From assembly GCA_949282215.1 (NCBI GenBank), contig CASDPF010000003.1, forward strand, positions 1 to 64,000: DNA of 64,000 nucleotides, written 5' to 3'. Each line of letters begins with the position of its first letter. Within the stretch, counting starts at the first letter, position 1. Below the pieces are notes generated by a model. That model was not told the DNA's origin. It saw only the letters and a program-made list of their open reading frames with translations, and made no database searches. This stretch comes from an uncultured bacterium (GTDB taxonomy: Bacteria > Cyanobacteriota > Vampirovibrionia > Gastranaerophilales > Gastranaerophilaceae). Shown piece after piece: positions 1 to 64,000 of the stretch. A program made the position numbers and the translations under genes.

Positions 1-1
1 T

Positions 2-274
2 ACAGAAGATGGAAGCGGCTTGGAGAATGCGACATGGACGTCAATAATCTATACGAATGCATCAGATATAACCGAGCAGGAGAATGAGGCAGCGATTACG
101 AGAGCAGAAGTAGAATATCAGCAGACAGTACGTGATATAGAGGCAAAAGATAAACAGTATGATAATATGTTGAAACGTTTGGATACGGAGCATAATGCCT
201 TGCAGACGGAATATGACTCAATAAAGAGTGTAATAAGCAAGAATATAGAACGAACTCTTAAAATGTATACTTAA
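2..274 (+). CDS. C-terminal end of a truncated coiled-coil protein
   Basis: The reading frame is open from the left edge and ends in TAA at 272-274, so this is the 3' end of a longer gene cut by the window. The visible 90 residues are hydrophilic and rich in Glu, Gln, Lys and Asp. A heptad-like stretch (EVEYQQTVRDIEAKDKQYDN and onward) predicts a coiled coil to near the C-terminus. A TTG at 20 could be read as a start, but the frame continues upstream without a stop, so I treat it as internal. I recognise no catalytic motif and assign no function. It converges on the Rel gene that follows on the other strand. Confidence 0.6.
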   Translation, partial: TEDGSGLENATWTSIIYTNASDITEQENEAAITRAEVEYQQTVRDIEAKDKQYDNMLKRLDTEHNALQTEYDSIKSVISKNIERTLKMYT

Positions 275-296
275 GAATTAACTTAATAATTTAAAT

Positions 297-2513
297 TTAT
301 TTAGTCTTCTTTTTGATGTTTTTTGTATTCTTTTGATTTTTATTATTTCTTTGCGGTTGCGGATGTGCAGAATATGACGTTTGAATTCTTTTTACTGAAT
401 ATACATCTGGTATTGATTGAATACAGTTTATAACTTTTTTTAAGGTTTCTACATTATCAAGCTCTATTCCGAGTTCAATTACCCCTATTTTTTTAGCACT
501 TTTTGCTTTTACATTTGCGTAGTTGATATTTATGTTATTATCAGATACTGCAGCAATAATATCTTTTAGTAAACCCATTTTTTCGCCTGTTTCAATTCTT
601 ATTGTCGTAGAATATGTTTTATTAATATTTTGTCCTGACCAGTGGATATCCATTAGTCTTTCAGGTGGAACATTATCAAGGGTTTGACAATCAATCCTGT
701 GTACGGAAACGCCCTTAGAACGAGTTACTACACCTACTATAGGTTCTCCTGGAATTGGGGAACAGCAGCGGGCAAACGAGTACATCAACCCTTCAAGTCC
801 TACAATATCTTTCTCTGATTTTTTTCTGTTAGAAGTATGGAATGTATTCTCAACTGTTTTTTGCTGCGGCTTTTTAAGCTTATTAATTACTTTATTTACG
901 GTGGTTTCACCATATCCCAGTGCTGCAAATAAATCATCTGCACTTTGGTAATTCATAATTTTTGCAATTTTTTCAAACTCACCTTGTTTTACATAGTCAT
1001 CAAAGACCGCTTTTGTAAGTTCATGCTCCAAGTTTGCTTTACCGGTTTCCAGATGAGCTTCACGATTATTTTTCTTAAACCATTGTTTTATTTTTGATGA
1101 AGCCTGTTTTGTTACAACAAAGTTTAGCCAATCAAGTCGTGGGGCTGGAGTTTTTGAAGTTAAAATTTCAACAATATCACCGTTGTTAAGCTTTGTATCT
1201 AATTGTGCTATTCTACCGTTTATTAAAGCTCCGACTGTTTTATTCCCGACTTCAGAGTGGATTCTGTATGCAAAGTCAACAGGTGTTGCATTTCTTGGCA
1301 AATCAAATACATCACCATTTGGAGTGAACGCAAATACCTGATCTGAAAATAAATCAAGTTTAACAGAATTTACATAGTCCTCAGCAGATGTCATGTCCTT
1401 GTCATATTCAACAAGTTTTCTCATCCATGAAAACTGTAAATCAGATTGGTTATCGGCTTTTTGGGAACCTTTTTCTTTGTATCTCCAGTGAGCTGCGACA
1501 CCATATTCTGCGACCTCATGCATTTCCCAAGTTCTGATTTGGACTTCCAAAGGCTTAGAACGCGGACCTATTACTGATGTATGAAGCGATTGATACATAT
1601 TGCCTTTAGGCATAGCTATGTAATCTTTAAATCTTCCAGGAATCGGTTTAAATTGGGAATGAATAAGCCCTAGTACTTCGTAGCATTCTTTTTCCGTATC
1701 GACAATCACTCTTACTGCAGTAATGTCATATAACTCGTGAAATGCAAGATTTAATCTTTTCATTTTTGCGTATATGCTGTAATAGTGTTTTGCACGACCG
1801 GTGATTTGAGCATTAATACCGCTTTTTTTAACATCTTTTGATATTTTATCAATAAGAAGCTGGACAGTCATTTCTCTTTCAGCTTTAGTTTGGGATACGA
1901 GTTGAGCGATTTCAAAATATTTATCAGGCTCAAGATAACGTAGAGATAAATCTTCTAATTCTGCTTTGATTTTATAAATACCTAAACGATTAGCGAGCGG
2001 GGCAAAAATATCAAGGGTTTCTTTTGCAATTTTAACCTGTTTAGGTGCAGCCATAAAATTGAGAGTTCGCATATTATGCAATCTGTCGGCAAGTTTTAGG
2101 AAAATAATTCGAATATCATTTGCCATTGCAATAAAGAGTCTGCGGAAATTTTCGGCTTGGCGTTCTTCTTTTGATTTGAACTGAAGTTTTCCGAGTTTTG
2201 TCACGCCTTGAACAAGAGTTAAAACATCTTTGCCGAAACGTTTTTCAATTTCTTCAGGCTGGGTATCCGTATCTTCTAAAATATCATGTAAGAATGCTGC
2301 CATAACGGTATGAGAGTCAGCTTTAAGGTTAATAAGTATTTTGGCAACTTCAACGGGGTGTATTATATATGGTTCTTCTGATACTCTGTATTGTCCTTCA
2401 TGTAATCGCTCAGCAAAGTGGAAAGCTTCTTCAATTTTTTCAATATCGCTTTCTTCTCTGTTTTGTGCAATTAGTGTTTGTTTAATTTCATCAAATAGTG
2501 ATTTTTCGGACAT
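297..2513 (-). CDS. rel: Bifunctional (p)ppGpp synthetase/hydrolase (RelA/SpoT family)
   Basis: This cytosolic stringent-response enzyme makes and degrades (p)ppGpp. At 738 residues it has the full long-RSH layout. An N-terminal HD hydrolase domain carries AAFLHDILEDT (His-Asp at residues 76-77). The synthetase domain follows with GRFKDYIAMPKGN near 293-305. A TGS domain lies near 392-455 (VFAFTPNGDVFDLPRNATP), then a CCSPIPGEPIVG segment and a C-terminal ACT domain near 650-725. The RFKD tetrapeptide is the RxKD form typical of bifunctional Rel enzymes, whereas synthetase-only RelA has ExDD, so both activities are expected. No Shine-Dalgarno is visible before the ATG. It is monocistronic and the only long RSH here. 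Confidence 0.95.
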   Translation of the reverse strand: MSEKSLFDEIKQTLIAQNREESDIEKIEEAFHFAERLHEGQYRVSEEPYIIHPVEVAKILINLKADSHTVMAAFLHDILEDTDTQPEEIEKRFGKDVLTLVQGVTKLGKLQFKSKEERQAENFRRLFIAMANDIRIIFLKLADRLHNMRTLNFMAAPKQVKIAKETLDIFAPLANRLGIYKIKAELEDLSLRYLEPDKYFEIAQLVSQTKAEREMTVQLLIDKISKDVKKSGINAQITGRAKHYYSIYAKMKRLNLAFHELYDITAVRVIVDTEKECYEVLGLIHSQFKPIPGRFKDYIAMPKGNMYQSLHTSVIGPRSKPLEVQIRTWEMHEVAEYGVAAHWRYKEKGSQKADNQSDLQFSWMRKLVEYDKDMTSAEDYVNSVKLDLFSDQVFAFTPNGDVFDLPRNATPVDFAYRIHSEVGNKTVGALINGRIAQLDTKLNNGDIVEILTSKTPAPRLDWLNFVVTKQASSKIKQWFKKNNREAHLETGKANLEHELTKAVFDDYVKQGEFEKIAKIMNYQSADDLFAALGYGETTVNKVINKLKKPQQKTVENTFHTSNRKKSEKDIVGLEGLMYSFARCCSPIPGEPIVGVVTRSKGVSVHRIDCQTLDNVPPERLMDIHWSGQNINKTYSTTIRIETGEKMGLLKDIIAAVSDNNININYANVKAKSAKKIGVIELGIELDNVETLKKVINCIQSIPDVYSVKRIQTSYSAHPQPQRNNKNQKNTKNIKKKTK

Positions 2514-2586
2514 GATATAATAATAATACGAATTTTATTTCTATATTTCAAGCAAATTGTACAAATTTCATACATAAGGATTACAG

Positions 2587-2865
2587 ATGAAAAAGGATGA
2601 AGGTATAATCATAAGTTTGAAAATTTCGCCAAATGCCTCTAAAAATGAGATTATAAAATCCTCAGATGGAGTGAAAGTGAAAATTACTGCACAGCCGATT
2701 GACGGCAAGGCTAATAAGTGTTTGGTGGAATACTTGTCAAAACTGTTTAAAATTCCAAAGACGTCAATTGTGATTTTAAAGGGGGAAACCTCAAAAGAAA
2801 AAACTCTATTGATAAAAACAGAGGATGATGATAAGATTTCCATGATTAAAAGTGTTTTATATTGA
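2587..2865 (+). CDS. DUF167/YggU family protein
   Basis: This 92-residue protein matches the YggU/DUF167 family, with the core VKVKITAQPIDGKANKCLVE followed by LSKLFKIPKTSIVILKGETS. The family is small, conserved and cytosolic, with no firmly established biochemical role. The start at 2587 uses ATG without a clear Shine-Dalgarno (ATTACAG precedes it). It lies head to head with rel and ends just before the exported-protein gene, whose own Shine-Dalgarno sits about 20 bases after this stop. Confidence 0.85.
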   Translation: MKKDEGIIISLKISPNASKNEIIKSSDGVKVKITAQPIDGKANKCLVEYLSKLFKIPKTSIVILKGETSKEKTLLIKTEDDDKISMIKSVLY

Positions 2866-2900
2866 AACCTTATGGTATTAGATTGAAAGGAGCTATTAAT

Positions 2901-3959
2901 ATGAAAAAAACTTTATCGGCAATAGTTGCAGCATTGCTTTTAGCCGGTGGTCTATCGGTTTTTGCCGTCGATAAGACATCGGAGTCTCTCGCATTACTTC
3001 CGACTATGAAGACTCAATCTGCTTCTCCGAATAGAATTTGGGTCGGAACATTCCAACTTGTGTGGAATGATTTGATGAATGAGATTGTAAAAGGCCCTGT
3101 TGTTTTTGAAGGTAAAAAATCAAAATTAGTAGAGCAATTAAATACTCAGTCTTTTAATAAGGATATGATTTCAGAAGATTCATACTATACAAAGTTTGGA
3201 GAAACTTCACCTGAGTTGCGTTCAACAATTGAAAATGCCATTAAAGAAAAATTTAATGAGACCAGTGATGTATTGGATTCAATTGATTGGACTCCGGGGC
3301 CTGAAAAGTATACAGCTTATGCAATGTTGAAAAAAGATTTCAAATTCTTAACAGCATTCGATAAGTTGAAAATGGAAAGATTTGGTAAAAACAGAGAAAA
3401 AGTTCAATATTTCGGAATCAATAAAGATAGTGACAAAATCTTGGACAAAACAGTTAATGTTATGTTTTTTAACTCTTCAAAAGATTTTGCAATAGTAATT
3501 TATACTCAAACAGATGATGTTTTGTATTTGTATAGAACTAATGATGACAAACCTTTTGATAAATTGTATTCAGATATGTTTATTAAAAGAGCAAAATATG
3601 ACGGCGATACTGATTTTACAGAAAAAGATTTGTTAAAAATTCCAAATATCGGTCTATATAAAGAACAGTCATTTGATGAATTATGCAATCGTAAAATCAA
3701 AGGTACAAGTATGATGATTGATAAAGCTTTGGAAACTGTTGATTTCAAAATGGATAATGAAGGTGTAAAACTTAAGAGTGAAGCTATAATTGCTACAAAA
3801 ATGTCAGCAATGGTTCCAGCAAAAAAACTTAAAACTAGAAAATTCTACTTTGATGATACATTCGTAATTTTCTTGCAAGAACAAGGAAAAGATAAACCTT
3901 ATTTCGCAATGAGGGTAAACGATGTAGCGACAATAAATAAAACCGAAAGGAAGAAATAA
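2901..3959 (+). CDS. Exported protein of unknown function
   Basis: I chose the ATG at 2901, 13 codons inside the longest frame. AAAGGAG precedes it at proper spacing, and it opens a textbook signal peptide (MKKTLSAIVAALLLAGGLSV then FAVDK). About 350 residues follow with no transmembrane segment, so a periplasmic or surface protein is likely. It has mixed alpha/beta character with phrases such as NRIWVGTFQLVWNDLMNEI and RKFYFDDTFVIFLQEQGKDK. The latter resembles the C-terminal end of serpin-like folds, but I do not see enough of a reactive-loop region to name it. It is followed by a strong terminator. Confidence 0.8.
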   Translation: MKKTLSAIVAALLLAGGLSVFAVDKTSESLALLPTMKTQSASPNRIWVGTFQLVWNDLMNEIVKGPVVFEGKKSKLVEQLNTQSFNKDMISEDSYYTKFGETSPELRSTIENAIKEKFNETSDVLDSIDWTPGPEKYTAYAMLKKDFKFLTAFDKLKMERFGKNREKVQYFGINKDSDKILDKTVNVMFFNSSKDFAIVIYTQTDDVLYLYRTNDDKPFDKLYSDMFIKRAKYDGDTDFTEKDLLKIPNIGLYKEQSFDELCNRKIKGTSMMIDKALETVDFKMDNEGVKLKSEAIIATKMSAMVPAKKLKTRKFYFDDTFVIFLQEQGKDKPYFAMRVNDVATINKTERKK

Positions 3960-3965
3960 AAACGG

Positions 3966-3993
3966 GGCGGCGATTTTAATCGCCGCCTTTTTT
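3966..3993 (+). terminator. Rho-independent terminator
   Basis: The perfect stem GGCGGCGA/TCGCCGCC is separated by a short TTTTAA loop and followed by a T run. It ends the exported-protein transcript and overlaps the 3' end of the small minus-strand gene. Confidence 0.9.
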
Positions 3994-4204
3994 AGTCCAA
4001 ACAGGCATTTTTCAGTTCTTCTCTTAATAGGTCAATGTCTTCAAATTTACTTCTAACAATTCTGGCGAGGATTTGTAAGCAATCGCTGTTTTCGGCAGCG
4101 AACGAAGGTTCGCAGACGTTATACATCAAATCCAGTAAGGTTAACATTTCCAAACATTCATCTTCGCATTGGTTAAGAAGTCTTTTAATTTCGTTATGTT
4201 CCAT
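3992..4204 (-). CDS. Small hypothetical protein
   Basis: This 70-residue acidic protein is mostly helical (MEHNEIKRLLNQCEDECLEM at the start) and contains five cysteines without a zinc-finger spacing. It is not recognised. A weak GAG lies upstream of the ATG. The opposite strand is also open here, but that frame has poorer composition, and this one fits the gap between a terminator and a divergent XRE gene. It could still be spurious. Confidence 0.45.
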   Translation of the reverse strand: MEHNEIKRLLNQCEDECLEMLTLLDLMYNVCEPSFAAENSDCLQILARIVRSKFEDIDLLREELKNACLD

Positions 4205-4273
4205 TTTAGCTCATTTGTGTATAATTAGTATCAACATGTGTATGATAATAAATAGAATTTGTATTGTCAATAG

Positions 4274-4279
4274 TATAAT
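4274..4279 (+). promoter_or_regulatory. Probable -10 box of the XRE-radA operon
   Basis: A consensus TATAAT ends only 8 bases before the ATG at 4288, and no Shine-Dalgarno lies between. The XRE message is therefore probably leaderless or nearly so. No convincing -35 is visible. Confidence 0.45.
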
Positions 4280-4287
4280 ATACATTT

Positions 4288-4524
4288 ATGAAGAATAAAG
4301 AAGATTTAACAGTTTTGGGAGATGGAATAAGATTGGAACGGTTGCGCCGCAAATGGTCGCAGGAACGTCTGGCTGAAAAAGCGGGGTTATCTCAATCTCA
4401 GCATATCAGCCGTATTGAGAGTGGGCTGGTAGATATACAGGTCTCGACGCTCTTTTCTATAATCCGTGCTCTTGATTGCAAGCTGGAAGACCTTATTGAC
4501 CTCGGCGGAGGCAAGAATGGCTAA
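4288..4524 (+). CDS. XRE-family HTH regulator
   Basis: This 78-residue protein is a bare Cro/C1-type helix-turn-helix. LRRKWSQERLAEKAGLSQ is the first helix pair and SRIESGLVDIQVSTLFSIIR the recognition part. There is no partner domain, so it is probably a DNA-binding dimer. Its stop overlaps the start of radA by 8 bases, and the radA Shine-Dalgarno (GGAGG at 4507-4511) lies inside its coding region, so the two are likely translationally coupled. It may be autoregulatory, since the -10 box nearly abuts its start. Confidence 0.85.
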   Translation: MKNKEDLTVLGDGIRLERLRRKWSQERLAEKAGLSQSQHISRIESGLVDIQVSTLFSIIRALDCKLEDLIDLGGGKNG

Positions 4525-5887
4525 AGTTAAATCAAAGTGGGTTTGCACAGAATGCGGATATGAGACAGCTGGTTATCTCGGAAAATGTCCTGAATGCGGT
4601 ACTTGGGGCTCCTTGGTTGAAGAAATGCAATATTCAGAAAAACTTCATAATGCTGTTGCAAATGAATTTATAAATACTGAAAAACCTGCTCTTTTAAAAG
4701 ATATTAAAGTTGATGAGAGTGTAAGAGTTTCAACTAATATTTCTGAGTTTGACAGAATTTTAGGCGGTGGGTTTGTACAAGGGTCTTTGGTGCTGCTTGC
4801 AGGAGATCCGGGTATCGGAAAGTCTACAATAACTTTACAAACTTGTGGTGAATTATGCAAAAACGGGAAAAAAGTTCTGTATATTTCTGCCGAAGAAAGT
4901 GCAACACAATTGAAACTTCGTGCTGAACGCCTCGGAATTAATTCCGACAGCCTTTATATTTATCCTCAAACAAATATGGAGAATATTAAATCTCAAATTG
5001 AAGAAATTTCTCCGGATTTTGTGGTTGTAGATAGTATTCAGGCAATATATTCGAATAATGTTCCAAGTTCAGCAGGTTCTGTCTCTCAAATCAGAGAATG
5101 CTGTAATATTTTAATGCATATTGCAAAAAGTAAAAATATTACAACAATTGTGATAGGTCATGTAACAAAAGATGGAAATATTGCAGGGCCTAAAGTTCTT
5201 GAACACATGGTAGATACCGTAATTTATTTTGAAGGTGATAAGTATAAATCTTATCGAATGCTTCGTTCAATGAAAAACCGTTTCGGTAATACATCAGAAG
5301 TGGGGATTTTCGAAATGAATTCAAACGGTCTAAGATGTGTAACTAATCCAAATGAGCTTTTCTTAAACGAACGTTCTCAAGTTGCGGCACCAGGCAGTGC
5401 AATAATTGTGACAAATGAAGGAACAAGACCTTTGATGGTAGAAATTCAGGCTCTTGTCGGGATGACATCTTATCCTACTCCAAGGAGGGTTACAAATGGT
5501 GTCGATATTAGCAGATTACATCAAATTCTTGCCGTGCTTGAAAAACGTGTCGGGCTGAATTTGTCAAAACAAGATGTGTATGTGAACGTTATGGGCGGAA
5601 TTGAAGTAGATGAGCCTAGTGCAGATTTAGGTATTGCTCTTGCTGTTGCAACTTGTGCTCGAGATGTTGTAGTAGACAGCCAAACTGTTATTATCGGTGA
5701 AATCGGTTTGTCTGGCGAAATTCATCCTGTAAATAATATTGAAAGACGCCTTAATGAAGCTGTGGCATCAGGTTTTAAGAAGGCAATTATTCCTTATGCA
5801 AATGATGTCCCTTCTGATATAAGGAAAATAGAAGTAGTTAAGGTAAAACGTTTAATGGATGCTATAGCAGCATGTATCTCTAAATAA
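4517..5887 (+). CDS. radA: DNA repair protein RadA (Sms)
   Basis: This RecA-like ATPase promotes branch migration in recombinational repair. I chose the start at 4517 (MAKVKSKWVCTECGY), preceded by GGAGG, over an upstream ATG. All RadA parts are present in 456 residues. The N-terminal zinc finger has Cys10, Cys13, Cys24 and Cys27. The Walker A motif GDPGIGKST is near 96-104. The RadA-specific KNRFG motif precedes NTSEVGIFEM, and the C-terminal Lon-like domain contains DVYVNVMGGIEVDEPSADLG. It is the second gene of the XRE-radA operon. Confidence 0.97.
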   Translation: MAKVKSKWVCTECGYETAGYLGKCPECGTWGSLVEEMQYSEKLHNAVANEFINTEKPALLKDIKVDESVRVSTNISEFDRILGGGFVQGSLVLLAGDPGIGKSTITLQTCGELCKNGKKVLYISAEESATQLKLRAERLGINSDSLYIYPQTNMENIKSQIEEISPDFVVVDSIQAIYSNNVPSSAGSVSQIRECCNILMHIAKSKNITTIVIGHVTKDGNIAGPKVLEHMVDTVIYFEGDKYKSYRMLRSMKNRFGNTSEVGIFEMNSNGLRCVTNPNELFLNERSQVAAPGSAIIVTNEGTRPLMVEIQALVGMTSYPTPRRVTNGVDISRLHQILAVLEKRVGLNLSKQDVYVNVMGGIEVDEPSADLGIALAVATCARDVVVDSQTVIIGEIGLSGEIHPVNNIERRLNEAVASGFKKAIIPYANDVPSDIRKIEVVKVKRLMDAIAACISK

Positions 5888-6220
5888 TTATTTCTTTTGT
5901 GTTTCGACACCTTTTGCATCTTTTATTATAAATGGTCTTACAAATGCCCAAGTCCCGTATAGTGATGTTAAAAGCCCAGCTGTCATTGTGCTTTTAAAAA
6001 GCTTTGGATGTTTCGTTTTATTTACAAGTCCGCCTAATGTGACTAATGTTGTACCAGTCATAATTCCCAAGTATCCTTTGAAAATAGTCCTCGGTACAAC
6101 TATTGCATCTGTCATATCTGCTGAATTTTTTGTGTTTTCGTGTATTCTATCCAGAAAACTGCCATTCTTGTTTCCATTAGTACCGGAAAAACTGTAACTG
6201 CTTAAGCTTTGTATTTTCAT
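5888..6220 (-). CDS. Small membrane protein with an FSG N-terminal motif
   Basis: The ATG at 6220 (MKIQSLSSYSFSGTNGNKNG) has a modest GGGAA upstream and is preferred over an in-frame ATG at 6283, which would overlap the XRE gene. The 110-residue product has two hydrophobic segments, GYLGIMTGTTLVTLGGLV and a second around MTAGLLTSLYGTWAFVRPF. I do not recognise the family. The N-terminal F-S-G motif recurs in other lineage-specific proteins of this window. It converges on radA with no space. Confidence 0.65.
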   Translation of the reverse strand: MKIQSLSSYSFSGTNGNKNGSFLDRIHENTKNSADMTDAIVVPRTIFKGYLGIMTGTTLVTLGGLVNKTKHPKLFKSTMTAGLLTSLYGTWAFVRPFIIKDAKGVETQKK

Positions 6221-6233
6221 ATATTTCCCTAAT

Positions 6234-6506
6234 CTAGTCAGGTATATACTCAAAGATATCCTGAATTCTACAATCCAGAGCATAGCACAGTTTATTTATA
6301 GTTTCAAGTTCTATTGTTTTAGTTTTATTATGGTAAATTTTAAAAACTGCAACATGACTTAAACCTGCTATCCTTGCTGTTTCAGCCATGTTCATTCTTC
6401 TTATACCCATCATTTCTGATAATTTATTTTTAATCATGTTTGCAAGTTTAGCATTATTTATAATCTTAGTGATTAGATTAAATGATTGACTAATAATATT
6501 ATTCAT
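6234..6506 (-). CDS. XRE-family HTH regulator, divergent to a prepilin
   Basis: A 90-residue protein with a Cro/C1 helix-turn-helix in its C-terminal half (MNMAETARIAGLSHVAVFKI, then TIELETINKLCYALDCRIQD). The N-terminal 30 residues are helical and may dimerise. It is divergent from the prepilin at 6551 with only 44 bases between the starts, and repeats in that gap overlap its start codon. I infer that it controls the prepilin, itself, or both. Three other prepilins in the window have the same arrangement. Confidence 0.85.
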   Translation of the reverse strand: MNNIISQSFNLITKIINNAKLANMIKNKLSEMMGIRRMNMAETARIAGLSHVAVFKIYHNKTKTIELETINKLCYALDCRIQDIFEYIPD

Positions 6507-6529
6507 GTATTTAATAATATTGTAATAAC
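6491..6529. promoter_or_regulatory. Putative operator region between XRE and prepilin
   Basis: TAATAATATT occurs twice, at 6491-6500 and 6512-6521. The first copy forms the palindrome AATAATATTATT and touches the XRE start codon. The second is part of AATAATATTGTAATAAC (6513-6529), which matches the control region at 20245-20261 in 16 of 17 bases. AT richness makes chance repeats possible. Confidence 0.4.
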
Positions 6530-6550
6530 GTTTAATAAAATGGAGGTTTT

Positions 6551-7210
6551 ATGAAAAAAGGATTCACTCTTGCAGAGGTCTTGATTACGTTGGGTATTAT
6601 CGGAGTTGTAGCTGCAATGACTTTGCCTGCAATTGTTCATAATTATAAAAAACAGGAGATTGAGTCAAAAATTAAAAAATTTTATACTAATATGGCTCAA
6701 GCAGTAAAACTTTCTGAAATTGATAACGGACCTGCTTTTTATTGGGAAAAATCTCCGAGAATAGACGATGGAGAAGGTGGAAATGCTGGTAATCGAGAGG
6801 GAACTCTAGCTTTTTATAATAAATATTTAGCAAAATATTTGAAAAAAGTTACAGAATTAGATACGGGAGGAAAAGGTATTTCGATAATGTTTACAGACGG
6901 TTCAACTATACGTCTTTCAAGTGGTTATTGTCTGGATATAAATTTTGACTATAATGGTGAAAAAGCCCCTAATACCTTAGGCGTTGATATGTTTGATTTT
7001 CTTCTTTGTACTGAAGAAGGGTATAAAGCAGGGTTAAGCAGAAATCGCCAAAATCCCTTTGATGCATATTTCCCAACATCTTGTGCAAGAACTGGGTGTA
7101 CACGAACTCAGTTATTAAATTCTTGTAAATCAACACCTATGATTTGTTCAGCATTAATTATGTATGATGGTTGGGAAATTAAAGACGATTATCCCTACAA
7201 ACTAAAATAA
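6551..7210 (+). CDS. Type IV prepilin-like protein (HTH-paired)
   Basis: This is a 219-residue secreted pilin-like protein. Its N-terminus MKKGFTLAEVLITLGIIGVV is the class III signal: a short basic leader cut before Phe by a prepilin peptidase, then the hydrophobic helix with Glu at mature position 5. The globular part has several Cys (CARTGCTR, CKSTPMIC). It ends in DGWEIKDDYPYKLK, a signature shared with most prepilins in this window. Shine-Dalgarno GGAGG lies 7 bases before the ATG. No assembly genes are adjacent. It could be a minor pilin or a pseudopilin, and the sequence does not decide. Confidence 0.9.
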   Translation: MKKGFTLAEVLITLGIIGVVAAMTLPAIVHNYKKQEIESKIKKFYTNMAQAVKLSEIDNGPAFYWEKSPRIDDGEGGNAGNREGTLAFYNKYLAKYLKKVTELDTGGKGISIMFTDGSTIRLSSGYCLDINFDYNGEKAPNTLGVDMFDFLLCTEEGYKAGLSRNRQNPFDAYFPTSCARTGCTRTQLLNSCKSTPMICSALIMYDGWEIKDDYPYKLK

Positions 7211-7260
7211 TTAACTTTTTCTTAATAATTCAAACCTCCTAAACCTATTGATTAGTTTTT

Positions 7261-7289
7261 TTGTTGATGATATAAAGTACATGTTATAG
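7261..7289 (+). promoter_or_regulatory. Candidate sigma70 promoter of gap
   Basis: TTGTTG (7261-7266) and TTATAG (7284-7289) are separated by 17 bases and lie 31 bases upstream of the GAPDH start. An AAGGAG Shine-Dalgarno follows. Confidence 0.4.
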
Positions 7290-7319
7290 ATTTACAGAAT
7301 AAGAAGGAGTAAAAAACTT

Positions 7320-8324
7320 ATGGTAAATGTAGCAATTAACGGTTTTGGTAGAATCGGCCGTAACACTTTAAGAGCCGCTATCAGAGAAGGTATTTTTGAC
7401 AAAATTAATTATGTAGCAATCAATGACCCGGGTCTAAAGCCTGAAGATGCTGCTCGTATTTTCAAATATGATTCAGTTATGGGTAAATTTGACGGTACTG
7501 TAGAAGCTTATGATGAAGGTATCATTGTAAACGGTAAGAAAATTAAATTCTTCGCAGAAAAAGATCCAGCTCAATTACCTTGGAAAGATTTAGGTGTTGA
7601 AGTTGTTGTTGAATCAACCGGTTTCTTTACAGATGCTGAAAAAGCTAAAGCTCACATCGCAGCTGGTGCTAAAAAAGTTATCATTTCAGCTCCTGCTACA
7701 AACGAAGATAAAACTATCGTTTTAGGCGTTAACGATAAAGAATATGATCCGGCTAAACACAATGTAATTTCAATGGCTTCTTGTACTACAAACTGCTTAG
7801 CTCCTGTAGCTAAAGTTATCGATGAAAAATTCGGTATCGTTAAAGGTTTGATGACAACAGTTCACTCTTATACCGGTGACCAAAGAATTCTTGATGCTGG
7901 ACACAAAGATCCACGTCGTGCCAGAGCTGGTGCTTTAAACATCGTTCCTACAAAAACAGGTGCAGCTAAAGCTGTTGCTCTTGTATTGCCTCAATTAAAA
8001 GGTAAATTGGACGGTTTCGCAATGAGAGTTCCTACTCCGGACGTTTCATTAGTTGACGTTGTATTTGAACTTTCAAAAGATGTTACTGTTGAAGAAGTTA
8101 ACGCAGCATTAAAAGAAGGTGCTGACGGACACGTTCTTTGCTATACTGAAGAACCGCTTGTATCTTCTGATTACATCGGTACTTCTCAATCATCTACAGT
8201 TGATGCTCTATTAACTCGTGTAATGGGCGGAAACCAAGTTAAAATTATTTCTTGGTATGACAACGAAATGGGTTACTCAACTCGTTTAGCTGAAACTACT
8301 TTGATGGTTGCTGAAAAATTATAA
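7320..8324 (+). CDS. gap: Glyceraldehyde-3-phosphate dehydrogenase
   Basis: This is the cytosolic glycolytic enzyme that oxidises glyceraldehyde-3-phosphate to 1,3-bisphosphoglycerate with NAD(P)+. The 334-residue length is standard. The N-terminal INGFGRIGRN is the dinucleotide-binding signature, and SCTTNCLAP carries the catalytic Cys near residue 150. HSYTGDQRILD, the S-loop and SWYDNEMGYSTRL are all intact. It has its own promoter, Shine-Dalgarno (AAGAAGGAG) and terminator. Codon use is more regular than in neighbouring genes, as expected for high expression. Confidence 0.98.
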   Translation: MVNVAINGFGRIGRNTLRAAIREGIFDKINYVAINDPGLKPEDAARIFKYDSVMGKFDGTVEAYDEGIIVNGKKIKFFAEKDPAQLPWKDLGVEVVVESTGFFTDAEKAKAHIAAGAKKVIISAPATNEDKTIVLGVNDKEYDPAKHNVISMASCTTNCLAPVAKVIDEKFGIVKGLMTTVHSYTGDQRILDAGHKDPRRARAGALNIVPTKTGAAKAVALVLPQLKGKLDGFAMRVPTPDVSLVDVVFELSKDVTVEEVNAALKEGADGHVLCYTEEPLVSSDYIGTSQSSTVDALLTRVMGGNQVKIISWYDNEMGYSTRLAETTLMVAEKL

Positions 8325-8347
8325 TTTTTAAAATTATAATAAATAAA

Positions 8348-8375
8348 AGGCCTCTCATTTGAGAGGTCTTTTTTT
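8348..8375 (+). terminator. Rho-independent terminator of gap
   Basis: AGGCCTCTC and GAGAGGTCT form a stem around ATTT, followed by seven or more T. Confidence 0.85.
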
Positions 8376-8406
8376 ATGTTTTAATTTAAATTTTAGAGTA
8401 TTGTTG

Positions 8407-9138
8407 CTATTTACATTTTTTCTTTCCCTCCCAGGCTAAATCATCACATTTGAAATAGTCTGTATTTTCATTGTAAATAACCCATGCTGTACATCCAAAA
8501 CCTTCTGAAGTTTTATTTAGACATCCGTCATTAAAGTTATATTTATTAAACGTATAATTTTCTGTACCATTTGGTATAATACCATATTTTGTTATATTGA
8601 ATATAAATATGTCTTTCCCATATTGATTAGGTTTTTTCCCTCCATTTATATCAATCATGTATTCGCCACATACATTTGAAAGTGCTTTACTATTTCCATA
8701 TACTATACTGCAGTCAGGGCTTTGTAAATATGCTCCAATAATACTACCATCCGAGAGAGTTGCAGATACTCGAGCTTCGTTTATAGGATTAAAGATTTCA
8801 TTTATGTAAGTTGTGCCATTACGAAAAACTACATTTTCTTCGGGATGGCACTTTTCTCCTACTTCACAGTATTTTATAAATTTTAGATATGGTTCAATTG
8901 TTGTAAGAAGTTCTTTCGCTTTTCCTGTTGTAAAACCCCAATTATCAACGGTTCCTTTTTCATTTATTGCAAAAAGATATGCTTGGGAGATTGTGGAGTA
9001 GAATTTCTTTAATGCTGTTACAGTAGCTTTTTCTTGCTGCTTTTGAACTAAGGTTGGCAGTGTCATTGCTGCAACGACTCCTATTATCCCTAATGTAATC
9101 AATACTTCAGCTAATGTAAATGCATTTTTATTTTTCAT
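8407..9138 (-). CDS. Type IV prepilin-like protein (HTH-paired)
   Basis: I chose the start at 9138 (MKNKNAFTLAEVLITLGIIG) because GGAGGAAG precedes it. An in-frame ATG at 9150 lies within that Shine-Dalgarno region. The product has a short basic leader cut before Phe, the hydrophobic helix, and a roughly 200-residue globular part. That part contains DINGGKKPNQYGKDIFIFNI, the calcium-loop-like D-x-NG-x-KPN-x-x-G-x-D-x-F motif common to these pilins. It ends unusually in WEGKKKCK, lacking the DDYP terminus of its relatives. A divergent XRE gene and paired palindromes sit upstream. Confidence 0.9.
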   Translation of the reverse strand: MKNKNAFTLAEVLITLGIIGVVAAMTLPTLVQKQQEKATVTALKKFYSTISQAYLFAINEKGTVDNWGFTTGKAKELLTTIEPYLKFIKYCEVGEKCHPEENVVFRNGTTYINEIFNPINEARVSATLSDGSIIGAYLQSPDCSIVYGNSKALSNVCGEYMIDINGGKKPNQYGKDIFIFNITKYGIIPNGTENYTFNKYNFNDGCLNKTSEGFGCTAWVIYNENTDYFKCDDLAWEGKKKCK

Positions 9139-9153
9139 ATCTTCCTCCAAAAA

Positions 9154-9170
9154 ATGATATTTTACATCAT
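9154..9170. promoter_or_regulatory. Putative operator overlapping the prepilin -10
   Basis: The 17-base inverted repeat ATGATATTTTACATCAT matches a second site at 9207-9223 in size and half-site (ATGAT...ATCAT). Read on the minus strand it contains TGTAAAAT, a plausible extended -10 of the prepilin, so binding here would repress it. Confidence 0.55.
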
Positions 9171-9206
9171 TATTATGGCTTATATTATCACTTTTATTAA
9201 TTAAAT

Positions 9207-9223
9207 ATGATTTTATAAATCAT
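9207..9223. promoter_or_regulatory. Putative second operator
   Basis: ATGATTTTATAAATCAT is a perfect palindrome with 7-base arms and a 3-base centre. Its centre lies 53 bp (about five helical turns) from that of the site at 9154-9170, on the XRE side of the gap. Confidence 0.55.
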
Positions 9224-9270
9224 AATAACTTACGAAAAAAAATAATATAATTTTATTTAAAGGAGTTTTA

Positions 9271-9576
9271 ATGCAGGATATAAAAGATCTATTAGGTAAA
9301 AGAATAAAAGAGTTACGTAAAGAAAAAAATCTTACACAGGAACGTTTAGCAGAACTTATTGATATAGATACAAGAAACATAATAAAAATTGAAAACGGGG
9401 AAACTTTTCCAAGGCTAAAAACTTTGGAAAAATTGTTGGAAGTTTTTCAAATAGGTATATCAGAGCTATTTATTTATGAACATTTACAAGATATTACTCT
9501 TTTACGTGAAAAAGTCTTAAAAAAATTAGAAAAAGATGATGATTTGGTTAGATTGATATATAAAATGTTGTTTTAA
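9271..9576 (+). CDS. XRE-family HTH regulator, divergent to a prepilin
   Basis: A 101-residue protein with an N-terminal Cro/C1 domain (KELRKEKNLTQERLAELIDI, then TRNIIKIENGETFPRLKTLE). A helical C-terminal tail of about 40 residues (EHLQDITLLREKVLKKLEKD) probably mediates dimerisation. AAAGGAG precedes the ATG. It is divergent from the prepilin at 9138, with two matching 17-base palindromes between them, so it is the likely binder of those sites. Its architecture resembles the XRE protein at 55385 more than the other pilin-linked regulators. Confidence 0.88.
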   Translation: MQDIKDLLGKRIKELRKEKNLTQERLAELIDIDTRNIIKIENGETFPRLKTLEKLLEVFQIGISELFIYEHLQDITLLREKVLKKLEKDDDLVRLIYKMLF

Positions 9577-9669
9577 ATGTTTGGCATATTAAACAGGTTT
9601 ATTATAGCCTTTTTTCTAATGTTTTTCTTTTAAAAGCTTGTAATAATTAAAACGAAAGGAGATTTTAAT

Positions 9670-9870
9670 ATGCGAGCTTTAAAAATTATTTCTTATATTT
9701 TGATAATTATCGGTGCGTTAAACTGGGGATTAGTAGGTTTATTTAATTTTGATTTAGTTGCACTTTTATTCGGTGAGATGTCACTTTTGGCAAGAATTGT
9801 TTATATTGCAGTAGGTGTTTCAGCTATAGTATCTATTTCAACGACGTTTAGAGAAATTTTTGAAAAATAA
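9670..9870 (+). CDS. DUF378 small membrane protein
   Basis: This 66-residue inner-membrane protein has two hydrophobic segments (IISYILIIIGALNWGLVGLF and LLARIVYIAVGVSAIVSI). The LNWGLVGLFNFDLVA stretch is the DUF378 (YuzA-like) signature. The role of the family is unknown. CGAAAGGAG gives a good Shine-Dalgarno. It is converged on by the M16 peptidase gene with no spacer. Confidence 0.85.
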   Translation: MRALKIISYILIIIGALNWGLVGLFNFDLVALLFGEMSLLARIVYIAVGVSAIVSISTTFREIFEK

Positions 9871-12663
9871 TTATGCTGTTAACGAATTCAAGTATTTTTC
9901 GTTAGCTTTAAGAGTGTTTTCTGTTGCAACTATTGAATATACAGGTTTTTCTTTAAAGATGTAGTTTGCAGCATTATAAATATCATCAGCGGTAATGGTA
10001 TCAATAGTTTCTAGCAGCTTATTTTCACGTGTTAATCCATAACCTGAAGATAAGCTGTAATTTAAAGTTTCTGTTTTATCAGCTCCGCTTTCGTTTTGTT
10101 CAAGCAAGTCGTTTTTGAGTGCCAGTTTTGCACTTGCTAATTCTTCCTCAGAAACCTTTTCGGATTTTAGTTTTTTGATATGTTTTTTAAATCCTTCAAT
10201 AGATTTTTGGAGGTTATCGTAACTAACTTCGCCTGTTTCTTTATTTTCCGTAGTTGTACCTATTATGAGATGAATTGATCTTGTATCATAGACTTTGTCT
10301 AATTTTGAGTGAACTGAATATGCCAGTTTTTGTTTTTCTCGAAGGTCAGTAAATAGCCTTGAAGATGGACTTCCGCCGAGAATTGCGTTTAATAGTTCGA
10401 GTGTTGTGATATCTTTTAGGTTATCATTTGATTTGAATTTATACGCCATTATTATTTGGGCTTGGTTTTTATTATGTATATCTGTTAGGATTTTTGTTTC
10501 CTTTTGCGGAGTATAGTTTTCAAATTTAAAAGTATTATATTCTTTTGCATTTGGGAAAAGAGTTGCTTCTTTAAAAATTTGTTTTTTAAGATTTGGATTT
10601 TGAGCGAAAGGTGCAGATATTACAAGTGACATTTTTGAATTATTTATGATTTGGTTATAAAGCTCTTTTACATCAGCAAGTGTTACTTTATCGATACTAT
10701 TTAAAATTTCTTCATTTGTATATCCGAATAAAGTTCCTTGATGCAGTTCTTTGTTTAATTTGTTATAAGGGGTTTTTTCTGCTCGGGACAGATCATCTTT
10801 CAGGTTGTTTTTTACGTCATTTAGTACATTTTCAGTAAAACGCGGGCTTAAAAGAACTTCTTTTGCATTTTTTATTGCAGTTTTTAAATCACTTGCGTTG
10901 CAGTCTGCGTTTGCTTGAAGTGTTTTGTCCGTTGCTGCGAAGTCTTCTGTAATAGCTTTTTTTGCATTATCTGTTGAAAATACGGTTTTATTTCTGAATA
11001 AAGATCCTTCATTTAGTAAGCTGTCTAAAATAAATGCTGTTGCAGGTTTATCTGTTTTTACAGGATTGTCACAGCTAAAAGTTATTTTAAAGGATGAATT
11101 TGGCGTTTTTGTATTATTTAATACAAGTTTCATATTATTCGGCGATATGTTGTATTCTTCGACATTATTTAAATTTATAACCTGATTTCTTCCTGTGAAT
11201 GAAAGCTTTTGGGCTTTTTGGTAATTTTCTTTAATCTTATTAGCTTCTTGAGGGTGTACGATTGTAATTGCGGTTTTATTTAAATTAAAGTATTTTTTTG
11301 CGATATTTTTGAAGTCTTCTGCAGTTAGGTTATTTATGATTTTTTCATAATCTTTAATTGATGCAATATTATTTTCTAAAAGAGCTTCTCCGACAAGATT
11401 ATTCATATTTTCAGAGTATTCAAAATTATTAGATAAATATTTTAGCATGCGTTTTTTAATAATCTGCATTTCGTCATCTGTCAAATTTATATTTTGTCTG
11501 TTTGTAATTTGTTGGTATAAAATTTTTAATAATTTTTCTGAATTTTCTTCATTAGTATTTGCTGAAAGTACAATTGCACGAGGGGCATTGTATTGTGTAC
11601 TTATTTTTTCATCATTAGCAAACACTTTTATATTCAGCGGATTTGTGTATTGAGTAATTGCAGGAGATGTGAGTAAAAGCTCAAGAAATGCTTGAAGAAG
11701 AATTCGATCTTTTGTATTGTTATTTTCAGGTCCTGCAAATCCCATTGAAACAAATGTGGATACAGCTTTATCAGATATAATATCTTCTCTTATTTGTTTT
11801 TCTATCGGTTTTAATTCTTCAAAATGACGATTGTTTTGCGGAGCTTTTGTTGATGTGAAATATTTAGCTACAATTTTCATTGTCTCATCAGGCTTTACGT
11901 CACCGGAGATTACCGTTACCATGTTTGCAGGATAGTAATTTTTGTTAAAATAGTCCACAACGTCTTGTTTGTTTAGATGTGTTATGTTGTCCGTAGTCCC
12001 TGCTATTAAATCTGAGGATTTGCTATTAATGTTAAAAATATTTTTTATAGTTCTGTTAAATCCTATATTCTCAGGGTTTGACGTAATCATGTTAATTTCA
12101 GAATTAACAATCCCTTTTTCTTTTTCCAGCATGTCAATTGCAAATTTTGGAGATTCAAGCATTGAGGCGTGAATTTTAATTTTCTTTTCTAAGTCTCCGT
12201 CATTTAAAAGATATGATTTAATAAAGTAGTTTGTCTCAGCAAAACTTGTACTGGCGTTTGTACTTGCCCCCATTTCATCAGTCTTTTTGAAAAATTCTCC
12301 TGCATCAAGTCCATCTGAACCATTAAACAGGTTATGCTCAATATAATGGCTTATCCCGCGGATATTATCAGGCTCGTTCATTGAGCCTGTATTGACGTAA
12401 GTTTTTACGACAGTTTGACCTTCATTAGGTATAATTGCTACTTTTTGTCCATTAGAAAGTTTATAAAGATAAGCTTTTGTATCAAACGGCAAATCTAATT
12501 CTTCAAGTTTTTTATAACTTATTGGGGCTTTTACATTGTAATCAGGTACGACTTCCGTAATTTCATTATTTTGAGCCTTTTCCTCAATTTTCTTTTGTTG
12601 CGGAGGTAAAGGCGGTTTTAAATTCGGAATACCTGTTTTATAAAATGGATTTATATTGAGCAT
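9871..12663 (-). CDS. Two-domain M16 metallopeptidase
   Basis: This is a 930-residue zinc peptidase of the M16 (insulinase/pitrilysin) type. The first domain carries the inverted zinc motif HYIEH at 106-110 and downstream Glu residues in the EKEKGIVNSEIN region. The second half holds an inactive-type M16 domain (LGGSPSSRLFTDLREKQKLA), as in family members that form a clamshell. There is no signal peptide. The Pro-rich N-terminus (NLKPPLPPQQKK) and a mid-protein KLSFTGRNQV resemble the F-x-G motif of lineage-specific proteins here. Substrates are unknown. A second, single-repeat M16 lies at 36.1-37.4 kb. Confidence 0.9.
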   Translation of the reverse strand: MLNINPFYKTGIPNLKPPLPPQQKKIEEKAQNNEITEVVPDYNVKAPISYKKLEELDLPFDTKAYLYKLSNGQKVAIIPNEGQTVVKTYVNTGSMNEPDNIRGISHYIEHNLFNGSDGLDAGEFFKKTDEMGASTNASTSFAETNYFIKSYLLNDGDLEKKIKIHASMLESPKFAIDMLEKEKGIVNSEINMITSNPENIGFNRTIKNIFNINSKSSDLIAGTTDNITHLNKQDVVDYFNKNYYPANMVTVISGDVKPDETMKIVAKYFTSTKAPQNNRHFEELKPIEKQIREDIISDKAVSTFVSMGFAGPENNNTKDRILLQAFLELLLTSPAITQYTNPLNIKVFANDEKISTQYNAPRAIVLSANTNEENSEKLLKILYQQITNRQNINLTDDEMQIIKKRMLKYLSNNFEYSENMNNLVGEALLENNIASIKDYEKIINNLTAEDFKNIAKKYFNLNKTAITIVHPQEANKIKENYQKAQKLSFTGRNQVINLNNVEEYNISPNNMKLVLNNTKTPNSSFKITFSCDNPVKTDKPATAFILDSLLNEGSLFRNKTVFSTDNAKKAITEDFAATDKTLQANADCNASDLKTAIKNAKEVLLSPRFTENVLNDVKNNLKDDLSRAEKTPYNKLNKELHQGTLFGYTNEEILNSIDKVTLADVKELYNQIINNSKMSLVISAPFAQNPNLKKQIFKEATLFPNAKEYNTFKFENYTPQKETKILTDIHNKNQAQIIMAYKFKSNDNLKDITTLELLNAILGGSPSSRLFTDLREKQKLAYSVHSKLDKVYDTRSIHLIIGTTTENKETGEVSYDNLQKSIEGFKKHIKKLKSEKVSEEELASAKLALKNDLLEQNESGADKTETLNYSLSSGYGLTRENKLLETIDTITADDIYNAANYIFKEKPVYSIVATENTLKANEKYLNSLTA

Positions 12664-12754
12664 AAAATACCTACAATATTATAAAAACACGATTAGTGGA
12701 AAAATTGCTATTTCTTTATGGTTTCGAGAAAGTTTTATTTACATTCTTTAAATA

Positions 12755-12781
12755 AAAAGGCTCTATTTAATAGAGCCTTTT
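12755..12781 (-). terminator. Rho-independent terminator of purA
   Basis: AAAAGGCTCTATT and AATAGAGCCTTTT form a 13-bp stem just downstream of the purA stop. The T run on the minus strand comes from the A-rich stretch at 12749-12758. Confidence 0.8.
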
Positions 12782-12784
12782 ATT

Positions 12785-14059
12785 TTACTTTTTAAAAATA
12801 GTTTGTTCTCTGTCAGGTCCTACGCTGATTATTGAAATAGGTACTTCTAATAATTCTTCTAACCTTGCAAGATACTTTTTGCAGTTGTCAGGAAGCTGTG
12901 AATATTCACGGATATTTGAAACATTTTCTCCCCAACCCTTATGAGTTTCGTATACAGGTTCCAAATATTTATGAATATAAACATTTGTAGGGTATGATGT
13001 ATAGATTTCTCCTGTTCTTGTATCTTTATATGCTGTACATACTTTGATTTCATCGAATGTATCAAAAACGTCAATTTTGGTTAATGCAACTGATGTCAAA
13101 CCTCCGACAAGTACGGAGTATTTCATTGTGACAGCATCAAACCAACCGCAACGGCGAGGTCTTCCTGTTGTAACGCCAAATTCATGTCCGATTTCTCTGA
13201 TTTTATCACCTGTTTCATCAGTTAATTCTGTGACAAAAGGACCTTCTCCGACGCGAGTTACGTAAGCTTTTGCAACCCCGATTACTTCATCAATCATTTT
13301 AGGTCCGTATCCTGAGCCTGTGCATGCACCTCCGCCTATCGGATTTGATGATGTTACAAACGGGTATGTTCCGTAATCTACATCTAACATTACACCTTGT
13401 GCACCTTCAAAAAGAATTTGTTTTTTCTTTGAATTATTTAGCATTTCTTGCCAATCAAAGCATACGTAAGGTTTGAAAATTTCTGCGTATTTTTCGCATA
13501 ATGCAAGAACGCATTCTTTTGAATAAGGTTGTAGTCCGTAGACTTTTTCTAATGTTTTATTTTTCAAAGGTAGAATTACATCAAGTTTCTCGTTCAAAGC
13601 TTCAGGAGAATATAAATCCTCAATCTTTAACCCGAAGCGTGCAACTTTATCTGTATATGTAGGTCCAATCCCCTTTTTAGTCGTTCCGATTTTGCCTTTT
13701 TTTGCATTATCTTCACTATAGCCGTCAACTTCTGTGTGGTAAGGCATAGTAATTGAAGCGAGCGGACTTACTTTTAATCCTGAAATATCAATACCTTGTT
13801 CAATAAGCTCTTTTACTTCTTTATCAAATGCTTCAGGTAATATAACAGTTCCTGCACCTATAAAGCAGGTTTTATTTCCGTATAAAATACCTGATGGTAT
13901 AAGGTGGAATTTGAATGTTTTATTGTGTGCAACAACTGTGTGACCAGCGTTACAACCGCCTTGATATCTGATAATTAAATCAGCATCTTGTGCTAATAAA
14001 TCAGTAATTTTTGCTTTTCCTTCATCGCCCCATTGAGCTCCGACTACAACTTTATTCAT
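12785..14059 (-). CDS. purA: Adenylosuccinate synthetase
   Basis: This enzyme joins IMP and aspartate with GTP to give adenylosuccinate, the first step from IMP to AMP. The 424-residue length is normal. The N-terminal VVVGAQWGDEGKAKITDLLA is the GTP-binding glycine-rich loop; the usual GKGK reads GKAK here, a mild variant. Also visible are QGGCNAGHTVV, GTTKKGIGPTYTDK, FEGAQGVMLDVDYGTYPFVT and TGRPRRCGWFD. GGAAGGA is the Shine-Dalgarno. An 8-bp inverted repeat at 14081-14102 lies just upstream. Confidence 0.98.
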   Translation of the reverse strand: MNKVVVGAQWGDEGKAKITDLLAQDADLIIRYQGGCNAGHTVVAHNKTFKFHLIPSGILYGNKTCFIGAGTVILPEAFDKEVKELIEQGIDISGLKVSPLASITMPYHTEVDGYSEDNAKKGKIGTTKKGIGPTYTDKVARFGLKIEDLYSPEALNEKLDVILPLKNKTLEKVYGLQPYSKECVLALCEKYAEIFKPYVCFDWQEMLNNSKKKQILFEGAQGVMLDVDYGTYPFVTSSNPIGGGACTGSGYGPKMIDEVIGVAKAYVTRVGEGPFVTELTDETGDKIREIGHEFGVTTGRPRRCGWFDAVTMKYSVLVGGLTSVALTKIDVFDTFDEIKVCTAYKDTRTGEIYTSYPTNVYIHKYLEPVYETHKGWGENVSNIREYSQLPDNCKKYLARLEELLEVPISIISVGPDREQTIFKK

Positions 14060-14080
14060 ACCATATCCTTCCTATTTTTA

Positions 14081-14102
14081 CTGTCGTAATTTTGTACGAC
14101 AG
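14081..14102. promoter_or_regulatory. Inverted repeat upstream of purA
   Basis: CTGTCGTA and TACGACAG are perfect 8-base arms around a 6-base spacer, ending 22 bases before the purA ATG. It could be an operator or a 5'-UTR hairpin. I do not recognise the regulator. Confidence 0.5.
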
Positions 14103-14146
14103 GTCATTTACTGACTTATTTTAGCACAAAATAAAAAAAATATCTT

Positions 14147-14872
14147 TTACCAAGGGTAGTCGTCTTTAATTTCCCAACCGTCATACATAATTAAGCCTGC
14201 ACAATAAAAGCCGCTTGCATTTTTATTGCAGCCTCGATTATTACCGCCGTTAATAAGCCAGTCTCTGTCAAAACCCATTGAGCCTTCAATTGTTGAGGTA
14301 TATCCTACTCCTGCAGGTACAAACTTTTTTTCGGGTTGTATTGAAAAAGCAAATACATCTCTTCCGTATTGGTTTGGTTTTTTAAATCCGTTCAAATCAA
14401 TAATAATATTCATCGCAGGTTGATATTTCCCAGTGACAGGGTCTTGTCCGCTTAGTATGTAATCTGCAGCTATAATCATTGTCCCATCTGATAATACCAG
14501 TTTCGGATTATTAGTTAGTGCCTCTCCGTAGCTGTCACAATTTCCGCCATTTATACATTTATAATGTATTTCAGGAAAGTTTCCAACGGAATATTCTTTA
14601 ATTATTTTTATGTATGGTTTTATGTATTTATTTGTAAATAATTCAGTATGCTCATTCCCTCCGATATCAAATTCCCAGTATTTGACATCCCCATGTTCTG
14701 CTTCAGCTCTTGCTACTGCTTGCTGCATAATGGAATAGAACTTTTTTAGCTGCGTTGCTGTCTGTTTTTTCTGATATTTTCCGATAAGTGTCGGTAATGT
14801 CATTGCAGCGACAATACCAATTATTCCAAGTATTATCAATACTTCTGCGAGAGTAAAACCTTTATTATTCAT
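14147..14872 (-). CDS. Type IV prepilin-like protein (HTH-paired)
   Basis: The start at 14872 (MNNKGFTLAEVLIILGIIG) is chosen for the GGAGG just upstream. An earlier in-frame ATG at 14890 would have no Shine-Dalgarno. The protein has 241 residues with the class III leader, Glu5, an extended helix, IIDLNGFKKPNQYGRDVFAF and the terminal DGWEIKDDYPW. The GCNKNASGFYCAG segment suggests a disulfide near the C-terminus. It is divergent from the XRE gene at 14937, with two palindromes in the 64-base gap. Confidence 0.9.
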   Translation of the reverse strand: MNNKGFTLAEVLIILGIIGIVAAMTLPTLIGKYQKKQTATQLKKFYSIMQQAVARAEAEHGDVKYWEFDIGGNEHTELFTNKYIKPYIKIIKEYSVGNFPEIHYKCINGGNCDSYGEALTNNPKLVLSDGTMIIAADYILSGQDPVTGKYQPAMNIIIDLNGFKKPNQYGRDVFAFSIQPEKKFVPAGVGYTSTIEGSMGFDRDWLINGGNNRGCNKNASGFYCAGLIMYDGWEIKDDYPW

Positions 14873-14887
14873 TATAATCCTCCATGA

Positions 14888-14937
14888 CACCTATAGGTGG
14901 TAGTATCTCGTAAAATAATGTACCACAATAGGTGGTA
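14888..14937. promoter_or_regulatory. Two putative operators between prepilin and XRE
   Basis: CACCTATAGGTG (14888-14899) is a perfect palindrome. TACCAC and GTGGTA form an inverted repeat at 14921-14937. Both contain the direct repeat ATAGGTGGTA (14893-14902 and 14928-14937). The second site runs into the XRE start codon, a common layout for an autoregulated repressor. Confidence 0.6.
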
Positions 14938-15185
14938 TGAGTCAATCTGAAGTTTTAAAAAAAGAACTACTTTTAAGGCTAGGCAATAATATTCGTGATT
15001 TAAGAATGCAGCAAGGTGTATCTCAGGAGGAGCTTGCTTTTAAAATTGATTCAGCAAGAAATTTTATAAGCTGTATTGAACGAGCAGAAAAATCCCCCAC
15101 TATATTTACTTTGTTTCGTATAGCGAGGGCATTAAATGTAAAGTTGGAAATTCTTGTTAAAGATATTGATAAATTTACCCATTAA
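14937..15185 (+). CDS. XRE-family HTH regulator, divergent to a prepilin
   Basis: An 82-residue Cro/C1-type protein with LGNNIRDLRMQQGVSQEELA and SARNFISCIERAEKSPTIFT as the helix-turn-helix, followed by ALNVKLEILV. The start codon lies inside one of two GGTGGTA-type palindromes, and only an AGGTGG precedes it, so the mRNA leader must be very short. It probably represses itself and the divergent prepilin. It overlaps the end of the convergent poly-G prepilin by 4 bases. Confidence 0.85.
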   Translation: MSQSEVLKKELLLRLGNNIRDLRMQQGVSQEELAFKIDSARNFISCIERAEKSPTIFTLFRIARALNVKLEILVKDIDKFTH

Positions 15186-15943
15186 AATCTGAAAGGATAA
15201 TTATCAGGAATTTTCCAGCCGTTCCTAGCTATTATCTGTGTACACAATGCCGCTCCTCCTGGTGGAATTTTTGCATTACAGCCATATAAAGAATCGTTGT
15301 ATAAATCTGAACTTGAAGTTCCATATGGTTCAATCCCCTTTTTGTAGTGCAGCCCATCAGTTGATCTTTGTGGATGGAAGCTGAATACAAAAACTGTTTG
15401 TCCCATGTATTTTGTCCGTTGTCTGAATTTCAGCTCTGAAAAGTTTTTTGCATCAGGGTAATAAAAGTAGTCGAATCCTGATTTTACAACACACAAGCTT
15501 CCATCAGGAAAATATGCAGTAACAAAACCATCGTTTAATACTTCTACTTTTACTGTTTTCCAATATTTTGCAAGATATGTATCATACCATTTTTTTGTAT
15601 TAATAACATTATCATTTGTTTCAAAATACCAGAAATCCCAGCTTTCATTTTCTGCTTCTGAGGCTTTTAATGCATTATTTGCAACAGAGTAAAATCTTTG
15701 TAGCCGTGTTTCAACAACTTTTTTTCTATAGTGAGATGTAACATTCGGGATAGTCAGAGCTGCTATAATCCCGATAATTCCGAGAGTTATTAGAACTTCC
15801 GCTAAAGTAAAACCGCAGAATTTGTTAATTGTGCCAAAAGCATTCGTAATGAAAAATGATTTATTAAAAATCTTGTGCTTTGTAAAATTATCATTAAGTT
15901 TAGTATCTAAAATTGCTCTAAAAAGGTTGTATGGCTTATTATT
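15182..15943 (-). CDS. Phase-variable prepilin body, out of frame as sequenced (OFF)
   Basis: The frame is open from the poly-G tract to TAA at 15182-15184 and encodes a prepilin: GFTLAEVLITLGIIGIIAAL, a 209-residue mature part and the C-terminal NGWKIPDNYPFRF. Between the in-frame TGA upstream of the tract and the GFTLAEV motif there is no ATG, GTG or TTG. The only usable start is the GTG of the leader ORF at 15989. With 13 G the leader ends in Gln-stop right after the tract. With 12 or 15 G it runs into this frame and gives a prepilin with a 59-residue N-terminal extension. The homologous locus at 40.4-41.2 kb behaves alike. A non-AUG (ATT) start cannot be excluded. Confidence 0.75.
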   Translation of the reverse strand, partial: NNKPYNLFRAILDTKLNDNFTKHKIFNKSFFITNAFGTINKFCGFTLAEVLITLGIIGIIAALTIPNVTSHYRKKVVETRLQRFYSVANNALKASEAENESWDFWYFETNDNVINTKKWYDTYLAKYWKTVKVEVLNDGFVTAYFPDGSLCVVKSGFDYFYYPDAKNFSELKFRQRTKYMGQTVFVFSFHPQRSTDGLHYKKGIEPYGTSSSDLYNDSLYGCNAKIPPGGAALCTQIIARNGWKIPDNYPFRF

Positions 15944-15989
15944 GCCCCCCCCCCCCCATCTGAGAGCTTGTCATATCTTGTGTTTTCAC
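15939..15989 (-). CDS. Poly-G leader ORF (locus D)
   Basis: The GTG start at 15989 is preceded by GGAGG with a 6-base gap. The 16 codons read MKTQDMTSSQMGGGGQ and end in TAA. The run of 13 G supplies four Gly codons and the last base of Met. The ORF gives the downstream prepilin its only credible start when the tract loses one G. Confidence 0.6.
   Translation of the reverse strand: MKTQDMTSSQMGGGGQ
15945..15957 (-). repeat. Poly-G tract, 13 bases (locus D)
   Basis: It is written as 13 C on the plus strand. Runs of this length slip readily during replication. 12 or 15 G would join the leader to the prepilin. Confidence 0.85.
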
Positions 15990-16014
15990 GTTATACCTCC
16001 ATTCTTATATTCTT

Positions 16015-16042
16015 ATTATAAACTATTTTTTATAATTATCAA
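16015..16042 (-). promoter_or_regulatory. Sigma70-type promoter of locus D
   Basis: On the minus strand TTGATA (16042-16037) and a consensus TATAAT (16020-16015) are 16 bases apart, upstream of the GGAGG and GTG of the leader ORF. Confidence 0.65.
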
Positions 16043-16067
16043 GAGTGGAGGTAGCCGTTTTTATTAT

Positions 16068-16502
16068 TTATATTTTTATATTTAATTTGCCTGCATTTTT
16101 AGCATTTTCAAGCATTAAATCAAAGCTTACTTTCATTGTTTCATGCAAGTTTACAGCACCGCATTTTTTTGCAAGTGCAAGGAATTTTTTACTGATTGTT
16201 TTATATTCTTTTATTTCTTCTGCTGTAGCAGGTATTTTATTTAATTTACTGGATAAAAATATGAGTTCTTCATTTTTCATTAATTCTTTATTGAAAAGTT
16301 CGGCTTCTTTTTCAAGTGTTTTATGCGAAAAAGGCAGAGAATCAGCTTTGTCCATAAATGTGTCAAATGCCTGATTTTCACCTCGTTCAATATTTGCAAA
16401 CGGTCTTAGATTTCCTGATTCACATTTCTCTAGATAAGCAAAAAGTTCTTGTCGTCGATTTTCTTTAATAGTAGTTGTTGCGGGATGATCTATAATTTTC
16501 AT
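16068..16502 (-). CDS. Hypothetical helical protein
   Basis: A soluble, mostly helical 144-residue protein (MKIIDHPATTTIKENRRQEL at the start) with charged heptad-like stretches (NKELMKNEELIFLSSKLNKI). No signal peptide, membrane segment or recognised motif is present. AGGAAA lies upstream of the ATG at suitable distance. It stands alone between the poly-G prepilin promoter and etfA, and I assign no function. Confidence 0.65.
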   Translation of the reverse strand: MKIIDHPATTTIKENRRQELFAYLEKCESGNLRPFANIERGENQAFDTFMDKADSLPFSHKTLEKEAELFNKELMKNEELIFLSSKLNKIPATAEEIKEYKTISKKFLALAKKCGAVNLHETMKVSFDLMLENAKNAGKLNIKI

Positions 16503-16551
16503 TAAGTTTTTCCTTTCTTTATAAAGAAAGGGTTCAACAAAAAGTTTTTTG

Positions 16552-17553
16552 CTACATATCTGTTTTAAAACTGTATTTTATAAGTTCAGGTAAAATTTCA
16601 AAAGCATCTCCAACCATGCCATAATCTGCGATTTCAAATATAGGGGCGTTAGGGTCATTGTTTATTGCAATAATTTTTTCTGCTTTGTCCATTCCTATTG
16701 TATGTTGAATGGCACCTGATATTCCGCAGGCGATATATAGTTTTGGCGTAACCGTTTTTCCGGTTTGACCGATTTGCATTTCATGGGAAGCAAGTCCCAT
16801 TTCTACGGCAACTCGGCTTGCTCCGACTGCTGCTCCGATTTTTTTTGCGAATTCTTTCAGTAATGCAAACCCTTCGGTATTTTTAAGACCTCTTCCGCCT
16901 GCTACTATAATTTCTGCACTATCAAGTTCATTTATGCTGTTAGTAAGTTTTTTTTGAAATTCTAATAATTCTACACATCTTGGAATATTTTCAAGGTCAA
17001 CTTTTTTATAAATAATTTCTGTTGGTTTTATAATATCTTTTTCAGCAGGCTTAAATACTTTAGGACGCACGCTTGCCATTTGAGGCATGTTTTTACATAA
17101 AATTGTTGCCATTAATTGTCCGCCAAATGTCGGACGTGTTGCGGCAAGTTGACCTTTTTCATTAATATCAAGTCCTGTACAATCTGCTGTGAGTCCTGTA
17201 TGCAAAGCTGTTGAAATTCTTGGTGCAAGATCTCTACCCTGGTTTGTTGCACCGATTAGAAGTATTTCAGGTTTTACTTCTTTTATCACGTCAATTGCCG
17301 CTTTTGCAAAATAATCCGTGCAGTATGTCTCAAATCTTAAATCTTCTATTGAATAAATTTTGTTAATTCCACTGTTTATAAACGCTTCTTTATATTCTTC
17401 CGCAAGTCCTGGTTTTGAAATTAAAAGAGCATTTACTTCCGCATTTTCAAGTTTATTCGCAAGCTCTTGAGCTTTATTTGCAAGTTCAAAAAATACCGTA
17501 TGAATATAATTATCTCGTGTTACTTCTGCAAAAATAAGGATTTCTTTAGTCAT
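16552..17553 (-). CDS. etfA: Electron transfer flavoprotein subunit alpha
   Basis: This is the FAD-binding subunit of the ETF heterodimer, which passes electrons between flavoprotein dehydrogenases and other carriers. The N-terminal half has the ETF alpha/beta fold (PEILLIGATNQGRDLAPRIS). The C-terminal FAD domain shows IIVAGGRGLKNTEGFALLKE, GASRVAVEMG, QIGQTGKTVTPKLYIACGIS and IIAINNDPNAPIFEIADYG, the ETF-alpha signature. Its start overlaps the 3' end of etfB by 8 bases. No acyl-CoA dehydrogenase or FixC-like partner is adjacent, so the redox partner is unknown. Confidence 0.96.
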   Translation of the reverse strand: MTKEILIFAEVTRDNYIHTVFFELANKAQELANKLENAEVNALLISKPGLAEEYKEAFINSGINKIYSIEDLRFETYCTDYFAKAAIDVIKEVKPEILLIGATNQGRDLAPRISTALHTGLTADCTGLDINEKGQLAATRPTFGGQLMATILCKNMPQMASVRPKVFKPAEKDIIKPTEIIYKKVDLENIPRCVELLEFQKKLTNSINELDSAEIIVAGGRGLKNTEGFALLKEFAKKIGAAVGASRVAVEMGLASHEMQIGQTGKTVTPKLYIACGISGAIQHTIGMDKAEKIIAINNDPNAPIFEIADYGMVGDAFEILPELIKYSFKTDM

Positions 17554-18328
17554 TTAATCCTCCGCAAATTTTAATTTTTTCTGCAAGTTCTTGACAATTT
17601 TCGCAAAGCTTGCACTCAACCTCTTTCGGTGCCGGTCTGAATGCTTTACTAACATAAGTCGGAGAACCTTTTAGTCCTACATCTTCTGCGTTCAATGTTA
17701 AATCATCAAAACCCAGAGTTCTAATTTCAGTATTTTGAGCTTTTATAATGCCGTTAATTTTTGCTCTGGTCGGTTCAAAGTAGTCCTTTAAAACACATAT
17801 AAGTGCCGGCAGTGTAACTTTTACGATTTCAGTTCCGTCATCGAGTTCTCTTTTTACTGTAATTGTATTATTTTCGTAGTTTAAAATTTCTTGAACGTAA
17901 GTTACTTGAGGTAAGTTTAGTGTATTTGCAATACTTGGACCTGTTTGTGCGGTATCCCCGTCAATGGCAAATTGTCCGCAAATAATTAAATCAAAATTTG
18001 AAACTTGTTCCCTAATAGCTGTTCCAATAGTCTTACCTGTTGCATAAGTGTCAGCTGCTGCAAATTTTTTATCACTCAATAGTATTGCATTATCAACTCC
18101 GATAGCTATGATTTTTTTCAGCATATCAACAGCTTGAAACGGCCCCATTGTAAGAGCCGTTATTTCAATATCATTGTAGGACCTTTTTAATTTAAGTGCA
18201 GCTTCTATTGCATAAACATCATAAGGATTAATAATACTTTCAAGCCCTTCGCGTTGAATAGTATTATTTTCTGTCCACTTAATATCTGATGTATCAGGGA
18301 CTTGTTTAACGCATAAAACTATTTTCAT
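17546..18328 (-). CDS. etfB: Electron transfer flavoprotein subunit beta
   Basis: A 260-residue beta subunit of ETF. MKIVLCVKQVPDTSDIKWTE, NPYDVYAIEAALKLK, CGQFAIDGDTAQTGPSIANT and ELDDGTEIVKVTLPALICVL are typical. It is followed at once by etfA. The C-terminus carries an extra CKLCENCQELAEKIKICGG segment with four Cys, which is not usual in classic EtfB and may bind a metal or a cluster. Whether this is an electron-bifurcating ETF cannot be decided by eye. Confidence 0.95.
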   Translation of the reverse strand: MKIVLCVKQVPDTSDIKWTENNTIQREGLESIINPYDVYAIEAALKLKRSYNDIEITALTMGPFQAVDMLKKIIAIGVDNAILLSDKKFAAADTYATGKTIGTAIREQVSNFDLIICGQFAIDGDTAQTGPSIANTLNLPQVTYVQEILNYENNTITVKRELDDGTEIVKVTLPALICVLKDYFEPTRAKINGIIKAQNTEIRTLGFDDLTLNAEDVGLKGSPTYVSKAFRPAPKEVECKLCENCQELAEKIKICGGLND

Positions 18329-18347
18329 TTAAACCTCAATATAAATT

Positions 18348-18536
18348 TTAAACGCGTTTTTTAGGCATTTGTTTTGTGTTTGCATCAAGCAATGCATTGT
18401 ATGCCATTAAATAAATGGAGCATTTGTGTACGTTGGGCATATACCATGCACAACGTTCTTGCGTGCAAACCATATCAACATTTTGCCCAACACTTAATAA
18501 AGGACAAAACGGGATTTCTTTTTTTATATCTGCCAT
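18348..18536 (-). CDS. Small Cys-containing hypothetical protein
   Basis: A 62-residue protein with Cys at CPLLSVG, MVCTQERCAWYMP and HKCSIYL, four in all and spaced as for a small metal or iron-sulfur site. GGAGACTAA precedes the ATG. It lies between the NfnA-like gene and etfB on the same strand with short gaps, so it probably belongs to the same electron-transfer operon. Function unknown. Confidence 0.7.
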   Translation of the reverse strand: MADIKKEIPFCPLLSVGQNVDMVCTQERCAWYMPNVHKCSIYLMAYNALLDANTKQMPKKRV

Positions 18537-18551
18537 ATTTTAGTCTCCTAT

Positions 18552-19400
18552 TTATTTGCTGATTTCACTTGCCTGTTTTAATAAATTGCAATTTTCATCA
18601 CGTTTCTTTTCTTGGTCTTTATATATTCTTGTTCTGTTAATGACTTCATCAAAATCAATTTTATGAGCGTCAAAATCAGGGCCGTCTACACAAGCAAATT
18701 TTACTTCACCGCCAACTGTTACACGGCAGGCTCCGCACATTCCTGTCCCGTCAACCATTATAGGGTTCATGCTTGCTTCTGTGTAAATTCCTTTATCGCG
18801 TGTAAGATTTGCAACTGCTCTCATCATAGGCATAGGTCCTACAGCTATGGCATAATCAATTTTTTCCTGATTCATCAATCTTTCCATTACCTGAGTTACG
18901 AAACCTTTTTCACCCAATGTGCCATCATCAGTTGTGATAAACAATTCTGTGCATGCATTTTTCATTTTATCAGCCCAGAAAATTAAATCTTTATTTCTAG
19001 CACCCATAATCATATACACTTTGTTGCCGGCTTCTTTAAATGCTTTTGCAATCAAATAGCACGGTGCAGCTCCGTAACCGCCTGCAAGACAAACTACTGT
19101 GCCATATTTTTTTATATGGGTCGGTTTTCCTAAAGGTCCTACAATATCTGCTATTTCATCACCTACACCAAGTGCAGCTAATTTTTTTGTAGAATATCCG
19201 ACAGCCATGAATACTAAAGTTAAAGCACCTGTTTCTTTGTTAACGTCAGCTATTGTCAAAGGTACTCTTTCTCCGTTTTCGTCGGCTCTGAATATAATAA
19301 ATTGACCGGCTTGAGCGTTTCTTACTACATACGGTGCATCGATCGTAATTTCATATTGGTTCGGACAAATTTCTTTTTTTGATAAAATCTTATATCCCAT
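18552..19400 (-). CDS. NfnA-like ferredoxin-NADP+ reductase subunit
   Basis: This 282-residue flavoprotein belongs to the sulfide dehydrogenase/NfnA/PyrK-like family. The N-terminal FAD domain has QFIIFRADENGERVPLTIAD. A NAD(P) domain follows (LAGGYGAAPCYLIAKAFKEA). A 2Fe-2S motif, DGTGMCGACRVTVGGEVKFACVDGPDFD, lies near the C-terminus. In known Nfn complexes this small subunit pairs with a GltD-like NfnB, but none is encoded here. The operon continues with the small Cys protein and etfBA, so it may supply electrons to, or draw them from, that ETF. AAGGAGAG is the Shine-Dalgarno. Confidence 0.88.
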   Translation of the reverse strand: MGYKILSKKEICPNQYEITIDAPYVVRNAQAGQFIIFRADENGERVPLTIADVNKETGALTLVFMAVGYSTKKLAALGVGDEIADIVGPLGKPTHIKKYGTVVCLAGGYGAAPCYLIAKAFKEAGNKVYMIMGARNKDLIFWADKMKNACTELFITTDDGTLGEKGFVTQVMERLMNQEKIDYAIAVGPMPMMRAVANLTRDKGIYTEASMNPIMVDGTGMCGACRVTVGGEVKFACVDGPDFDAHKIDFDEVINRTRIYKDQEKKRDENCNLLKQASEISK

Positions 19401-19477
19401 TGTTTATCTCTCCTTATTAACTATGTGAATATTATACACAAAGTAAGAAATATAATCAAGGTTAAGGAATTAATGGA

Positions 19478-20194
19478 TTAATAACTGACTTTATAAGGAT
19501 AATCTTTTGGAATTTTCCATCCGTTTAACTGTATAAGTGCTGTACAATAAGCTCTTCCGATGTTGGCATTTGAGGCTTCATAGATCGGTTGATTATTATA
19601 GCAAGCATTTTTTAACTGTTCTTTTGTTCCGTCCCAATAATATTTCCAAGGTTCAAATCCTTTGTTATAATTGTGTTTCCACCTAGGCTGTGTAGATACT
19701 GGGTAAAAGTTAAAGTGAAACATGCATGTTCCGTAACTGTTTCCGTTGTCGTAATCACATTTTTGAAAATTCCCGCCAGGCAAAAATATCCAGTCTCTGG
19801 TTGTATGGGCTGCTTGACGGAGTGCACTTCCGTCCGGAAAATATACAATATAGCTTCCGTCTGATAATGTTTCTGTTTTAATTATTTTCATATAAGGTGC
19901 TAAATATTTATTAAACCATTTTTCTGCCTCAGAACTTCAGGGAACAGGGTTGCCGTCTTTATCAATTTCGGCACCGGCAAGATCTTCATACCAGTATGAT
20001 TTCTCCCCATAATCTGTTTCAGCCATTTTGACGGCTTGATTAATGGCAGAATAAAACTTCATTAAACGTGTTTCAACAACTCTGTTGTTATTTTTTTGAA
20101 TAAGTACCGGCAGAGTCATTGCTGCTACTATTCCAATTATTCCAAGTGTTATTAGTACTTCCGCTAAAGTGAAAGCTTTCTGAAATTTTTTCAT
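19478..20194 (-). pseudogene. Prepilin-like gene split by one in-frame TGA (HTH-paired)
   Basis: From ATG 20194 the frame encodes MKKFQKAFTLAEVLITLGII, then a pilin domain up to DKDGNPVP, where TGA occurs at 19939-19937. The same frame continues without further stops from SSEAEKWFNKYL to NGWKIPKDYPYKVSY at 19478. A single nonsense change splits an otherwise intact 238-residue prepilin. An ATG at 19891 could restart the C-terminal part, but it would lack an export signal. Other genes here use TGA as a stop and prfB is present, so recoding of TGA is unlikely. The HTH gene at 20328 is divergent. Confidence 0.8.
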
Positions 20195-20224
20195 TATTTA
20201 ACCTTTCTTTACAATTATTACATT

Positions 20225-20261
20225 AATTATATTGTGATTACATGAATTATATTGTAATAAC
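20225..20261. promoter_or_regulatory. 20-bp tandem repeat in a prepilin/HTH gap
   Basis: AATTATATTGTGATTAC (20225-20241) and AATTATATTGTAATAAC (20245-20261) repeat with a 20-bp period, two helical turns. On the minus strand each contains TATAAT, so the repeats may be promoter elements of the prepilin, operators, or both. The second copy matches 6513-6529 in 16 of 17 bases. Confidence 0.5.
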
Positions 20262-20327
20262 AAAATTTGTCAAATTTATAATTATTAAAGAGAAGGTTTT
20301 TTCGCTATATTACTTTATAATTAAGGA

Positions 20328-20540
20328 ATGAAAGCCAGAACCGCAAGAGAAGTTGTAAAAATATTATTGATGAAAAATAATTTATCATTGAGTAAGCTGG
20401 CAAGAATGCTTTCGAGCGATGATAAAAAAGTTTACCAACAGTCGCTTTCCGCAAAGTTGATAAACGGAACTCTGAAATATAATGAGATGGTTCAAATTTG
20501 TGAACTTTTAGGGTATGAAATTGAGTTTAAAAAATTATAA
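20328..20540 (+). CDS. Small HTH protein, divergent to the broken prepilin
   Basis: A 70-residue DNA-binding type protein: MKARTAREVVKILLMKNNLS, KLARMLSSDDKKVYQQSLSA and TLKYNEMVQICELLGYEIEF. It looks like the short phage-related Cro/C1 relatives, in which the second half positions a recognition helix. AAGGA lies upstream. It is divergent from the prepilin at 20194 across a 133-base gap that contains a 20-bp tandem repeat, so it probably controls that gene. Confidence 0.75.
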   Translation: MKARTAREVVKILLMKNNLSLSKLARMLSSDDKKVYQQSLSAKLINGTLKYNEMVQICELLGYEIEFKKL

Positions 20541-20615
20541 AAAGTAATATTTGCTTTACAATGTTTCTTGCTTTATCTATAATCTTCGTAAATGTAAATT
20601 ATTAGAAGGTGAGAA

Positions 20616-22685
20616 ATGAGCAAATATTTATTAGAAATCGGAACAGAAGAGTTACCATATAGATTTATTCCGCAAGCTATTGAGCAATTACACAATGGTT
20701 TTGAAAGTTTTTTGAATAATAATAAAATCGGCTTTGAGAAAGTCAATGTATATGCAACGCCAAGACGTCTTGCAGTTATTATAAGCGGTTTGGAAGAAAA
20801 AAGTGAAGACGAGATAAAAATCGTGAAAGGACCTATTGCCAAAATAGCTTATGACGAGGCCGGTAATCTTACAAAAGCAGGTGAAGGTTTTGCTAAGAAA
20901 AACGGTGTTGCTCCTGAAGATTTGTATGTAGAAGATAACTATGTGCATGCGAAAATCGTTGTTAAAGGTAAGTCAATTGTAGAACTTTTAAAAGAAAATG
21001 TTCCTGTAATTTTCTCAAAATTACAAGGGGCTCATTTTATGAGATGGGGATATAATGACCAAAAATTCTCTCGTCCGATTAAATGGATTGTTTCACTTTT
21101 AGATAAGGAAGAAGTTGAAGTAAAAATTATTGATAAAGTTTCAAGCAACGTTTCTCGCGGACACAGATTTGCTCAGCAAAATGTAATTATCGGGCATCCT
21201 GATGATTATGTTGAAATTATGCGTAATTGCTGCGTAATTGTTGATCAAAATGAAAGAAAACAAATTATTGTAGAAAAAGCTAAAGCAGAAGCTGCAAAAC
21301 TTGGTGCCGAGCCTTATTATACGGATGATTTGCTTGATGAGGTTACATTTATTACCGAATATCCGGTGCCTGTAACTTGTGAATTTTCTGAAGAATACCT
21401 AAAGCTCCCTGAAGAATTGGTTGTAACTGTTATGGCCGTTCATCAGAGATATTTTGCACTTTATAAAGAGGGTAAATTAATTAATAAATTCATTACAATG
21501 ACAAATTATATCGGTGATGAATTTGCTAATATCAAGGCTGGAAATGTAAGAGTTATAAAAGCTCGTTTGGATGACGCTGTATTCTTCTTTAATGAGGATA
21601 CTAAAAAGCCTTTGATTGATTATGTCGAAGATTTAAAGGGCGTTACTTTCCAAAAAGGTATGGGATCAGTATATGATAAAACCCAAAGAATTATTTCATT
21701 ATCAAAGGATATTGCAAAAGGCTTAAATATTCCAAGTGCTGATATTGAACGTACTGCTCTTCTTTGTAAAGCTGATTTGGTAACTCAGTTAGTATTTGAA
21801 TTTACCGAGTTACAAGGATATATCGGTTCTGATTATGCAAGAGTATCAGGTGAAAATGAAAAAGTGGTCGAAGGAATTAAAGAACATTACTTCCCATTAA
21901 ATGCTGAAAGTGAAACAGCTAAAGGTATAGAAGGACAGATTGTCGGTATTGCAGATAAGCTTGATACTATTTGTGCAGTATTTGCTGATGGTAAAAAACC
22001 TACAGGTTCCTCCGATCCGTTGGGTGTTCGTCGAGCTGCATTAGGTATTATCAGGACAATTCTTGATAATAACTTAAAAGTTAATGTTGCTGATTTAATT
22101 AAAAAAGATATGTTATTATTGCCTGTTTCTATAGAAACAGCTCAGGATAAGAATGCGTTGCAAAAAATAGCTGATACTGTGAAAAAGAATGTAGCAAGAC
22201 TAGTTCCTCAACAGTGTCCTCAAGAAATTAATGAATTCTTTGTTCAAAGATTAATTATATTCTTAGGTGATAAATATAGCAAAAATGTCTTGGAAGCATG
22301 TGCTTTTAATAAAAATCCTATGGAAGACTTAGCTGATTACATAGAAAGAGTGAAAGTAGTATCTAATCTTGATAATCCGGCTTTATTAGAGGCTTCTAAT
22401 CGTGTAATCAGAATATTGAAAGAGGATTCAATTTCTAAAGTTAGTAAGGATTTATTCAAAGAAGCTTCTGAGGGCATGCTTTATAGAGAAATTCAGACAG
22501 TTGATGAAACTGCAGATTATAAGACTTATTTGGATCAGTTAATTGCAATAAATCCTGCTGTCGAAAAATTCTTTAACGATGTTTTAGTAATGGATAAAGA
22601 TGAGAAAGTTAAAGAAAATCGTCTTGCATTATTAACAATATTAAAGAAAAAATATGAACGACTTACAGATTTTAGCAAGCTATAA
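20616..22685 (+). CDS. glyS: Glycyl-tRNA synthetase beta subunit
   Basis: The beta subunit of the bacterial alpha2-beta2 glycyl-tRNA synthetase carries the tRNA-binding and anticodon-recognition parts. In 689 residues it shows the N-terminal LLEIGTEELPYRFIPQAIEQ, ATPRRLAV, LQGAHFMRWG, PIKWIVSLLD and KPTGSSDPLGVRRAALGIIR, all family hallmarks. Shine-Dalgarno AGAAGGTGAG. The alpha subunit (glyQ) is not next to it, so it must be encoded elsewhere. Confidence 0.97.
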   Translation: MSKYLLEIGTEELPYRFIPQAIEQLHNGFESFLNNNKIGFEKVNVYATPRRLAVIISGLEEKSEDEIKIVKGPIAKIAYDEAGNLTKAGEGFAKKNGVAPEDLYVEDNYVHAKIVVKGKSIVELLKENVPVIFSKLQGAHFMRWGYNDQKFSRPIKWIVSLLDKEEVEVKIIDKVSSNVSRGHRFAQQNVIIGHPDDYVEIMRNCCVIVDQNERKQIIVEKAKAEAAKLGAEPYYTDDLLDEVTFITEYPVPVTCEFSEEYLKLPEELVVTVMAVHQRYFALYKEGKLINKFITMTNYIGDEFANIKAGNVRVIKARLDDAVFFFNEDTKKPLIDYVEDLKGVTFQKGMGSVYDKTQRIISLSKDIAKGLNIPSADIERTALLCKADLVTQLVFEFTELQGYIGSDYARVSGENEKVVEGIKEHYFPLNAESETAKGIEGQIVGIADKLDTICAVFADGKKPTGSSDPLGVRRAALGIIRTILDNNLKVNVADLIKKDMLLLPVSIETAQDKNALQKIADTVKKNVARLVPQQCPQEINEFFVQRLIIFLGDKYSKNVLEACAFNKNPMEDLADYIERVKVVSNLDNPALLEASNRVIRILKEDSISKVSKDLFKEASEGMLYREIQTVDETADYKTYLDQLIAINPAVEKFFNDVLVMDKDEKVKENRLALLTILKKKYERLTDFSKL

Positions 22686-22815
22686 TTGATTTTTGCCAAT
22701 TTGTAACGATTTCTAAACAAATAACTTAAAAAAGTAAATTATTTTCTTGAGGATACTTTAAAATAGTACAAGAAGGTTAAAAAACAAATCCGATAATCAA
22801 AAAGTAGAGGTAATT

Positions 22816-23037
22816 ATGTTAGACCGATTGAAAAATTTAAAAATTGTAAAAAAGCTGAATGAATCAATCAGCCCGAGATTACGGTGGCTACATTTTTCGA
22901 ACCGCCGTGTCGATAAGTCATCACCTGAATACATAAAAATGATTAGCGGAGTTGAGGATATTCAAACAAATTCTGACGAACGCAGGCTGGAAGCAATGGT
23001 CAGAGAACAGCTCAAAGAAGAATCAAGCCACAGATGA
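22816..23037 (+). CDS. Small basic hypothetical protein
   Basis: A 73-residue charged protein (LKNLKIVKKLNESISPRLRW, then SNRRVDKSSPEYIKMISGVE) with no known motif or membrane segment. GTAGAGGT precedes the ATG. It sits between glyS and the terminator region at 23.1 kb. Unknown function. Confidence 0.6.
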   Translation: MLDRLKNLKIVKKLNESISPRLRWLHFSNRRVDKSSPEYIKMISGVEDIQTNSDERRLEAMVREQLKEESSHR

Positions 23038-23060
23038 CCTCGATATTGAGTAGGTCTTTA

Positions 23061-23125
23061 CGGGAAATATTCCCGCATATTATAAGAAAAATAATACCCC
23101 AATTGTGCGGGTGTTATTTTTTTAT
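23061..23125 (+). terminator. Hairpin and Rho-independent terminator
   Basis: A hairpin CGGGAA/TTCCCG (23061-23075) is followed by a 10-bp stem AATAATACCC/GGGTGTTATT (one G-T pair) that ends in a T run. Confidence 0.7.
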
Positions 23126-23172
23126 TTATAAATATTATAAGAATAGTGTTGAATTTTTAAAAGGAGGGTTAT

Positions 23173-23406
23173 ATGACAACGATTATCGGAGTAAAATTGA
23201 CAGATAGAGCTGAGAGTTCAGTAGAATTTCAGGAAATTTTAAGTAAATACGGATGTTCAATCAGGACACGTATAGGGCTTCATCATCCTGAAAATAATTC
23301 TTGTACAAATTGCGGAATTGTCCTTTTGGATTTAGCCAAAGAAGAGCCAAAACTTATAGAAGAGCTTTCTAATCATTGGACTGTCCAGACAATGAAATTT
23401 GACTAA
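23173..23406 (+). CDS. TM1266-like ACT-fold regulator (hydrogenase-system type)
   Basis: A 77-residue protein of the small ACT/NikR-C-like family named after TM1266: TTIIGVKLTDRAESSVEFQE, LSKYGCSIRTRIGLHHPENN and CTNCGIVLLDLAKEEPKLIE. Family members are annotated as putative iron-only hydrogenase system regulators, but no hydrogenase gene lies in this window. AAAAGGAGGG is a strong Shine-Dalgarno. Its ligand and target are unknown. Confidence 0.75.
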   Translation: MTTIIGVKLTDRAESSVEFQEILSKYGCSIRTRIGLHHPENNSCTNCGIVLLDLAKEEPKLIEELSNHWTVQTMKFD

Positions 23407-23434
23407 TTGGCGTTTATAAACTATTATATACTCT

Positions 23435-25054
23435 ATGAAGACAGAGTATGAACGTTTACAAAAACGGCTGAATAATAAGCCTTTGCTTGATAAAATTGCA
23501 GAGGGTGACAACTTATTTAATTCTAATAAGCTTGAAGAAGCTATAGAAGTATATAAGTCTGTCCTGCCAAAGGTTGAAAAGTCTTATGAATTTGATATCT
23601 GTGAATTAAATCGTAAAATCGGTAATTGCTATTATAATTTAAAAAATAGAGATCAAGCAAGATATTATTATGAAGAAACACTAAAATACTGCACTACTAA
23701 TGCAAGCATATATTCTATGCTCGGATATCTTTGTTATTTTTACGATAATGAAAAAAGTATTAAATATTATGCAAAGGCGATTTCTTTAAAGCCGATACCT
23801 ACTTGCGTTTCTACAATTTGTCTTACGATGTTGAAGTCTGATAAATATTCACAAAAAACTTTAAAAGAGGCTATCGAAAATCAAATAAATAAATATAGGC
23901 CCATTGTCTTAAAAGATGATAGACCCTTTGAATACACGGGTAAAAAAGATCCTAATAAAAAGTTAAATATCGGATATTTATCTTCTGACTTTTATTCACA
24001 TGCTATGATGCAATTTGTATTGCCTCTTTTGGAATTTCATAATCAGAAAAAATTTAATTTTACTCTATATTCTTGTTCAGCAAAGAGTGATTCTACAACT
24101 GAAAGAATTAAAGCCATAGGTATGCGGTTTGAGGATTGTGCTAATTTGAATGAAAAAGAATTGGCACAAAAAATTCATGACGATGGAATTGATATTTTGG
24201 TAGATTTAGGCGGGTATACTCATTGCAGAAGTTTTGCATTATTTTATAAGCCTGCACCGATAATTATGCAGTATTTGGGCTTCGTAAATACTATGGGCAT
24301 GAAAGAAGTTGATTATATTTTTGCCGATGAATTTGTTATTCCAAAGCAAACTGCAAAATATTATACGGAAAAACCATTGTATTTAAAATCAGGTATGCAT
24401 AGATTTGACTATAATAATTCACGAATGCTTCTGCCTGAAATCAATGAGCTTCCATATTATACTAACGGGTATATTACATTTGGAAGTTTTAATTGTCCGT
24501 CTAAAATTAATGATTATACTCTTTCTCTATGGGCAAATGTATTGAAAAATGTTCCGAATTCAAAGTTATTAATTTACAGAACCCAGATGAGTGAGGGAAT
24601 TATATTAAAATTTAAAAAGAAATTTTCAGAGTTAGGTATTGCTGAAAATAGGATTATATATAATAATATTCCGGTAAAGGGTACTCATTTTAATGCTTAC
24701 AAACTTGTGGATATTGCCCTTGATACGACACCTTTTAATGGATTGACTATCACAATAGAACAGATTTCCATGGGAATACCTGTAATTACATTGGCTGGCG
24801 AGAGTATGCAATCAAGAGGTTGTGCTCATATTAATAAAGTCTTGAAGTTAAATGATTTGATAGCAGAAAATGAAGGTGAGTATATAGCTAAGGCACAAAA
24901 ACTTGCGGGGAATATTAAAAAACTCGATTATTACAGACATAATTTAAGAGATATATTAAATAAATCTCCATTGCGGAGTGACCCTGAAAGTTTTGCAAAA
25001 TGCGTAGAAGAAGGGTATATTAAGGCTTGGAAAGATTATTGTAAATCTTTGTAA
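23435..25054 (+). CDS. TPR protein with GT41 (O-GlcNAc transferase-like) domain
   Basis: A 539-residue protein. Residues about 15-150 form tetratricopeptide repeats (EGDNLFNSNKLEEAIEVYKS, LKNRDQARYYYEETLKYCTT). Residues from about 170 are the SPY/OGT-type glycosyltransferase family 41 catalytic region: LNIGYLSSDFYSHAMMQFVL, DILVDLGGYTHCRSFALF, ITFGSFNCPSKIND and the nucleotide-binding FNGLTITIEQISMGIPVITL. Such enzymes add sugars to Ser/Thr of proteins. The target is unknown, and no flagellin gene is nearby. No Shine-Dalgarno precedes the ATG; TATATACTCT just upstream suggests a very short leader. Confidence 0.88.
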   Translation: MKTEYERLQKRLNNKPLLDKIAEGDNLFNSNKLEEAIEVYKSVLPKVEKSYEFDICELNRKIGNCYYNLKNRDQARYYYEETLKYCTTNASIYSMLGYLCYFYDNEKSIKYYAKAISLKPIPTCVSTICLTMLKSDKYSQKTLKEAIENQINKYRPIVLKDDRPFEYTGKKDPNKKLNIGYLSSDFYSHAMMQFVLPLLEFHNQKKFNFTLYSCSAKSDSTTERIKAIGMRFEDCANLNEKELAQKIHDDGIDILVDLGGYTHCRSFALFYKPAPIIMQYLGFVNTMGMKEVDYIFADEFVIPKQTAKYYTEKPLYLKSGMHRFDYNNSRMLLPEINELPYYTNGYITFGSFNCPSKINDYTLSLWANVLKNVPNSKLLIYRTQMSEGIILKFKKKFSELGIAENRIIYNNIPVKGTHFNAYKLVDIALDTTPFNGLTITIEQISMGIPVITLAGESMQSRGCAHINKVLKLNDLIAENEGEYIAKAQKLAGNIKKLDYYRHNLRDILNKSPLRSDPESFAKCVEEGYIKAWKDYCKSL

Positions 25055-25105
25055 AACAATAGGCAAAAAAATTTTTTCACGAACTTTAATGTTAAGGGAC
25101 TGAAA

Positions 25106-26674
25106 ATGATTAATCCTGCGATTAGCTCTCAACCGCAAAATTTAATATCCCGATATTTGAGGCAGAATTCTTTAGAAAAACAAAGTTCGCCAAGTAGACA
25201 AGACTATACCCGCACAAGTATATTTTATATTAATGACTATCATGGCAGAGCAATAAATATGGAGAGAACAATTACGGCATCTAATGAGTTTGATAGATTT
25301 GAGCCGTCTGAAAAGACTGATAAATTAAAGCTTTCATCAGGAGATATAATGCTTGGTGAAGATTCTATGATAAATAAAATAGCATCTACATTTTTGAAGA
25401 TTATAGGAGTAACTGCTTCTGCTGTCGGAAATCATGAATGTGATATCAATCCGGCAGAAATAAAAAATATATTTCCATCATTATCTTATACGCTTTTAGC
25501 ATGTAACCTTAAATCAAAAGATGAGAATGATGATTTTCATAAATATATAAAATCTTCCATTATAGAAGAGCATAATGGCAATAAATATGGCATAATCGGT
25601 ACTGTACCGACGGATTTACTTACCCGATTAAAGTATGGAAATGTGCTTAAAGAAAAAAATATCGAGCCTGCAAATATAAATGAAACTATTTCAATGGTGC
25701 AGGCGGAGGTTGATAAGTTAAAAGCCCAAGGAATAAATAAAATAATATTACTATCGCATAGCGGATACGGATATGATATAAAAATAGCTAAAGAAACAGA
25801 TGGTATTGATGTAATTTTAGGCGGACATTCGCATAATTTGATTACGGATATCAAGGAAAATGTAAATCTGTTTAATTCAAAATCGGGAGAACCTGTGATT
25901 ATTACTCAGGCCGGTCGTGACGGACGTAATTTTGGTATATTGAATTTGGAATTCGACAGTAATGGTGTTATTCAAAAAGCTCAAAACAATGTTGGAAAAA
26001 CAAGAATATTTAGCAGAAATGCCCCCGCAAGACACGTTTTTGATACAATTTTAGGCAAACCTGAAGTCGTTGGATATGTAAGAACTGCTCCGCCTTTATT
26101 GCAAAATGATTTAATTGACCCTAGTCCTCTTGCTAACTTTGCACTTGATGCGGTAAGAGAAGATACAGGCAGTGAAGTAGCAATTATAACATCTGCTTTG
26201 CTTCGAGGCTCTTTGGAAAAAGGCAGGGTTGATACAAGAACAATTTCCGAATTATCCCCATTCAAAAATAAAATAGCCAATATTTATTATTCAGAAAAAG
26301 ACTTGGTAGATGCGATTAAGTTTGCTGCTAAATCTTTTACTAACAGAAATAATAAACCCGGATTAATTTATGTATCAGGTTTACATTATACAGTGAACAG
26401 ACAAGGTGAAGTTAAAGACTTGAACTTTGTAAAACCTGACGGCAGTTTAGAAAAGATTGATTTGGATAATCCTCGTACCGATAAAAAATATCTTGTATCC
26501 GTGAATGATTATATCGCAGCAGGCGGTGATAATTTCAGTATGCTTGATAAGATTAATCAGGCAGAAAAAGTCTTTAATTATGATTTGTCAAAATGTGTGG
26601 AAGATTATTTCAGAAAACATAAAGAACCTGTCGATATTGTCGATGATGGAAGAATAACTGTCGTTGATAATTAA
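25106..26674 (+). CDS. 5'-nucleotidase/UshA-like metallophosphoesterase
   Basis: A 522-residue protein with the two domains of the 5'-nucleotidase family. The calcineurin-like metal site comprises INDYHGRAINMERT, SSGDIMLGE, GNHECDINP and LSHSGYGYD with DVILGGHSHNLI. A C-terminal 5'-nucleotidase domain covers LLQNDLIDPSPLANFALDAV to VSVNDYIAAGGDNFSMLD. The usual DxH opener is D-Y-H here. Most UshA relatives are exported, but this N-terminus (MINPAISSQPQNLISRYLRQ) is polar and lacks a signal peptide, so location is uncertain. Likely substrates are nucleotides or related phosphoesters. Confidence 0.88.
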   Translation: MINPAISSQPQNLISRYLRQNSLEKQSSPSRQDYTRTSIFYINDYHGRAINMERTITASNEFDRFEPSEKTDKLKLSSGDIMLGEDSMINKIASTFLKIIGVTASAVGNHECDINPAEIKNIFPSLSYTLLACNLKSKDENDDFHKYIKSSIIEEHNGNKYGIIGTVPTDLLTRLKYGNVLKEKNIEPANINETISMVQAEVDKLKAQGINKIILLSHSGYGYDIKIAKETDGIDVILGGHSHNLITDIKENVNLFNSKSGEPVIITQAGRDGRNFGILNLEFDSNGVIQKAQNNVGKTRIFSRNAPARHVFDTILGKPEVVGYVRTAPPLLQNDLIDPSPLANFALDAVREDTGSEVAIITSALLRGSLEKGRVDTRTISELSPFKNKIANIYYSEKDLVDAIKFAAKSFTNRNNKPGLIYVSGLHYTVNRQGEVKDLNFVKPDGSLEKIDLDNPRTDKKYLVSVNDYIAAGGDNFSMLDKINQAEKVFNYDLSKCVEDYFRKHKEPVDIVDDGRITVVDN

Positions 26675-26696
26675 TTTTTTGTAGTACAATAATTTT

Positions 26697-27783
26697 ATGG
26701 AAACAGAATTAAAGCAGCTTTTAAATATTTTGAAACCTCGAATTAAAAGTGCAAAGGAGTGTCTTTGACTATGCTTCTTTGCCTGAAAAATTAATTTTGC
26801 TTGAAGCTGAAATGCAGTCCCCTGAAATTTGGTCTGATAAGACAAAGGTCTCTAAACTTGGTGCTGAAATAAAAGAAGTAAAAGAAAATATACAGCTTCT
26901 TACGAATTGGCAGAATGCCTTAGATGATGCAGAGGTAGCACTTGAGATTTCAGATAATGATTTGATAAATGAGAGTTATGGATGTTTAAAAAATCTTGAA
27001 AAAGAATTGGATAAATTTGAGGTCAGATTGATGCTCAGTGGTGAATATGATGAAGCTGATGCTATTTTGACAATAAATGCAGGTGCTGGCGGTACTGATG
27101 CTCAAGATTGGGCAAGTATGCTTCTTAGAATGTATATGCGATGGGCTGAAAGTAAGGGCTGGCATGTTGATTTACTGGATAAATTAGATGGTGATGAAGC
27201 CGGTATTAAATCTGCGACTATTAAAATTACAGGTAAATATGCATTTGGATATTCAAAAGCAGAAAAAGGCGTCCATCGTTTAGTCAGAATTTCTCCTTTC
27301 AACGCAAACGGCAAACGCCAGACTAGTTTTGCATCATTAGAAGTATCACCTATTATTGCAGATTTCGAAAAAACAATTACAATACCTCCTGAAGATCTGG
27401 AAATCGATACAATGCGTTCAGGCGGTGCAGGCGGGCAGAATGTTAATAAAGTAGAGACAGCAGTCAGAATTGTGCATAAGCCTACAGGAATTGTTGTTAA
27501 ATGTCAGCAGGAACGCTCACAATTGCAAAATAAAGAAAATGCTATGCAAATTCTGGCTTCAAAACTCCTTGCAATAAGACAAGCTGAGCATGAGAAAAAG
27601 CTAGCTGACTTAAAAGGTGAAAATGTTGATATAAACTTTGGTTCCCAAATTCGTTCATACGTGTTCCATCCGTATAAAATGGTAAAAGACCATCGAACAG
27701 GCTATGAAGTCGGCAATGTTGATGCAGTTATGGATGGTGACTTAGACGGGTTTATTGAAGCTTATTTAAAACAAAATCACTAA
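26697..27783 (+). CDS. prfB: Peptide chain release factor 2, programmed +1 frameshift
   Basis: RF2 recognises UAA and UGA and releases the nascent chain. The real start is ATG 26697. The first 23 codons ([20 protein letters not shown]...) lead to CTT-TGA at 26763-26768. There AGGAG, CTTTGAC and the next frame (DYASLPEKL) make the classic autoregulatory prfB site: ribosomes shift +1 when RF2 is scarce. After the shift the frame runs to 27783. SPF ([10 protein letters not shown]) is the stop-codon recognition tripeptide of RF2, and [15 protein letters not shown] holds the catalytic GGQ. Calling the gene from GTG 26749 would miss the regulation. Confidence 0.97.
26751..26769 (+). promoter_or_regulatory. 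prfB recoding site
   Basis: AAGGAG, a short spacer and CTTTGAC form the internal Shine-Dalgarno and slippery stop of RF2 genes. Confidence 0.93.
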
Positions 27784-27845
27784 TCAAAATAAGAATTTTT
27801 TATTTGGTATATATGCGAATAATTTTATTGTTTCATATAAGAATA

Positions 27846-27874
27846 TTGCAGAGTATTATTAAAAGTGTTATAAT
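27846..27874 (+). promoter_or_regulatory. Sigma70-type promoter of locus A
   Basis: TTGCAG (27846-27851), 17 bases, then TATAAT (27869-27874) preceded by TG. A GAGGAGG Shine-Dalgarno and the leader ORF follow. Confidence 0.7.
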
Positions 27875-27901
27875 ATAAATATAATAAGCAGAGGAGGATG
27901 T

Positions 27902-27952
27902 ATGCAAAAAACGCTAATAGATAGAATTTCGGGGGGGGGGGCTGCCAACTAA
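27902..27952 (+). CDS. Poly-G leader ORF (locus A)
   Basis: ATG follows GAGGAGG at good spacing. The 16 codons read MQKTLIDRISGGGAAN and stop at TAA. Loci at 52997 and 62775 encode the same length and pattern (MQ...ISGGGAA-x-stop) with the G tract exactly 29 bases after the A of ATG. This argues that the ORF is translated. The product is too short to be a protein in its own right, so I infer a regulatory leader peptide. Confidence 0.6.
   Translation: MQKTLIDRISGGGAAN
27931..27941 (+). repeat. Poly-G tract, 11 bases (locus A)
   Basis: An uninterrupted run of 11 G inside the leader ORF. With 12 G the leader would extend to TGA at 28039-28041, just before the prepilin start; with 10 G it ends quickly at TAG. 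Confidence 0.88.
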
Positions 27953-28085
27953 CAGTTAGGACAAGCATTTCCGACTTAGACCTCCGATGTAAAGAAAAGA
28001 GCAGAAAAGCAAGCCGTGCCAAAAGACACGGTAATTTCTGATGCAAAATTTTTGAAATGAGATATTGTAAATATAAAAACGGAGG
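27945..28085 (+). promoter_or_regulatory. Structured leader RNA of locus A with anti-Shine-Dalgarno
   Basis: Three parts recur in loci B and C. A hairpin AACT-AAC-AGTT (27947-27957) contains the leader stop codon. CCTCCG (27981-27986) can pair with CGGAGG (28080-28085), the prepilin Shine-Dalgarno. Hairpin CCGTG/CACGG lies at 28014-28031. I infer that the prepilin Shine-Dalgarno is sequestered unless ribosomes traverse CCTCCG. I do not recognise the RNA as a known riboswitch. Confidence 0.5.
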
Positions 28086-28089
28086 ACTT

Positions 28090-28758
28090 ATGAAAAAGAA
28101 AAATGCTTTTACCTTAGCAGAAGTGTTAATAACATTAGGAATAATTGGAATAGTCGCAGCGATGACATTGCCAAGTTTAGTTAATAAGTATCAAAAAACA
28201 GTATTTGTTAATCAAATTAGGACAACAAATACTATATTACAAGAAGCAATGTCTATGGCTGTTGCTGATTATGGTGAAGTTAGGGATTGGGATTTTGGTA
28301 ATCAGGTAGGAACGCATGATGCTACTATTGTTGCTTCAAAATATTTTGTTCCGTATTTAAAAAAAATAAAAGAAGCGGGGTATTGTAAGAAAAATCTACA
28401 AACAGGTAATGTTGATAAAACTTCCTACTGTATAACACTTGCTAATGGTATAAATATAAGATTCATGCTAGATGGTGCGTTTGGAGAAGTTCAGTCTAGT
28501 CTATATCTAATATGTTCTACTAAGAACGATCATGGAGCTTTATCTTTATCTGAATTAGGACGTAATTATTCAAGAACAGATTTTATTTTTAAGGTAAATA
28601 TGAATTCTACAAAGGGGAATCGTTTAGGATATTTTGATTGGTCTATGGAACATCCTCTATATAATTGCAGTGATAATATTTTGCCAGAAAAAAGACTTCT
28701 GTGTACTGCAAAGATTGTGAAAGACGGTTGGACAATCCGCGATGACTTTCCTTGGTAA
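28090..28758 (+). CDS. Type IV prepilin-like protein behind poly-G leader A
   Basis: The start at 28090 (MKKKNAFTLAEVLITLGIIG) has GGAGG 5 bases upstream. An in-frame ATG at 28057 has no Shine-Dalgarno and would add a polar stretch before the leader. The 222-residue product has the class III signal, FSM-rich globular region, Cys pairs (YCKKNLQTGN, LLCTAKIVK) and the terminal DGWTIRDDFPW. Its translation may depend on the poly-G leader upstream, because the frame at 12 G ends 16 bases before 28057. It has no HTH partner. Confidence 0.9.
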   Translation: MKKKNAFTLAEVLITLGIIGIVAAMTLPSLVNKYQKTVFVNQIRTTNTILQEAMSMAVADYGEVRDWDFGNQVGTHDATIVASKYFVPYLKKIKEAGYCKKNLQTGNVDKTSYCITLANGINIRFMLDGAFGEVQSSLYLICSTKNDHGALSLSELGRNYSRTDFIFKVNMNSTKGNRLGYFDWSMEHPLYNCSDNILPEKRLLCTAKIVKDGWTIRDDFPW

Positions 28759-28761
28759 ATA

Positions 28762-29391
28762 TTATAGTTTAGTTTTGTGTAAGTCAGTTCCGCCTGTTTT
28801 TATTAGGTTAAATTTATCTGCAATTTTTTCTATATGATGAGCTGTTGTGAATTTTATAATTCCTCGATGTCTTTTATATGGGTAATAGACTTCAATCCCG
28901 TCAAGACCGTATGAGATAAGTTTTTTTACAAATCTTTCATGATTTAACGCCCAACAGCAGGCAGGATGTGCAAGAACCGCAATCCCTCCTGCGTTGTGGA
29001 TTGCTTGGATTAGTTTTTTTATATCTCTTTTTGCAAAAATTCTTATTATATCCCACTCTGTTTCACGTTTGTTTTTAGCACAAAATGACTGCAATTCTTT
29101 GTTATTAACATCTATCCCATAGCCTAGCAGGTGCAAAAAAACATATCCGCACCACACATCAAATTCAACGGCGGGGATGACATATTCTGGAATTTCATTT
29201 TCGATATAGCCGTTCATTGTATTATGATCGCAGATGGCTATATTTTTGTAACCCATTTCTTTTGCCTGTTTTATTAAATCAGAAAAATTTCCTTTCCCGT
29301 CTGAGTATGTTGAATGAATGTGCAGGTTTACTCTATTCTCAGTGAAATCTTCTTTATTAAAGCTTTTGATTAATTCTTTGTAATTTGTCAT
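28762..29391 (-). CDS. PHP-domain phosphoesterase
   Basis: I chose ATG 29391 (MTNYKELIKSFNKEDFTENR). The longer frame from 29496 would overlap the divergent gene and adds a spurious hydrophobic stretch. The 209-residue protein has the PHP metal motifs: NLHIHSTYSDGKG, AICDHN, VIPAVEFD, VLAHPACCW and TGGTDLH. Related proteins (TrpH/YciV type) are 5'-3' exonucleases or nucleoside-phosphate phosphatases. The exact substrate cannot be told. It converges on the prepilin at 28758 with 3 bases between. Confidence 0.85.
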   Translation of the reverse strand: MTNYKELIKSFNKEDFTENRVNLHIHSTYSDGKGNFSDLIKQAKEMGYKNIAICDHNTMNGYIENEIPEYVIPAVEFDVWCGYVFLHLLGYGIDVNNKELQSFCAKNKRETEWDIIRIFAKRDIKKLIQAIHNAGGIAVLAHPACCWALNHERFVKKLISYGLDGIEVYYPYKRHRGIIKFTTAHHIEKIADKFNLIKTGGTDLHKTKL

Positions 29392-29483
29392 TGTTTTTTT
29401 AAATTTATTTGTAATAGAATTATAATACAAGAAAATAAAAAAATCATCTGCACTAATTGTTGTGCTTAGTATAAGGAGAGAAT

Positions 29484-30464
29484 ATGACAAGAGCAAAAGA
29501 AAATAACAGTATTTTCAGTATATTAATTGAAGGTGTAAAAATATATTGCTCAAATTTTTTACAATTTACAGGATATATGGCATTTCCTGTATTAGGGCAA
29601 TTGCTAGGTTTAGGGCTGATTTTCGGTCTGGCTGGATTATATACCGCATATTTGCCTGTATTAATCGAAAAATCTCCGGCTTTTAACAGTTTTTCAACAA
29701 TTGTAGCATGTGTTGTTGTGATTACAGTCCCTGGGATGATAATTTTTTTGAAAGCTTTTTGGGATTTTTTAGTTGCTTACGGAGCATTAAATTCTATGGC
29801 TGACAGTGCTATTAATACCGGCAGGGTATATGATTTCCCTGCTCATAACTCATTGATTACTCAAAGAACTTTTAAGTATGTTGGGCTTTGGTTTTTAATC
29901 AGTTTATTGAGTCTGATTGCAATAAATCCGTTTTTTATAATAATTGCTGCTGTGCTTTTTGTTTATTTTATATTGGTATTTCAGGTTTTTACATTTGAAG
30001 ATGATGTATCAATTTTAGGTTATTTCAGAAGAAGTATGGAGATTATAAAGGGAAATTTCGTAAGAACTTTTATTTTACTTTGTATAATCGGATTTTTCAC
30101 TCATTATCTTTTTGTAGAGGGTTTTTCTGTCTTGTTTGATTTCACAGGAATAACCGAATTGCTTACAAAACCTTTTGAAAATTGGGTATTGACAAATATT
30201 CCGCTTGACGGATTTAATAATTGGGTATTGAATATAAATCCCAGAGCTGAAATTTTAACACCGACAAAAGTTGCTGAACTTTTTGTATATCAAATAGCTT
30301 TTTTCATTGTAACAGGTTTTACGCTTCCTTTAAGAAGTATTTGCTGGACATTGTGGTATAAAGCTTTAAATACGGAATCTCCTGTGGCAAAACCTGCCAG
30401 AAAATCAAATGTAAAAAAGCTTGATAAAAATATAATAAAAAGAGCTCAAAGAAAAGAAGATTAA
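29484..30464 (+). CDS. Polytopic membrane protein of unknown function
   Basis: A 326-residue integral membrane protein with about six hydrophobic segments (FPVLGQLLGLGLIFGLAGLY, TIVACVVVITVPGMIIFLKA, YVGLWFLISLLSLIAINPFF and others) and a Lys-rich C-terminal tail (KSNVKKLDKNIIKRAQRKED). I see no transporter or enzyme signature. AAGGAGAG is the Shine-Dalgarno. It begins a short operon with a zinc-ribbon protein and RNase PH. Confidence 0.75.
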   Translation: MTRAKENNSIFSILIEGVKIYCSNFLQFTGYMAFPVLGQLLGLGLIFGLAGLYTAYLPVLIEKSPAFNSFSTIVACVVVITVPGMIIFLKAFWDFLVAYGALNSMADSAINTGRVYDFPAHNSLITQRTFKYVGLWFLISLLSLIAINPFFIIIAAVLFVYFILVFQVFTFEDDVSILGYFRRSMEIIKGNFVRTFILLCIIGFFTHYLFVEGFSVLFDFTGITELLTKPFENWVLTNIPLDGFNNWVLNINPRAEILTPTKVAELFVYQIAFFIVTGFTLPLRSICWTLWYKALNTESPVAKPARKSNVKKLDKNIIKRAQRKED

Positions 30465-30468
30465 AAAA

Positions 30469-30693
30469 ATGTTTATATGCAAATTCTGTAAATCTAAAGA
30501 CAAGTTCGAATTAATGTTTTCTCCGGATTACCATGGTGCAAGACATTTTGAGCAGCATTATAATGCTAAAAATGAAATTGAAATTTCTGTGGATGGCTAT
30601 ACATTTGTTCCTGATTTACAGTTTATGAATGAACATGCTGTATGTAAATACTGCGGTCAAATTTATATGTGGGACTATGATTATAAAGGATAA
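30469..30693 (+). CDS. Small zinc-ribbon protein
   Basis: A 74-residue protein with two CxxC pairs, FICKFCKSKD and AVCKYCGQIY, the ligands of a zinc ribbon, around a central HGARHFEQHY segment. It follows the membrane protein by 4 bases and precedes rph by 3, so it is co-transcribed. Function unknown. Confidence 0.7.
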   Translation: MFICKFCKSKDKFELMFSPDYHGARHFEQHYNAKNEIEISVDGYTFVPDLQFMNEHAVCKYCGQIYMWDYDYKG

Positions 30694-30696
30694 ATT

Positions 30697-31398
30697 ATGA
30701 GAAAAGGTAGAAAAAATAACGAATTAAGAGAAATTAAATTTACGAAAGATTTCACAAAAAATGCCTTAGGTTCTGTGCTTGTTGAATTCGGAGATACGAG
30801 AGTTATTACGACTGCGTCAGTAGAGCAAGGAAAACCAAAATGGATGGATAAAGAAGATTCAAGAAGCTGGTTGACTGCAGAATATTCTCTGCTGCCTTCA
30901 TCTACGAACACAAGATGCCAAAGGGAGAGAACTAAAATTTCAGGCAGAACTCAGGAAATCCAAAGATTAATAGGCAGAAGTTTAAGGGCTTGTGTTGATT
31001 TGGAAAAAATGTCAGATTTAACTATTACAATAGATGCCGATGTTATTCAAGCTGACGGGGGGACAAGAACGGCAAGTATTTGCGGAGGGTATCTCGCACT
31101 TAAAATTGCTATAGAAAAACTTCTTGCCCAAGGAGTGTTAAAAGAAAATCCTATTATTGAACCTGTAGCTGCTATTTCTGCAGGAATAATTGATGGAGAA
31201 GTAATGCTTGATTTGTGCTATGAAGAAGATTCTCATGCTCAGGTTGACAGTAACGTTGTATTGACTAAAAGCGGTAAGATTATTGAATTCCAAACAACAG
31301 CAGAAGGGGAACCTTATGAATATAGTCAAATGCTGGAAATTTTTAATGTTGCCAAAAATGGTATTGACAAAATAGTTGAAATGTACGATAAAGTTTAG
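30697..31398 (+). CDS. rph: Ribonuclease PH
   Basis: This phosphorolytic 3'-5' exoribonuclease trims tRNA 3' ends. Typical stretches are LGSVLVEFGDTRVITTASVE, WLTAEYSLLPSST, RTQEIQRLIGRSLRACVDL, DADVIQADGGTRTASICGGY and the C-terminal AEGEPYEYSQMLEIFNVAKN. The 233 residues fit the family. AAAGGATAAATT precedes the ATG. Confidence 0.96.
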   Translation: MRKGRKNNELREIKFTKDFTKNALGSVLVEFGDTRVITTASVEQGKPKWMDKEDSRSWLTAEYSLLPSSTNTRCQRERTKISGRTQEIQRLIGRSLRACVDLEKMSDLTITIDADVIQADGGTRTASICGGYLALKIAIEKLLAQGVLKENPIIEPVAAISAGIIDGEVMLDLCYEEDSHAQVDSNVVLTKSGKIIEFQTTAEGEPYEYSQMLEIFNVAKNGIDKIVEMYDKV

Positions 31399-31431
31399 TA
31401 TAATTTTTTCTACTAAAGAAAGGAGTTTTTT

Positions 31432-31746
31432 ATGAAAAAAACAATCGTTGCGTTAATGGCACTGTCGATGTTTTCTGTTGGTATTGCTCAAGCTGCAGAA
31501 CAACGTCCTGTTTCTAATTTTTTAAATAAATTAGAAGCTAAAGAAGAAGCTACTTATAAAAAATTAGAAGCAAATAAACAAGAAGCGGAAGCTCGTAAAA
31601 AAGAAAGAGCAGAACAACAAAAAGCTCAGCAAGAAGCTTTGAAAAAACAGCAAGAAGAAGCTAAAGCTCGTCAAGAAGCTAGACAAAAGAAAATTGAAAC
31701 TAAAAAACAACAGTGGAAAGATTTATTAGAAATTGATAATAAATAA
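31432..31746 (+). CDS. Small exported coiled-coil protein
   Basis: MKKTIVALMALSMFSVGIAQ ending in AAEQ is a clean Sec signal peptide. The mature 80 residues are almost entirely Lys, Glu, Gln, Ala and Arg in heptads (KKQQEEAKARQEARQKKIET), which predicts one long coiled coil in the periplasm. AAAGGAG is the Shine-Dalgarno, and a strong terminator follows. It may be an envelope spacer or chaperone-like protein; nothing further can be said. Confidence 0.8.
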   Translation: MKKTIVALMALSMFSVGIAQAAEQRPVSNFLNKLEAKEEATYKKLEANKQEAEARKKERAEQQKAQQEALKKQQEEAKARQEARQKKIETKKQQWKDLLEIDNK

Positions 31747-31750
31747 AAAT

Positions 31751-31794
31751 AAACAAGGGCGGTTTTTTATAAAAAACCGCCCTTGTTTATTTTA
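31751..31794. terminator. Bidirectional Rho-independent terminator
   Basis: A long stem AAACAAGGGCGGTTTTTT/AAAAAACCGCCCTTGTTT serves the exported coiled-coil gene and the convergent cupin gene. Confidence 0.9.
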
Positions 31795-31798
31795 TAAT

Positions 31799-32107
31799 TC
31801 AATGGATATGTTTAGGTCTTAATAATAGCATTTTAGTATTTTCGACTGCTTTTAATCCATGTGGAGTTTTTGCAGGCATTACTATCATATTATTGCTGTA
31901 TAGTCTATAGATTTCTTTTCCGATAGTTATATCTGCACATCCTTCTATTATAATTGCAACTTCGTCTTTTTCATCACAATGGATTGTTCGCTCGTTTCCT
32001 GCTTTAAATGATAAAAGAGTCAGTGAACTTTGTTCATTATCAAAGATAAACTTTTTATTTATGGTATCTAAGTATTCTATATCTTTTAGGTTTATTACAT
32101 TATTCAT
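31799..32107 (-). CDS. Small cupin-domain protein
   Basis: A 102-residue single cupin. SFKAGNERTIHCDEKDEVAI and the second motif SNNMIVMPAKTPHGLKAVEN give the conserved barrel. His and Glu/Asp residues could bind a metal, though the spacing is not canonical. Its start overlaps the end of hcp by 8 bases, so it is translationally coupled and probably works in the same nitrosative or redox stress response. The ligand is unknown. Confidence 0.82.
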   Translation of the reverse strand: MNNVINLKDIEYLDTINKKFIFDNEQSSLTLLSFKAGNERTIHCDEKDEVAIIIEGCADITIGKEIYRLYSNNMIVMPAKTPHGLKAVENTKMLLLRPKHIH

Positions 32108-33638
32108 TATTTAAAATTTCCTCAATATCTTTTTCAGGTGTGGAAATAGGTTTTATCCCATATTCTTTTACCAGTATATTATAAACATTAGGGGATACAA
32201 ATGCAGGAAGTGTTGGTCCAAGTCGGATATCTTTTATTCCTAAGTATAAAAGCGTTAATAAAATGCATACAGCTTTTTGTTCATACCAGGATAATACCAT
32301 AGAAAGCGGTAAATCATTTACAGTGCAGTTGAAAGCTTTTGATAATTCTATTGCGACTTTTATTGCAGAATATGCATCATTGCATTGTCCCATATCCAGA
32401 AGTCTTGGAATTCCATCGATTTCCCCAAGATTTAAGTCATTAAATCTGTATTTTCCGCAAGCTAGTGTGAGTATTATAGAATCTTTCGGGGTGAGTTTTA
32501 CAAATTCAGTATAATAATTTCTTCCTGGTTTTGCTCCATCGCATCCTCCGACTAAAAATATATGATTAATTTTTTTATTTTTAATTAAATTAATTAATTT
32601 ATCAGCGATAGAAAGTACAGTATGATGACCGAATCCTACGGTTAACTCGTTTCCCCCGTTAATTCCTGTCATTTCTTTATCTGTTTCATATCCCCCGAGT
32701 TCTTGAGCTTTTTCTATCACCGGTGCGAAATCTTTCCCTTCCCCAATATGTCTAAGTTCAGGATATTCAACAACGGAAGTTGTAAAAATCCTGTCTTTAT
32801 AGCTCTTTTTTACAGGCATAATACAGTTTGTAGTGAAAAGAACAGGGGCAGGGATATTTTCAAATTCTTTTTGCTGGTTTTGCCAAGCAGTGCCGAAATT
32901 ACCTTTTAAATGTTTGTATTCATGTAATTTGGGATATGCATGACAAGGAAGCATTTCTCCATGAGTATATACGTTGATACCTTTATCTTTTGTTTGTTCA
33001 AGCAAAAGCTCCAAATCCTTCAAATCATGTCCGCTTACGACGATGAACGGACCTTTCTCAATTTTTGTTGTAACTTTTTGCGGTGTTGGATTTCCATAAG
33101 TTTCAGTGTTTGCTCTATCTAGTAATTCCATACATATTAGGTTAATTTCTCCGGTTTTTAAAACAAGTTTCAATAATTCATCACTTGAAAGATTTTGAGA
33201 GATTGCTTTCAAAGCTTCATAAAAGAAATCGTCTACTTTTGAATCTTTATATCCCAAAATCATTGCATGATAAGCGTATGCTGCGATACCTTTTAATCCG
33301 AATAAAATCAATGATTTCAAACTTCTTATATCTTCATTTGTTTCCCAAATATTTTTGATATCAAATTCGTCTGAACAATCGGTGTTGTTTTCAATTTCTT
33401 TCGTAAGTTTTTTTATGCTTTCATTATCAAAATTTACATTGGTGATGGTTGTAAAAAGTCCTTTTATTATTAATTCCGTTTTGTAATCATTTTTTTTTGT
33501 ACAATTTGCCATTTTAATTACGGCCGTTGTCAGTTCATCCTGAATGTTTGCGGTATCAGCTTTTTTCCCGCAAACACCGTTTATAGTACAAGCTTTACTT
33601 TGTGCAGTTTGTTCGCATTGAAAACAAAACATATCCAT
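32100..33638 (-). CDS. hcp: Hybrid cluster protein (hydroxylamine/NO reductase type)
   Basis: This anaerobic iron-sulfur enzyme is linked to nitric oxide and hydroxylamine reduction. The 512-residue form begins MDMFCFQCEQTAQSKACTIN, with Cys5, Cys8, Cys17 and Cys23 for the first cluster. The hybrid-cluster ligands appear as GHDLKDLELLLEQT, THGEMLPCHAYP, LFTTNCIMPV, VGGCDGAKPGRNYY, LACGKYRFN and KAVCILLTLLYLGI. AAAAGGAG is the Shine-Dalgarno. No Hcr reductase is adjacent, so electrons must come from elsewhere; the cupin follows in the same transcript. Confidence 0.95.
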   Translation of the reverse strand: MDMFCFQCEQTAQSKACTINGVCGKKADTANIQDELTTAVIKMANCTKKNDYKTELIIKGLFTTITNVNFDNESIKKLTKEIENNTDCSDEFDIKNIWETNEDIRSLKSLILFGLKGIAAYAYHAMILGYKDSKVDDFFYEALKAISQNLSSDELLKLVLKTGEINLICMELLDRANTETYGNPTPQKVTTKIEKGPFIVVSGHDLKDLELLLEQTKDKGINVYTHGEMLPCHAYPKLHEYKHLKGNFGTAWQNQQKEFENIPAPVLFTTNCIMPVKKSYKDRIFTTSVVEYPELRHIGEGKDFAPVIEKAQELGGYETDKEMTGINGGNELTVGFGHHTVLSIADKLINLIKNKKINHIFLVGGCDGAKPGRNYYTEFVKLTPKDSIILTLACGKYRFNDLNLGEIDGIPRLLDMGQCNDAYSAIKVAIELSKAFNCTVNDLPLSMVLSWYEQKAVCILLTLLYLGIKDIRLGPTLPAFVSPNVYNILVKEYGIKPISTPEKDIEEILNNE

Positions 33639-33806
33639 AATTTTATCTCCTTTTGTTAAATTTTAGCTGTTTATAATTTTATATTTAACTGAAAATATTA
33701 CCGTTACATATTAAGGCAATTAAGTATGGTATATTTTATTAATATATAATGAAATTTCTTGAAAGATATATAATGATGTGTTAAAATTCAATCAATAGGA
33801 GAGCAA

Positions 33807-35456
33807 ATGCTTACTTCAGATAACAGTATTCGGACACTTACCGGTGCAAAATTGATTGTTAAAACTTTGAAAAATCTCGGGGTTGATACAATATTCGGAT
33901 ATCCTGGCGGGATTGTATTGAGCATTTATGATGAATTATTTAACCAAATGGATATAAAACATATTCTAATGCGTCATGAGCAGGCTGCGGTACATGCAGC
34001 AGAAGGTTATGCAAGAGTAACAGGTAAATGCGGAGTCGTCCTTGTGACATCAGGTCCAGGGGCTACAAATACTGTGACCGGAATTGCAAATGCATATCTT
34101 GATGGTTATCCTCTTGTCGTTTTGACAGGTCAGGTTCCCTCTGACCTTATTGGAAAAGATGCATTTCAGGAAGTTAATATTGTTGATATTACTAAATCCT
34201 GTACTAAAGCTAATTATCAGGTAACTGATATAAAAGAATTAAAATATACTTTAGAAAAAGCTTTTAATACTGCTATGACCGGTAAACAAGGTCCTGTTGT
34301 CATAGATTTGGCAAAAGATATTTTTACTCAAACTACTGAGATAGGGGCAATGTCATTTTTTGTTAAAAACAACGATAGATGTCCTGAGGTTTATGTTAAA
34401 GATGCTTTGAAAGAAATATGTAAGGCCGAAAGACCTGTAATTGTTTCAGGCGGAGGGGTTGTTCAGTCCTATGCTTCAAAAATCCTTACTGAATTTGCAC
34501 AAAAACTTAATATCCCTGTTGTAAATACCATGATGGGACTTGGAACTTATCCTCAAGATTTTGAAAATTACCTAGGAATGATTGGTATATTCGGTCAGTT
34601 TTCAGCCAATGAAGTGTTACGTGAAAGTGATTTGATTTTTTCCGTTGGTGCAAGATTTAATGATAGAGTTACCTGCTGTTTTAAAAACGGTGAATTGGAA
34701 CGTAATTTTATTCAGCTTGATATAAACAGAAATGAAATTTCCAGAAATATTTCAGCCTCAATTTCTTTAGTCGGTGATGCACGTTTGACTTTGGAAGATA
34801 TGGTTAAAGAATTTAATACAGGAGTTTATCTCCAAAACTCAAAACAAAAAGATTGGTTGACTTTTGCTATGTCATTAAAAGCTAAAAATGAACCAAACAA
34901 AAAAATCTCAGATAAGTTACATTCTTTTGAGGTTGTAGAAAGCATTTATGAATATACAAAGAATTTAAATCCTATAGTTGCAACAGAAGTCGGCCAGCAT
35001 CAGCTTTGGACTGCTCAAAATTTTAAATTTCCCGAAAGCAGGAAATTTTTAACCTCAGGAGGAGCCGGAACTATGGGGTTTGGTCTGCCTGCAGCTATCG
35101 GGGCTTGTGTTGCAGATAAAGCTTCGACTGTCATTTGTATTTCAGGTGATGGTTCATTGCAGATGAATTTTGAAGAGTTAGCTGTGTGTAAAGAGTATAA
35201 CCTGCCTGTTAAAATATTCGTTTTAAACAACGGTTATCTCGGTATGGTAAGACAATTACAGCAAAATTTCTGTGAGGGAAGATATTCTCAGACAAAACTT
35301 TTAAACCCTGATTTTGTAAAATTAGCTGAAGCTTATGGGATAAAAAGTTTAAGGGTAGATAATTTAAGTGCGGTACTCCCTGCGTTAAAATTTACTTTTG
35401 ATTGTCAGGAGCCTGTTTTAATTGATTTTGTAGTAGAACCTATGGAAGTGGTGTAG
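33807..35456 (+). CDS. ilvB: Acetolactate synthase-type ThDP enzyme, large subunit
   Basis: This 549-residue ThDP enzyme condenses pyruvate to acetolactate, the first common step of branched-chain amino acid synthesis. FGYPGGIVLSIYDEL and the catalytic Glu in MRHEQAAVHAAEGYARVTG mark the AHAS N-terminal domain. The ThDP-binding ISGDGSLQMNFEELAVCKEY and LNNGYLGMVRQLQQNF follow, the latter with the MVRQWQ-like motif. No small regulatory subunit (ilvN) or other ilv gene follows; instead a divergent prepilin-like gene begins 3 bases after the stop. AGGAGAG is the Shine-Dalgarno. Confidence 0.9.
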   Translation: MLTSDNSIRTLTGAKLIVKTLKNLGVDTIFGYPGGIVLSIYDELFNQMDIKHILMRHEQAAVHAAEGYARVTGKCGVVLVTSGPGATNTVTGIANAYLDGYPLVVLTGQVPSDLIGKDAFQEVNIVDITKSCTKANYQVTDIKELKYTLEKAFNTAMTGKQGPVVIDLAKDIFTQTTEIGAMSFFVKNNDRCPEVYVKDALKEICKAERPVIVSGGGVVQSYASKILTEFAQKLNIPVVNTMMGLGTYPQDFENYLGMIGIFGQFSANEVLRESDLIFSVGARFNDRVTCCFKNGELERNFIQLDINRNEISRNISASISLVGDARLTLEDMVKEFNTGVYLQNSKQKDWLTFAMSLKAKNEPNKKISDKLHSFEVVESIYEYTKNLNPIVATEVGQHQLWTAQNFKFPESRKFLTSGGAGTMGFGLPAAIGACVADKASTVICISGDGSLQMNFEELAVCKEYNLPVKIFVLNNGYLGMVRQLQQNFCEGRYSQTKLLNPDFVKLAEAYGIKSLRVDNLSAVLPALKFTFDCQEPVLIDFVVEPMEVV

Positions 35457-35458
35457 TT

Positions 35459-36097
35459 ATGAAAAAAAATGGTGCTTTTAGTATAACTTTTATTATATTA
35501 TTTGCAATTTTCGTTATTTGCCTTTTTGTTGCTATAGTAAAAATTGTTGGGACTATGTCTCAAAATGAGGTTAAAAGAAGGTTTCACAATATTTATTCAG
35601 CATATACTCAGGCTCTATATCGAACTGTTGAGCAGATGAATGGGGATATCGGCTGTTATTATTCGACTGATAGTAAAGTTAAGCATGATTTTAAAAATTG
35701 CGACAAATTTTATACAATCTTCGTTTCTAATCTTCAATTAGAAAAGTATTGTCAGGAAAAAGCTTTAAAGGGCGGATGTATTCCTGAATATATTGAATAT
35801 ACTGATAAACCAGAATGTTTCGGTTTCTCTCGTAATATGCTTAATAATTACGCAGATGCGTTTGTTATGGGAGATAACAGTAATTTAATGATATATAATG
35901 AGATTGATAAACAGAAAAGACCTATCTTTGCGGTTGATGCAAACGGTTTTGCAAAACCTAATAAAGCCGGTGAAGACTTATTTTCTATGACTATTATGAG
36001 AAATAAAAACGGTTCTTATTTCTTTCATAGTAATGTATCGACATGTCTGCCTGTGAAAAAAGACGGTATTCATTACCTTACGGATGTTTATAAATAG
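35459..36097 (+). CDS. Divergent prepilin-like protein behind acetolactate synthase
   Basis: The N-terminus MKKNGAFSITFIILFAIFVI has a basic leader and cleavage-like A-F but lacks the usual LAEV; mature position 5 is not Glu. The rest is pilin-like: a helix, several Cys, and VDANGFAKPNKAGEDLFSMT, which matches the D-x-NG-x-x-KPN-x-x-G-x-D-x-F motif of the other prepilins. It starts 3 bases after ilvB, so it is cotranscribed, and it has neither an HTH partner nor a poly-G leader. Glu5 normally matters for assembly, so it may be a pilus-tip or non-assembling relative. Confidence 0.75.
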   Translation: MKKNGAFSITFIILFAIFVICLFVAIVKIVGTMSQNEVKRRFHNIYSAYTQALYRTVEQMNGDIGCYYSTDSKVKHDFKNCDKFYTIFVSNLQLEKYCQEKALKGGCIPEYIEYTDKPECFGFSRNMLNNYADAFVMGDNSNLMIYNEIDKQKRPIFAVDANGFAKPNKAGEDLFSMTIMRNKNGSYFFHSNVSTCLPVKKDGIHYLTDVYK

Positions 36098-37437
36098 TAT
36101 TTAACTGTTTTTTCTTCCGGCGTTAGGACTGAAATTACTGCATTATTAATGTCCAAATAGGTTTTGATTGCTGAATTTAAATCTTCTATTGAAATAGAGT
36201 CTAAATCATTCAGATAATCTTCAATAAGGTCTAATTTGTTGCATACTGTGGTATAATAACCGATAGTCTCTCCTATTTCTGAAACAGTTTCAGCTGAATA
36301 TGCAAATCTTGATTTAGTTTTTTTCTTAGCTTTTTGAATTTCAGCATCAGTAATCGGATTATTCAAAAGTCCCGCTAATTCTTCTTCTACAAGTTTTTTA
36401 GCTAATTCAAGCTTTTCAGGTTTAAAGTTTGCTTGTATAAAGAAGTTATTTCCGTCTTTAAACTGGTAATGCTCGCAATTTACAATGTTGAATATTGGCT
36501 CTGACTGTTTTTCTATTAAATTTTGATATAGTCTTGAACTTGTACCGTCACCGAAAATAATGCTTATTAAATCAAGACATATAGTATCTTTTAAATTACA
36601 CGCCTTAGGTCCAAGCCATCCGTACATCATATATGATGTGTTTATGTGTCCTGTATTTTTAATAATTTTCGTAGAAGTTACGGGTTTATCTATTTCATTG
36701 ATATGTTTAGGTGAATTTTTTCTATCTTTAAAATCGAATTCTTTTTCAACTTTTTCAAGAACCTCTTTTGAATTGAAATCTCCGACAATTATGGTTGTCA
36801 TATTTTCAGGGGAATAGAAAGTTTGATAGTAATTCATAATATCATCACGGGTTACTTGGGAGATGATTTCAGGAGTACCTATTACGTCACGTTTATAAGG
36901 ATGTTTTGTATACATGTTGTAATTGCAGGCATTGTAAACTTTTGTCCAATTTTGATCTTTACGCATTCTAATTTCTTCAATTACAACATGACGTTCTCTC
37001 TTATCTGTAACGGTTGTATCATTTAAATCAAATGGAGCTCCGATTTCTTCATAAGGTAAAATAGGATCAAGCATCATATCTGCGTGTAATTCTATTGCTT
37101 CGTAAAAATCTTTTCCGTTTTCACCTTTTGGCAGTGTTACATAATAGAATGTATAATCTTTCCAGGTCGCAGCATTTACGATTGCACCTTTAGCCTCAAG
37201 AATTCTGTCAAATTCTCCTGCGACGTGCTTGTGTGTACCTTTGAACATCAAGTGTTCTAAAAAGTGAGAAATTCCGTTGTTTTTATCGTTTTCATTGATT
37301 GAACCTGTCTTTACCCAGGTGCTTACATTTACCATTGAACCTTCTTTATGTGCAAGTACGATAGTGTGACCGTTTTCTCTTGTATATACTTCTACTTCTT
37401 CTGTTAAAAACGGATATTTTACTAATTTTTTTTTCAT
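36088..37437 (-). CDS. M16 metallopeptidase (processing-peptidase type)
   Basis: The start at 37437 (MKKKLVKYPFLTEEVEVYTR) is chosen for AGGAAA upstream over an in-frame ATG at 37461. The 449-residue protein has the inverted zinc motif in GISHFLEHLMFKGT, the downstream ERHVVIEEIRMRKD Glu ligand, YSPENMTTIIVGDF and a C-terminal half with FGDGTSSRLYQNLIEKQSEP. It resembles the YmxG/PqqL-type processing proteases. No signal peptide is present. It overlaps the convergent prepilin-like gene by 10 bases. Confidence 0.9.
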   Translation of the reverse strand: MKKKLVKYPFLTEEVEVYTRENGHTIVLAHKEGSMVNVSTWVKTGSINENDKNNGISHFLEHLMFKGTHKHVAGEFDRILEAKGAIVNAATWKDYTFYYVTLPKGENGKDFYEAIELHADMMLDPILPYEEIGAPFDLNDTTVTDKRERHVVIEEIRMRKDQNWTKVYNACNYNMYTKHPYKRDVIGTPEIISQVTRDDIMNYYQTFYSPENMTTIIVGDFNSKEVLEKVEKEFDFKDRKNSPKHINEIDKPVTSTKIIKNTGHINTSYMMYGWLGPKACNLKDTICLDLISIIFGDGTSSRLYQNLIEKQSEPIFNIVNCEHYQFKDGNNFFIQANFKPEKLELAKKLVEEELAGLLNNPITDAEIQKAKKKTKSRFAYSAETVSEIGETIGYYTTVCNKLDLIEDYLNDLDSISIEDLNSAIKTYLDINNAVISVLTPEEKTVKYYL

Positions 37438-37505
37438 GTTAATTTTCCTCACCTTTTTCAAAATTATTATAGCATAAGTTATAGTTTTACGTTATAATAT
37501 GAACT

Positions 37506-38189
37506 ATGGAAATGGTTAATCGTTTAAAAAATAAGGTTGTGGTATCAGTACAAGCAATGCCTTCAGAGCCTTTATATCTTGAAAAGTGCATGGCTGCTAT
37601 GATGAAATCTGTCGTAAAAGGCGGTGCCGGCGGACTAAGAGTCGCAGGTGCCAGAGATGTCAAAAATGCTAAAACTCTTTTTGATGTTCCTGTTATAGGC
37701 CTTACTAAACCTGATATTATACCTAAAAACTGGAAAGAAATTGTATATATTACTCCGACCTTAAAAGATGTTATATCATTGATTGATGCCGGTGCTGATA
37801 TAATAGCATTTGACGGAACTTCAAGACCTCGTGAGGGATGTACCTTAAATGATATTATTAAATATATCAAGATAAATAAACGTATCTCAATGGCTGATAT
37901 TTCGACTGTAGAAGAAGGTATAAATTGTGCAAAATTAGGTGCGAATATCCTTTCTACTACATTATCAGGTTATACAACTCATTCTAAAGCATCTGAGGAC
38001 GGACCTGATTTTGAACTTTTGGAAGCTTTGGTAAAAGAAGCTAATGTTCCTGTCGTTTTGGAAGGTAGAATTTGGGAACCATGGCAGGTTGATAAGGCTT
38101 TTGAACTTGGGGCACATTGTGTGGTTATAGGTTCTGCTATTACAAGACCTCAGCTTATTACAAAGCGTTTTGTACAAAGAAATACATAA
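37506..38189 (+). CDS. nanE: N-acetylmannosamine-6-phosphate 2-epimerase
   Basis: This TIM-barrel enzyme converts ManNAc-6-P to GlcNAc-6-P in sialic acid or ManNAc use. NKVVVSVQAMPSEPLYLEKC, GGAGGLRVAGARDVKNAK, VPVIGLTKPD, IIAFDGTSRPRE, STVEEGINCAKLGANILSTT, TTLSGYT and LEGRIWEPWQVDKAFELGAH are family hallmarks. The start could also be ATG 37512. The ROK kinase two genes downstream fits as ManNAc kinase. No nanA lyase or transporter lies in the window. Confidence 0.93.
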   Translation: MEMVNRLKNKVVVSVQAMPSEPLYLEKCMAAMMKSVVKGGAGGLRVAGARDVKNAKTLFDVPVIGLTKPDIIPKNWKEIVYITPTLKDVISLIDAGADIIAFDGTSRPREGCTLNDIIKYIKINKRISMADISTVEEGINCAKLGANILSTTLSGYTTHSKASEDGPDFELLEALVKEANVPVVLEGRIWEPWQVDKAFELGAHCVVIGSAITRPQLITKRFVQRNT

Positions 38190-38200
38190 GGAGTATAGAC

Positions 38201-38398
38201 GTGAAAATTCGTATTTTGTCTAATTATGATATTGCAAAAAATCTTTTAAATATAATTAACAATGCAGAGAATCTAAAAAATCCAAAACCGTTGCAAGGGC
38301 TAAGATGCAGTATTGCATCAGATGTGTCTAATTTATCTAAGAACGCAAATAGTTGTGACACTTTTATAAAACAGTCGGAAAAGGAAATTCATAAATGA
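38201..38398 (+). CDS. Small hypothetical protein (GTG start)
   Basis: I place the start at GTG 38201, 7 bases after AAGGAG, giving 65 residues (VKIRILSNYDIAKNLLNIIN...). A longer in-frame ATG inside nanE would be unlikely. It is charged, without known motif, and sits between nanE and the ROK kinase, overlapping the latter by 4 bases (ATGA). That makes it a coupled member of this operon. Function unknown. Confidence 0.6.
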   Translation: MKIRILSNYDIAKNLLNIINNAENLKNPKPLQGLRCSIASDVSNLSKNANSCDTFIKQSEKEIHK

Positions 38399-39288
38399 AA
38401 AAAGCTCTAGCAATAGATGTCGGCGGAACTAAAATTTATAATACGATAATAAATGAAAGAGGGGAGATTTTAGAAAATATAGAAAAATTTTCGACTCCAA
38501 AAACTTTTTCAGAAATAAAAGACTTGTTTAAAGATATAATAAAAAGACGTTCAAAAGATGTTGATGTTATAGCTTTTGCGACTTGTGGAGCCGTGAATAA
38601 TTCAAATGACGGGATTTTAGGTTCTACAGGAAATATTGTAAAAGAATATCCGTCAATGAATTTTAAGATATTGAGTGAGAAACCGGTATTTGTAGAGAAT
38701 GATGCTAATGCTGCAGCTTGGGCAGAACATATAATCGGAGCTTCCAAAGGTATGGCTGATTCAATTATGATTACTCTTGGAACAGGTGTTGGTGGCGGAA
38801 TAATTTTAAATAATCAGTTGTTTAAAGGGAAAAATGGTGCTGCAGGGGAAATGCATTTTAAGTTAAGAACAGATAAACATCGTAAATGTACTTGCGGAAG
38901 CTATGATTGTTTTGAGGCTTATGCGTCAGGTACAGGGTTGAAACTCACGGCTGAAGAAATTTCCGAAAATCCTGATATTACGACTTATGACGTCATTGAT
39001 GGATGGAAAAAACAGGATAAGCTTATGACAAATATTTTTAATAAATGGCAAGATGATATTTTAGTTGGACTTGTCGGACTCGCAAATTTGTTTGACCCTG
39101 AAGCTATTGTACTTTCCGGTTCAATGGCCGAGTTTGTTAATACGGAATATTTAACCCAAATGGTAAATGCGGAAATTGTTACTACCCCTACAAAAATAGT
39201 TAAGGCTCAGGCTGGAAATTATTCAGGAATGATTGGTGCAGCTTTGCTGGCTTTAAATGTTGGAGTCTGTAAGGAGTGTAATGGGTAA
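38395..39288 (+). CDS. ROK-family sugar kinase, probable ManNAc kinase
   Basis: A 297-residue ROK protein. ALAIDVGGTKIYNTIINERG is the ATP-binding loop, VFVENDANAAAWAE holds the catalytic Asp, GTGVGGGIILNNQLFKGKNG follows, and CTCGSYDCFEAYASG is the zinc-binding CxCGxxxCxE motif. The GEIGH segment reads GEMHF, a deviation worth noting. Neighbouring nanE suggests ManNAc-6-P production (NanK), but glucokinase activity is possible in this family. Confidence 0.88.
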   Translation: MKKALAIDVGGTKIYNTIINERGEILENIEKFSTPKTFSEIKDLFKDIIKRRSKDVDVIAFATCGAVNNSNDGILGSTGNIVKEYPSMNFKILSEKPVFVENDANAAAWAEHIIGASKGMADSIMITLGTGVGGGIILNNQLFKGKNGAAGEMHFKLRTDKHRKCTCGSYDCFEAYASGTGLKLTAEEISENPDITTYDVIDGWKKQDKLMTNIFNKWQDDILVGLVGLANLFDPEAIVLSGSMAEFVNTEYLTQMVNAEIVTTPTKIVKAQAGNYSGMIGAALLALNVGVCKECNG

Positions 39289-39499
39289 GGCTAAAAAAAG
39301 AAGTTTTCATTTGGGTATAAATGATAGGGTTTCAAATCTTTCAAGAGAAGATGCCGTAAAGATTGTTGCTTCTGAATTAGTTAATGGTGCTGAGGATGTT
39401 TATGGATTGGTTACTCTTTTCGGACTTTCCGCAGAAGAGTTACTGGAGGCTGGTGCGAGTTATGAAGCTGTTATGGGGATAAGAGGACTTTTGAAATGA
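39281..39499 (+). CDS. Small hypothetical protein
   Basis: ATG 39281 (MGKAKKRSFHLGINDRVSNL) is preceded by AAGGAG and overlaps the ROK kinase stop by 8 bases. The 72-residue product is basic at the N-terminus and helical later (SAEELLEAGASYEAVMGIRG). Its stop overlaps the UbiA gene start by 4 bases, so nanE to ubiA look like one coupled transcript. Not recognised. Confidence 0.6.
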   Translation: MGKAKKRSFHLGINDRVSNLSREDAVKIVASELVNGAEDVYGLVTLFGLSAEELLEAGASYEAVMGIRGLLK

Positions 39500-40464
39500 T
39501 AAGGAAAATTATGTTCTGGCTTCAATGCTCCAGAGCTTTCGCACTGCCTATTACGATACTTTCTTGGCTAGTGATTTTGGGATATGGTCTATTGAGTGGC
39601 GGAGATATTTTAAATGGAATTTTAGCTCTTATCGGTATTTCCTTTGCTCATCTTGCAGGTAATATGGCTGATGATTATATTGATTACGGAATCCTTTCAA
39701 AAGATGAAAAACTTATGAATAGTGCTGTTGCTACTAAATGTTGTTTTATTCGTGATGGAAGTATTACTCTTAAAGATTTAGGTAAAATGATAGCGGTATT
39801 CTGTATTATTGCAATTTTAATAGGTGTTCTACTCTTTTTTAGAAGCGGGATGGGTGTATTCTGGTTGATGCTAGTTGGCGGTATTCTTACTTTGACTTAT
39901 GCTAAATTCTCTCTTGTGGGGTTAAGTGAAGTTGTTATTGGTTTGCTTTTCGGACCTTTGATGTTTGAAGGCGTTTGGTATGTGATGAAGGGGAGTTTTT
40001 CTGTAGATGTTTTAATTTTATCTCTTTCTGTTGTTATGTTTACTGTGGCTTTTTTATATATTCATACTCTGCTTGACTTTGATTGCGATAAAATTTCTCA
40101 TAAAAAGACTTTATGCTGCAGAATTAATGATAAAAACAAAGCTTTAATTTTATTTGGGGTATTTGTTGCATTAGGTTATCTTTTCGCCGTTTTGTTTGGA
40201 ATTAAAATTTCTAACTATTTGGTATTTTTATCATTTTTAACTATACCTTTTGCTTGTTATATTTATAAGCAAATGAAAAGATATAATAATAACCAAGATT
40301 TTATGCCTGAAATAAGGTGGTGGAATTACCCTCTTGATAACTGGGAGGCAGTTAAGCAAGAGGGTACGGAAGCCTTTTATTTTATCTTGTTTCAAGCAAG
40401 AAATCTTATGCTGTGGTTCTGTGTTCTTGTTGTGGTGGCTATGATTTTAAATCATAATCTATAA
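39496..40464 (+). CDS. UbiA-family prenyltransferase-like membrane protein
   Basis: A 322-residue protein with about eight hydrophobic helices. The two aspartate-rich motifs of the UbiA superfamily are present: NMADDYIDYG (NxxxDxxxD-like) and LDFDCDKISHKKT. Members transfer prenyl chains onto aromatic rings, for example in menaquinone synthesis (MenA-like). The substrate here is not clear, and the context (sugar genes, prepilin) does not help. It overlaps the convergent poly-G prepilin by 13 bases. Confidence 0.82.
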   Translation: MIRKIMFWLQCSRAFALPITILSWLVILGYGLLSGGDILNGILALIGISFAHLAGNMADDYIDYGILSKDEKLMNSAVATKCCFIRDGSITLKDLGKMIAVFCIIAILIGVLLFFRSGMGVFWLMLVGGILTLTYAKFSLVGLSEVVIGLLFGPLMFEGVWYVMKGSFSVDVLILSLSVVMFTVAFLYIHTLLDFDCDKISHKKTLCCRINDKNKALILFGVFVALGYLFAVLFGIKISNYLVFLSFLTIPFACYIYKQMKRYNNNQDFMPEIRWWNYPLDNWEAVKQEGTEAFYFILFQARNLMLWFCVLVVVAMILNHNL

Positions 40465-41147
40465 GGATAATCATTTTTGAATTCAAAATTATCATAATCC
40501 ATCAGAAGTGGAGTGCAGTCTGTAGAATATCTTTTGCAGTTATCAAGAGCTTTTGCTCTTGTATTAGCTTTTCCAGCTTGGATATCATAGGCTCTTAATT
40601 TGCCGTTCTTGCAATGTAAAAATTTAAATATATCTCTGCCATCTAAGTTTGGCTTTTTATCTCCATTGGTATCAAATATTAAGTCTACGCAAGTTCCGTT
40701 CCATAAATATAATACTGAACCGTCAGTGAATGTCAGAGCAAGAGCTTCTCTGTTTTGCCCTGTTATTTTTCTTCTTTTTGCACTAATAATTTTGAAATAA
40801 TTATTGTCAAAATAAGTATGATAATATTTTTCAGCTCTTTCTACATTTGATACTTCGCCATTGTTATCAACTTCCCAGTTTTTCATTTCTCCGAAATCAG
40901 CTTCAGCATATAAAATTGCTTGTTGCATTGTGCTGTAAAACTTCTTTAATCTTGCACTCACTTCCTTACTTTTGTAATTCCCGATTAATGTCGGTAAAGT
41001 CATTGCTGCTATAATCCCGATAATGCCAAGAGTAATCAGTACTTCTGCCAGAGTAAAAGCTTCCGTAATGGAAAAAGGGTTTTGTGCCTTGAGCTTTTCT
41101 TTAAATTTTAAACAATTCCATATCTGGCCTTTATCTACAGAGTGAAA
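40452..41147 (-). CDS. Phase-variable prepilin body, out of frame as sequenced (OFF)
   Basis: The frame encodes NPFSITEAFTLAEVLITLGI, a 201-residue mature pilin domain, FDTNGDKKPNLDGRDIFKFL and a DYPYRL end. Going upstream from AFTLAEV it stays open through the whole 90-base spacer and the G tract but contains no ATG, GTG or TTG. The only ribosome site is the GGAGG and ATG 41194 of the leader. With 10 G the leader stops at TAG; with 11 G it is continuous with this frame. The product would then be a prepilin carrying 46 residues before FTLAEV. An internal Met after the signal (MTLPTL) could not give an exported pilin. Confidence 0.8.
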   Translation of the reverse strand, partial: FHSVDKGQIWNCLKFKEKLKAQNPFSITEAFTLAEVLITLGIIGIIAAMTLPTLIGNYKSKEVSARLKKFYSTMQQAILYAEADFGEMKNWEVDNNGEVSNVERAEKYYHTYFDNNYFKIISAKRRKITGQNREALALTFTDGSVLYLWNGTCVDLIFDTNGDKKPNLDGRDIFKFLHCKNGKLRAYDIQAGKANTRAKALDNCKRYSTDCTPLLMDYDNFEFKNDYPYRL

Positions 41148-41194
41148 GCCCCCCCCCCTTTCTCCAAGATTGAAGCTATAATTGAGTTTTTCAT
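41135..41194 (-). CDS. Poly-G leader ORF (locus E)
   Basis: ATG 41194 is preceded by AAGGAGG with good spacing. The 19 codons read MKNSIIASILEKGGGAFTL and end in TAG. The GGGAFTL end imitates the prepilin cleavage motif. GCTTTCACTCTG here and GCTTTTACTCTG in the true prepilin start are 89 bases apart, which suggests an old duplication. A +1 change in the tract joins this ORF to the prepilin. Confidence 0.65.
   Translation of the reverse strand: MKNSIIASILEKGGGAFTL
41149..41158 (-). repeat. Poly-G tract, 10 bases (locus E)
   Basis: It is written as 10 C on the plus strand. 11 or 8 G would put leader and prepilin in one frame with no intervening stop. Confidence 0.88.
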
Positions 41195-41214
41195 TGTTAC
41201 CTCCTTTTTTATAT

Positions 41215-41243
41215 AGTATAAATTATTTTTATTTGTATTGCAA
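41215..41243 (-). promoter_or_regulatory. Sigma70-type promoter of locus E
   Basis: TTGCAA (41243-41238), 17 bases, then TATACT (41220-41215), followed by AAGGAGG and ATG 41194. The start of transcription falls about 14 bases before the ATG. Confidence 0.7.
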
Positions 41244-41334
41244 TATATAACTACTTCATTTTTTTGTATTTAATTTTAAAATTCCCTGTGTTAAACTGGT
41301 TATATAAGTAGAGAGACTATCAAAGGAGCTTATT

Positions 41335-42663
41335 ATGCAAGAGAGCATTAATCAATCTTTAAAGCCAATTACAACGAAAGTTAATGATAACCAAAACCTT
41401 GAAATCGGTGGTTGTGATTTAGTTGAATTAGCTCAAAAGTATTCTACTCCTTTGTATGTTTTGGATGAAGCTACTTTAAGGGGAATTTGCAAAGATTATA
41501 AACAGGCTTTTTCGCCTTATGAAAAAGTTAATATGATGTATGCTTCTAAAGCTCTTTGTACACTTGCAACTTCTGTAATTTTGTCTTCTGAAGGTTTTGG
41601 TTTTGATGTAGTATCCGGTGGCGAAATCTATACTGTCTATAAAGCCGGAGTTGATATGAGTAAGGTTCTGTTTAACGGAAACAATAAATCTGTTGATGAA
41701 ATTAAGCTTGCATTAGCTCTTGGTGTTGGAAGATTTTCTGTAGATAATTTTTTAGAGCTTTCTTTATTAAATGAAATTGCAAAAAGTGAAGGTAAAGTTG
41801 CTGATATTTTGCTTAGAATAACTCCGGGGATAGAATGTCATACCCATGAGTATATTCAAACCGGTCATCTTGATTCAAAATTCGGGTTTGATTTGACCCA
41901 AATTGATGAGGCAGTGAGTCTGATTCTTGATGAATATAAAAATCTTAATTTGCACGGACTTCACGCACATATTGGTTCCCAAATTTTCGAAACTCAGGTC
42001 TACCATGATGAAATTGAAATTTTAGTAAAAGAATTAGCAAGACTTGATGAAAAATTCGGTTTAAAACTCGATGAAATCAATATTGGCGGAGGACTAGGTG
42101 TAAAATATACCGAAAAAGATCTTCCTCCTTCAGCTTTTGAAATTGCTGATGTAATTATAAAAAGTTTAAATTCAAGCATTCAAAAATATGGTATTGAACC
42201 GCCTACTTTATTTATAGAGCCTGGTAGAAGTATTATTTCAACTTCCGGTGTGACTCTATATACATTAGGCAGTTCTAAACAAGTTCCAAAAGGTAAAAAA
42301 TATGTTGCAGTAGATGGCGGTATGGCTGATAATCCAAGACCATCTATGTATCAGGCTGAGTATTCCGCTCAAATCGCAAATAAACCTTTAGATGAAAATG
42401 TAGAAACGGTTACTATTGCAGGCAGATTTTGCGAAAGCGGGGATATTTTGATTAAAGATATAAACCTTCCCGAAATTGAAGAAGGTGATATTCTTTGTGT
42501 TTATAATACAGGAGCTTATAACTATTCTATGGCTTCTAATTATAATAGGGTACAAAAACCTCAAATGGTACTTGTAAATAATTCTCAATCTGATATTATA
42601 GTAATGAGAGAGACTCTTGATGATTTAGTGGCAAAAGATGTAATCCCTGATAGGTTAAAGTAA
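41335..42663 (+). CDS. lysA: Diaminopimelate decarboxylase
   Basis: This PLP enzyme makes lysine from meso-diaminopimelate. In 442 residues: MMYASKALCTLATSVILSSE with the PLP-lysine, GFGFDVVSGGEIYTVYKAGV, HAHIGSQIFETQVYH, INIGGGLGVKYTEKDLPPS, LFIEPGRSIISTSGVTLYTL, RFCESGDILIKDINLPE and TGAYNYSMASNYNRVQKP. AAAGGAGC is the Shine-Dalgarno. It is followed by cdaA after 1 base. Confidence 0.97.
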   Translation: MQESINQSLKPITTKVNDNQNLEIGGCDLVELAQKYSTPLYVLDEATLRGICKDYKQAFSPYEKVNMMYASKALCTLATSVILSSEGFGFDVVSGGEIYTVYKAGVDMSKVLFNGNNKSVDEIKLALALGVGRFSVDNFLELSLLNEIAKSEGKVADILLRITPGIECHTHEYIQTGHLDSKFGFDLTQIDEAVSLILDEYKNLNLHGLHAHIGSQIFETQVYHDEIEILVKELARLDEKFGLKLDEINIGGGLGVKYTEKDLPPSAFEIADVIIKSLNSSIQKYGIEPPTLFIEPGRSIISTSGVTLYTLGSSKQVPKGKKYVAVDGGMADNPRPSMYQAEYSAQIANKPLDENVETVTIAGRFCESGDILIKDINLPEIEEGDILCVYNTGAYNYSMASNYNRVQKPQMVLVNNSQSDIIVMRETLDDLVAKDVIPDRLK

Positions 42664-42664
42664 T

Positions 42665-43573
42665 ATGTTCGACGATTTTCTTTTTTATTTACAATCTCAA
42701 ATAGGTGCTATGGATTTGACCTTTAGTTGGACAAACCTTCTTGAAGTGTTTTTAATTGTACTTATTTTATATGCTTTTTATAAAAAATTTATTAAAAATA
42801 CTCAGTCTGAAAAGTTTGTTAAGGGCATATTTATTTTAATTTTTGTTTGGGTGTTCGGTGAAATTTTAGTTCGTTTGGACTTAAAAATCTTAGGTATGTT
42901 CCTGAAATCTATTGTGACTTTAGTTTCTTTGAGTTTAATTGTTATTTTCCAACCTGAATTACGCAGGTTTTTAGGTTTTTTGGGACAAGTTGACTTTATT
43001 AGCAGGGCTTTTACTTCTAATAATTCTAAAAATGACGGTGATGAAAAGATTGATGTTATAAAAGAAATAATTGAGGCTGTGAGATTTCTTTCAAAATCTC
43101 ATACCGGTGCGTTAATCGTTTTTCAAAATGATTTGAGCTATACGTATTATGATGTCGGCACAAAATTAAACGCTGATTTATCAACCGAGTTATTGCTGAC
43201 TATTTTTCATCCGAATACACCGTTGCATGATGGTGCTGTTGTTATTAATGATTCTAAAATTATATCCGCAGGTGTTCTTTTGCCTCTGACAGAAGATCCT
43301 AAATTGAGTTGGAAATATGGTACCCGCCATAGAGCAGCAATTGGTATGTCTGAAGCAAGTGAAGCTGCTTGTCTTGTTGTTTCTGAAGAAACAGGTGATG
43401 TCTCTGTCGCTCTTGACGGTACATTAAAAAGATATGAGGATCTTATTACTTTGAAAACTGATTTAGAGAATATTCTCGGGTACAAAAAAGAAGAAAACTT
43501 TGATAATAAAAAAACTATATTTAAGATAAATAATTTTATAACCATAAGAAAAAATGTTGATAAGAAGGATTAA
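42665..43573 (+). CDS. cdaA: Diadenylate cyclase CdaA
   Basis: This membrane enzyme makes cyclic di-AMP from two ATP. Three N-terminal hydrophobic helices (residues about 20-95) precede the DAC domain. PLHDGAVVIND (DGA at 189-191) and KYGTRHRAAIGMSE (RHRAA at 221-225) are the two active-site motifs. The 302 residues are slightly longer than usual because of a C-terminal tail. It begins 1 base after lysA. A PgpH-type c-di-AMP phosphodiesterase is encoded at 49.9-52.1 kb. Confidence 0.95.
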   Translation: MFDDFLFYLQSQIGAMDLTFSWTNLLEVFLIVLILYAFYKKFIKNTQSEKFVKGIFILIFVWVFGEILVRLDLKILGMFLKSIVTLVSLSLIVIFQPELRRFLGFLGQVDFISRAFTSNNSKNDGDEKIDVIKEIIEAVRFLSKSHTGALIVFQNDLSYTYYDVGTKLNADLSTELLLTIFHPNTPLHDGAVVINDSKIISAGVLLPLTEDPKLSWKYGTRHRAAIGMSEASEAACLVVSEETGDVSVALDGTLKRYEDLITLKTDLENILGYKKEENFDNKKTIFKINNFITIRKNVDKKD

Positions 43574-43576
43574 TGT

Positions 43577-44458
43577 ATGAATATACAAAGTTGTATAAAA
43601 TTGCCTCAAAGAAAAACGGTTTTTAATATTTTGAAAAAAATGATATTTTTATCACTAGGTGCATTTGTTGCAGGTTTTGCTATAGAAGGGTTTCTTGTCC
43701 CTAATAAAATAATTGATGGCGGTATCGTTGGGGTATCGATGATATTAAGCCATTTGTTGAAATATAATCTGGGTTTATTAATTGTTGTTTTAAACATACC
43801 ATTTTTGTGTTTGGCGTTAAATAAGATGGGGAAAGTTTTTCTGTTCCAAACATTTTATGCAATTGCTATGCTCGGTATTGCAACCAATCTTTTTAGTCAT
43901 TATGAAGTTACTCACGATTATTTGTTAGCAACAGTTTTTGGCGGTATTATTCTCGGTTTTGGGGTTGGTGTTGTACTTAAAAATGAAGGCTCTCTTGATG
44001 GGACTGAAATTATGTCGCTTGTTCTTTCTAAAAAATTCGGTTTGTCTGTGGGTGAAATCATAATGGGATTTAATATATTTATTTATGGTGCTTCAGGGCT
44101 TATTTTTGGCTGGGAGCAGGCTATGTATTCTATTCTTACTTATTTTGTGGCTTATCGTGTTATTGATGTTGTAATTGACGGGTTTGATACTTCAAAATCA
44201 ATTCGGATTATTAGTGATTGTGCTGAAGAAATAGGAAAAGTCTTAATTGAAGATTTAGAAATCGGGGTTACTTATCTCTATGGCAGAGGCGGATACTCCG
44301 GTGTTGATAAGACTATGATTTATTGTGTTGTCTCTCGTTTAGAGATGAGCAAACTGAAAGAAGTTGTCAGGAAAATCGATCCGATGGCTTTTCTCTCGGT
44401 AGTTGATGTCCATGAAGTTTATGGTACCAGAATGAAAAAAAGAATTGATAAAATTTAA
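43577..44458 (+). CDS. YitT family membrane protein
   Basis: A 293-residue protein with five or six hydrophobic helices (FLSLGAFVAGFAIEGFLVPN, HLLKYNLGLLIVVLNIPFLC, TVFGGIILGFGVGVVLKNEG) and a soluble C-terminal DUF2179-type domain (ISDCAEEIGKVLIEDLEIGV, VDVHEVYGTRMKK). This is the YitT layout. The transported compound is unknown. It follows cdaA by 3 bases. Confidence 0.88.
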   Translation: MNIQSCIKLPQRKTVFNILKKMIFLSLGAFVAGFAIEGFLVPNKIIDGGIVGVSMILSHLLKYNLGLLIVVLNIPFLCLALNKMGKVFLFQTFYAIAMLGIATNLFSHYEVTHDYLLATVFGGIILGFGVGVVLKNEGSLDGTEIMSLVLSKKFGLSVGEIIMGFNIFIYGASGLIFGWEQAMYSILTYFVAYRVIDVVIDGFDTSKSIRIISDCAEEIGKVLIEDLEIGVTYLYGRGGYSGVDKTMIYCVVSRLEMSKLKEVVRKIDPMAFLSVVDVHEVYGTRMKKRIDKI

Positions 44459-44522
44459 CATATAGACAATTTTTTGAAAATATATTATACTTGAGTTATT
44501 AGAGTTATTAAAGGATAAGAAG

Positions 44523-44870
44523 ATGGCAAAGAATTTGGACACAGTTCCTATAGAAGTAAGTATTTTGACTGTTGATCATGATATAAAAGGTGTTGTTCAT
44601 GTTTCAAAATATACGAATACTAACCGTGAGTTGACTGATTTGTTAAATGACAAGGAAAGACGTTTTTTAGCTGTAACTAATGCGGAAATTTATCCTAGAA
44701 ATGCTAATCAGGCTCCGAGAAAATATAATTTTCTCGAAATTCACATGGATTATGTATTGATGGTTCATCCTTCTGCTCAGGCCGTATTTAAGGATTCAGG
44801 AAAAACTCAGGAAGATATTGCCAGATTTAGAGATTTAAGACTTAAACTAAATCAAACAAAGCCTTTTTAG
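44523..44870 (+). CDS. Conserved hypothetical protein
   Basis: A 115-residue soluble protein, mostly beta in its first half (VPIEVSILTVDHDIKGVVHV), with ERRFLAVTNAEIYP and YNFLEIHMDYVLMVHPSAQA. It resembles small cyanobacterial/Melainabacterial conserved proteins (DUF6812-like), but I am not certain. GGATAAGAAG precedes the ATG. A strong terminator follows. Confidence 0.7.
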   Translation: MAKNLDTVPIEVSILTVDHDIKGVVHVSKYTNTNRELTDLLNDKERRFLAVTNAEIYPRNANQAPRKYNFLEIHMDYVLMVHPSAQAVFKDSGKTQEDIARFRDLRLKLNQTKPF

Positions 44871-44876
44871 ATTTAT

Positions 44877-44907
44877 AAAAAAAGCGATTCTTAGAATCGC
44901 TTTTTTT
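44877..44907. terminator. Rho-independent terminator
   Basis: AAGCGATTC/GAATCGCTT stem with A and T runs on either side; works for both convergent genes. Confidence 0.88.
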
Positions 44908-45664
44908 ATTTTTGTGGTGTTCTCACTTGTTTAAATTGTTCAGTTAATTTTGATATCGGACTGTTTGTTTTTTGATTATTAGATTCATTATTTTTTTTAT
45001 GGTGTTTTTCACAATTGTAAGTGTTCTTAGTTTCTGAGTTTATCTCAGAAGGTTTATCATTTCTGCACATCCAGGCTTTTGTTTTATCTGCCAGCGGTGT
45101 TGCAATGAATGGAACGATTACACGTTTTCCGATTATTGTTGCAGCTGCAAGTGACGTAATATTACTGAAAGCTTCCATTGCTTTTCCGTGAATTACTCCC
45201 ATTGCATCTGTAAATTCTTTGTTTGTCATTGCTTTATATTTATCTTGGTTTTTTAGTATTGCTTGATAGCCTTTTGTTACGCTGCGGTTAAAATATTTTC
45301 CATAAAGCTTATTAAACATTTTGGATTGCATAATTTTATTGGATATTGTCAAGTGCATTAAAATCTGCATTGCAATCATTAATCCACCGTTAGCTAAATC
45401 CAGTGCTGCAACAAATTTTCGTTTGTCATCCGGAATTTTTTCATTATGCAAACTCTGATTTACATACATATAACAACCAAGTCCGTCTTTTAATACGATG
45501 GATGCAATACCGATACCATTAATAAAGTTCATGTTCTTGTTGCAATATTCTTTTCTGACATGAGCCATTCCGGGTGCTGTTGACAGTTTATTTAGTGGTT
45601 TTACTAATGTATAATCCACAACTTTATTTGCTGCATTTGAAATAACGTTATATATCTTTGCCAT
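44906..45664 (-). CDS. Lineage-specific membrane-associated protein
   Basis: A 252-residue protein with two or three hydrophobic segments (NFINGIGIASIVLKDGLGCY, LDLANGGLMIAMQILMHLTI, SLAAATIIGKRVIVPFIATP) and a polar, Asn/Lys-rich C-terminal tail. It follows the 485-residue gene by 2 bases on the same strand, and both have similar layouts of helices plus polar tail. I assign no function. Confidence 0.7.
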   Translation of the reverse strand: MAKIYNVISNAANKVVDYTLVKPLNKLSTAPGMAHVRKEYCNKNMNFINGIGIASIVLKDGLGCYMYVNQSLHNEKIPDDKRKFVAALDLANGGLMIAMQILMHLTISNKIMQSKMFNKLYGKYFNRSVTKGYQAILKNQDKYKAMTNKEFTDAMGVIHGKAMEAFSNITSLAAATIIGKRVIVPFIATPLADKTKAWMCRNDKPSEINSETKNTYNCEKHHKKNNESNNQKTNSPISKLTEQFKQVRTPQK

Positions 45665-45666
45665 TG

Positions 45667-47124
45667 TTACACCTCCTCTTTCTTAGGAGCTTTTGCTACG
45701 AGTGCTGAAGCTTCATTGTCGTGCTTTTTATTAGAAAGATTAGGGAACAGTGCATCCATAAATAACGGATAAATCCAGTTCAACAAATAACAAGAAACAG
45801 GAAGAACTGCTAGTGATATGACTAATCCGGTAAATTGTTTATATCCTTTAAGGCTTCCTGTTATATTTGATTTATATTTTTCAACTACTTTTGCTGCAAA
45901 AGATGACTTAATGCTGCATTCATCTGTTATTTTATTTTCTTTTAATTTTTGTGCAATTTTCTTTTCGATTTCTTTGATTGTAGTTCCGTTTGTTGAATTT
46001 ATATCTTTTTTGATTTCGGTTAATGTTTTTATTGATGTTTCTAATGCAGTTTTATTTGCTTTAATACTTTCATCTACATGTTTTACAACATCTTCTTCTG
46101 AAAGTACATTTGTATAGGTATTAACTTGTTTAATCATTTTTGAAATTTTATTTTGCATTTCTTCAATAAGAGCTTTTTCGGCATTTTCGTCATGAGGTTT
46201 AATCTGTGCTCTTGCTTTAATTTCTTTTACCATATCAATAAGTTCTTTATCAGCTTGTTCTGATTTTAGAGATTTAATTTTGTCTGATAAATATGTTTTA
46301 TATTCATCAATAGTTCCTAATTTTTTTGTATCAGTTTTGATTTCATTCAAAACTTTTTTTGCATAATCATTATGTTTACGGAAAAATTCACTTCTTATAG
46401 CTCTTTTTTGTTTTGTTGTGCCGCAGTTTTCTAATTTTTTATTATCTTCTTTTATCATAGATTCTACTGTTTCTACAAGAAGATTTTTATATGATGCTTC
46501 ATCCATTTGTTTAGATGGAGCTTTATGTTGTTTTATAAAGATTGTATTTTTTGTTCTTAAATTTTCTAAAAGTTCATTATATTGTTTCTCTTGTTCTTTT
46601 TTGACTGCGATACTTAATTGTTCTTTTGATATATTAGGCTGCGTTTTCTTTATTATTTTAGCTATATAACTATCATCTTGGAAGTTTGTTTTGTTATATG
46701 GATCAGGTAATTTACCTGTATTAGCCATCCAGTTTATTAAATTGTTGAAAGGTGCGACCATGCTCGCTTGTGTTGCGATAGCCAAAACTGCTGATAGAGG
46801 TTGTCTCCATGCTGAATATGTTCTTGTATCCTCATCTGTTTTTGATAATGGGTTATATTTAATAAATATAGGTGCCACTAACCCTGTACCGACTGCATTA
46901 ATTAGGATATTTTGTATTTCCCCCATACTGTCAGCTAATCTGTTTGTTACTTTGATGGTGCTTGGCATTAGTTTTTGGATATCTTTAACTAAATCGCCTT
47001 GAACTATGTTACCGCTAAAATTAGGAGTATTAACAGCTCCGTTATTAACAGACTTCACTCCTCCGGAAGCTTTGGCCTTAGTCGGATTTCCGTAACTATT
47101 CAAACTAATTTTTTCTACCTTCAT
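45667..47124 (-). CDS. Lineage-specific protein with N-terminal FSGN motif
   Basis: A 485-residue protein. The disordered N-terminus carries NTPNFSGNIV. Hydrophobic stretches near 75-95 (NILINAVGTGLVAPIFIKYN) and at the C-terminus (QFTGLVISLAVLPVSCYLLN) flank about 270 residues of charged helices (coiled coil). It is probably membrane anchored at both ends. It is cotranscribed with the 252-residue protein. No family recognised; the FSGN motif recurs in other proteins of this window. Confidence 0.7.
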   Translation of the reverse strand: MKVEKISLNSYGNPTKAKASGGVKSVNNGAVNTPNFSGNIVQGDLVKDIQKLMPSTIKVTNRLADSMGEIQNILINAVGTGLVAPIFIKYNPLSKTDEDTRTYSAWRQPLSAVLAIATQASMVAPFNNLINWMANTGKLPDPYNKTNFQDDSYIAKIIKKTQPNISKEQLSIAVKKEQEKQYNELLENLRTKNTIFIKQHKAPSKQMDEASYKNLLVETVESMIKEDNKKLENCGTTKQKRAIRSEFFRKHNDYAKKVLNEIKTDTKKLGTIDEYKTYLSDKIKSLKSEQADKELIDMVKEIKARAQIKPHDENAEKALIEEMQNKISKMIKQVNTYTNVLSEEDVVKHVDESIKANKTALETSIKTLTEIKKDINSTNGTTIKEIEKKIAQKLKENKITDECSIKSSFAAKVVEKYKSNITGSLKGYKQFTGLVISLAVLPVSCYLLNWIYPLFMDALFPNLSNKKHDNEASALVAKAPKKEEV

Positions 47125-47183
47125 AACACTATTTTTTACTAAACCCTTCTACTTATATATAGGTTCAAACATAATAAAAATTG

Positions 47184-48818
47184 CTATTCTTGAATGCTAT
47201 TATTAAGTTTTGTAAACTTAATTGCAGCCCAATCACCTCGGCTTCTAAAATTAATCCTAGTAAGGTTTTCGGACAAATCGAAGAATATTTGTGATTTAAT
47301 GTGCGAGAAAACCAAAAATAATAATGGTACTTTTTCATACAGGGCATCATCACTTGCCATGCCAATCATAACATTTGAAGGATAAAATGCAACACTGTTA
47401 AGCATTATAACTAAGACATTTTGATTAGGTTTCATATCTTTAATAACATCATTATAAAGCCTGAATTTAAGATAAGGGTTTGTATTAGAAGCAAAAAGTT
47501 CCCTATATATTTTTTTCCCTTCCTTATATGCTCTTGAATAATCTGTGTTAGGTGTCATGTAGTAGTGAAAATTTCCTTTATCAATAGATAATACTTTGTA
47601 TTTTGAAAAATTTACATATTTTTCAAATCTAGATTGAGGATAATATTCCAAAATTATTATGTCACCGTCTTTTAGGTTAGATTTATTTATCAAATCAGCA
47701 ACAATCGCATGTCCTTGAGCTCTTTTAATTTTCGGAGCTGCAATCGGACTGTATATTAAATAAATTATGTGTAAAATACAAAATATTGAAATAAGTCCGT
47801 AGCGTATGATTTTCTTATTAATACTAACGGCTCCATAAGCTGCTAATAAAATTAATGTCGGATAAATTTCGATTGAATATTTAGTTATAAATACAAGTTT
47901 GCCCAGTATTGCCGCTATAGTCATGATAATAATGACACCAATTGCACTTAGAAGCAGATAAAGATTTGTCTTCTCTTTCTTTATTACAGCTTTAATAATC
48001 CAAAAAATAGCAATTAGTGTTGGTAATAGTCCAAATATAAAAAATTCCGGAGTCGGGTTATAGAAAAATTTTGCAGGAGAATCTACCAGGTTTGTAAGTA
48101 TCGGAGAAAAATAGTCAGTTAATAGAAAGCCGTATTTTGCAATGCTGAAATGACCCCACCATTGTGAAAATGACTCTGTTGTAAATATTTTTATAATCAA
48201 AGGAGATGAACATAAGATTATAAAAGTTATAATTATCCATAATCTAATAATATATTTTTTATAGGTTTTGAAAAGCAGAATACTTATTATCAAAATATTA
48301 AAAAAAACATACACAAAACCTATGGTATGCGTTGCAATAATCATAAAGTCAGCCAGTATTATTCCTAAAAAATTTTTAGGATTTTGTTTTTTTACCAATT
48401 TTATTGTGAATAGCACGGATAGAGCAGAAAATAAAAATAATATTGAATATAATCTGACTTCTTGAGAATAATAAATAAGGAAAGCACTTAAAGCAGAGAT
48501 TAGAGCTGAAATTACTCCTGTATTTTTATTTATTTCACGTCCTGTAAGATACATAACATGTATTGATATTGTGCCTGCAATCACGGATGTAAGCCTTAAG
48601 AGTAAATCGCTTTGACCGAAAAGTGTCATGAAAAATTTTAGGTATAAGTAATAAAATGGCATGTGGCATTGAGCTTTGACATTTTCAAAGAAGCCGTTTG
48701 TAAAAGGCTGTGATGCTACATACCAGGAAATATATTCATCGTTCCATAAACCTTCAGCTTTATTAATGAATAATAGTCTTAATAATAATCCAAATATTGT
48801 AATTAACCAGATACCCAT
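47184..48818 (-). CDS. GT39/ArnT-like membrane glycosyltransferase
   Basis: A 544-residue polytopic protein of the dolichyl/undecaprenyl-phosphate-sugar type. The first loop has EGLWNDEYISWYVASQPFTN with the acidic pair used as catalytic base, then HMPFYYLYLKFFMTLFGQSD and QEVRLYSILFLFSALSVLFT. About ten hydrophobic helices and a soluble C-terminal domain follow. Such enzymes move a sugar from a lipid carrier to protein or glycolipid outside the membrane. It is divergent from a GT2 gene that could make the lipid-linked donor. Confidence 0.87.
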   Translation of the reverse strand: MGIWLITIFGLLLRLLFINKAEGLWNDEYISWYVASQPFTNGFFENVKAQCHMPFYYLYLKFFMTLFGQSDLLLRLTSVIAGTISIHVMYLTGREINKNTGVISALISALSAFLIYYSQEVRLYSILFLFSALSVLFTIKLVKKQNPKNFLGIILADFMIIATHTIGFVYVFFNILIISILLFKTYKKYIIRLWIIITFIILCSSPLIIKIFTTESFSQWWGHFSIAKYGFLLTDYFSPILTNLVDSPAKFFYNPTPEFFIFGLLPTLIAIFWIIKAVIKKEKTNLYLLLSAIGVIIIMTIAAILGKLVFITKYSIEIYPTLILLAAYGAVSINKKIIRYGLISIFCILHIIYLIYSPIAAPKIKRAQGHAIVADLINKSNLKDGDIIILEYYPQSRFEKYVNFSKYKVLSIDKGNFHYYMTPNTDYSRAYKEGKKIYRELFASNTNPYLKFRLYNDVIKDMKPNQNVLVIMLNSVAFYPSNVMIGMASDDALYEKVPLLFLVFSHIKSQIFFDLSENLTRINFRSRGDWAAIKFTKLNNSIQE

Positions 48819-48881
48819 CTATAATCCCCGTTTGTAAATATTATTTTTTAATTATATAATAAAAAAAGAAAGAGAGCTTTT

Positions 48882-49841
48882 ATGAAATTAGTAATACAGA
48901 TTCCTTGCTATAATGAAGAAAAGTCACTTCCTATAACAATAAAAGATTTGCCTGATAAAATTGAAGGAATTGATGAAATTGAAATATTGGTAATAGATGA
49001 TGGCTCGACAGACAGAACTGTAAAAGTAGCACAAGAGCTTGGCGTAAAATCAATTGTTTCTCTCGGGCATAATAAGGGACTTGCAAAGGCGTTTGTTGCT
49101 GGTATAAATAAGGCTCTTGATATGGGAGCTGATATTATTGTAAATACTGATGCCGATAATCAATATAGAGCTTTATACATAAAGGATTTGATTAAGCCGA
49201 TTATTGAAAATAAAGCTGATATCGTTATCGGTACAAGACCTGTTTCGGAAATTAAACATTTTTCATTTCTCAAAAAAATTCTTCAAAAACTCGGGTCTTT
49301 TGTTATGAGATTAGTAAGTAAAACCGATGTAAAAGATGCCCCGAGCGGATTTCGAGCTTTTTCAAGGAATGCTGCTTTGCAATTGAATGTATTTGATAAC
49401 TATACTTATACACTTGAAACTATTATACAGGCAAAGGCAAAAGGTTTGGTCGTAGACTCTGTAGACATAGAAGTCAATCCTGAACTCCGAAAATCCAGAT
49501 TGTTTTCAAACATGTTTCAATATATAAGACGTTCAATTTTTACAATGCTAAGGATGTTTATAATATACAGACCTTTCAGATTTTTTATCATTTTGGGAAG
49601 TTTGATTTTATTTTTCGGGTTAATTCCCGGGGGAAGATTTTTGTATTTCTTTTTAAACGGAAGCGGGCAAGGGCATATTCAATCTCTGATACTTTCTGCT
49701 ATTCTTCTAATTACAGGTGTTCAGGTTGTATTGCTTGCAGTTATTTCTGAGTTAATTTCAATTAATCGAAAATTAATAGAGGATGTACAAAGAATGGTAA
49801 AATCGGCAGGGTTGAAAAAAAACTCGGACGTTATAAAATAG
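48882..49841 (+). CDS. GT2 family polyprenyl-phosphate glycosyltransferase
   Basis: A 319-residue protein with a GT-A domain: IQIPCYNEEKSLPITIKDLP, ILVIDDGSTDRTVKVAQELG, NKGLAKAFVAGINKALDMGA and IVNTDADNQY (the DxD-type site). Two C-terminal membrane helices follow (FFIILGSLILFFGLIPGGRF, LILSAILLITGVQVVLLAVI). The layout is that of DPM1/GtrB-like enzymes that charge a polyprenyl phosphate. It lies 63 bases from the divergent GT39 gene, a natural partner. Confidence 0.9.
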   Translation: MKLVIQIPCYNEEKSLPITIKDLPDKIEGIDEIEILVIDDGSTDRTVKVAQELGVKSIVSLGHNKGLAKAFVAGINKALDMGADIIVNTDADNQYRALYIKDLIKPIIENKADIVIGTRPVSEIKHFSFLKKILQKLGSFVMRLVSKTDVKDAPSGFRAFSRNAALQLNVFDNYTYTLETIIQAKAKGLVVDSVDIEVNPELRKSRLFSNMFQYIRRSIFTMLRMFIIYRPFRFFIILGSLILFFGLIPGGRFLYFFLNGSGQGHIQSLILSAILLITGVQVVLLAVISELISINRKLIEDVQRMVKSAGLKKNSDVIK

Positions 49842-49876
49842 TGTTGGAAATTTGGTTTTAAATAATAGGATGAAAT

Positions 49877-52078
49877 TTGATGAATAAAATAATATTTGCA
49901 ACTAGAATACGTGACTTTTTCTTTTCGTCACAAGCTCTAAAGGCTTTTGGATTTTTTGTTTTTACAATCTTAATGACCACGATTATTGCTTCTCAAAATT
50001 TCTTTTTTCAAACAATTGTTGAAAATGGAATAAGTAAAAAAGATGTTGTTGCACAAAAAACAATTACTGTTATTGACGTAAAGCGTACTGAACAGCATAA
50101 AAAAGAAGTTGCTCAAAAGGTAGATCCTATTTTAGCCCCTGCAGAAGATGATTTTATAAAGACAAATCTGGAGACTTTAGAAAATTCAATTATACAAATT
50201 CGACGTAAAAGTGTAACTGATGAGGTAAAACTCGAAGAATTGTCACTGCTGTTTGATATTCCAAGTGAAAATAGAAAGAATTTCGTAATAAATTTTTTCT
50301 TGAAATCTGATGATCATGCATTGAGAGAAGTGTTTGATAAAGCAAATTTAACCCTTGCAAATATCCTGCAAAAAGGAATTAGCGAAAAAGACTTTGAAAC
50401 TGTAAATATGGACGAAATAATTAAAGAAAATTTAATTTCAAATGTCTCTAAACGTCAAATTTCTATTATAGATGCATTGTTAAGCCAAATTATTGTACCA
50501 AACTTGGTAATAGATGAGTTTGCAACAGATATTGCCAGAAAAAACGCTGAAAATTCAGTCAAACCTTATGAAATAACGTTTCAAAAAGGTGATAAAATCT
50601 TATTTGAAGGTGAGCCTGTAACCAGATTAAAACGAGATGCTCTAAGACAGGCCGGATATAATGTATATGAATTAAATTGGCAAGGTTTGGTTGCTATTTA
50701 TATTTTGGTATTTATAGCCACTATGATATTTATTGCATATATGAAATTTTTCGAAAAGCAGTTTTTAGAGCCAAGATATATGGCAATTTCTGCCACATTA
50801 GCTCTTATTTTAGCAGGTATTGCCGTTTTAATTCCTACAGGATTTTCTCCTTATGTTTTACCAATTCCGGCATTTGTTTTACTGCTTGCAATATTTACTA
50901 ATCCTAGAGTAGCTTTTATAGCTTCACTTATTTTTCTTGCAGTGCTAACGGTCGGGGCTCAGTACTCAGCTCAAATAATTGTTACTTTTTCTTTGCTAAG
51001 TTTGATTGCAATGATTACAATTTCTCAAATAAGATATTCGAGAAGATTTGATTTAATAAAGGTCGGGTTTGTAATTTCTGCTTCAGGTTTAATAATACTG
51101 TTAGCCATATATGTATTAGAACGTTGTCTTATTGATGTTAATAATATTTTGATATTAAAAAACTGCATATTCATTGCTTTAAACGGTATTATAAGTTCAA
51201 TGATTGCTCTTGGAACATTACCGTTATTAGAGAGTATGTTCAAAATTAATACCCCTTACGGTTTGGCAGAATTAGCTGACCATAATCAGCCGCTGTTAAA
51301 AAGATTACAGTTTGAGGCTCCGGGGACTTATCATCACAGCTTGATGGTATCAAATTTATGTGAGGCTGCGGCTGAAGCTATCGGGGCAAATCCTATTTTA
51401 GCAAGAGTAGGTGCATTTTATCATGATATCGGTAAACTAAAACGACCATTATTCTTTGTTGAAAACCAGTCTTATTTCGGTATAGAAAACCCTCATTCAA
51501 AATTAAATCCGAGATTAAGTAAAATGGTAATTACCGCACATCCTAAAGATGGTGTTGAGTTGGCTAAAGAATACGGATTGCCTCCGGTGATTAATAATTT
51601 TATTTTGCAGCACCATGGAGAGGGGCTTGCCAGTTACTTTTACAATCAGGCAGTTAAGGAAGAAGGTATTGAAAACGTAAAAGAAGAACAGTTTAGATAT
51701 ACAGGTCCTAAACCAAATATGAAGGAGACTGCAATTTTAATGATTGCAGATGCTGTAGAATCGGCTGTTCGCTCTTTAAAAAATCCGACATCAGAGGAAA
51801 TCGAAAAAATTATAGATAAGATTATTGTAGAGCGTCTTAATGACGGGCAACTTACTGACAGTCCTTTGACGCTTCATGACATTAAAGTGATAGCCTCGAC
51901 CTTTAGCCGAATTCTAAGAGGTATGCAGCATAATCGAATTAAATATCAGGAAAATATAGAAGAAGAATTGAAGAAAAATAAAATTAACCTTCCTTCAAAG
52001 ATGTTAGATGAGGATCTTGAAAATAAAATTAAACAATTAGAAGATAAAAATTCAAATGAGGATAAAAATGAAAATTAA
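49877..52078 (+). CDS. pgpH: 7TM-HD (PgpH-type) cyclic di-AMP phosphodiesterase
   Basis: A 733-residue membrane protein. An N-terminal helix is followed by an extracytoplasmic region (residues about 50-265), then seven helices, then an HD domain. The HD domain has LKRLQFEAPGTYHHSLMVSN, VGAFYHDIGKLKRPLFFVEN and FILQHHGEGLASYFYNQ. This is the PgpH architecture, shown in Listeria to cleave c-di-AMP. With cdaA in the same window it completes a c-di-AMP cycle. It overlaps ybeY by 11 bases, the usual neighbour order PgpH-YbeY-DgkA. Confidence 0.93.
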   Translation: MMNKIIFATRIRDFFFSSQALKAFGFFVFTILMTTIIASQNFFFQTIVENGISKKDVVAQKTITVIDVKRTEQHKKEVAQKVDPILAPAEDDFIKTNLETLENSIIQIRRKSVTDEVKLEELSLLFDIPSENRKNFVINFFLKSDDHALREVFDKANLTLANILQKGISEKDFETVNMDEIIKENLISNVSKRQISIIDALLSQIIVPNLVIDEFATDIARKNAENSVKPYEITFQKGDKILFEGEPVTRLKRDALRQAGYNVYELNWQGLVAIYILVFIATMIFIAYMKFFEKQFLEPRYMAISATLALILAGIAVLIPTGFSPYVLPIPAFVLLLAIFTNPRVAFIASLIFLAVLTVGAQYSAQIIVTFSLLSLIAMITISQIRYSRRFDLIKVGFVISASGLIILLAIYVLERCLIDVNNILILKNCIFIALNGIISSMIALGTLPLLESMFKINTPYGLAELADHNQPLLKRLQFEAPGTYHHSLMVSNLCEAAAEAIGANPILARVGAFYHDIGKLKRPLFFVENQSYFGIENPHSKLNPRLSKMVITAHPKDGVELAKEYGLPPVINNFILQHHGEGLASYFYNQAVKEEGIENVKEEQFRYTGPKPNMKETAILMIADAVESAVRSLKNPTSEEIEKIIDKIIVERLNDGQLTDSPLTLHDIKVIASTFSRILRGMQHNRIKYQENIEEELKKNKINLPSKMLDEDLENKIKQLEDKNSNEDKNEN

Positions 52079-52565
52079 TATTTTCTCTGAGAATATTTAT
52101 CCTGACTGGGAGATTGATGAAAAGAAGTTTATACAACTTGCCAGAAAGATATTGAAATTTTATTTAAAACAGCCTGAAATTAAAGATAGCTGTTGTCTTG
52201 CGTTACAAGTTTTTGATACAATATCTTTTGATTTTTTATATTGTGACAGTGAAAAAACTCATGAAATAAATCGAGAATACAGGGAAAAAGATTATCCTGC
52301 GGATATCATTACGTTTGCAATTTTTGCTGACTCTGAAGAAAAATTCATTTTTGATGGTGAAATTAATTTGGGTGAAGTGATAATTGCTCTAGATAAGGTG
52401 CAAGAAGAAGCTAAAAAAAAGGATGTTACTCCTGAGTATGAACTTGCATTTTTAATAAGTCATGGCATAATGCATTTATTAGGATTTGACCACCAGACAA
52501 TGGAGGATTATAATTTTGTTATAGCACAACAAAATAAAGCTCTTGATAGCTTGGGGGAAGTATGA
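52068..52565 (+). CDS. ybeY: Endoribonuclease YbeY
   Basis: This metal-dependent RNase acts in 16S rRNA maturation and ribosome quality control. I chose ATG 52068 (MKINIFSENIYPDWEIDEKK), which has GAGGA upstream; an ATG at 52056 is less likely. YREKDYPADIITFAI and the His triad in SHGIMHLLGFDHQ (HxxxHxxxxxH) are diagnostic. The 165 residues are usual. It overlaps pgpH and dgkA and is translationally coupled to both. Confidence 0.95.
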   Translation: MKINIFSENIYPDWEIDEKKFIQLARKILKFYLKQPEIKDSCCLALQVFDTISFDFLYCDSEKTHEINREYREKDYPADIITFAIFADSEEKFIFDGEINLGEVIIALDKVQEEAKKKDVTPEYELAFLISHGIMHLLGFDHQTMEDYNFVIAQQNKALDSLGEV

Positions 52566-52936
52566 GTAAGTTTAAGTCGCAGGGGTTTAGGAATACTTTT
52601 AAAAATGCAAGAAAAGGAATGCGTTTAGTATTAAAGAGTGAAAGAAATATTCGTATTCATTTTGTAGCTGCGGTGTTTGTGCTGGTATTGGGATTTATTT
52701 TGGAATTTAGTGCATTAAAAATAAGTGTACTTTTGCTTGCAATAGGTTTAGTTGTGGCATCTGAAATGCTAAATTCTGCTATTGAGTTTTCTTTAGATGC
52801 AATTTTCCATAACAGATATTCAAAAATGGTTGGGATGGCAAAAGATATATCGGCAGGTGCGGTGATGTTTGTGACTATAATTGCTGTAATTATAGGTGCT
52901 TTGATATTTATCCCTGAAATATTAGCTTTGTTATAA
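52562..52936 (+). CDS. dgkA: Diacylglycerol/undecaprenol kinase
   Basis: A 124-residue membrane kinase with three helices. NARKGMRLVLKSERNIRIHF, then SEMLNSAIEFSLDAIF, carries the E-x-x-N-x-x-I-E active-site motif, and VGMAKDISAGAVMFVTIIA completes the family pattern. In Gram-positive-like sets this protein phosphorylates undecaprenol; which lipid is used here is unknown. It follows ybeY with a 4-base overlap. Confidence 0.93.
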   Translation: MSKFKSQGFRNTFKNARKGMRLVLKSERNIRIHFVAAVFVLVLGFILEFSALKISVLLLAIGLVVASEMLNSAIEFSLDAIFHNRYSKMVGMAKDISAGAVMFVTIIAVIIGALIFIPEILALL

Positions 52937-52937
52937 C

Positions 52938-52966
52938 TTGAAAAATATATAAAAATCTGTTAAAAT
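52938..52966 (+). promoter_or_regulatory. Sigma70-type promoter of locus B
   Basis: TTGAAA (52938-52943), 17 bases, TAAAAT (52961-52966) with TG just upstream. AAGGAG and the leader ORF follow. Confidence 0.68.
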
Positions 52967-52996
52967 TATAAAAAAGGAAAGAAAAGGAGTTCGTAT

Positions 52997-53047
52997 ATGC
53001 AAAACTCACTGATAATCGTAATTTCGGGGGGGGGGGCTGCCAACTAA
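52997..53047 (+). CDS. Poly-G leader ORF (locus B)
   Basis: ATG 52997 follows AAAAGGAG. The 16 codons read MQNSLIIVISGGGAAN and stop at TAA, the same length and pattern as locus A. The middle residues differ, but the ISGGGAAN end and stop are the same. Confidence 0.6.
   Translation: MQNSLIIVISGGGAAN
53026..53036 (+). repeat. Poly-G tract, 11 bases (locus B)
   Basis: It begins 29 bases after the A of the leader ATG, as in loci A and C. 12 G would extend the leader to TGA at 53098-53100, beyond the CCTCCG element. Confidence 0.88.
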
Positions 53048-53177
53048 CAGTTAGGCCAAGCATTTCCGACTTAGACCTCCGATTTGACGAAAAGCACTGA
53101 AAATAAAGCCGTGCCAATAGACACGGTGATTTTTGGTGTGAAAAATGTTAAAATGAAAAATGGTATACAAACGGAGG
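53040..53177 (+). promoter_or_regulatory. Structured leader RNA of locus B with anti-Shine-Dalgarno
   Basis: The same layout as locus A. The stretch from the G tract through CCTCCG (53076-53081) is almost identical. Hairpin CCGTG/CACGG is at 53109-53126. CCTCCG can pair with CGGAGG (53172-53177) before the prepilin. Confidence 0.5.
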
Positions 53178-53181
53178 ATTT

Positions 53182-53850
53182 ATGAAAAAGAAAAATGCTT
53201 TTACCTTAGCAGAGGTATTAATAACATTAGGAATAATTGGAATAGTGGCTGCAATGACGTTGCCTGTATTAGTTGGTCATTATAAAAAGAAAGAATATAC
53301 TGCAAGATTAAAAAAATTTAATAGTATGATGTCTCAGGCTATTCAGCTTTCAGAAGCCGTTAATGGTGATGCAAAGTATTGGACTCATACTAATGGTGCT
53401 CATGCAGATGAAAATGGCAATGCTGTTTATGATCCAGTTAAGGGACCTAAATATACTTATGAGTTTATAATGAAATATATTGTACCTTATATCAAGTATA
53501 CGCGTATTGAACAATCGGTCATACCTGATTATACAGGTGAAACGATGGTAGCAATATATTTTGCTGATGGTAGCATTGCATATACAAAAAGTGCAGGTTG
53601 TATAGATTTTAATTTAGATGTAAATGGTACCAATAAACCAAATAAAATGGGTTATGATACTTTTACTTTTGTAATTTGTCCTTGGAGTTCATCGTATTAT
53701 TTTGATCATAATTTAAAAAAATGGGGAACACTGTGTGATAATCCTTCTCGAAATGATCGAGAGGCCCTAATTCAAGCTAAAAAATGTCCATCAAGAATAT
53801 TAGAACTTTCTAATTGGGAATTTACGGATGATTATCCGTTTAAATTTTAG
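53182..53850 (+). CDS. Type IV prepilin-like protein behind poly-G leader B
   Basis: A 222-residue prepilin: MKKKNAFTLAEVLITLGIIG with GGAGG 5 bases before the ATG, LDVNGTNKPNKMGYDTFTFV, and the end LSNWEFTDDYPFKF. The first 25 codons are nearly identical in DNA to those at 28090, which suggests recent duplication or gene conversion of leader plus N-terminus, while the globular parts differ. It follows dgkA with its own promoter, has no HTH partner and is followed by a terminator. Confidence 0.92.
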   Translation: MKKKNAFTLAEVLITLGIIGIVAAMTLPVLVGHYKKKEYTARLKKFNSMMSQAIQLSEAVNGDAKYWTHTNGAHADENGNAVYDPVKGPKYTYEFIMKYIVPYIKYTRIEQSVIPDYTGETMVAIYFADGSIAYTKSAGCIDFNLDVNGTNKPNKMGYDTFTFVICPWSSSYYFDHNLKKWGTLCDNPSRNDREALIQAKKCPSRILELSNWEFTDDYPFKF

Positions 53851-53856
53851 GAAAAT

Positions 53857-53890
53857 AAAAAAGCCTGCTTTTATATAGCGGGCTTTTTAT
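53857..53890 (+). terminator. Rho-independent terminator
   Basis: AAAAAGCCTGC pairs with GCGGGCTTTTT (one mismatch-like G-T), then T-rich. Ends the locus B prepilin. Confidence 0.8.
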
Positions 53891-53959
53891 TATTCCTAAT
53901 CTTCCTTTTTCCTTATTTTTCCAACGAAATCTTTTTTAGACCGATTAAATTTTTCAGTC

Positions 53960-54163
53960 TTAGTTATTACTTAGAACAAGTCTGAATGTTGCAAGATTTT
54001 TGATAGACAACATTGTGTGTTTGTTATGTTGTTCGTCTGCAATATTAAAAATACGAATGATTCTCTGGATTTCTTCCAAATCTTTATGTGAATTAATTTT
54101 ATATACGTTTTTAATAGGGTCAGCAACTACTGACATCATTGTATTTAATTCTTGTTCTTTCAT
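53960..54163 (-). CDS. Small hypothetical protein
   Basis: I chose ATG 54163 (MKEQELNTMMSVVADPIKNV) with GAGGATAAG upstream, giving 67 residues; ATG 54178 is an alternative. It is soluble, helical and charged (KDLEEIQRIIRIFNIADEQH). No family recognised; it stands alone upstream of mazG on the other side of a short gap. Confidence 0.55.
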   Translation of the reverse strand: MKEQELNTMMSVVADPIKNVYKINSHKDLEEIQRIIRIFNIADEQHNKHTMLSIKNLATFRLVLSNN

Positions 54164-54269
54164 TGAGCTTATCCTCATTTCCTTATACTTTAATAAAGGA
54201 TTTTTTTCTAAAAAAATTGCTTTTTTAAGAATAAGTTTGTTAATAATTGTTTACATATCCCTAAATGTA

Positions 54270-55040
54270 TTAACCGACCTGCTTTTTAGCTGTTTTCCAA
54301 AGATTGTCATATTCGTCAAAAGAATATTCCGTAAGTGGTTTAGTTGCTAATTCTTCCATTTTTCTAAATCTGTTCATAAATTTTTTATTGGCTTTTAAAA
54401 GTGCCTGTTCTGCATCAATTTTGTTCCATCGTGCAAGATTTACCGTTGCAAACAGAATATCCCCGAATTCTTCTTCCATGTGAGTTTTGTTATTTTCTTT
54501 TTCTGCTTCTTGAAATTCTTTGAATTCTGAAAATATACAATCATATAAAGATTGCTCATTAGGCCATTCAAAGCCTGTTTTAACAGCTTTTTTACTTATC
54601 TTTTGAGCACTCATTAAAGCTGATTGAGCTTTGGATATTCCGTCCATAGCGGACTTTCGATGAGTTTTTTCTTCAGCTTTAAGTTTATCCCAATTGTCCA
54701 AAATATCTTGAGTAGAGGAAACTTTTGTATTCCCAAAGACATGCGGATGTCTATGTATAAGTTTTTCTTTAAGTTCTTTAGCAACGTCTTCAATATTAAA
54801 AGCCCCTTCTTCAGAAGCAATTTGAGAATGTAAAACTACTTGTAAAAGGACATCTCCGAGTTCTTCTTTAAGATGTTTCATATCGCCGGAATCAATAGCA
54901 TCTACAGCCTCATACGCTTCTTCAAGCATATTTGGTCTAAGAGTTTCATGAGTCTGCTCTCTATCCCATTGACAGCCGTCTGGAGCACGAAGTTTTGCCA
55001 CGACATCAATTAATTCGTTTATTTCTTTAACACATCCCAT
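54270..55040 (-). CDS. mazG: Nucleoside triphosphate pyrophosphohydrolase MazG
   Basis: This enzyme hydrolyses (d)NTPs to NMP and pyrophosphate and cleans the nucleotide pool. It has two MazG repeats: LRAPDGCQWDREQTHETLRP, EEAYEAVDAIDSGDMKHLKE and ELGDVLLQVVLHSQ in the first, and KTHMEEEFGDILFATVNLAR in the second. These carry the E-x-x-E and E-x-x-D magnesium ligands. The 256 residues match the family. An XRE gene lies 24 bases upstream on the same strand. Confidence 0.95.
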   Translation of the reverse strand: MGCVKEINELIDVVAKLRAPDGCQWDREQTHETLRPNMLEEAYEAVDAIDSGDMKHLKEELGDVLLQVVLHSQIASEEGAFNIEDVAKELKEKLIHRHPHVFGNTKVSSTQDILDNWDKLKAEEKTHRKSAMDGISKAQSALMSAQKISKKAVKTGFEWPNEQSLYDCIFSEFKEFQEAEKENNKTHMEEEFGDILFATVNLARWNKIDAEQALLKANKKFMNRFRKMEELATKPLTEYSFDEYDNLWKTAKKQVG

Positions 55041-55064
55041 ATTCTAATTTTATCATGAAAGAAA

Positions 55065-55385
55065 TTAATTTATTAGGTCTTTGTGAATTTTGTATAATAT
55101 TTGTAAATGTTTTTCATCCGAATATTGTAATAATTTTCTAAACTCTTCTTTTATGAAGTTTTTTTCTTTTAGTCCGTCAAAATTGAAGATATCTTTGAGT
55201 TCGATATCTAGGACATTGGCTATTCTCTCTAATGTTTCAATAGAAGGGTATGACCCTGCTATCTCAAGTTTTGAGATATGTTTTGTATCTCTGCCAATGA
55301 GTTCTGCTAGTTTTTCTTGCGTGAGTCCTCTACTTTTTCTTAGTTGTTTTAATCTTTTTGCTAATAATTCTTTAGTAGTTGGCAT
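55065..55385 (-). CDS. XRE-family HTH regulator
   Basis: ATG 55385 (MPTTKELLAKRLKQLRKSRG) has GAGAGG upstream and is preferred over 55421. The 106-residue protein has a Cro/C1 domain (LTQEKLAELIGRDTKHISKL, SYPSIETLERIANVLDIELK) and a helical tail (KEEFRKLLQYSDEKHLQILY). It resembles the pilin-linked regulator at 9271 in length and tail, but no prepilin is adjacent; mazG follows on the same strand and a glycosyltransferase is divergent. Confidence 0.85.
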   Translation of the reverse strand: MPTTKELLAKRLKQLRKSRGLTQEKLAELIGRDTKHISKLEIAGSYPSIETLERIANVLDIELKDIFNFDGLKEKNFIKEEFRKLLQYSDEKHLQILYKIHKDLIN

Positions 55386-55519
55386 ATAACCTCTCTTTAT
55401 TATAATAAAGCGATTTGACATATAATTAACTCCATGCCATGATTACTTTTAGCTTAAAAAGTATTATCATGGTAGTAGTTATTTTTAAAACTACTCATCT
55501 TATTAGTATTGGAGGTTAG

Positions 55520-57118
55520 ATGTTTGTAAGTTTAATTATACCTGTACATAATGCTTATAAGTACGTTAAAAATATTTTAAATAGTGTCGTACGAAATTTT
55601 GATTTTAAGCTTGGTGAAGTAATAATAGTGGATGATTGTTCTGAATGTAAGACTGCCAGATTAATAGATAGGTTTTTACAAAAATATCCTGATAAGTTTA
55701 TTTTAATAAGAAATGAGTCGAATTTAGGGTATCTGCGTAGCTGTAATAAAGCTGTTGAGCATGCTAGATGTGATATTGTTGTACTTTTAAACAGTGATTG
55801 CGAAATTCCGAAAAATTTTGTGCCGAGGGTTACAGCTTGTTTTGAGAGTGACAGAACGATTGTAGCCGCATCTCCTATTGCTTCTAATAGTGCAAGTTAT
55901 TCTTTAGACAATATTTTACCATTAGAGATTATGAACAGTCTGCTACAAAAACGCAGGAAATCGCGATATCCCGATATTTATAATGCAGAAGGGTTTTGTT
56001 TGTGCGTCAGGAGAGAGTATATTGCCAAGCATGGATTATTTGATACTGTATATGGTGCAGGTTATTGTGAGGAAGTTGACTTTTGCTTTGGCTTGAAGTC
56101 ATGCGGATATAGATGTGTCTTAATTGATAACTTGTATGTTAAACATGCAAGAAACAAAAGTTTTGGAGAAACAAGAAGATATGCTTTAGCTGAAAATAAC
56201 AAAATACTTTACGAAAAATGGGCAGGTTATATAAATGCAAGCGAGATTGAGCCATGTGAAAATCCTATGACTTCTGTTATAAGAGATGTTTTCGGGCTTT
56301 TTAGGGTGTATGTTTTCTTTAAAATAAGATTGAATCGGCAAATTGAAACTAATAGAATTAAAACCTTAAAAAATCTTGTTAAAATAAAGGGCGAGCAAGA
56401 ATTATCTAAAAAAGTTGTATATACTGCTATTTCAGGGAATTGCGATATTATTCCTGTTATACATGATTATATCCGAAAAGGCTGGCAATACATTTGTTTT
56501 ACTGATAATAAAACATTGTTGCGTTTAGGTAGGTTTGGACATTGGAAAATTATGCCGTTAATGTTTTCCAGACTTGACAGTACAAAAAATGCCCGCTGGC
56601 ATAAAACACATCCTTTTGAGCTTTTTCCGGATTGTGAAAAAACTTTGTGGATTGATGCTAATGTAAATATTCTTACATCTTATATTTTTGAACTTGTGGA
56701 AAATAGTGATACAGATTTGTTAGTGCCAAAACATTACTGTAGAAATTCGGTATATGATGAATTAGATGCTGTGATGGCACTTTCGAAAGAAAAAACTGAA
56801 AATATAAATAAGATAAAAGACTTTCTTTTAAAAAATGATATGCCTGAGGATTATGGTTTAAATGAAACAAATATAATTTATAGCAAACCTACAAAAAGGG
56901 TTGTGAACTTAATGCGTGATTGGTGGCAGATGATTGAAATATTTTCTAAGCGGGATCAATTATCATTTTCTTATGTATTATGGAAAAATTCCATAAGTAT
57001 AAATGATATAAGTATTCCTAACGCAAGAATAGATGTAAAAAATTTTAAAATATATACTCATAATCCAACAAATACGGTAACAGGTAAAATTTTAGCTTTT
57101 ATGTTTAATCCTGATTAA
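55520..57118 (+). CDS. GT2 glycosyltransferase fused to a DUF616 domain
   Basis: A 532-residue protein. Residues 1-230 are a GT2 domain: SLIIPVHNAYKYVKNILNSV, VIIVDDCSECKTARLID, VVLLNSDCEIPKNF and YGAGYCEEVDFCFGLKSCGY. Residues from about 295 form a DUF616 (TOD1/MUCI70-like) glycosyltransferase domain: VVYTAISGNCDIIPVIHDYI, YICFTDN, NARWHKTHPFELFPDCEKTL and WIDANVNIL. The two-enzyme fusion suggests stepwise addition of sugars. TTGGAGG is the Shine-Dalgarno. The substrate is unknown. Confidence 0.85.
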   Translation: MFVSLIIPVHNAYKYVKNILNSVVRNFDFKLGEVIIVDDCSECKTARLIDRFLQKYPDKFILIRNESNLGYLRSCNKAVEHARCDIVVLLNSDCEIPKNFVPRVTACFESDRTIVAASPIASNSASYSLDNILPLEIMNSLLQKRRKSRYPDIYNAEGFCLCVRREYIAKHGLFDTVYGAGYCEEVDFCFGLKSCGYRCVLIDNLYVKHARNKSFGETRRYALAENNKILYEKWAGYINASEIEPCENPMTSVIRDVFGLFRVYVFFKIRLNRQIETNRIKTLKNLVKIKGEQELSKKVVYTAISGNCDIIPVIHDYIRKGWQYICFTDNKTLLRLGRFGHWKIMPLMFSRLDSTKNARWHKTHPFELFPDCEKTLWIDANVNILTSYIFELVENSDTDLLVPKHYCRNSVYDELDAVMALSKEKTENINKIKDFLLKNDMPEDYGLNETNIIYSKPTKRVVNLMRDWWQMIEIFSKRDQLSFSYVLWKNSISINDISIPNARIDVKNFKIYTHNPTNTVTGKILAFMFNPD

Positions 57119-57234
57119 AATCTGCAACAAAAGTATAGTATTTTGACTAAACAATACACCAAAAGGTTGATGGCGTTTAAAAAGGATATGATATCCTATA
57201 TATGTGAAGAATTTAGGTAGGAAAGGATTATATA

Positions 57235-57762
57235 ATGGCAAATTTATCAATCTCAGGAATTCGTGAACGTATCTTCAATAGTACTAAGCACGAACAAACA
57301 GTGGCTAGAAGTTCAAATCCGTTTGCTGCAACATCTTTCAAAGGTAATGTTTTGACTGCAGATGTTTTTGCACCGGAAAAAGAAAAATCATCTCAACCAA
57401 GTTTTACCGGTAAGTTAAAAGCAAGTGCTCTTGTTGGTTCTTTGGCTAGTGCCGGGTCTAAAATTACAGCAGCAATTGAGTCTATCGGTGCTTTCTGTAA
57501 TAAAATGAAAAATTGGGGTATTAATGCTTGGGATACTCTTAAAAATACTGAAGTATCATTGGATTTTATCCCTAAAGCCGGTGAAAAATTTAAATCTAAA
57601 TTTGGTTCAGCAATGAATACTGATATTGTAGATATGGTTAAGACCAGATGGAATGCTATGCAGGATGAACACATGATTCAATCATATCTTACTCATCCTA
57701 CTCGCGGCGGAGAAAACGGTTTAAAAGAAATGCTAGAATCATCTCTAGGCATGATAGCGTAA
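57235..57762 (+). CDS. Lineage-specific protein with F-x-G motifs
   Basis: A 175-residue soluble protein with a low-complexity N-terminus containing ATSFKGNVL and QPSFTGKLKA, then amphipathic helices (KITAAIESIGAFCNKMKNWG, AWDTLKNTEVSLDFIPKAGE). AGGAAAGGAT precedes the ATG. It is cotranscribed with the 120-residue HEAT-like gene. The SFKGN and SFTGK motifs recall the FSGN of the 485-residue protein at 47.1 kb. No known domain. Confidence 0.7.
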   Translation: MANLSISGIRERIFNSTKHEQTVARSSNPFAATSFKGNVLTADVFAPEKEKSSQPSFTGKLKASALVGSLASAGSKITAAIESIGAFCNKMKNWGINAWDTLKNTEVSLDFIPKAGEKFKSKFGSAMNTDIVDMVKTRWNAMQDEHMIQSYLTHPTRGGENGLKEMLESSLGMIA

Positions 57763-57776
57763 GGGGGTAATTAAAC

Positions 57777-58139
57777 ATGGATAGAAGAAAAGTTAAAAAT
57801 ATTATTGAAGCATTATATCGTCATCAAGACCCTGATTCAATCAATGTGTTAAACGAAGTCGGTACAAATTCAGCTATTGATGAAGTAAGAGAATTAACTT
57901 CTCGTGCTCTTGTTAAAAAGAACGTACATGATTCTTTAGAAGTTGTTATTACAAATAAAGGCAAAGGTATTAATGACTTAAGTACATTGGTTGCTATGAG
58001 TACAATTAATGAACTTCTTGCTCTTGAAGATAAATCAGAAGCTATCAAAATTCTTGAAGATACAGTTGAGATGCATTCTGATGAAGAAGTTAGAGATAAT
58101 GCACGCTCTGTAAAAGCTTTAATGGCTTTGAGCTGTTAA
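57777..58139 (+). CDS. Small HEAT-repeat-like helical protein
   Basis: A 120-residue protein of four or so helix pairs (IIEALYRHQDPDSINVLNEV, SAIDEVRELTSRALVKKNVH, EAIKILEDTVEMHSDEEVRD) resembling HEAT or PBS-lyase repeats, which act as protein-binding scaffolds. GGGGGTAATT upstream; it starts 14 bases after its neighbour. Followed by a strong terminator. A partner cannot be named. Confidence 0.7.
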   Translation: MDRRKVKNIIEALYRHQDPDSINVLNEVGTNSAIDEVRELTSRALVKKNVHDSLEVVITNKGKGINDLSTLVAMSTINELLALEDKSEAIKILEDTVEMHSDEEVRDNARSVKALMALSC

Positions 58140-58170
58140 TAAATTTGCTCTTATAGATTTAATAAATAAA

Positions 58171-58207
58171 AATACTCTCGTTGGATATATGAGCGAGAGT
58201 ATTTTTT
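58171..58207 (+). terminator. Rho-independent terminator
   Basis: AATACTCTCG/CGAGAGTATT stem around a 13-base loop, then a T run. Confidence 0.88.
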
Positions 58208-58227
58208 ATATTGTTTTATCATTGATT

Positions 58228-59493
58228 TTAGTTAAAAGTAAAACCGTCAGCTTTAAATCTGTCAATAACTTCTTGAAGCTGTTCATCAGAACATACAAAT
58301 GATAATCTGAAATATCCTTCACCATGTGCCCCGAAAGTATTACCCGGGACAAGAACAACTCCGGATTTTTCAAGTACATCCTGACAAAAATCAAATGCTG
58401 ATTTATACCTTGGAGGAATCGGCAGCCATAAATAGAAAGTTGTATGAGGCACTTTCTTTTCATCTACAGGCCATCCCAGTTCTTTAAAGCCTTTAACTAT
58501 TATTGATTGTTTTTTAGCATAGTTTTGATTACTTTTTGCAATATAGTCATCTCCTGCTTTTGAATTTAAAATTTCCGCACAAGCTTTTTGTAGAGCTTTG
58601 AATATGCCATTATCAAGCGTTGACTTCCCTTTTCCAAAACGTTGTATTACTGTACTGTTACCGCATACCCAACCAAGTCTCCAGCCTGTAATTGCATAAG
58701 GCTTTGAAAAGCTGAAAAATTCTACAGCAATATCTTTAGCTCCATCAAGTTCAAATACACTGAAAGGTTTTTCATTGTCATCAAAATACAAGTCACAATA
58801 TGCAGCATCTGAAATTAATAAAATTTCGTGTTTTTTACAGAAATCAATTACAGATTTCACATATTCTTTAGTAGTACTTGCACCTAAAGGATTGTTTGGA
58901 TAATTGATAATCATAGCTTTTACGTTATTTGGATTAAAGCCGTCTTCAATTAAATTGTTCCAAACTTTGTCCATATTCGGTTTATAGTCATTTTCAACGG
59001 TTAAAGGTATTGGATATGCATAACCGCCAGAGCATTTAATAAACTGCAAATATGAAGCATACCCCGGATCCGGTACTAAGATTATATCTTTTTCTTTAAC
59101 TTCTTTTTTAGGAGTAATCAAAAATCTTATAAGATTTGCAATACCTTCTTTAGAACCCATTAAAGAGAATATTTCCTTATCAGGATCCATATCTACTCCA
59201 AATCTTGATTTCATTCTTTCAGTAATAGCTTTTCTAAAGAAAGCTTCACCTTTAGGTATTGAATAAAGATGTATTCCGTCCTCTGTCAAAACTTCTTTAA
59301 GTCTGTCAAGCAATTCCTTAGGCGGATTTGCAGTCGGAGCACCCATTGAAAGTGATATAGGGGTTCGATTTCTGGCAATCAAGTCAGGTTTCAATCTTTC
59401 GGTGATTTCTTTTAGCTTGAACATTATGTAAGTGTCCAAAGTCATTACATCTTCATTAAACAGTTTTTTTTCAAATTTTACCATATCAGCCAT
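58228..59493 (-). CDS. Class I/II PLP aminotransferase
   Basis: I chose ATG 59493 (MADMVKFEKKLFNEDVMTLD) with AGAGGGATG upstream rather than ATG 59568. The 421 residues are fold type I: ISLSMGAPTANPPKELLDRL, MGSKEGIANLI, DPGYASY, INYPNNPLGASTT, DAAYCDLYF and the PLP-lysine motif FFSFSKPYAITGWRLGWVCG. It resembles LL-diaminopimelate or alanine aminotransferases (DapL/AlaA-like). lysA elsewhere in the window makes a lysine role attractive, but I cannot choose. Confidence 0.87.
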   Translation of the reverse strand: MADMVKFEKKLFNEDVMTLDTYIMFKLKEITERLKPDLIARNRTPISLSMGAPTANPPKELLDRLKEVLTEDGIHLYSIPKGEAFFRKAITERMKSRFGVDMDPDKEIFSLMGSKEGIANLIRFLITPKKEVKEKDIILVPDPGYASYLQFIKCSGGYAYPIPLTVENDYKPNMDKVWNNLIEDGFNPNNVKAMIINYPNNPLGASTTKEYVKSVIDFCKKHEILLISDAAYCDLYFDDNEKPFSVFELDGAKDIAVEFFSFSKPYAITGWRLGWVCGNSTVIQRFGKGKSTLDNGIFKALQKACAEILNSKAGDDYIAKSNQNYAKKQSIIVKGFKELGWPVDEKKVPHTTFYLWLPIPPRYKSAFDFCQDVLEKSGVVLVPGNTFGAHGEGYFRLSFVCSDEQLQEVIDRFKADGFTFN

Positions 59494-59577
59494 AATCACA
59501 TCCCTCTTAATTCTATTGTCTATGGTTATAGACAAAATTTTGTGTGTCTGGTTTTTATAATAGCTCAAATATAATAA

Positions 59578-60297
59578 TTAAGCAATCATTTTCATAGGGC
59601 CTTCTAAAGATGCTGTTACAAACTGTTTTGTGTATTCGTTGTCTTGTCGAAGCATTTCTTCAGGAGTGCCTGCAAAAACTATTTTTCCGCCATATAGCAT
59701 AATAAGTTTATTTGCAGTTCTTGTAATTGTTGACATTTGGTGAGTAACAACTATTGAGGCGGCATTTGTTTCTTCTTTTAATCTTACAATGTAATCTTCG
59801 ATAAGCGTTGAAGATATCGGGTCTAAGCCTGCAGTAGGTTCATCATATAAAATAGTTTTGGGTTCTGTCACAATTGCTCTTGCAAAACTTACACGTTTTT
59901 GCATCCCGCCTGAGAGTTCTGAAGGAAATTTATGTTCAATTCCTTTTAATCCTACTAATTCAAGCTTTTGAGCAACTATATCCTGCAATTCTTCTTCAGA
60001 ATAGTTATTTCGTAATTCCTTCCGTTCTCTTAGTGCAAAAGATATATTATCCGCTACGTTTAAAGAATCGAAAAGTGCAGAATATTGAAAAACCATAGCA
60101 ATATCACCTTCAGAGGTTATTATTTCACCGCTGTCTTTTTCAATTAATCCGCATATAAGTTTTAAGATGGTGCTTTTACCTGAACCGCTAAATCCTACAA
60201 TAGCGAGGGTCTCTCCGTCTTCAACTTTAAATGATACTTCATCTATAACCTTTTTATCATCAAATATTTTAACCAGATTTTTAACTTCTATACTCAT
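59578..60297 (-). CDS. mlaF: ABC transporter ATP-binding protein (MlaF type)
   Basis: The ATPase of a phospholipid (Mla/MCE) ABC system. VGFSGSGKSTILKLICGLIE is Walker A, LSGGMQKRVSFARAIVTEP the signature, TILYDEPTAGLDPISSTLIE Walker B, and VVTHQMSTITR the H-loop. The GGMQKR signature and QYSALFDSLNVADNIS are typical of MlaF. It follows the MlaE-type permease by 18 bases. No MCE-domain protein (MlaD) is encoded nearby. Confidence 0.92.
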   Translation of the reverse strand: MSIEVKNLVKIFDDKKVIDEVSFKVEDGETLAIVGFSGSGKSTILKLICGLIEKDSGEIITSEGDIAMVFQYSALFDSLNVADNISFALRERKELRNNYSEEELQDIVAQKLELVGLKGIEHKFPSELSGGMQKRVSFARAIVTEPKTILYDEPTAGLDPISSTLIEDYIVRLKEETNAASIVVTHQMSTITRTANKLIMLYGGKIVFAGTPEEMLRQDNEYTKQFVTASLEGPMKMIA

Positions 60298-60315
60298 AAA
60301 TTTTATCCTTATAAA

Positions 60316-61125
60316 TTAAAAGAAAAATGCTATTGCAAAAATCATATCCCATATAACGATAGCAACAAAAGACCAAACAACAGCCTTTGTTGTTGCAAGC
60401 CCTACACCTTTAGCTCCGCCTGTGGCTGTGTATCCGCAAGCACAGCTTATAAGAGCAATTGTACCTCCAAAGAATATTGATTTTAAAAGACATACTCCAA
60501 GGTCTTTCATATATAATCCGAGCCAAGCTGAATCGAAGTATGCACGATAGCCTAAATCAGTTGTCAAAGTGGTTGTTACAGCTCCGGCAAGTACGCCGGC
60601 AATGGAAGCAAGTATAACAACAACAGGCATCATTAAAATTCCTGATAGTACCCTTGGGACGAAAAGATATCTTATAGGGTCAACTTTTAAAACTTTAATT
60701 GCATCAATTTGTTCAGTTACTCTCATAGTAGCAATTTCAGAAGCTAAAGATGAGCCAATCATTGATATTATAGCAAATCCCGACATTATTGCACCTACTT
60801 CTCTCACTATAAGAATTGTCATCATTAGTCCTACAAAATGCCCTCCTCCTTGTTTGACCATTTCAGAGGCTACCTGCGAGGCAACAATAATAGATGTCAT
60901 GCTGACTATTGACAGTGTAATAGGCAAAGAGCTTATTCCAAAACGATGGCATTGATCCATAAGTTCTGAAATATTAATTTGACCTGTTAAAAGGTAAAAT
61001 AATGTTTTAAATCCGTTTTTAGAAATTTCACCAAGAGTATCAAGGAAGTCATAAAGTTTTGAGGAGAATCCTTTGAATATTTTATATGTAGCGGATTGTC
61101 GCAAATATTTACTAATGGTGCTCAT
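60316..61125 (-). CDS. mlaE: ABC transporter permease (MlaE/DUF140 type)
   Basis: A 269-residue permease with about five helices. GISSLPITLSIVSMTSIIVA, REVGAIMSGFAIISMIGSSL, EIATMRVTEQIDAIKVLKVD, PRVLSGILMMPVVVILASIA and SIFFGGTIALISCACGYTAT are MlaE hallmarks. It probably moves phospholipids at the inner membrane with MlaF. Presence of an MlaEF pair fits a didermic cell envelope, though the missing MlaD limits this inference. Confidence 0.92.
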   Translation of the reverse strand: MSTISKYLRQSATYKIFKGFSSKLYDFLDTLGEISKNGFKTLFYLLTGQINISELMDQCHRFGISSLPITLSIVSMTSIIVASQVASEMVKQGGGHFVGLMMTILIVREVGAIMSGFAIISMIGSSLASEIATMRVTEQIDAIKVLKVDPIRYLFVPRVLSGILMMPVVVILASIAGVLAGAVTTTLTTDLGYRAYFDSAWLGLYMKDLGVCLLKSIFFGGTIALISCACGYTATGGAKGVGLATTKAVVWSFVAIVIWDMIFAIAFFF

Positions 61126-61163
61126 TTTTTGATTATACCTGATATTATCTTTTTAAGTCAATT

Positions 61164-61898
61164 TTAATAAGGTTTATTTATTAGAGAATTGTGAGTTGTC
61201 ATTTCTAACTTATCATCAAGAAGTTTCAGCGGGATTTTTTCTCCATAGCGTTTTTCCAGTGCAAGTTCTATTAAATAATCCGTAAAGTGAGGATTTTTAG
61301 GTAAAAACGAGCCATGAAGATATGTTCCGAATACATTTTTATATCTTGCACCTTCAGTTTTGTCCTGACCGTTATTTCCGTTTCCTGTAGTAACTTTTGC
61401 AAGAGGTTTTGTCTCTCCTTGTAAATAGGTGAGTCCGCTATGATTTTCAAATCCTACAAGAGTGTCAGGTGTTAAAAAATCGGTTTTAGCAGTTACATTT
61501 CCGATAAAACGGGTATCACCGGCTATTGTATATGCATCCATTAGAGAAATACCTTTCAGCTTTTCTTTATCATGAGGCTGATAATAGTGTCCAAAAAGCT
61601 GGTATCCTCCGCATATTCCTAAAAATACCGCACCACAGTCACGTTCTTTATGCAGGAACCATTTATTCTTAAAAAGCTCATCAGCGACTTCTTCTTGCTG
61701 TTTATCCTGACCGCCGCCTATAAAGTAGATGTCATGCTCTTTGATTGTATCGCCTGAATGTATTTCTTCAAATTCAACTTCAATACCTCTCCATTCACAA
61801 CGTTTTTTTAAGGTTATTATATTCCCAATATCACCATATAGGTTCAATAATTCAGGATAAAGATGTGCTATTGATATTTTTAACTCTCTATTCTCCAT
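61164..61898 (-). CDS. gatD: Glutamine amidotransferase, GatD-like
   Basis: A 244-residue class I (CobQ-type) glutaminase. ISIAHLYPELLNLYGDIGNI, FIGGGQDKQQEEVADEL, VFLGICGGYQLFGHYYQPHD with the catalytic Cys, and VFGTYLHGSFLPKNPHF with the catalytic His. This is the form paired with MurT to amidate lipid II glutamate. No murT lies beside it here. It may instead serve another amidation. It begins the gatD-mlaE-mlaF-aminotransferase run. Confidence 0.82.
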   Translation of the reverse strand: MENRELKISIAHLYPELLNLYGDIGNIITLKKRCEWRGIEVEFEEIHSGDTIKEHDIYFIGGGQDKQQEEVADELFKNKWFLHKERDCGAVFLGICGGYQLFGHYYQPHDKEKLKGISLMDAYTIAGDTRFIGNVTAKTDFLTPDTLVGFENHSGLTYLQGETKPLAKVTTGNGNNGQDKTEGARYKNVFGTYLHGSFLPKNPHFTDYLIELALEKRYGEKIPLKLLDDKLEMTTHNSLINKPY

Positions 61899-61943
61899 AT
61901 AAGCCGATTATATCACAAATTTCCTGCGTGGTATAATTATTAT

Positions 61944-62717
61944 ATGAATGAAACATATTTAATTGATACACATTCACATGTCGATATGATTGAGGGTAAA
62001 AGTATCGATGAGGTTATTGAAAACGCTTCTAGCAGCGGAGTTCGTAAAATTATTGTGCCTTGTGCTTATCCGAAAGATGTTGATAAAATTTTTGAGCTTG
62101 TAAACAGGTACGAAAACTTATACGGTCTATTAGGCGTTCATCCATCTGAAGTCAAGGACTGGGATGACAGTTTAATCGGTAAGATAAAAGAATTTGCAAA
62201 ATCCGAAAAAATTGTCGGAATTGGAGAAATCGGTCTTGACTATTATTGGGATAAATCTTTTATTGATTTGCAAAAAGAAGTTTTTATAAAACAAATTAAG
62301 CTTGCAAATGAGCTTAATTTGCCCATATCAATTCATGATAGAGAAGCTCATAAGGATACTTTTGATATCTTAAAAGAGTATAATAAAAATTCTAAAATCG
62401 TAATGCATTGTTTTTCTGGCAGTGTTGAGTTTGCAAGAGAATGTTTGAAAGAGGGCTGGTATATTGCATTAGGAGGGGTTGTTACTTTTAAAAATGCCGT
62501 AAAAATGAAAGAAGTAGCAATTGATGTTCCTTTAGACAGGCTTCTTTTAGAAACGGATGCTCCTTATTTAACGCCTGTTCCATATAGAGGCAAAGAAAAT
62601 GAACCTGCCTATGTAAAGTTTGTTGCTGATGAAATTGCAAAATTGCGTGGTATATCTTATGAAGAAGTTGCCTCAAAAACATCAGAAAATGCCCAAAATA
62701 TTTTTATATTGAAATAA
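61944..62717 (+). CDS. tatD: TatD family metal-dependent DNase
   Basis: A 257-residue TIM-barrel hydrolase. LIDTHSHVDM holds the first metal His pair; GEIGLDYYWDKS, PISIHDREAHKDTF, IVMHCFSGSVEFA and LLLETDAPYLTPVPYRGKEN give the remaining ligands and substrate site. Members act as 3'-5' DNA exonucleases or D-aminoacyl-type hydrolases. No strong Shine-Dalgarno; TATAATTATTAT lies just upstream of the ATG, so a short leader is likely. Confidence 0.95.
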   Translation: MNETYLIDTHSHVDMIEGKSIDEVIENASSSGVRKIIVPCAYPKDVDKIFELVNRYENLYGLLGVHPSEVKDWDDSLIGKIKEFAKSEKIVGIGEIGLDYYWDKSFIDLQKEVFIKQIKLANELNLPISIHDREAHKDTFDILKEYNKNSKIVMHCFSGSVEFARECLKEGWYIALGGVVTFKNAVKMKEVAIDVPLDRLLLETDAPYLTPVPYRGKENEPAYVKFVADEIAKLRGISYEEVASKTSENAQNIFILK

Positions 62718-62737
62718 ACTGAAAAATAGTTTATACT
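62709..62737 (+). promoter_or_regulatory. Sigma70-type promoter of locus C
   Basis: TTGAAA (62709-62714), 17 bases, TATACT (62732-62737). It overlaps the last codons of tatD. GAGGAGGA and ATG 62775 follow. Confidence 0.7.
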
Positions 62738-62774
62738 AAATTTATAATATATGTTATAAATAGAGGAGGATAAT

Positions 62775-62825
62775 ATGCAAAACATAGTCGTAACAAGTAT
62801 TTCGGGGGGGGGGGCTGCCTTCTAA
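62775..62825 (+). CDS. Poly-G leader ORF (locus C)
   Basis: The 16 codons read MQNIVVTSISGGGAAF and stop at TAA, with GAGGAGGA upstream. Same spacing of 29 bases from ATG to the tract as in loci A and B. Confidence 0.62.
   Translation: MQNIVVTSISGGGAAF
62804..62814 (+). repeat. Poly-G tract, 11 bases (locus C)
   Basis: With 10 or 13 G the leader reads without a stop into the prepilin at 62944, adding 56 residues; with 12 G it ends at a TAG 19 bases after the tract. Confidence 0.88.
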
Positions 62826-62939
62826 CAGACTAGGAGAGCATTTCTGCGTTATTCCTCTGAAAAATAGTCAGTGTGTGCCGTGCCGATTGTCACGGTATTT
62901 TGTGCTGTTTAAAAATCTATTATTAATAAAATTGGAGGA
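62818..62939 (+). promoter_or_regulatory. Structured leader RNA of locus C with anti-Shine-Dalgarno
   Basis: More diverged than A and B, but with the same parts. A small hairpin TCT-AAC-AGA spans the leader stop. TCCTCTGA (62853-62860) can pair over 8 bases with TTGGAGGA (62932-62939), allowing two G-U pairs. Hairpin CCGTG/CACGG is at 62878-62895 with a changed loop. The pairing is kept although both partners changed. Confidence 0.5.
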
Positions 62940-62943
62940 TAAA

Positions 62944-63705
62944 ATGAAAAAGAATTACGCATTCACATTAGCAGAAGTGCTTATTACACTCGGAATTATT
63001 GGCATTGTCGCAGCTTTAACTCTACCGACATTAATCCAAAGACAACAATTTATGATAGTCCAATCACAGTTAAAAAAAGCAATGAGTGCTCATTCTCAAG
63101 CTATGTTACAAACAAAATATGCTTTAGGCATTGGAAATTTTAGTGAACTTTCAACTGTTTATGATAGTAAGAATAAAGTATATACTTACAGCAAACAATT
63201 ATATGAAGAATATGCTAAAAAGATGAAAGTCGTAGGGAAATGTGAATATAAGATTACTCCCAGAAATTACAATAATTCAAATATTGCTTATGTTGATATT
63301 GGAGGAGAAGAAACACCACACTATTTGGCTCCGGATGGCTCATGTTTTGAAATTATATTAAATTCATCTACTATTGGGGTAACCGTTGATGTAAATGGTT
63401 CAGATAAACGTCCAAATCAGTTGGGACATGATATATTTGTTTTTTATGTAAATAATAAAGATTTCTTAGTTCCAATGAAAGTACAGAAAAATATGACTCA
63501 AGAGGAGCTTGATGAATTGCCAGGGCGTCAACCGGAGGATGATGAAGGCGGTATTACTGCAAATGAATCTGGTATAGAACAGAGCGGATGGCCTTGTACG
63601 GCGAAAAATAACCAAAAAGGAAACGGTATGGGTTGTGCATGGTATGCATTGCAAGATATTTGTCCTGACGACCCGACAAAAAAATATTGGCAGTGTTTGC
63701 CTTAA
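62944..63705 (+). CDS. Type IV prepilin-like protein behind poly-G leader C
   Basis: The start at 62944 (MKKNYAFTLAEVLITLGIIG) has TTGGAGG upstream. The frame stays open further upstream through the leader RNA and would join the leader ORF at 10 G. The 253-residue product has VDVNGSDKRPNQLGHDIFVF and a longer C-terminal part with Cys pairs (WPCTAKNNQKGNGMGCAWYA). It ends KYWQCLP rather than DDYP, like the prepilin at 8407 in lacking that end. No HTH partner. Confidence 0.9.
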   Translation: MKKNYAFTLAEVLITLGIIGIVAALTLPTLIQRQQFMIVQSQLKKAMSAHSQAMLQTKYALGIGNFSELSTVYDSKNKVYTYSKQLYEEYAKKMKVVGKCEYKITPRNYNNSNIAYVDIGGEETPHYLAPDGSCFEIILNSSTIGVTVDVNGSDKRPNQLGHDIFVFYVNNKDFLVPMKVQKNMTQEELDELPGRQPEDDEGGITANESGIEQSGWPCTAKNNQKGNGMGCAWYALQDICPDDPTKKYWQCLP

Positions 63706-63746
63706 GTTTTGTTGATTATCGTATATTTCTTTGTTATTTTTAACTT

Positions 63747-64000
63747 ATGAAAAAAGAACGCCTTGATAAATATCTTGTTGATTTAGGTTACTTTGAAACC
63801 AAAAGTAAGGCATCTTCTGCTATTCTTGCAGGCCATGTAAAAATCAACGATGAATATATTACTAAAGCAGGATTTCAAATTTCTCCTGATAAAGAATATG
63901 ATATTGTGGTTAAATCAATGCCTTTCGTATCAAGAGGCGGGTTTAAGTTAAAAAAAGCTCTCGATACCTTTCCTGTGAATGTAGAGGGCAGGATTTGTTT
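63747..64000 (+). CDS. tlyA: TlyA-family rRNA methyltransferase, N-terminal part
   Basis: The gene runs off the right edge; 84 codons are visible. MKKERLDKYLVDLGYFETKS, KASSAILAGHVKINDEY and KAGFQISPDK form an S4 RNA-binding domain. FVSRGGFKLKKALDTF is the RGG-x-KL junction that precedes the FtsJ-like methyltransferase domain in TlyA proteins. These methylate 16S/23S rRNA 2'-OH groups, although many are annotated as hemolysins. Confidence 0.88.
   Translation, partial: MKKERLDKYLVDLGYFETKSKASSAILAGHVKINDEYITKAGFQISPDKEYDIVVKSMPFVSRGGFKLKKALDTFPVNVEGRIC

Follow-up and report, generated by a model that had tools for sequence, protein, structure and literature searches.

A leader-borne G tract sets the reading frame of a prepilin gene in an uncultured member of the Gastranaerophilales, suggesting mostly-OFF phase variation

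In a 64,000-nt stretch of DNA (the window) from a Gastranaerophilales metagenome-assembled genome (MAG; 2.19 Mb, 45 contigs), we found a prepilin gene, locus E (40452-41194, minus strand), whose product, it appears, can be made only if a G tract in an upstream leader changes register. A preliminary description of this DNA had proposed as much, and the locus and about 100 loci of the same layout in the genus support it. Locus E is quite probably a phase-variable prepilin gene that would switch by slipped-strand mispairing at its leader-borne poly-G and would mostly be OFF. This reading builds on the anatomy and frames of the locus, on a pattern that recurs across the genus, and on one-G differences between relatives that change the frame; from these we infer reversible switching within populations, processing by a prepilin peptidase, and a function at the cell surface.

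We re-read the sequence of locus E and computed its translations (all features on the minus strand). The leader starts at ATG 41194, 5 nt downstream of AAGGAGG (Shine-Dalgarno AGGAGG, 41200-41205), and as assembled it is an ORF of 19 codons (41135-41194) that, as previously described, ends in TAG. Its tract, the presumed switch, consists of exactly 10 G (41158-41149); the leader product at this length is MKNSIIASILEKGGGAFTL*, with the TAG 14 nt past the tract. The spacer that follows (41061-41148) measures 88 nt and not the 90 bases first reported, contains neither a stop nor a start codon in the prepilin frame, and leads into the cleavage motif AFTLAEVLITLG, from which the prepilin-like protein (40452-41060) runs without a start of its own. 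Tract length sets the frame of the product. With 11 G (or 8 or 14), leader, spacer and prepilin join, as had been claimed, into a single stop-free ORF, computed at 247 aa, in which 46 residues precede the cleavage site of A|FTLAEV, the -1 Ala being the last of them; 9 or 12 G, like the assembled 10, lead to an early stop (20-21 aa at 9 or 12 G), such that both other registers end within 21 codons.

The prepilin frame continues upstream of AFTLAEV for 54 stop-free codons (to 41222), among which we, like the preliminary description, found no ATG, GTG or TTG. Near-cognate codons there are limited to ATT 41069, ATA 41123 and ATA 41219, none of which is preceded by a Shine-Dalgarno sequence, and the first start codon within the protein, ATG 41003, comes 19 codons in. 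Ribosomes would be expected to start at ATG 41194 and, with 10 G, to stop at the TAG without making pilin (OFF). A daughter cell with 11 G would read leader, spacer and prepilin as one protein (ON), whose 46-residue leader the cell's prepilin peptidase would presumably remove. Upstream of the leader lies a promoter-like sequence, TTGCAA-17-TATACT (41215-41243), which had been called strong; it matches the consensus at 9 of 12 positions, and since the region holds 4 such sites against 4.0 in shuffles, this promoter is plausible rather than significant. The gene context is ordinary, with a UbiA-family prenyltransferase gene downstream and a divergent diaminopimelate decarboxylase gene (lysA) upstream. 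We also observed that the end of the 10-G leader (GGGAFTL*, 41148-41135) echoes the AFTL of the prepilin motif (41060-41046; GCTTTCACTCTG versus GCTTTTACTCTG), and it may be that the spacer arose when sequence was duplicated or inserted there.

Queried from the motif onward, the locus E protein matched PF20318 (DUF6613) above the cut-off and pilin or pseudopilin models only below threshold; prepilins of sister loci pass the PF07963 cut-off instead. Direct reading of the locus E prepilin showed a cleavage/methylation motif, A|FTLAEVLITLGIIGIIAAMT, followed by a hydrophobic stretch. Homologs occur in all 13 congeneric genomes, the best matches being only about 50% identical. A PDB sequence search gave no match, viral contigs searched with the ON-form protein held no relative, and an Rfam search of the whole window matched no family. 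Based on PF07963, the source genome encodes at least 150 prepilins and the twelve other congeneric genomes 4-129, and the number of tracts follows the number of prepilins (Spearman 0.92 over the 13 genomes). One prepilin peptidase (a single PF01478 match above the cut-off) was detected beside these 150 or more prepilin genes in 2.2 Mb.

G tracts are far too frequent in this DNA to be accidental matches of a random sequence: runs of 9 G give 16 overlapping matches (5 tracts) in the window against 0.01 expected. The source genome holds 91 tracts of at least 8 G, 88 of them with 9 or more, and the modal length is 11 G. About 80 of the 91 lie between a leader with Shine-Dalgarno and ATG and a prepilin, in two classes. 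In the fused class (19 loci), the prepilin lacks its own start, as at locus E; in the own-start class (61 loci), a leader MQK..IDRIS, G11 and a conserved spacer precede a prepilin with its own Shine-Dalgarno and ATG. The window contains a second locus of the fused type on the minus strand, with a 13-G tract (15945-15957), a GTG at about 15989 and a stop at 15182, in which fusion occurs at one G fewer. It also contains three own-start loci on the plus strand: 27902-28758 (leader ATG 27902, G11 27931-27941, a spacer with CCTCCGA, prepilin 28090-28758), 52997-53850 (leader ATG 52997, G11 53026-53036, prepilin 53182-53850) and 62775-63705 (leader ATG 62775, G11 62804-62814, prepilin 62944-63705).

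The preliminary description had argued that an open spacer is unlikely unless translated. This argument is weak at locus E alone, where shuffles gave P of about 0.11 for an open 88-nt spacer, and strong genus-wide: in five congeneric genomes, prepilins without their own start have a frame that stays open as far back as the tract in 102 of 105 loci, whereas shuffled spacers would give about 27. A product of open-spacer probabilities (10^-94) was discarded in favor of this comparison because the class is itself defined by openness, which makes the product circular. Both OFF registers of the fused class run into a stop soon after the tract (median 12 nt, compared with 33 in shuffles). The own-start class served as an internal control, and there the register of the prepilin relative to that of the leader varies widely (30/17/14) and is blocked in most cases. 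Some loci of G012 (e.g., L185, L298 and L316) have very long ON-register spacers with repeat-like peptides (PLPPFTKGG, CHPEFISGS), which look like repeat insertions that kept the frame.

As assembled, 7 of the 102 fused loci (about 7%) are ON, 79 have one G too many and need -1, and 16 have one too few and need +1; after similar loci were collapsed (n=63), the counts were 4, 46 and 13. Locus E belongs to the +1-needing minority, and the gain of one G suggested earlier as the switch is particular to this locus, as most relatives need -1. The records compared are metagenome assemblies with one genome per species, and every tract length is a consensus.

Relatives differ in tract length in ways that change the frame, the differences coming from sister loci and not from locus E. 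The orthologs L200 (G11, OFF) and L293 (G12, ON) come from two species; apart from the extra G, about 330 nt of their DNA align collinearly with hardly a difference. The paralogs L245 (G11, OFF) and L246 (G10, ON) have a common leader and spacer, and L209 (G13) and L285 (G14) have matching flanks. Among the closest pairs (5-9 mismatches of 122), 50% differ in frame, as do about 20% of more distant pairs, so that register turnover is fast relative to substitution. Locus E offers no such comparison, since it lacks a close ortholog: in 80 relatives (Candidatus Gastranaerophilales MAGs, including Ca. Scatousia) a prepilin is mostly absent from the lysA flank.

The own-start class appears to use a second design. 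CCTCC is nearly invariant in 57 aligned own-start spacers, including divergent members with a different open register, and CCTCC(GA) is complementary to the GGAGG (CGGAGG) Shine-Dalgarno of the downstream prepilin. In most own-start loci the only register that reads past CCTCC is that of 12 G, and in 60 of the 61 loci the assembled register terminates ahead of CCTCC. An ON-register ribosome would open the masked Shine-Dalgarno of the prepilin, which suggests a phase-variable translational attenuator. A putative hairpin (CCGTGCC..GACACGG) followed by Ts could act as an attenuator instead or in addition.

Across the order, 115 of the 286 genomes surveyed, belonging to 25 of 50 genera, held the pattern of Shine-Dalgarno, ATG, leader and G9, and 52 of the 286 held its poly-C version; these counts are pattern matches, with the prepilin behind the pattern confirmed only in fetched loci. 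All but stray matches of the G9 pattern fall in one family, and a reversed-pattern control was near zero. The poly-C design of leader, switch and prepilin also occurs just upstream of lysA in three relatives (L347, L348 and L360, minus strand). Among loci of other genera, the G type (n=16) comprised 3 ON, 6 needing -1 and 7 needing +1, and the C type (n=16) 2, 2 and 12. A pattern for one of the two classes of loci had no match in the named genome collection, from which records of the source genome or its near relatives were perhaps left out.

Other genes carry similar tracts. A Stealth-domain gene (PF11380, PF17101, PF17103; L053:1009-1965) lies behind the same leader-G11 design, with L228 similar, and in L033, L151, L209, L285, L313 and L325 G tracts lie within other genes. 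Judged by motifs, some of these are apparently glycosyltransferase- or deacetylase-like, with surface-glycan functions; such glycan-type and Stealth-domain genes are typical phase-variable (contingency) gene types.

The main alternative to switching in the DNA is programmed transcriptional slippage, in which the DNA tract would be essentially fixed and RNA polymerase would add or drop a G in some of the transcripts, so that every cell would steadily make many pilins at a low level. We consider this improbable, though better placed than any other rival. It would account for the strongly biased assembled register (79 of 102 needing -1), for tract lengths centered on 11 G (144 of 232 leader-linked tracts), and for a partly conserved sum of leader and tract (32+13, 33+12, 34+11 and 35+10, each 45), a feature that speaks against phase variation insofar as it is also expected of a conserved slippage element; realignment moreover tolerates a shift in either direction (PMC3711429). 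However, ON alleles (7 of 102 in the genus, 3 of 16 G-type and 2 of 16 C-type loci in other genera) and one-G differences between orthologs and paralogs are present in the DNA itself, register turnover among close copies is fast, the realignment sites on record mostly consist of A/T runs (PMC3711429), and tracts also interrupt surface-glycan genes in the manner of contingency loci. We therefore favor a DNA-level change, which the present data separate from transcriptional slippage only in part. A register so far from random is a point against free switching: with only 7 of 102 loci ON, fewer than free switching would give, selection for OFF must be assumed. The OFF excess, the bias to one register and the partly conserved length may thus reflect such selection, or possibly transcriptional slippage added to phase variation.

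Programmed ribosomal frameshifting on the G run is very unlikely. A run of G may be slippery, and the tract does have an open extension behind it, but the direction of the required shift is mixed (79 loci -1, 16 +1 and 7 none in the genus; 6/7/3 for G and 2/12/2 for C in other genera), and the same design is also built with poly-C. A conserved direction is typically the mark of such frameshifting (PMC3711429), and a required shift that is lineage-specific argues against one programmed event. Even less credible is an assembly error, by which tracts that are truly ON would have been miscounted by one G. Homopolymers are error-prone and the records are metagenome assemblies, yet the error would have to run in opposite directions, mostly one G too many in fused and one too few in own-start loci, although both classes occur in the same genome with the same tract lengths; stops directly past the tract in OFF registers would also be pointless. 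The poorest candidate is a dead gene that lost its start, which would fit the missing in-frame start codon and the OFF assembly but not an intact coding sequence up to the stop, intact homologs, a leader that keeps its Shine-Dalgarno, and a frame that is open to the tract in 102 of the 105 loci of this kind.

About 80 prepilins are wired to tracts, and the majority of these are assembled OFF. If phase variation is indeed at work, any one cell would then make only a few of its many pilins, and which ones it makes would change. A wider proposal, to which we give somewhat less than an even chance, is that much of the Gastranaerophilaceae uses stochastic pilin choice, with tens of prepilins per genome each kept OFF behind a leader poly-G or poly-C switch; one version would act on RNA, where only the ON-register leader would carry a ribosome through the conserved CCTCC that would otherwise mask the pilin Shine-Dalgarno. 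Most of what is known about phase variation comes from cultured pathogens; here, uncultured animal-gut relatives of cyanobacteria seem to have at least 150 prepilin genes and to gate about 80 of them by homopolymers. If so, cell-to-cell surface diversity would be central to the biology of this lineage. Annotation pipelines are likely to call such prepilins truncated or to miss their true start, and the repertoire is therefore easily overlooked. The prediction can be checked by counting tract lengths in existing metagenome reads.

G-tract phase variation of surface appendages is already known from Bifidobacterium (PMC9187656) and from Campylobacter and Neisseria loci (PMC6321876, PMC5953494). 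We found no description of poly-G pilus phase variation in Gastranaerophilales/Melainabacteria in the literature searched, nor does that literature seem to cover a system of this scale or leader design, or this clade. The closest parallel is Bifidobacterium breve, whose sortase-dependent pilus clusters undergo G-tract replication slippage: this is likewise a gut commensal in which a coding-region G tract gates pilus expression and the reference state is out of frame, accompanied by a population of tract lengths, with ON requiring an indel (PMC9187656). B. breve has two sortase pili in one strain with the tract inside the pilus gene (PMC9187656), whereas here there are type IV-like prepilins, about 80 per genome, with the tract in a dedicated leader and a second class in which the switch acts on a gene with its own start. 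The contingency genes (phasome) of Campylobacter resemble the present loci in being poly-G, driven by simple sequence repeats (SSRs), surface-related and numerous in each genome. Draft genomes of C. jejuni have a median of about 20 loci, with 81 in one isolate, and in that set the modal length is 9 G and the ON share is near neutral drift (PMC6321876). Here, in contrast, there are 88 tracts of 9 or more G with a mode of 11, an ON share of about 7% in the fused class, and one dominant gene family. In Neisseria, mostly different genes each carry their own intragenic or promoter tract, unlike the single paralogous pilin family found here behind a common leader design. SSR phase variation in that genus is nonetheless similar in switching surface and pilus-related genes by homopolymers (PMC5084427, PMC5953494). 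Finally, programmed transcriptional realignment also places a homopolymer between two registers of one product, but it does so in fixed DNA and mostly in A/T runs (PMC3711429), whereas in the loci described here the DNA length and the register both vary between close relatives.
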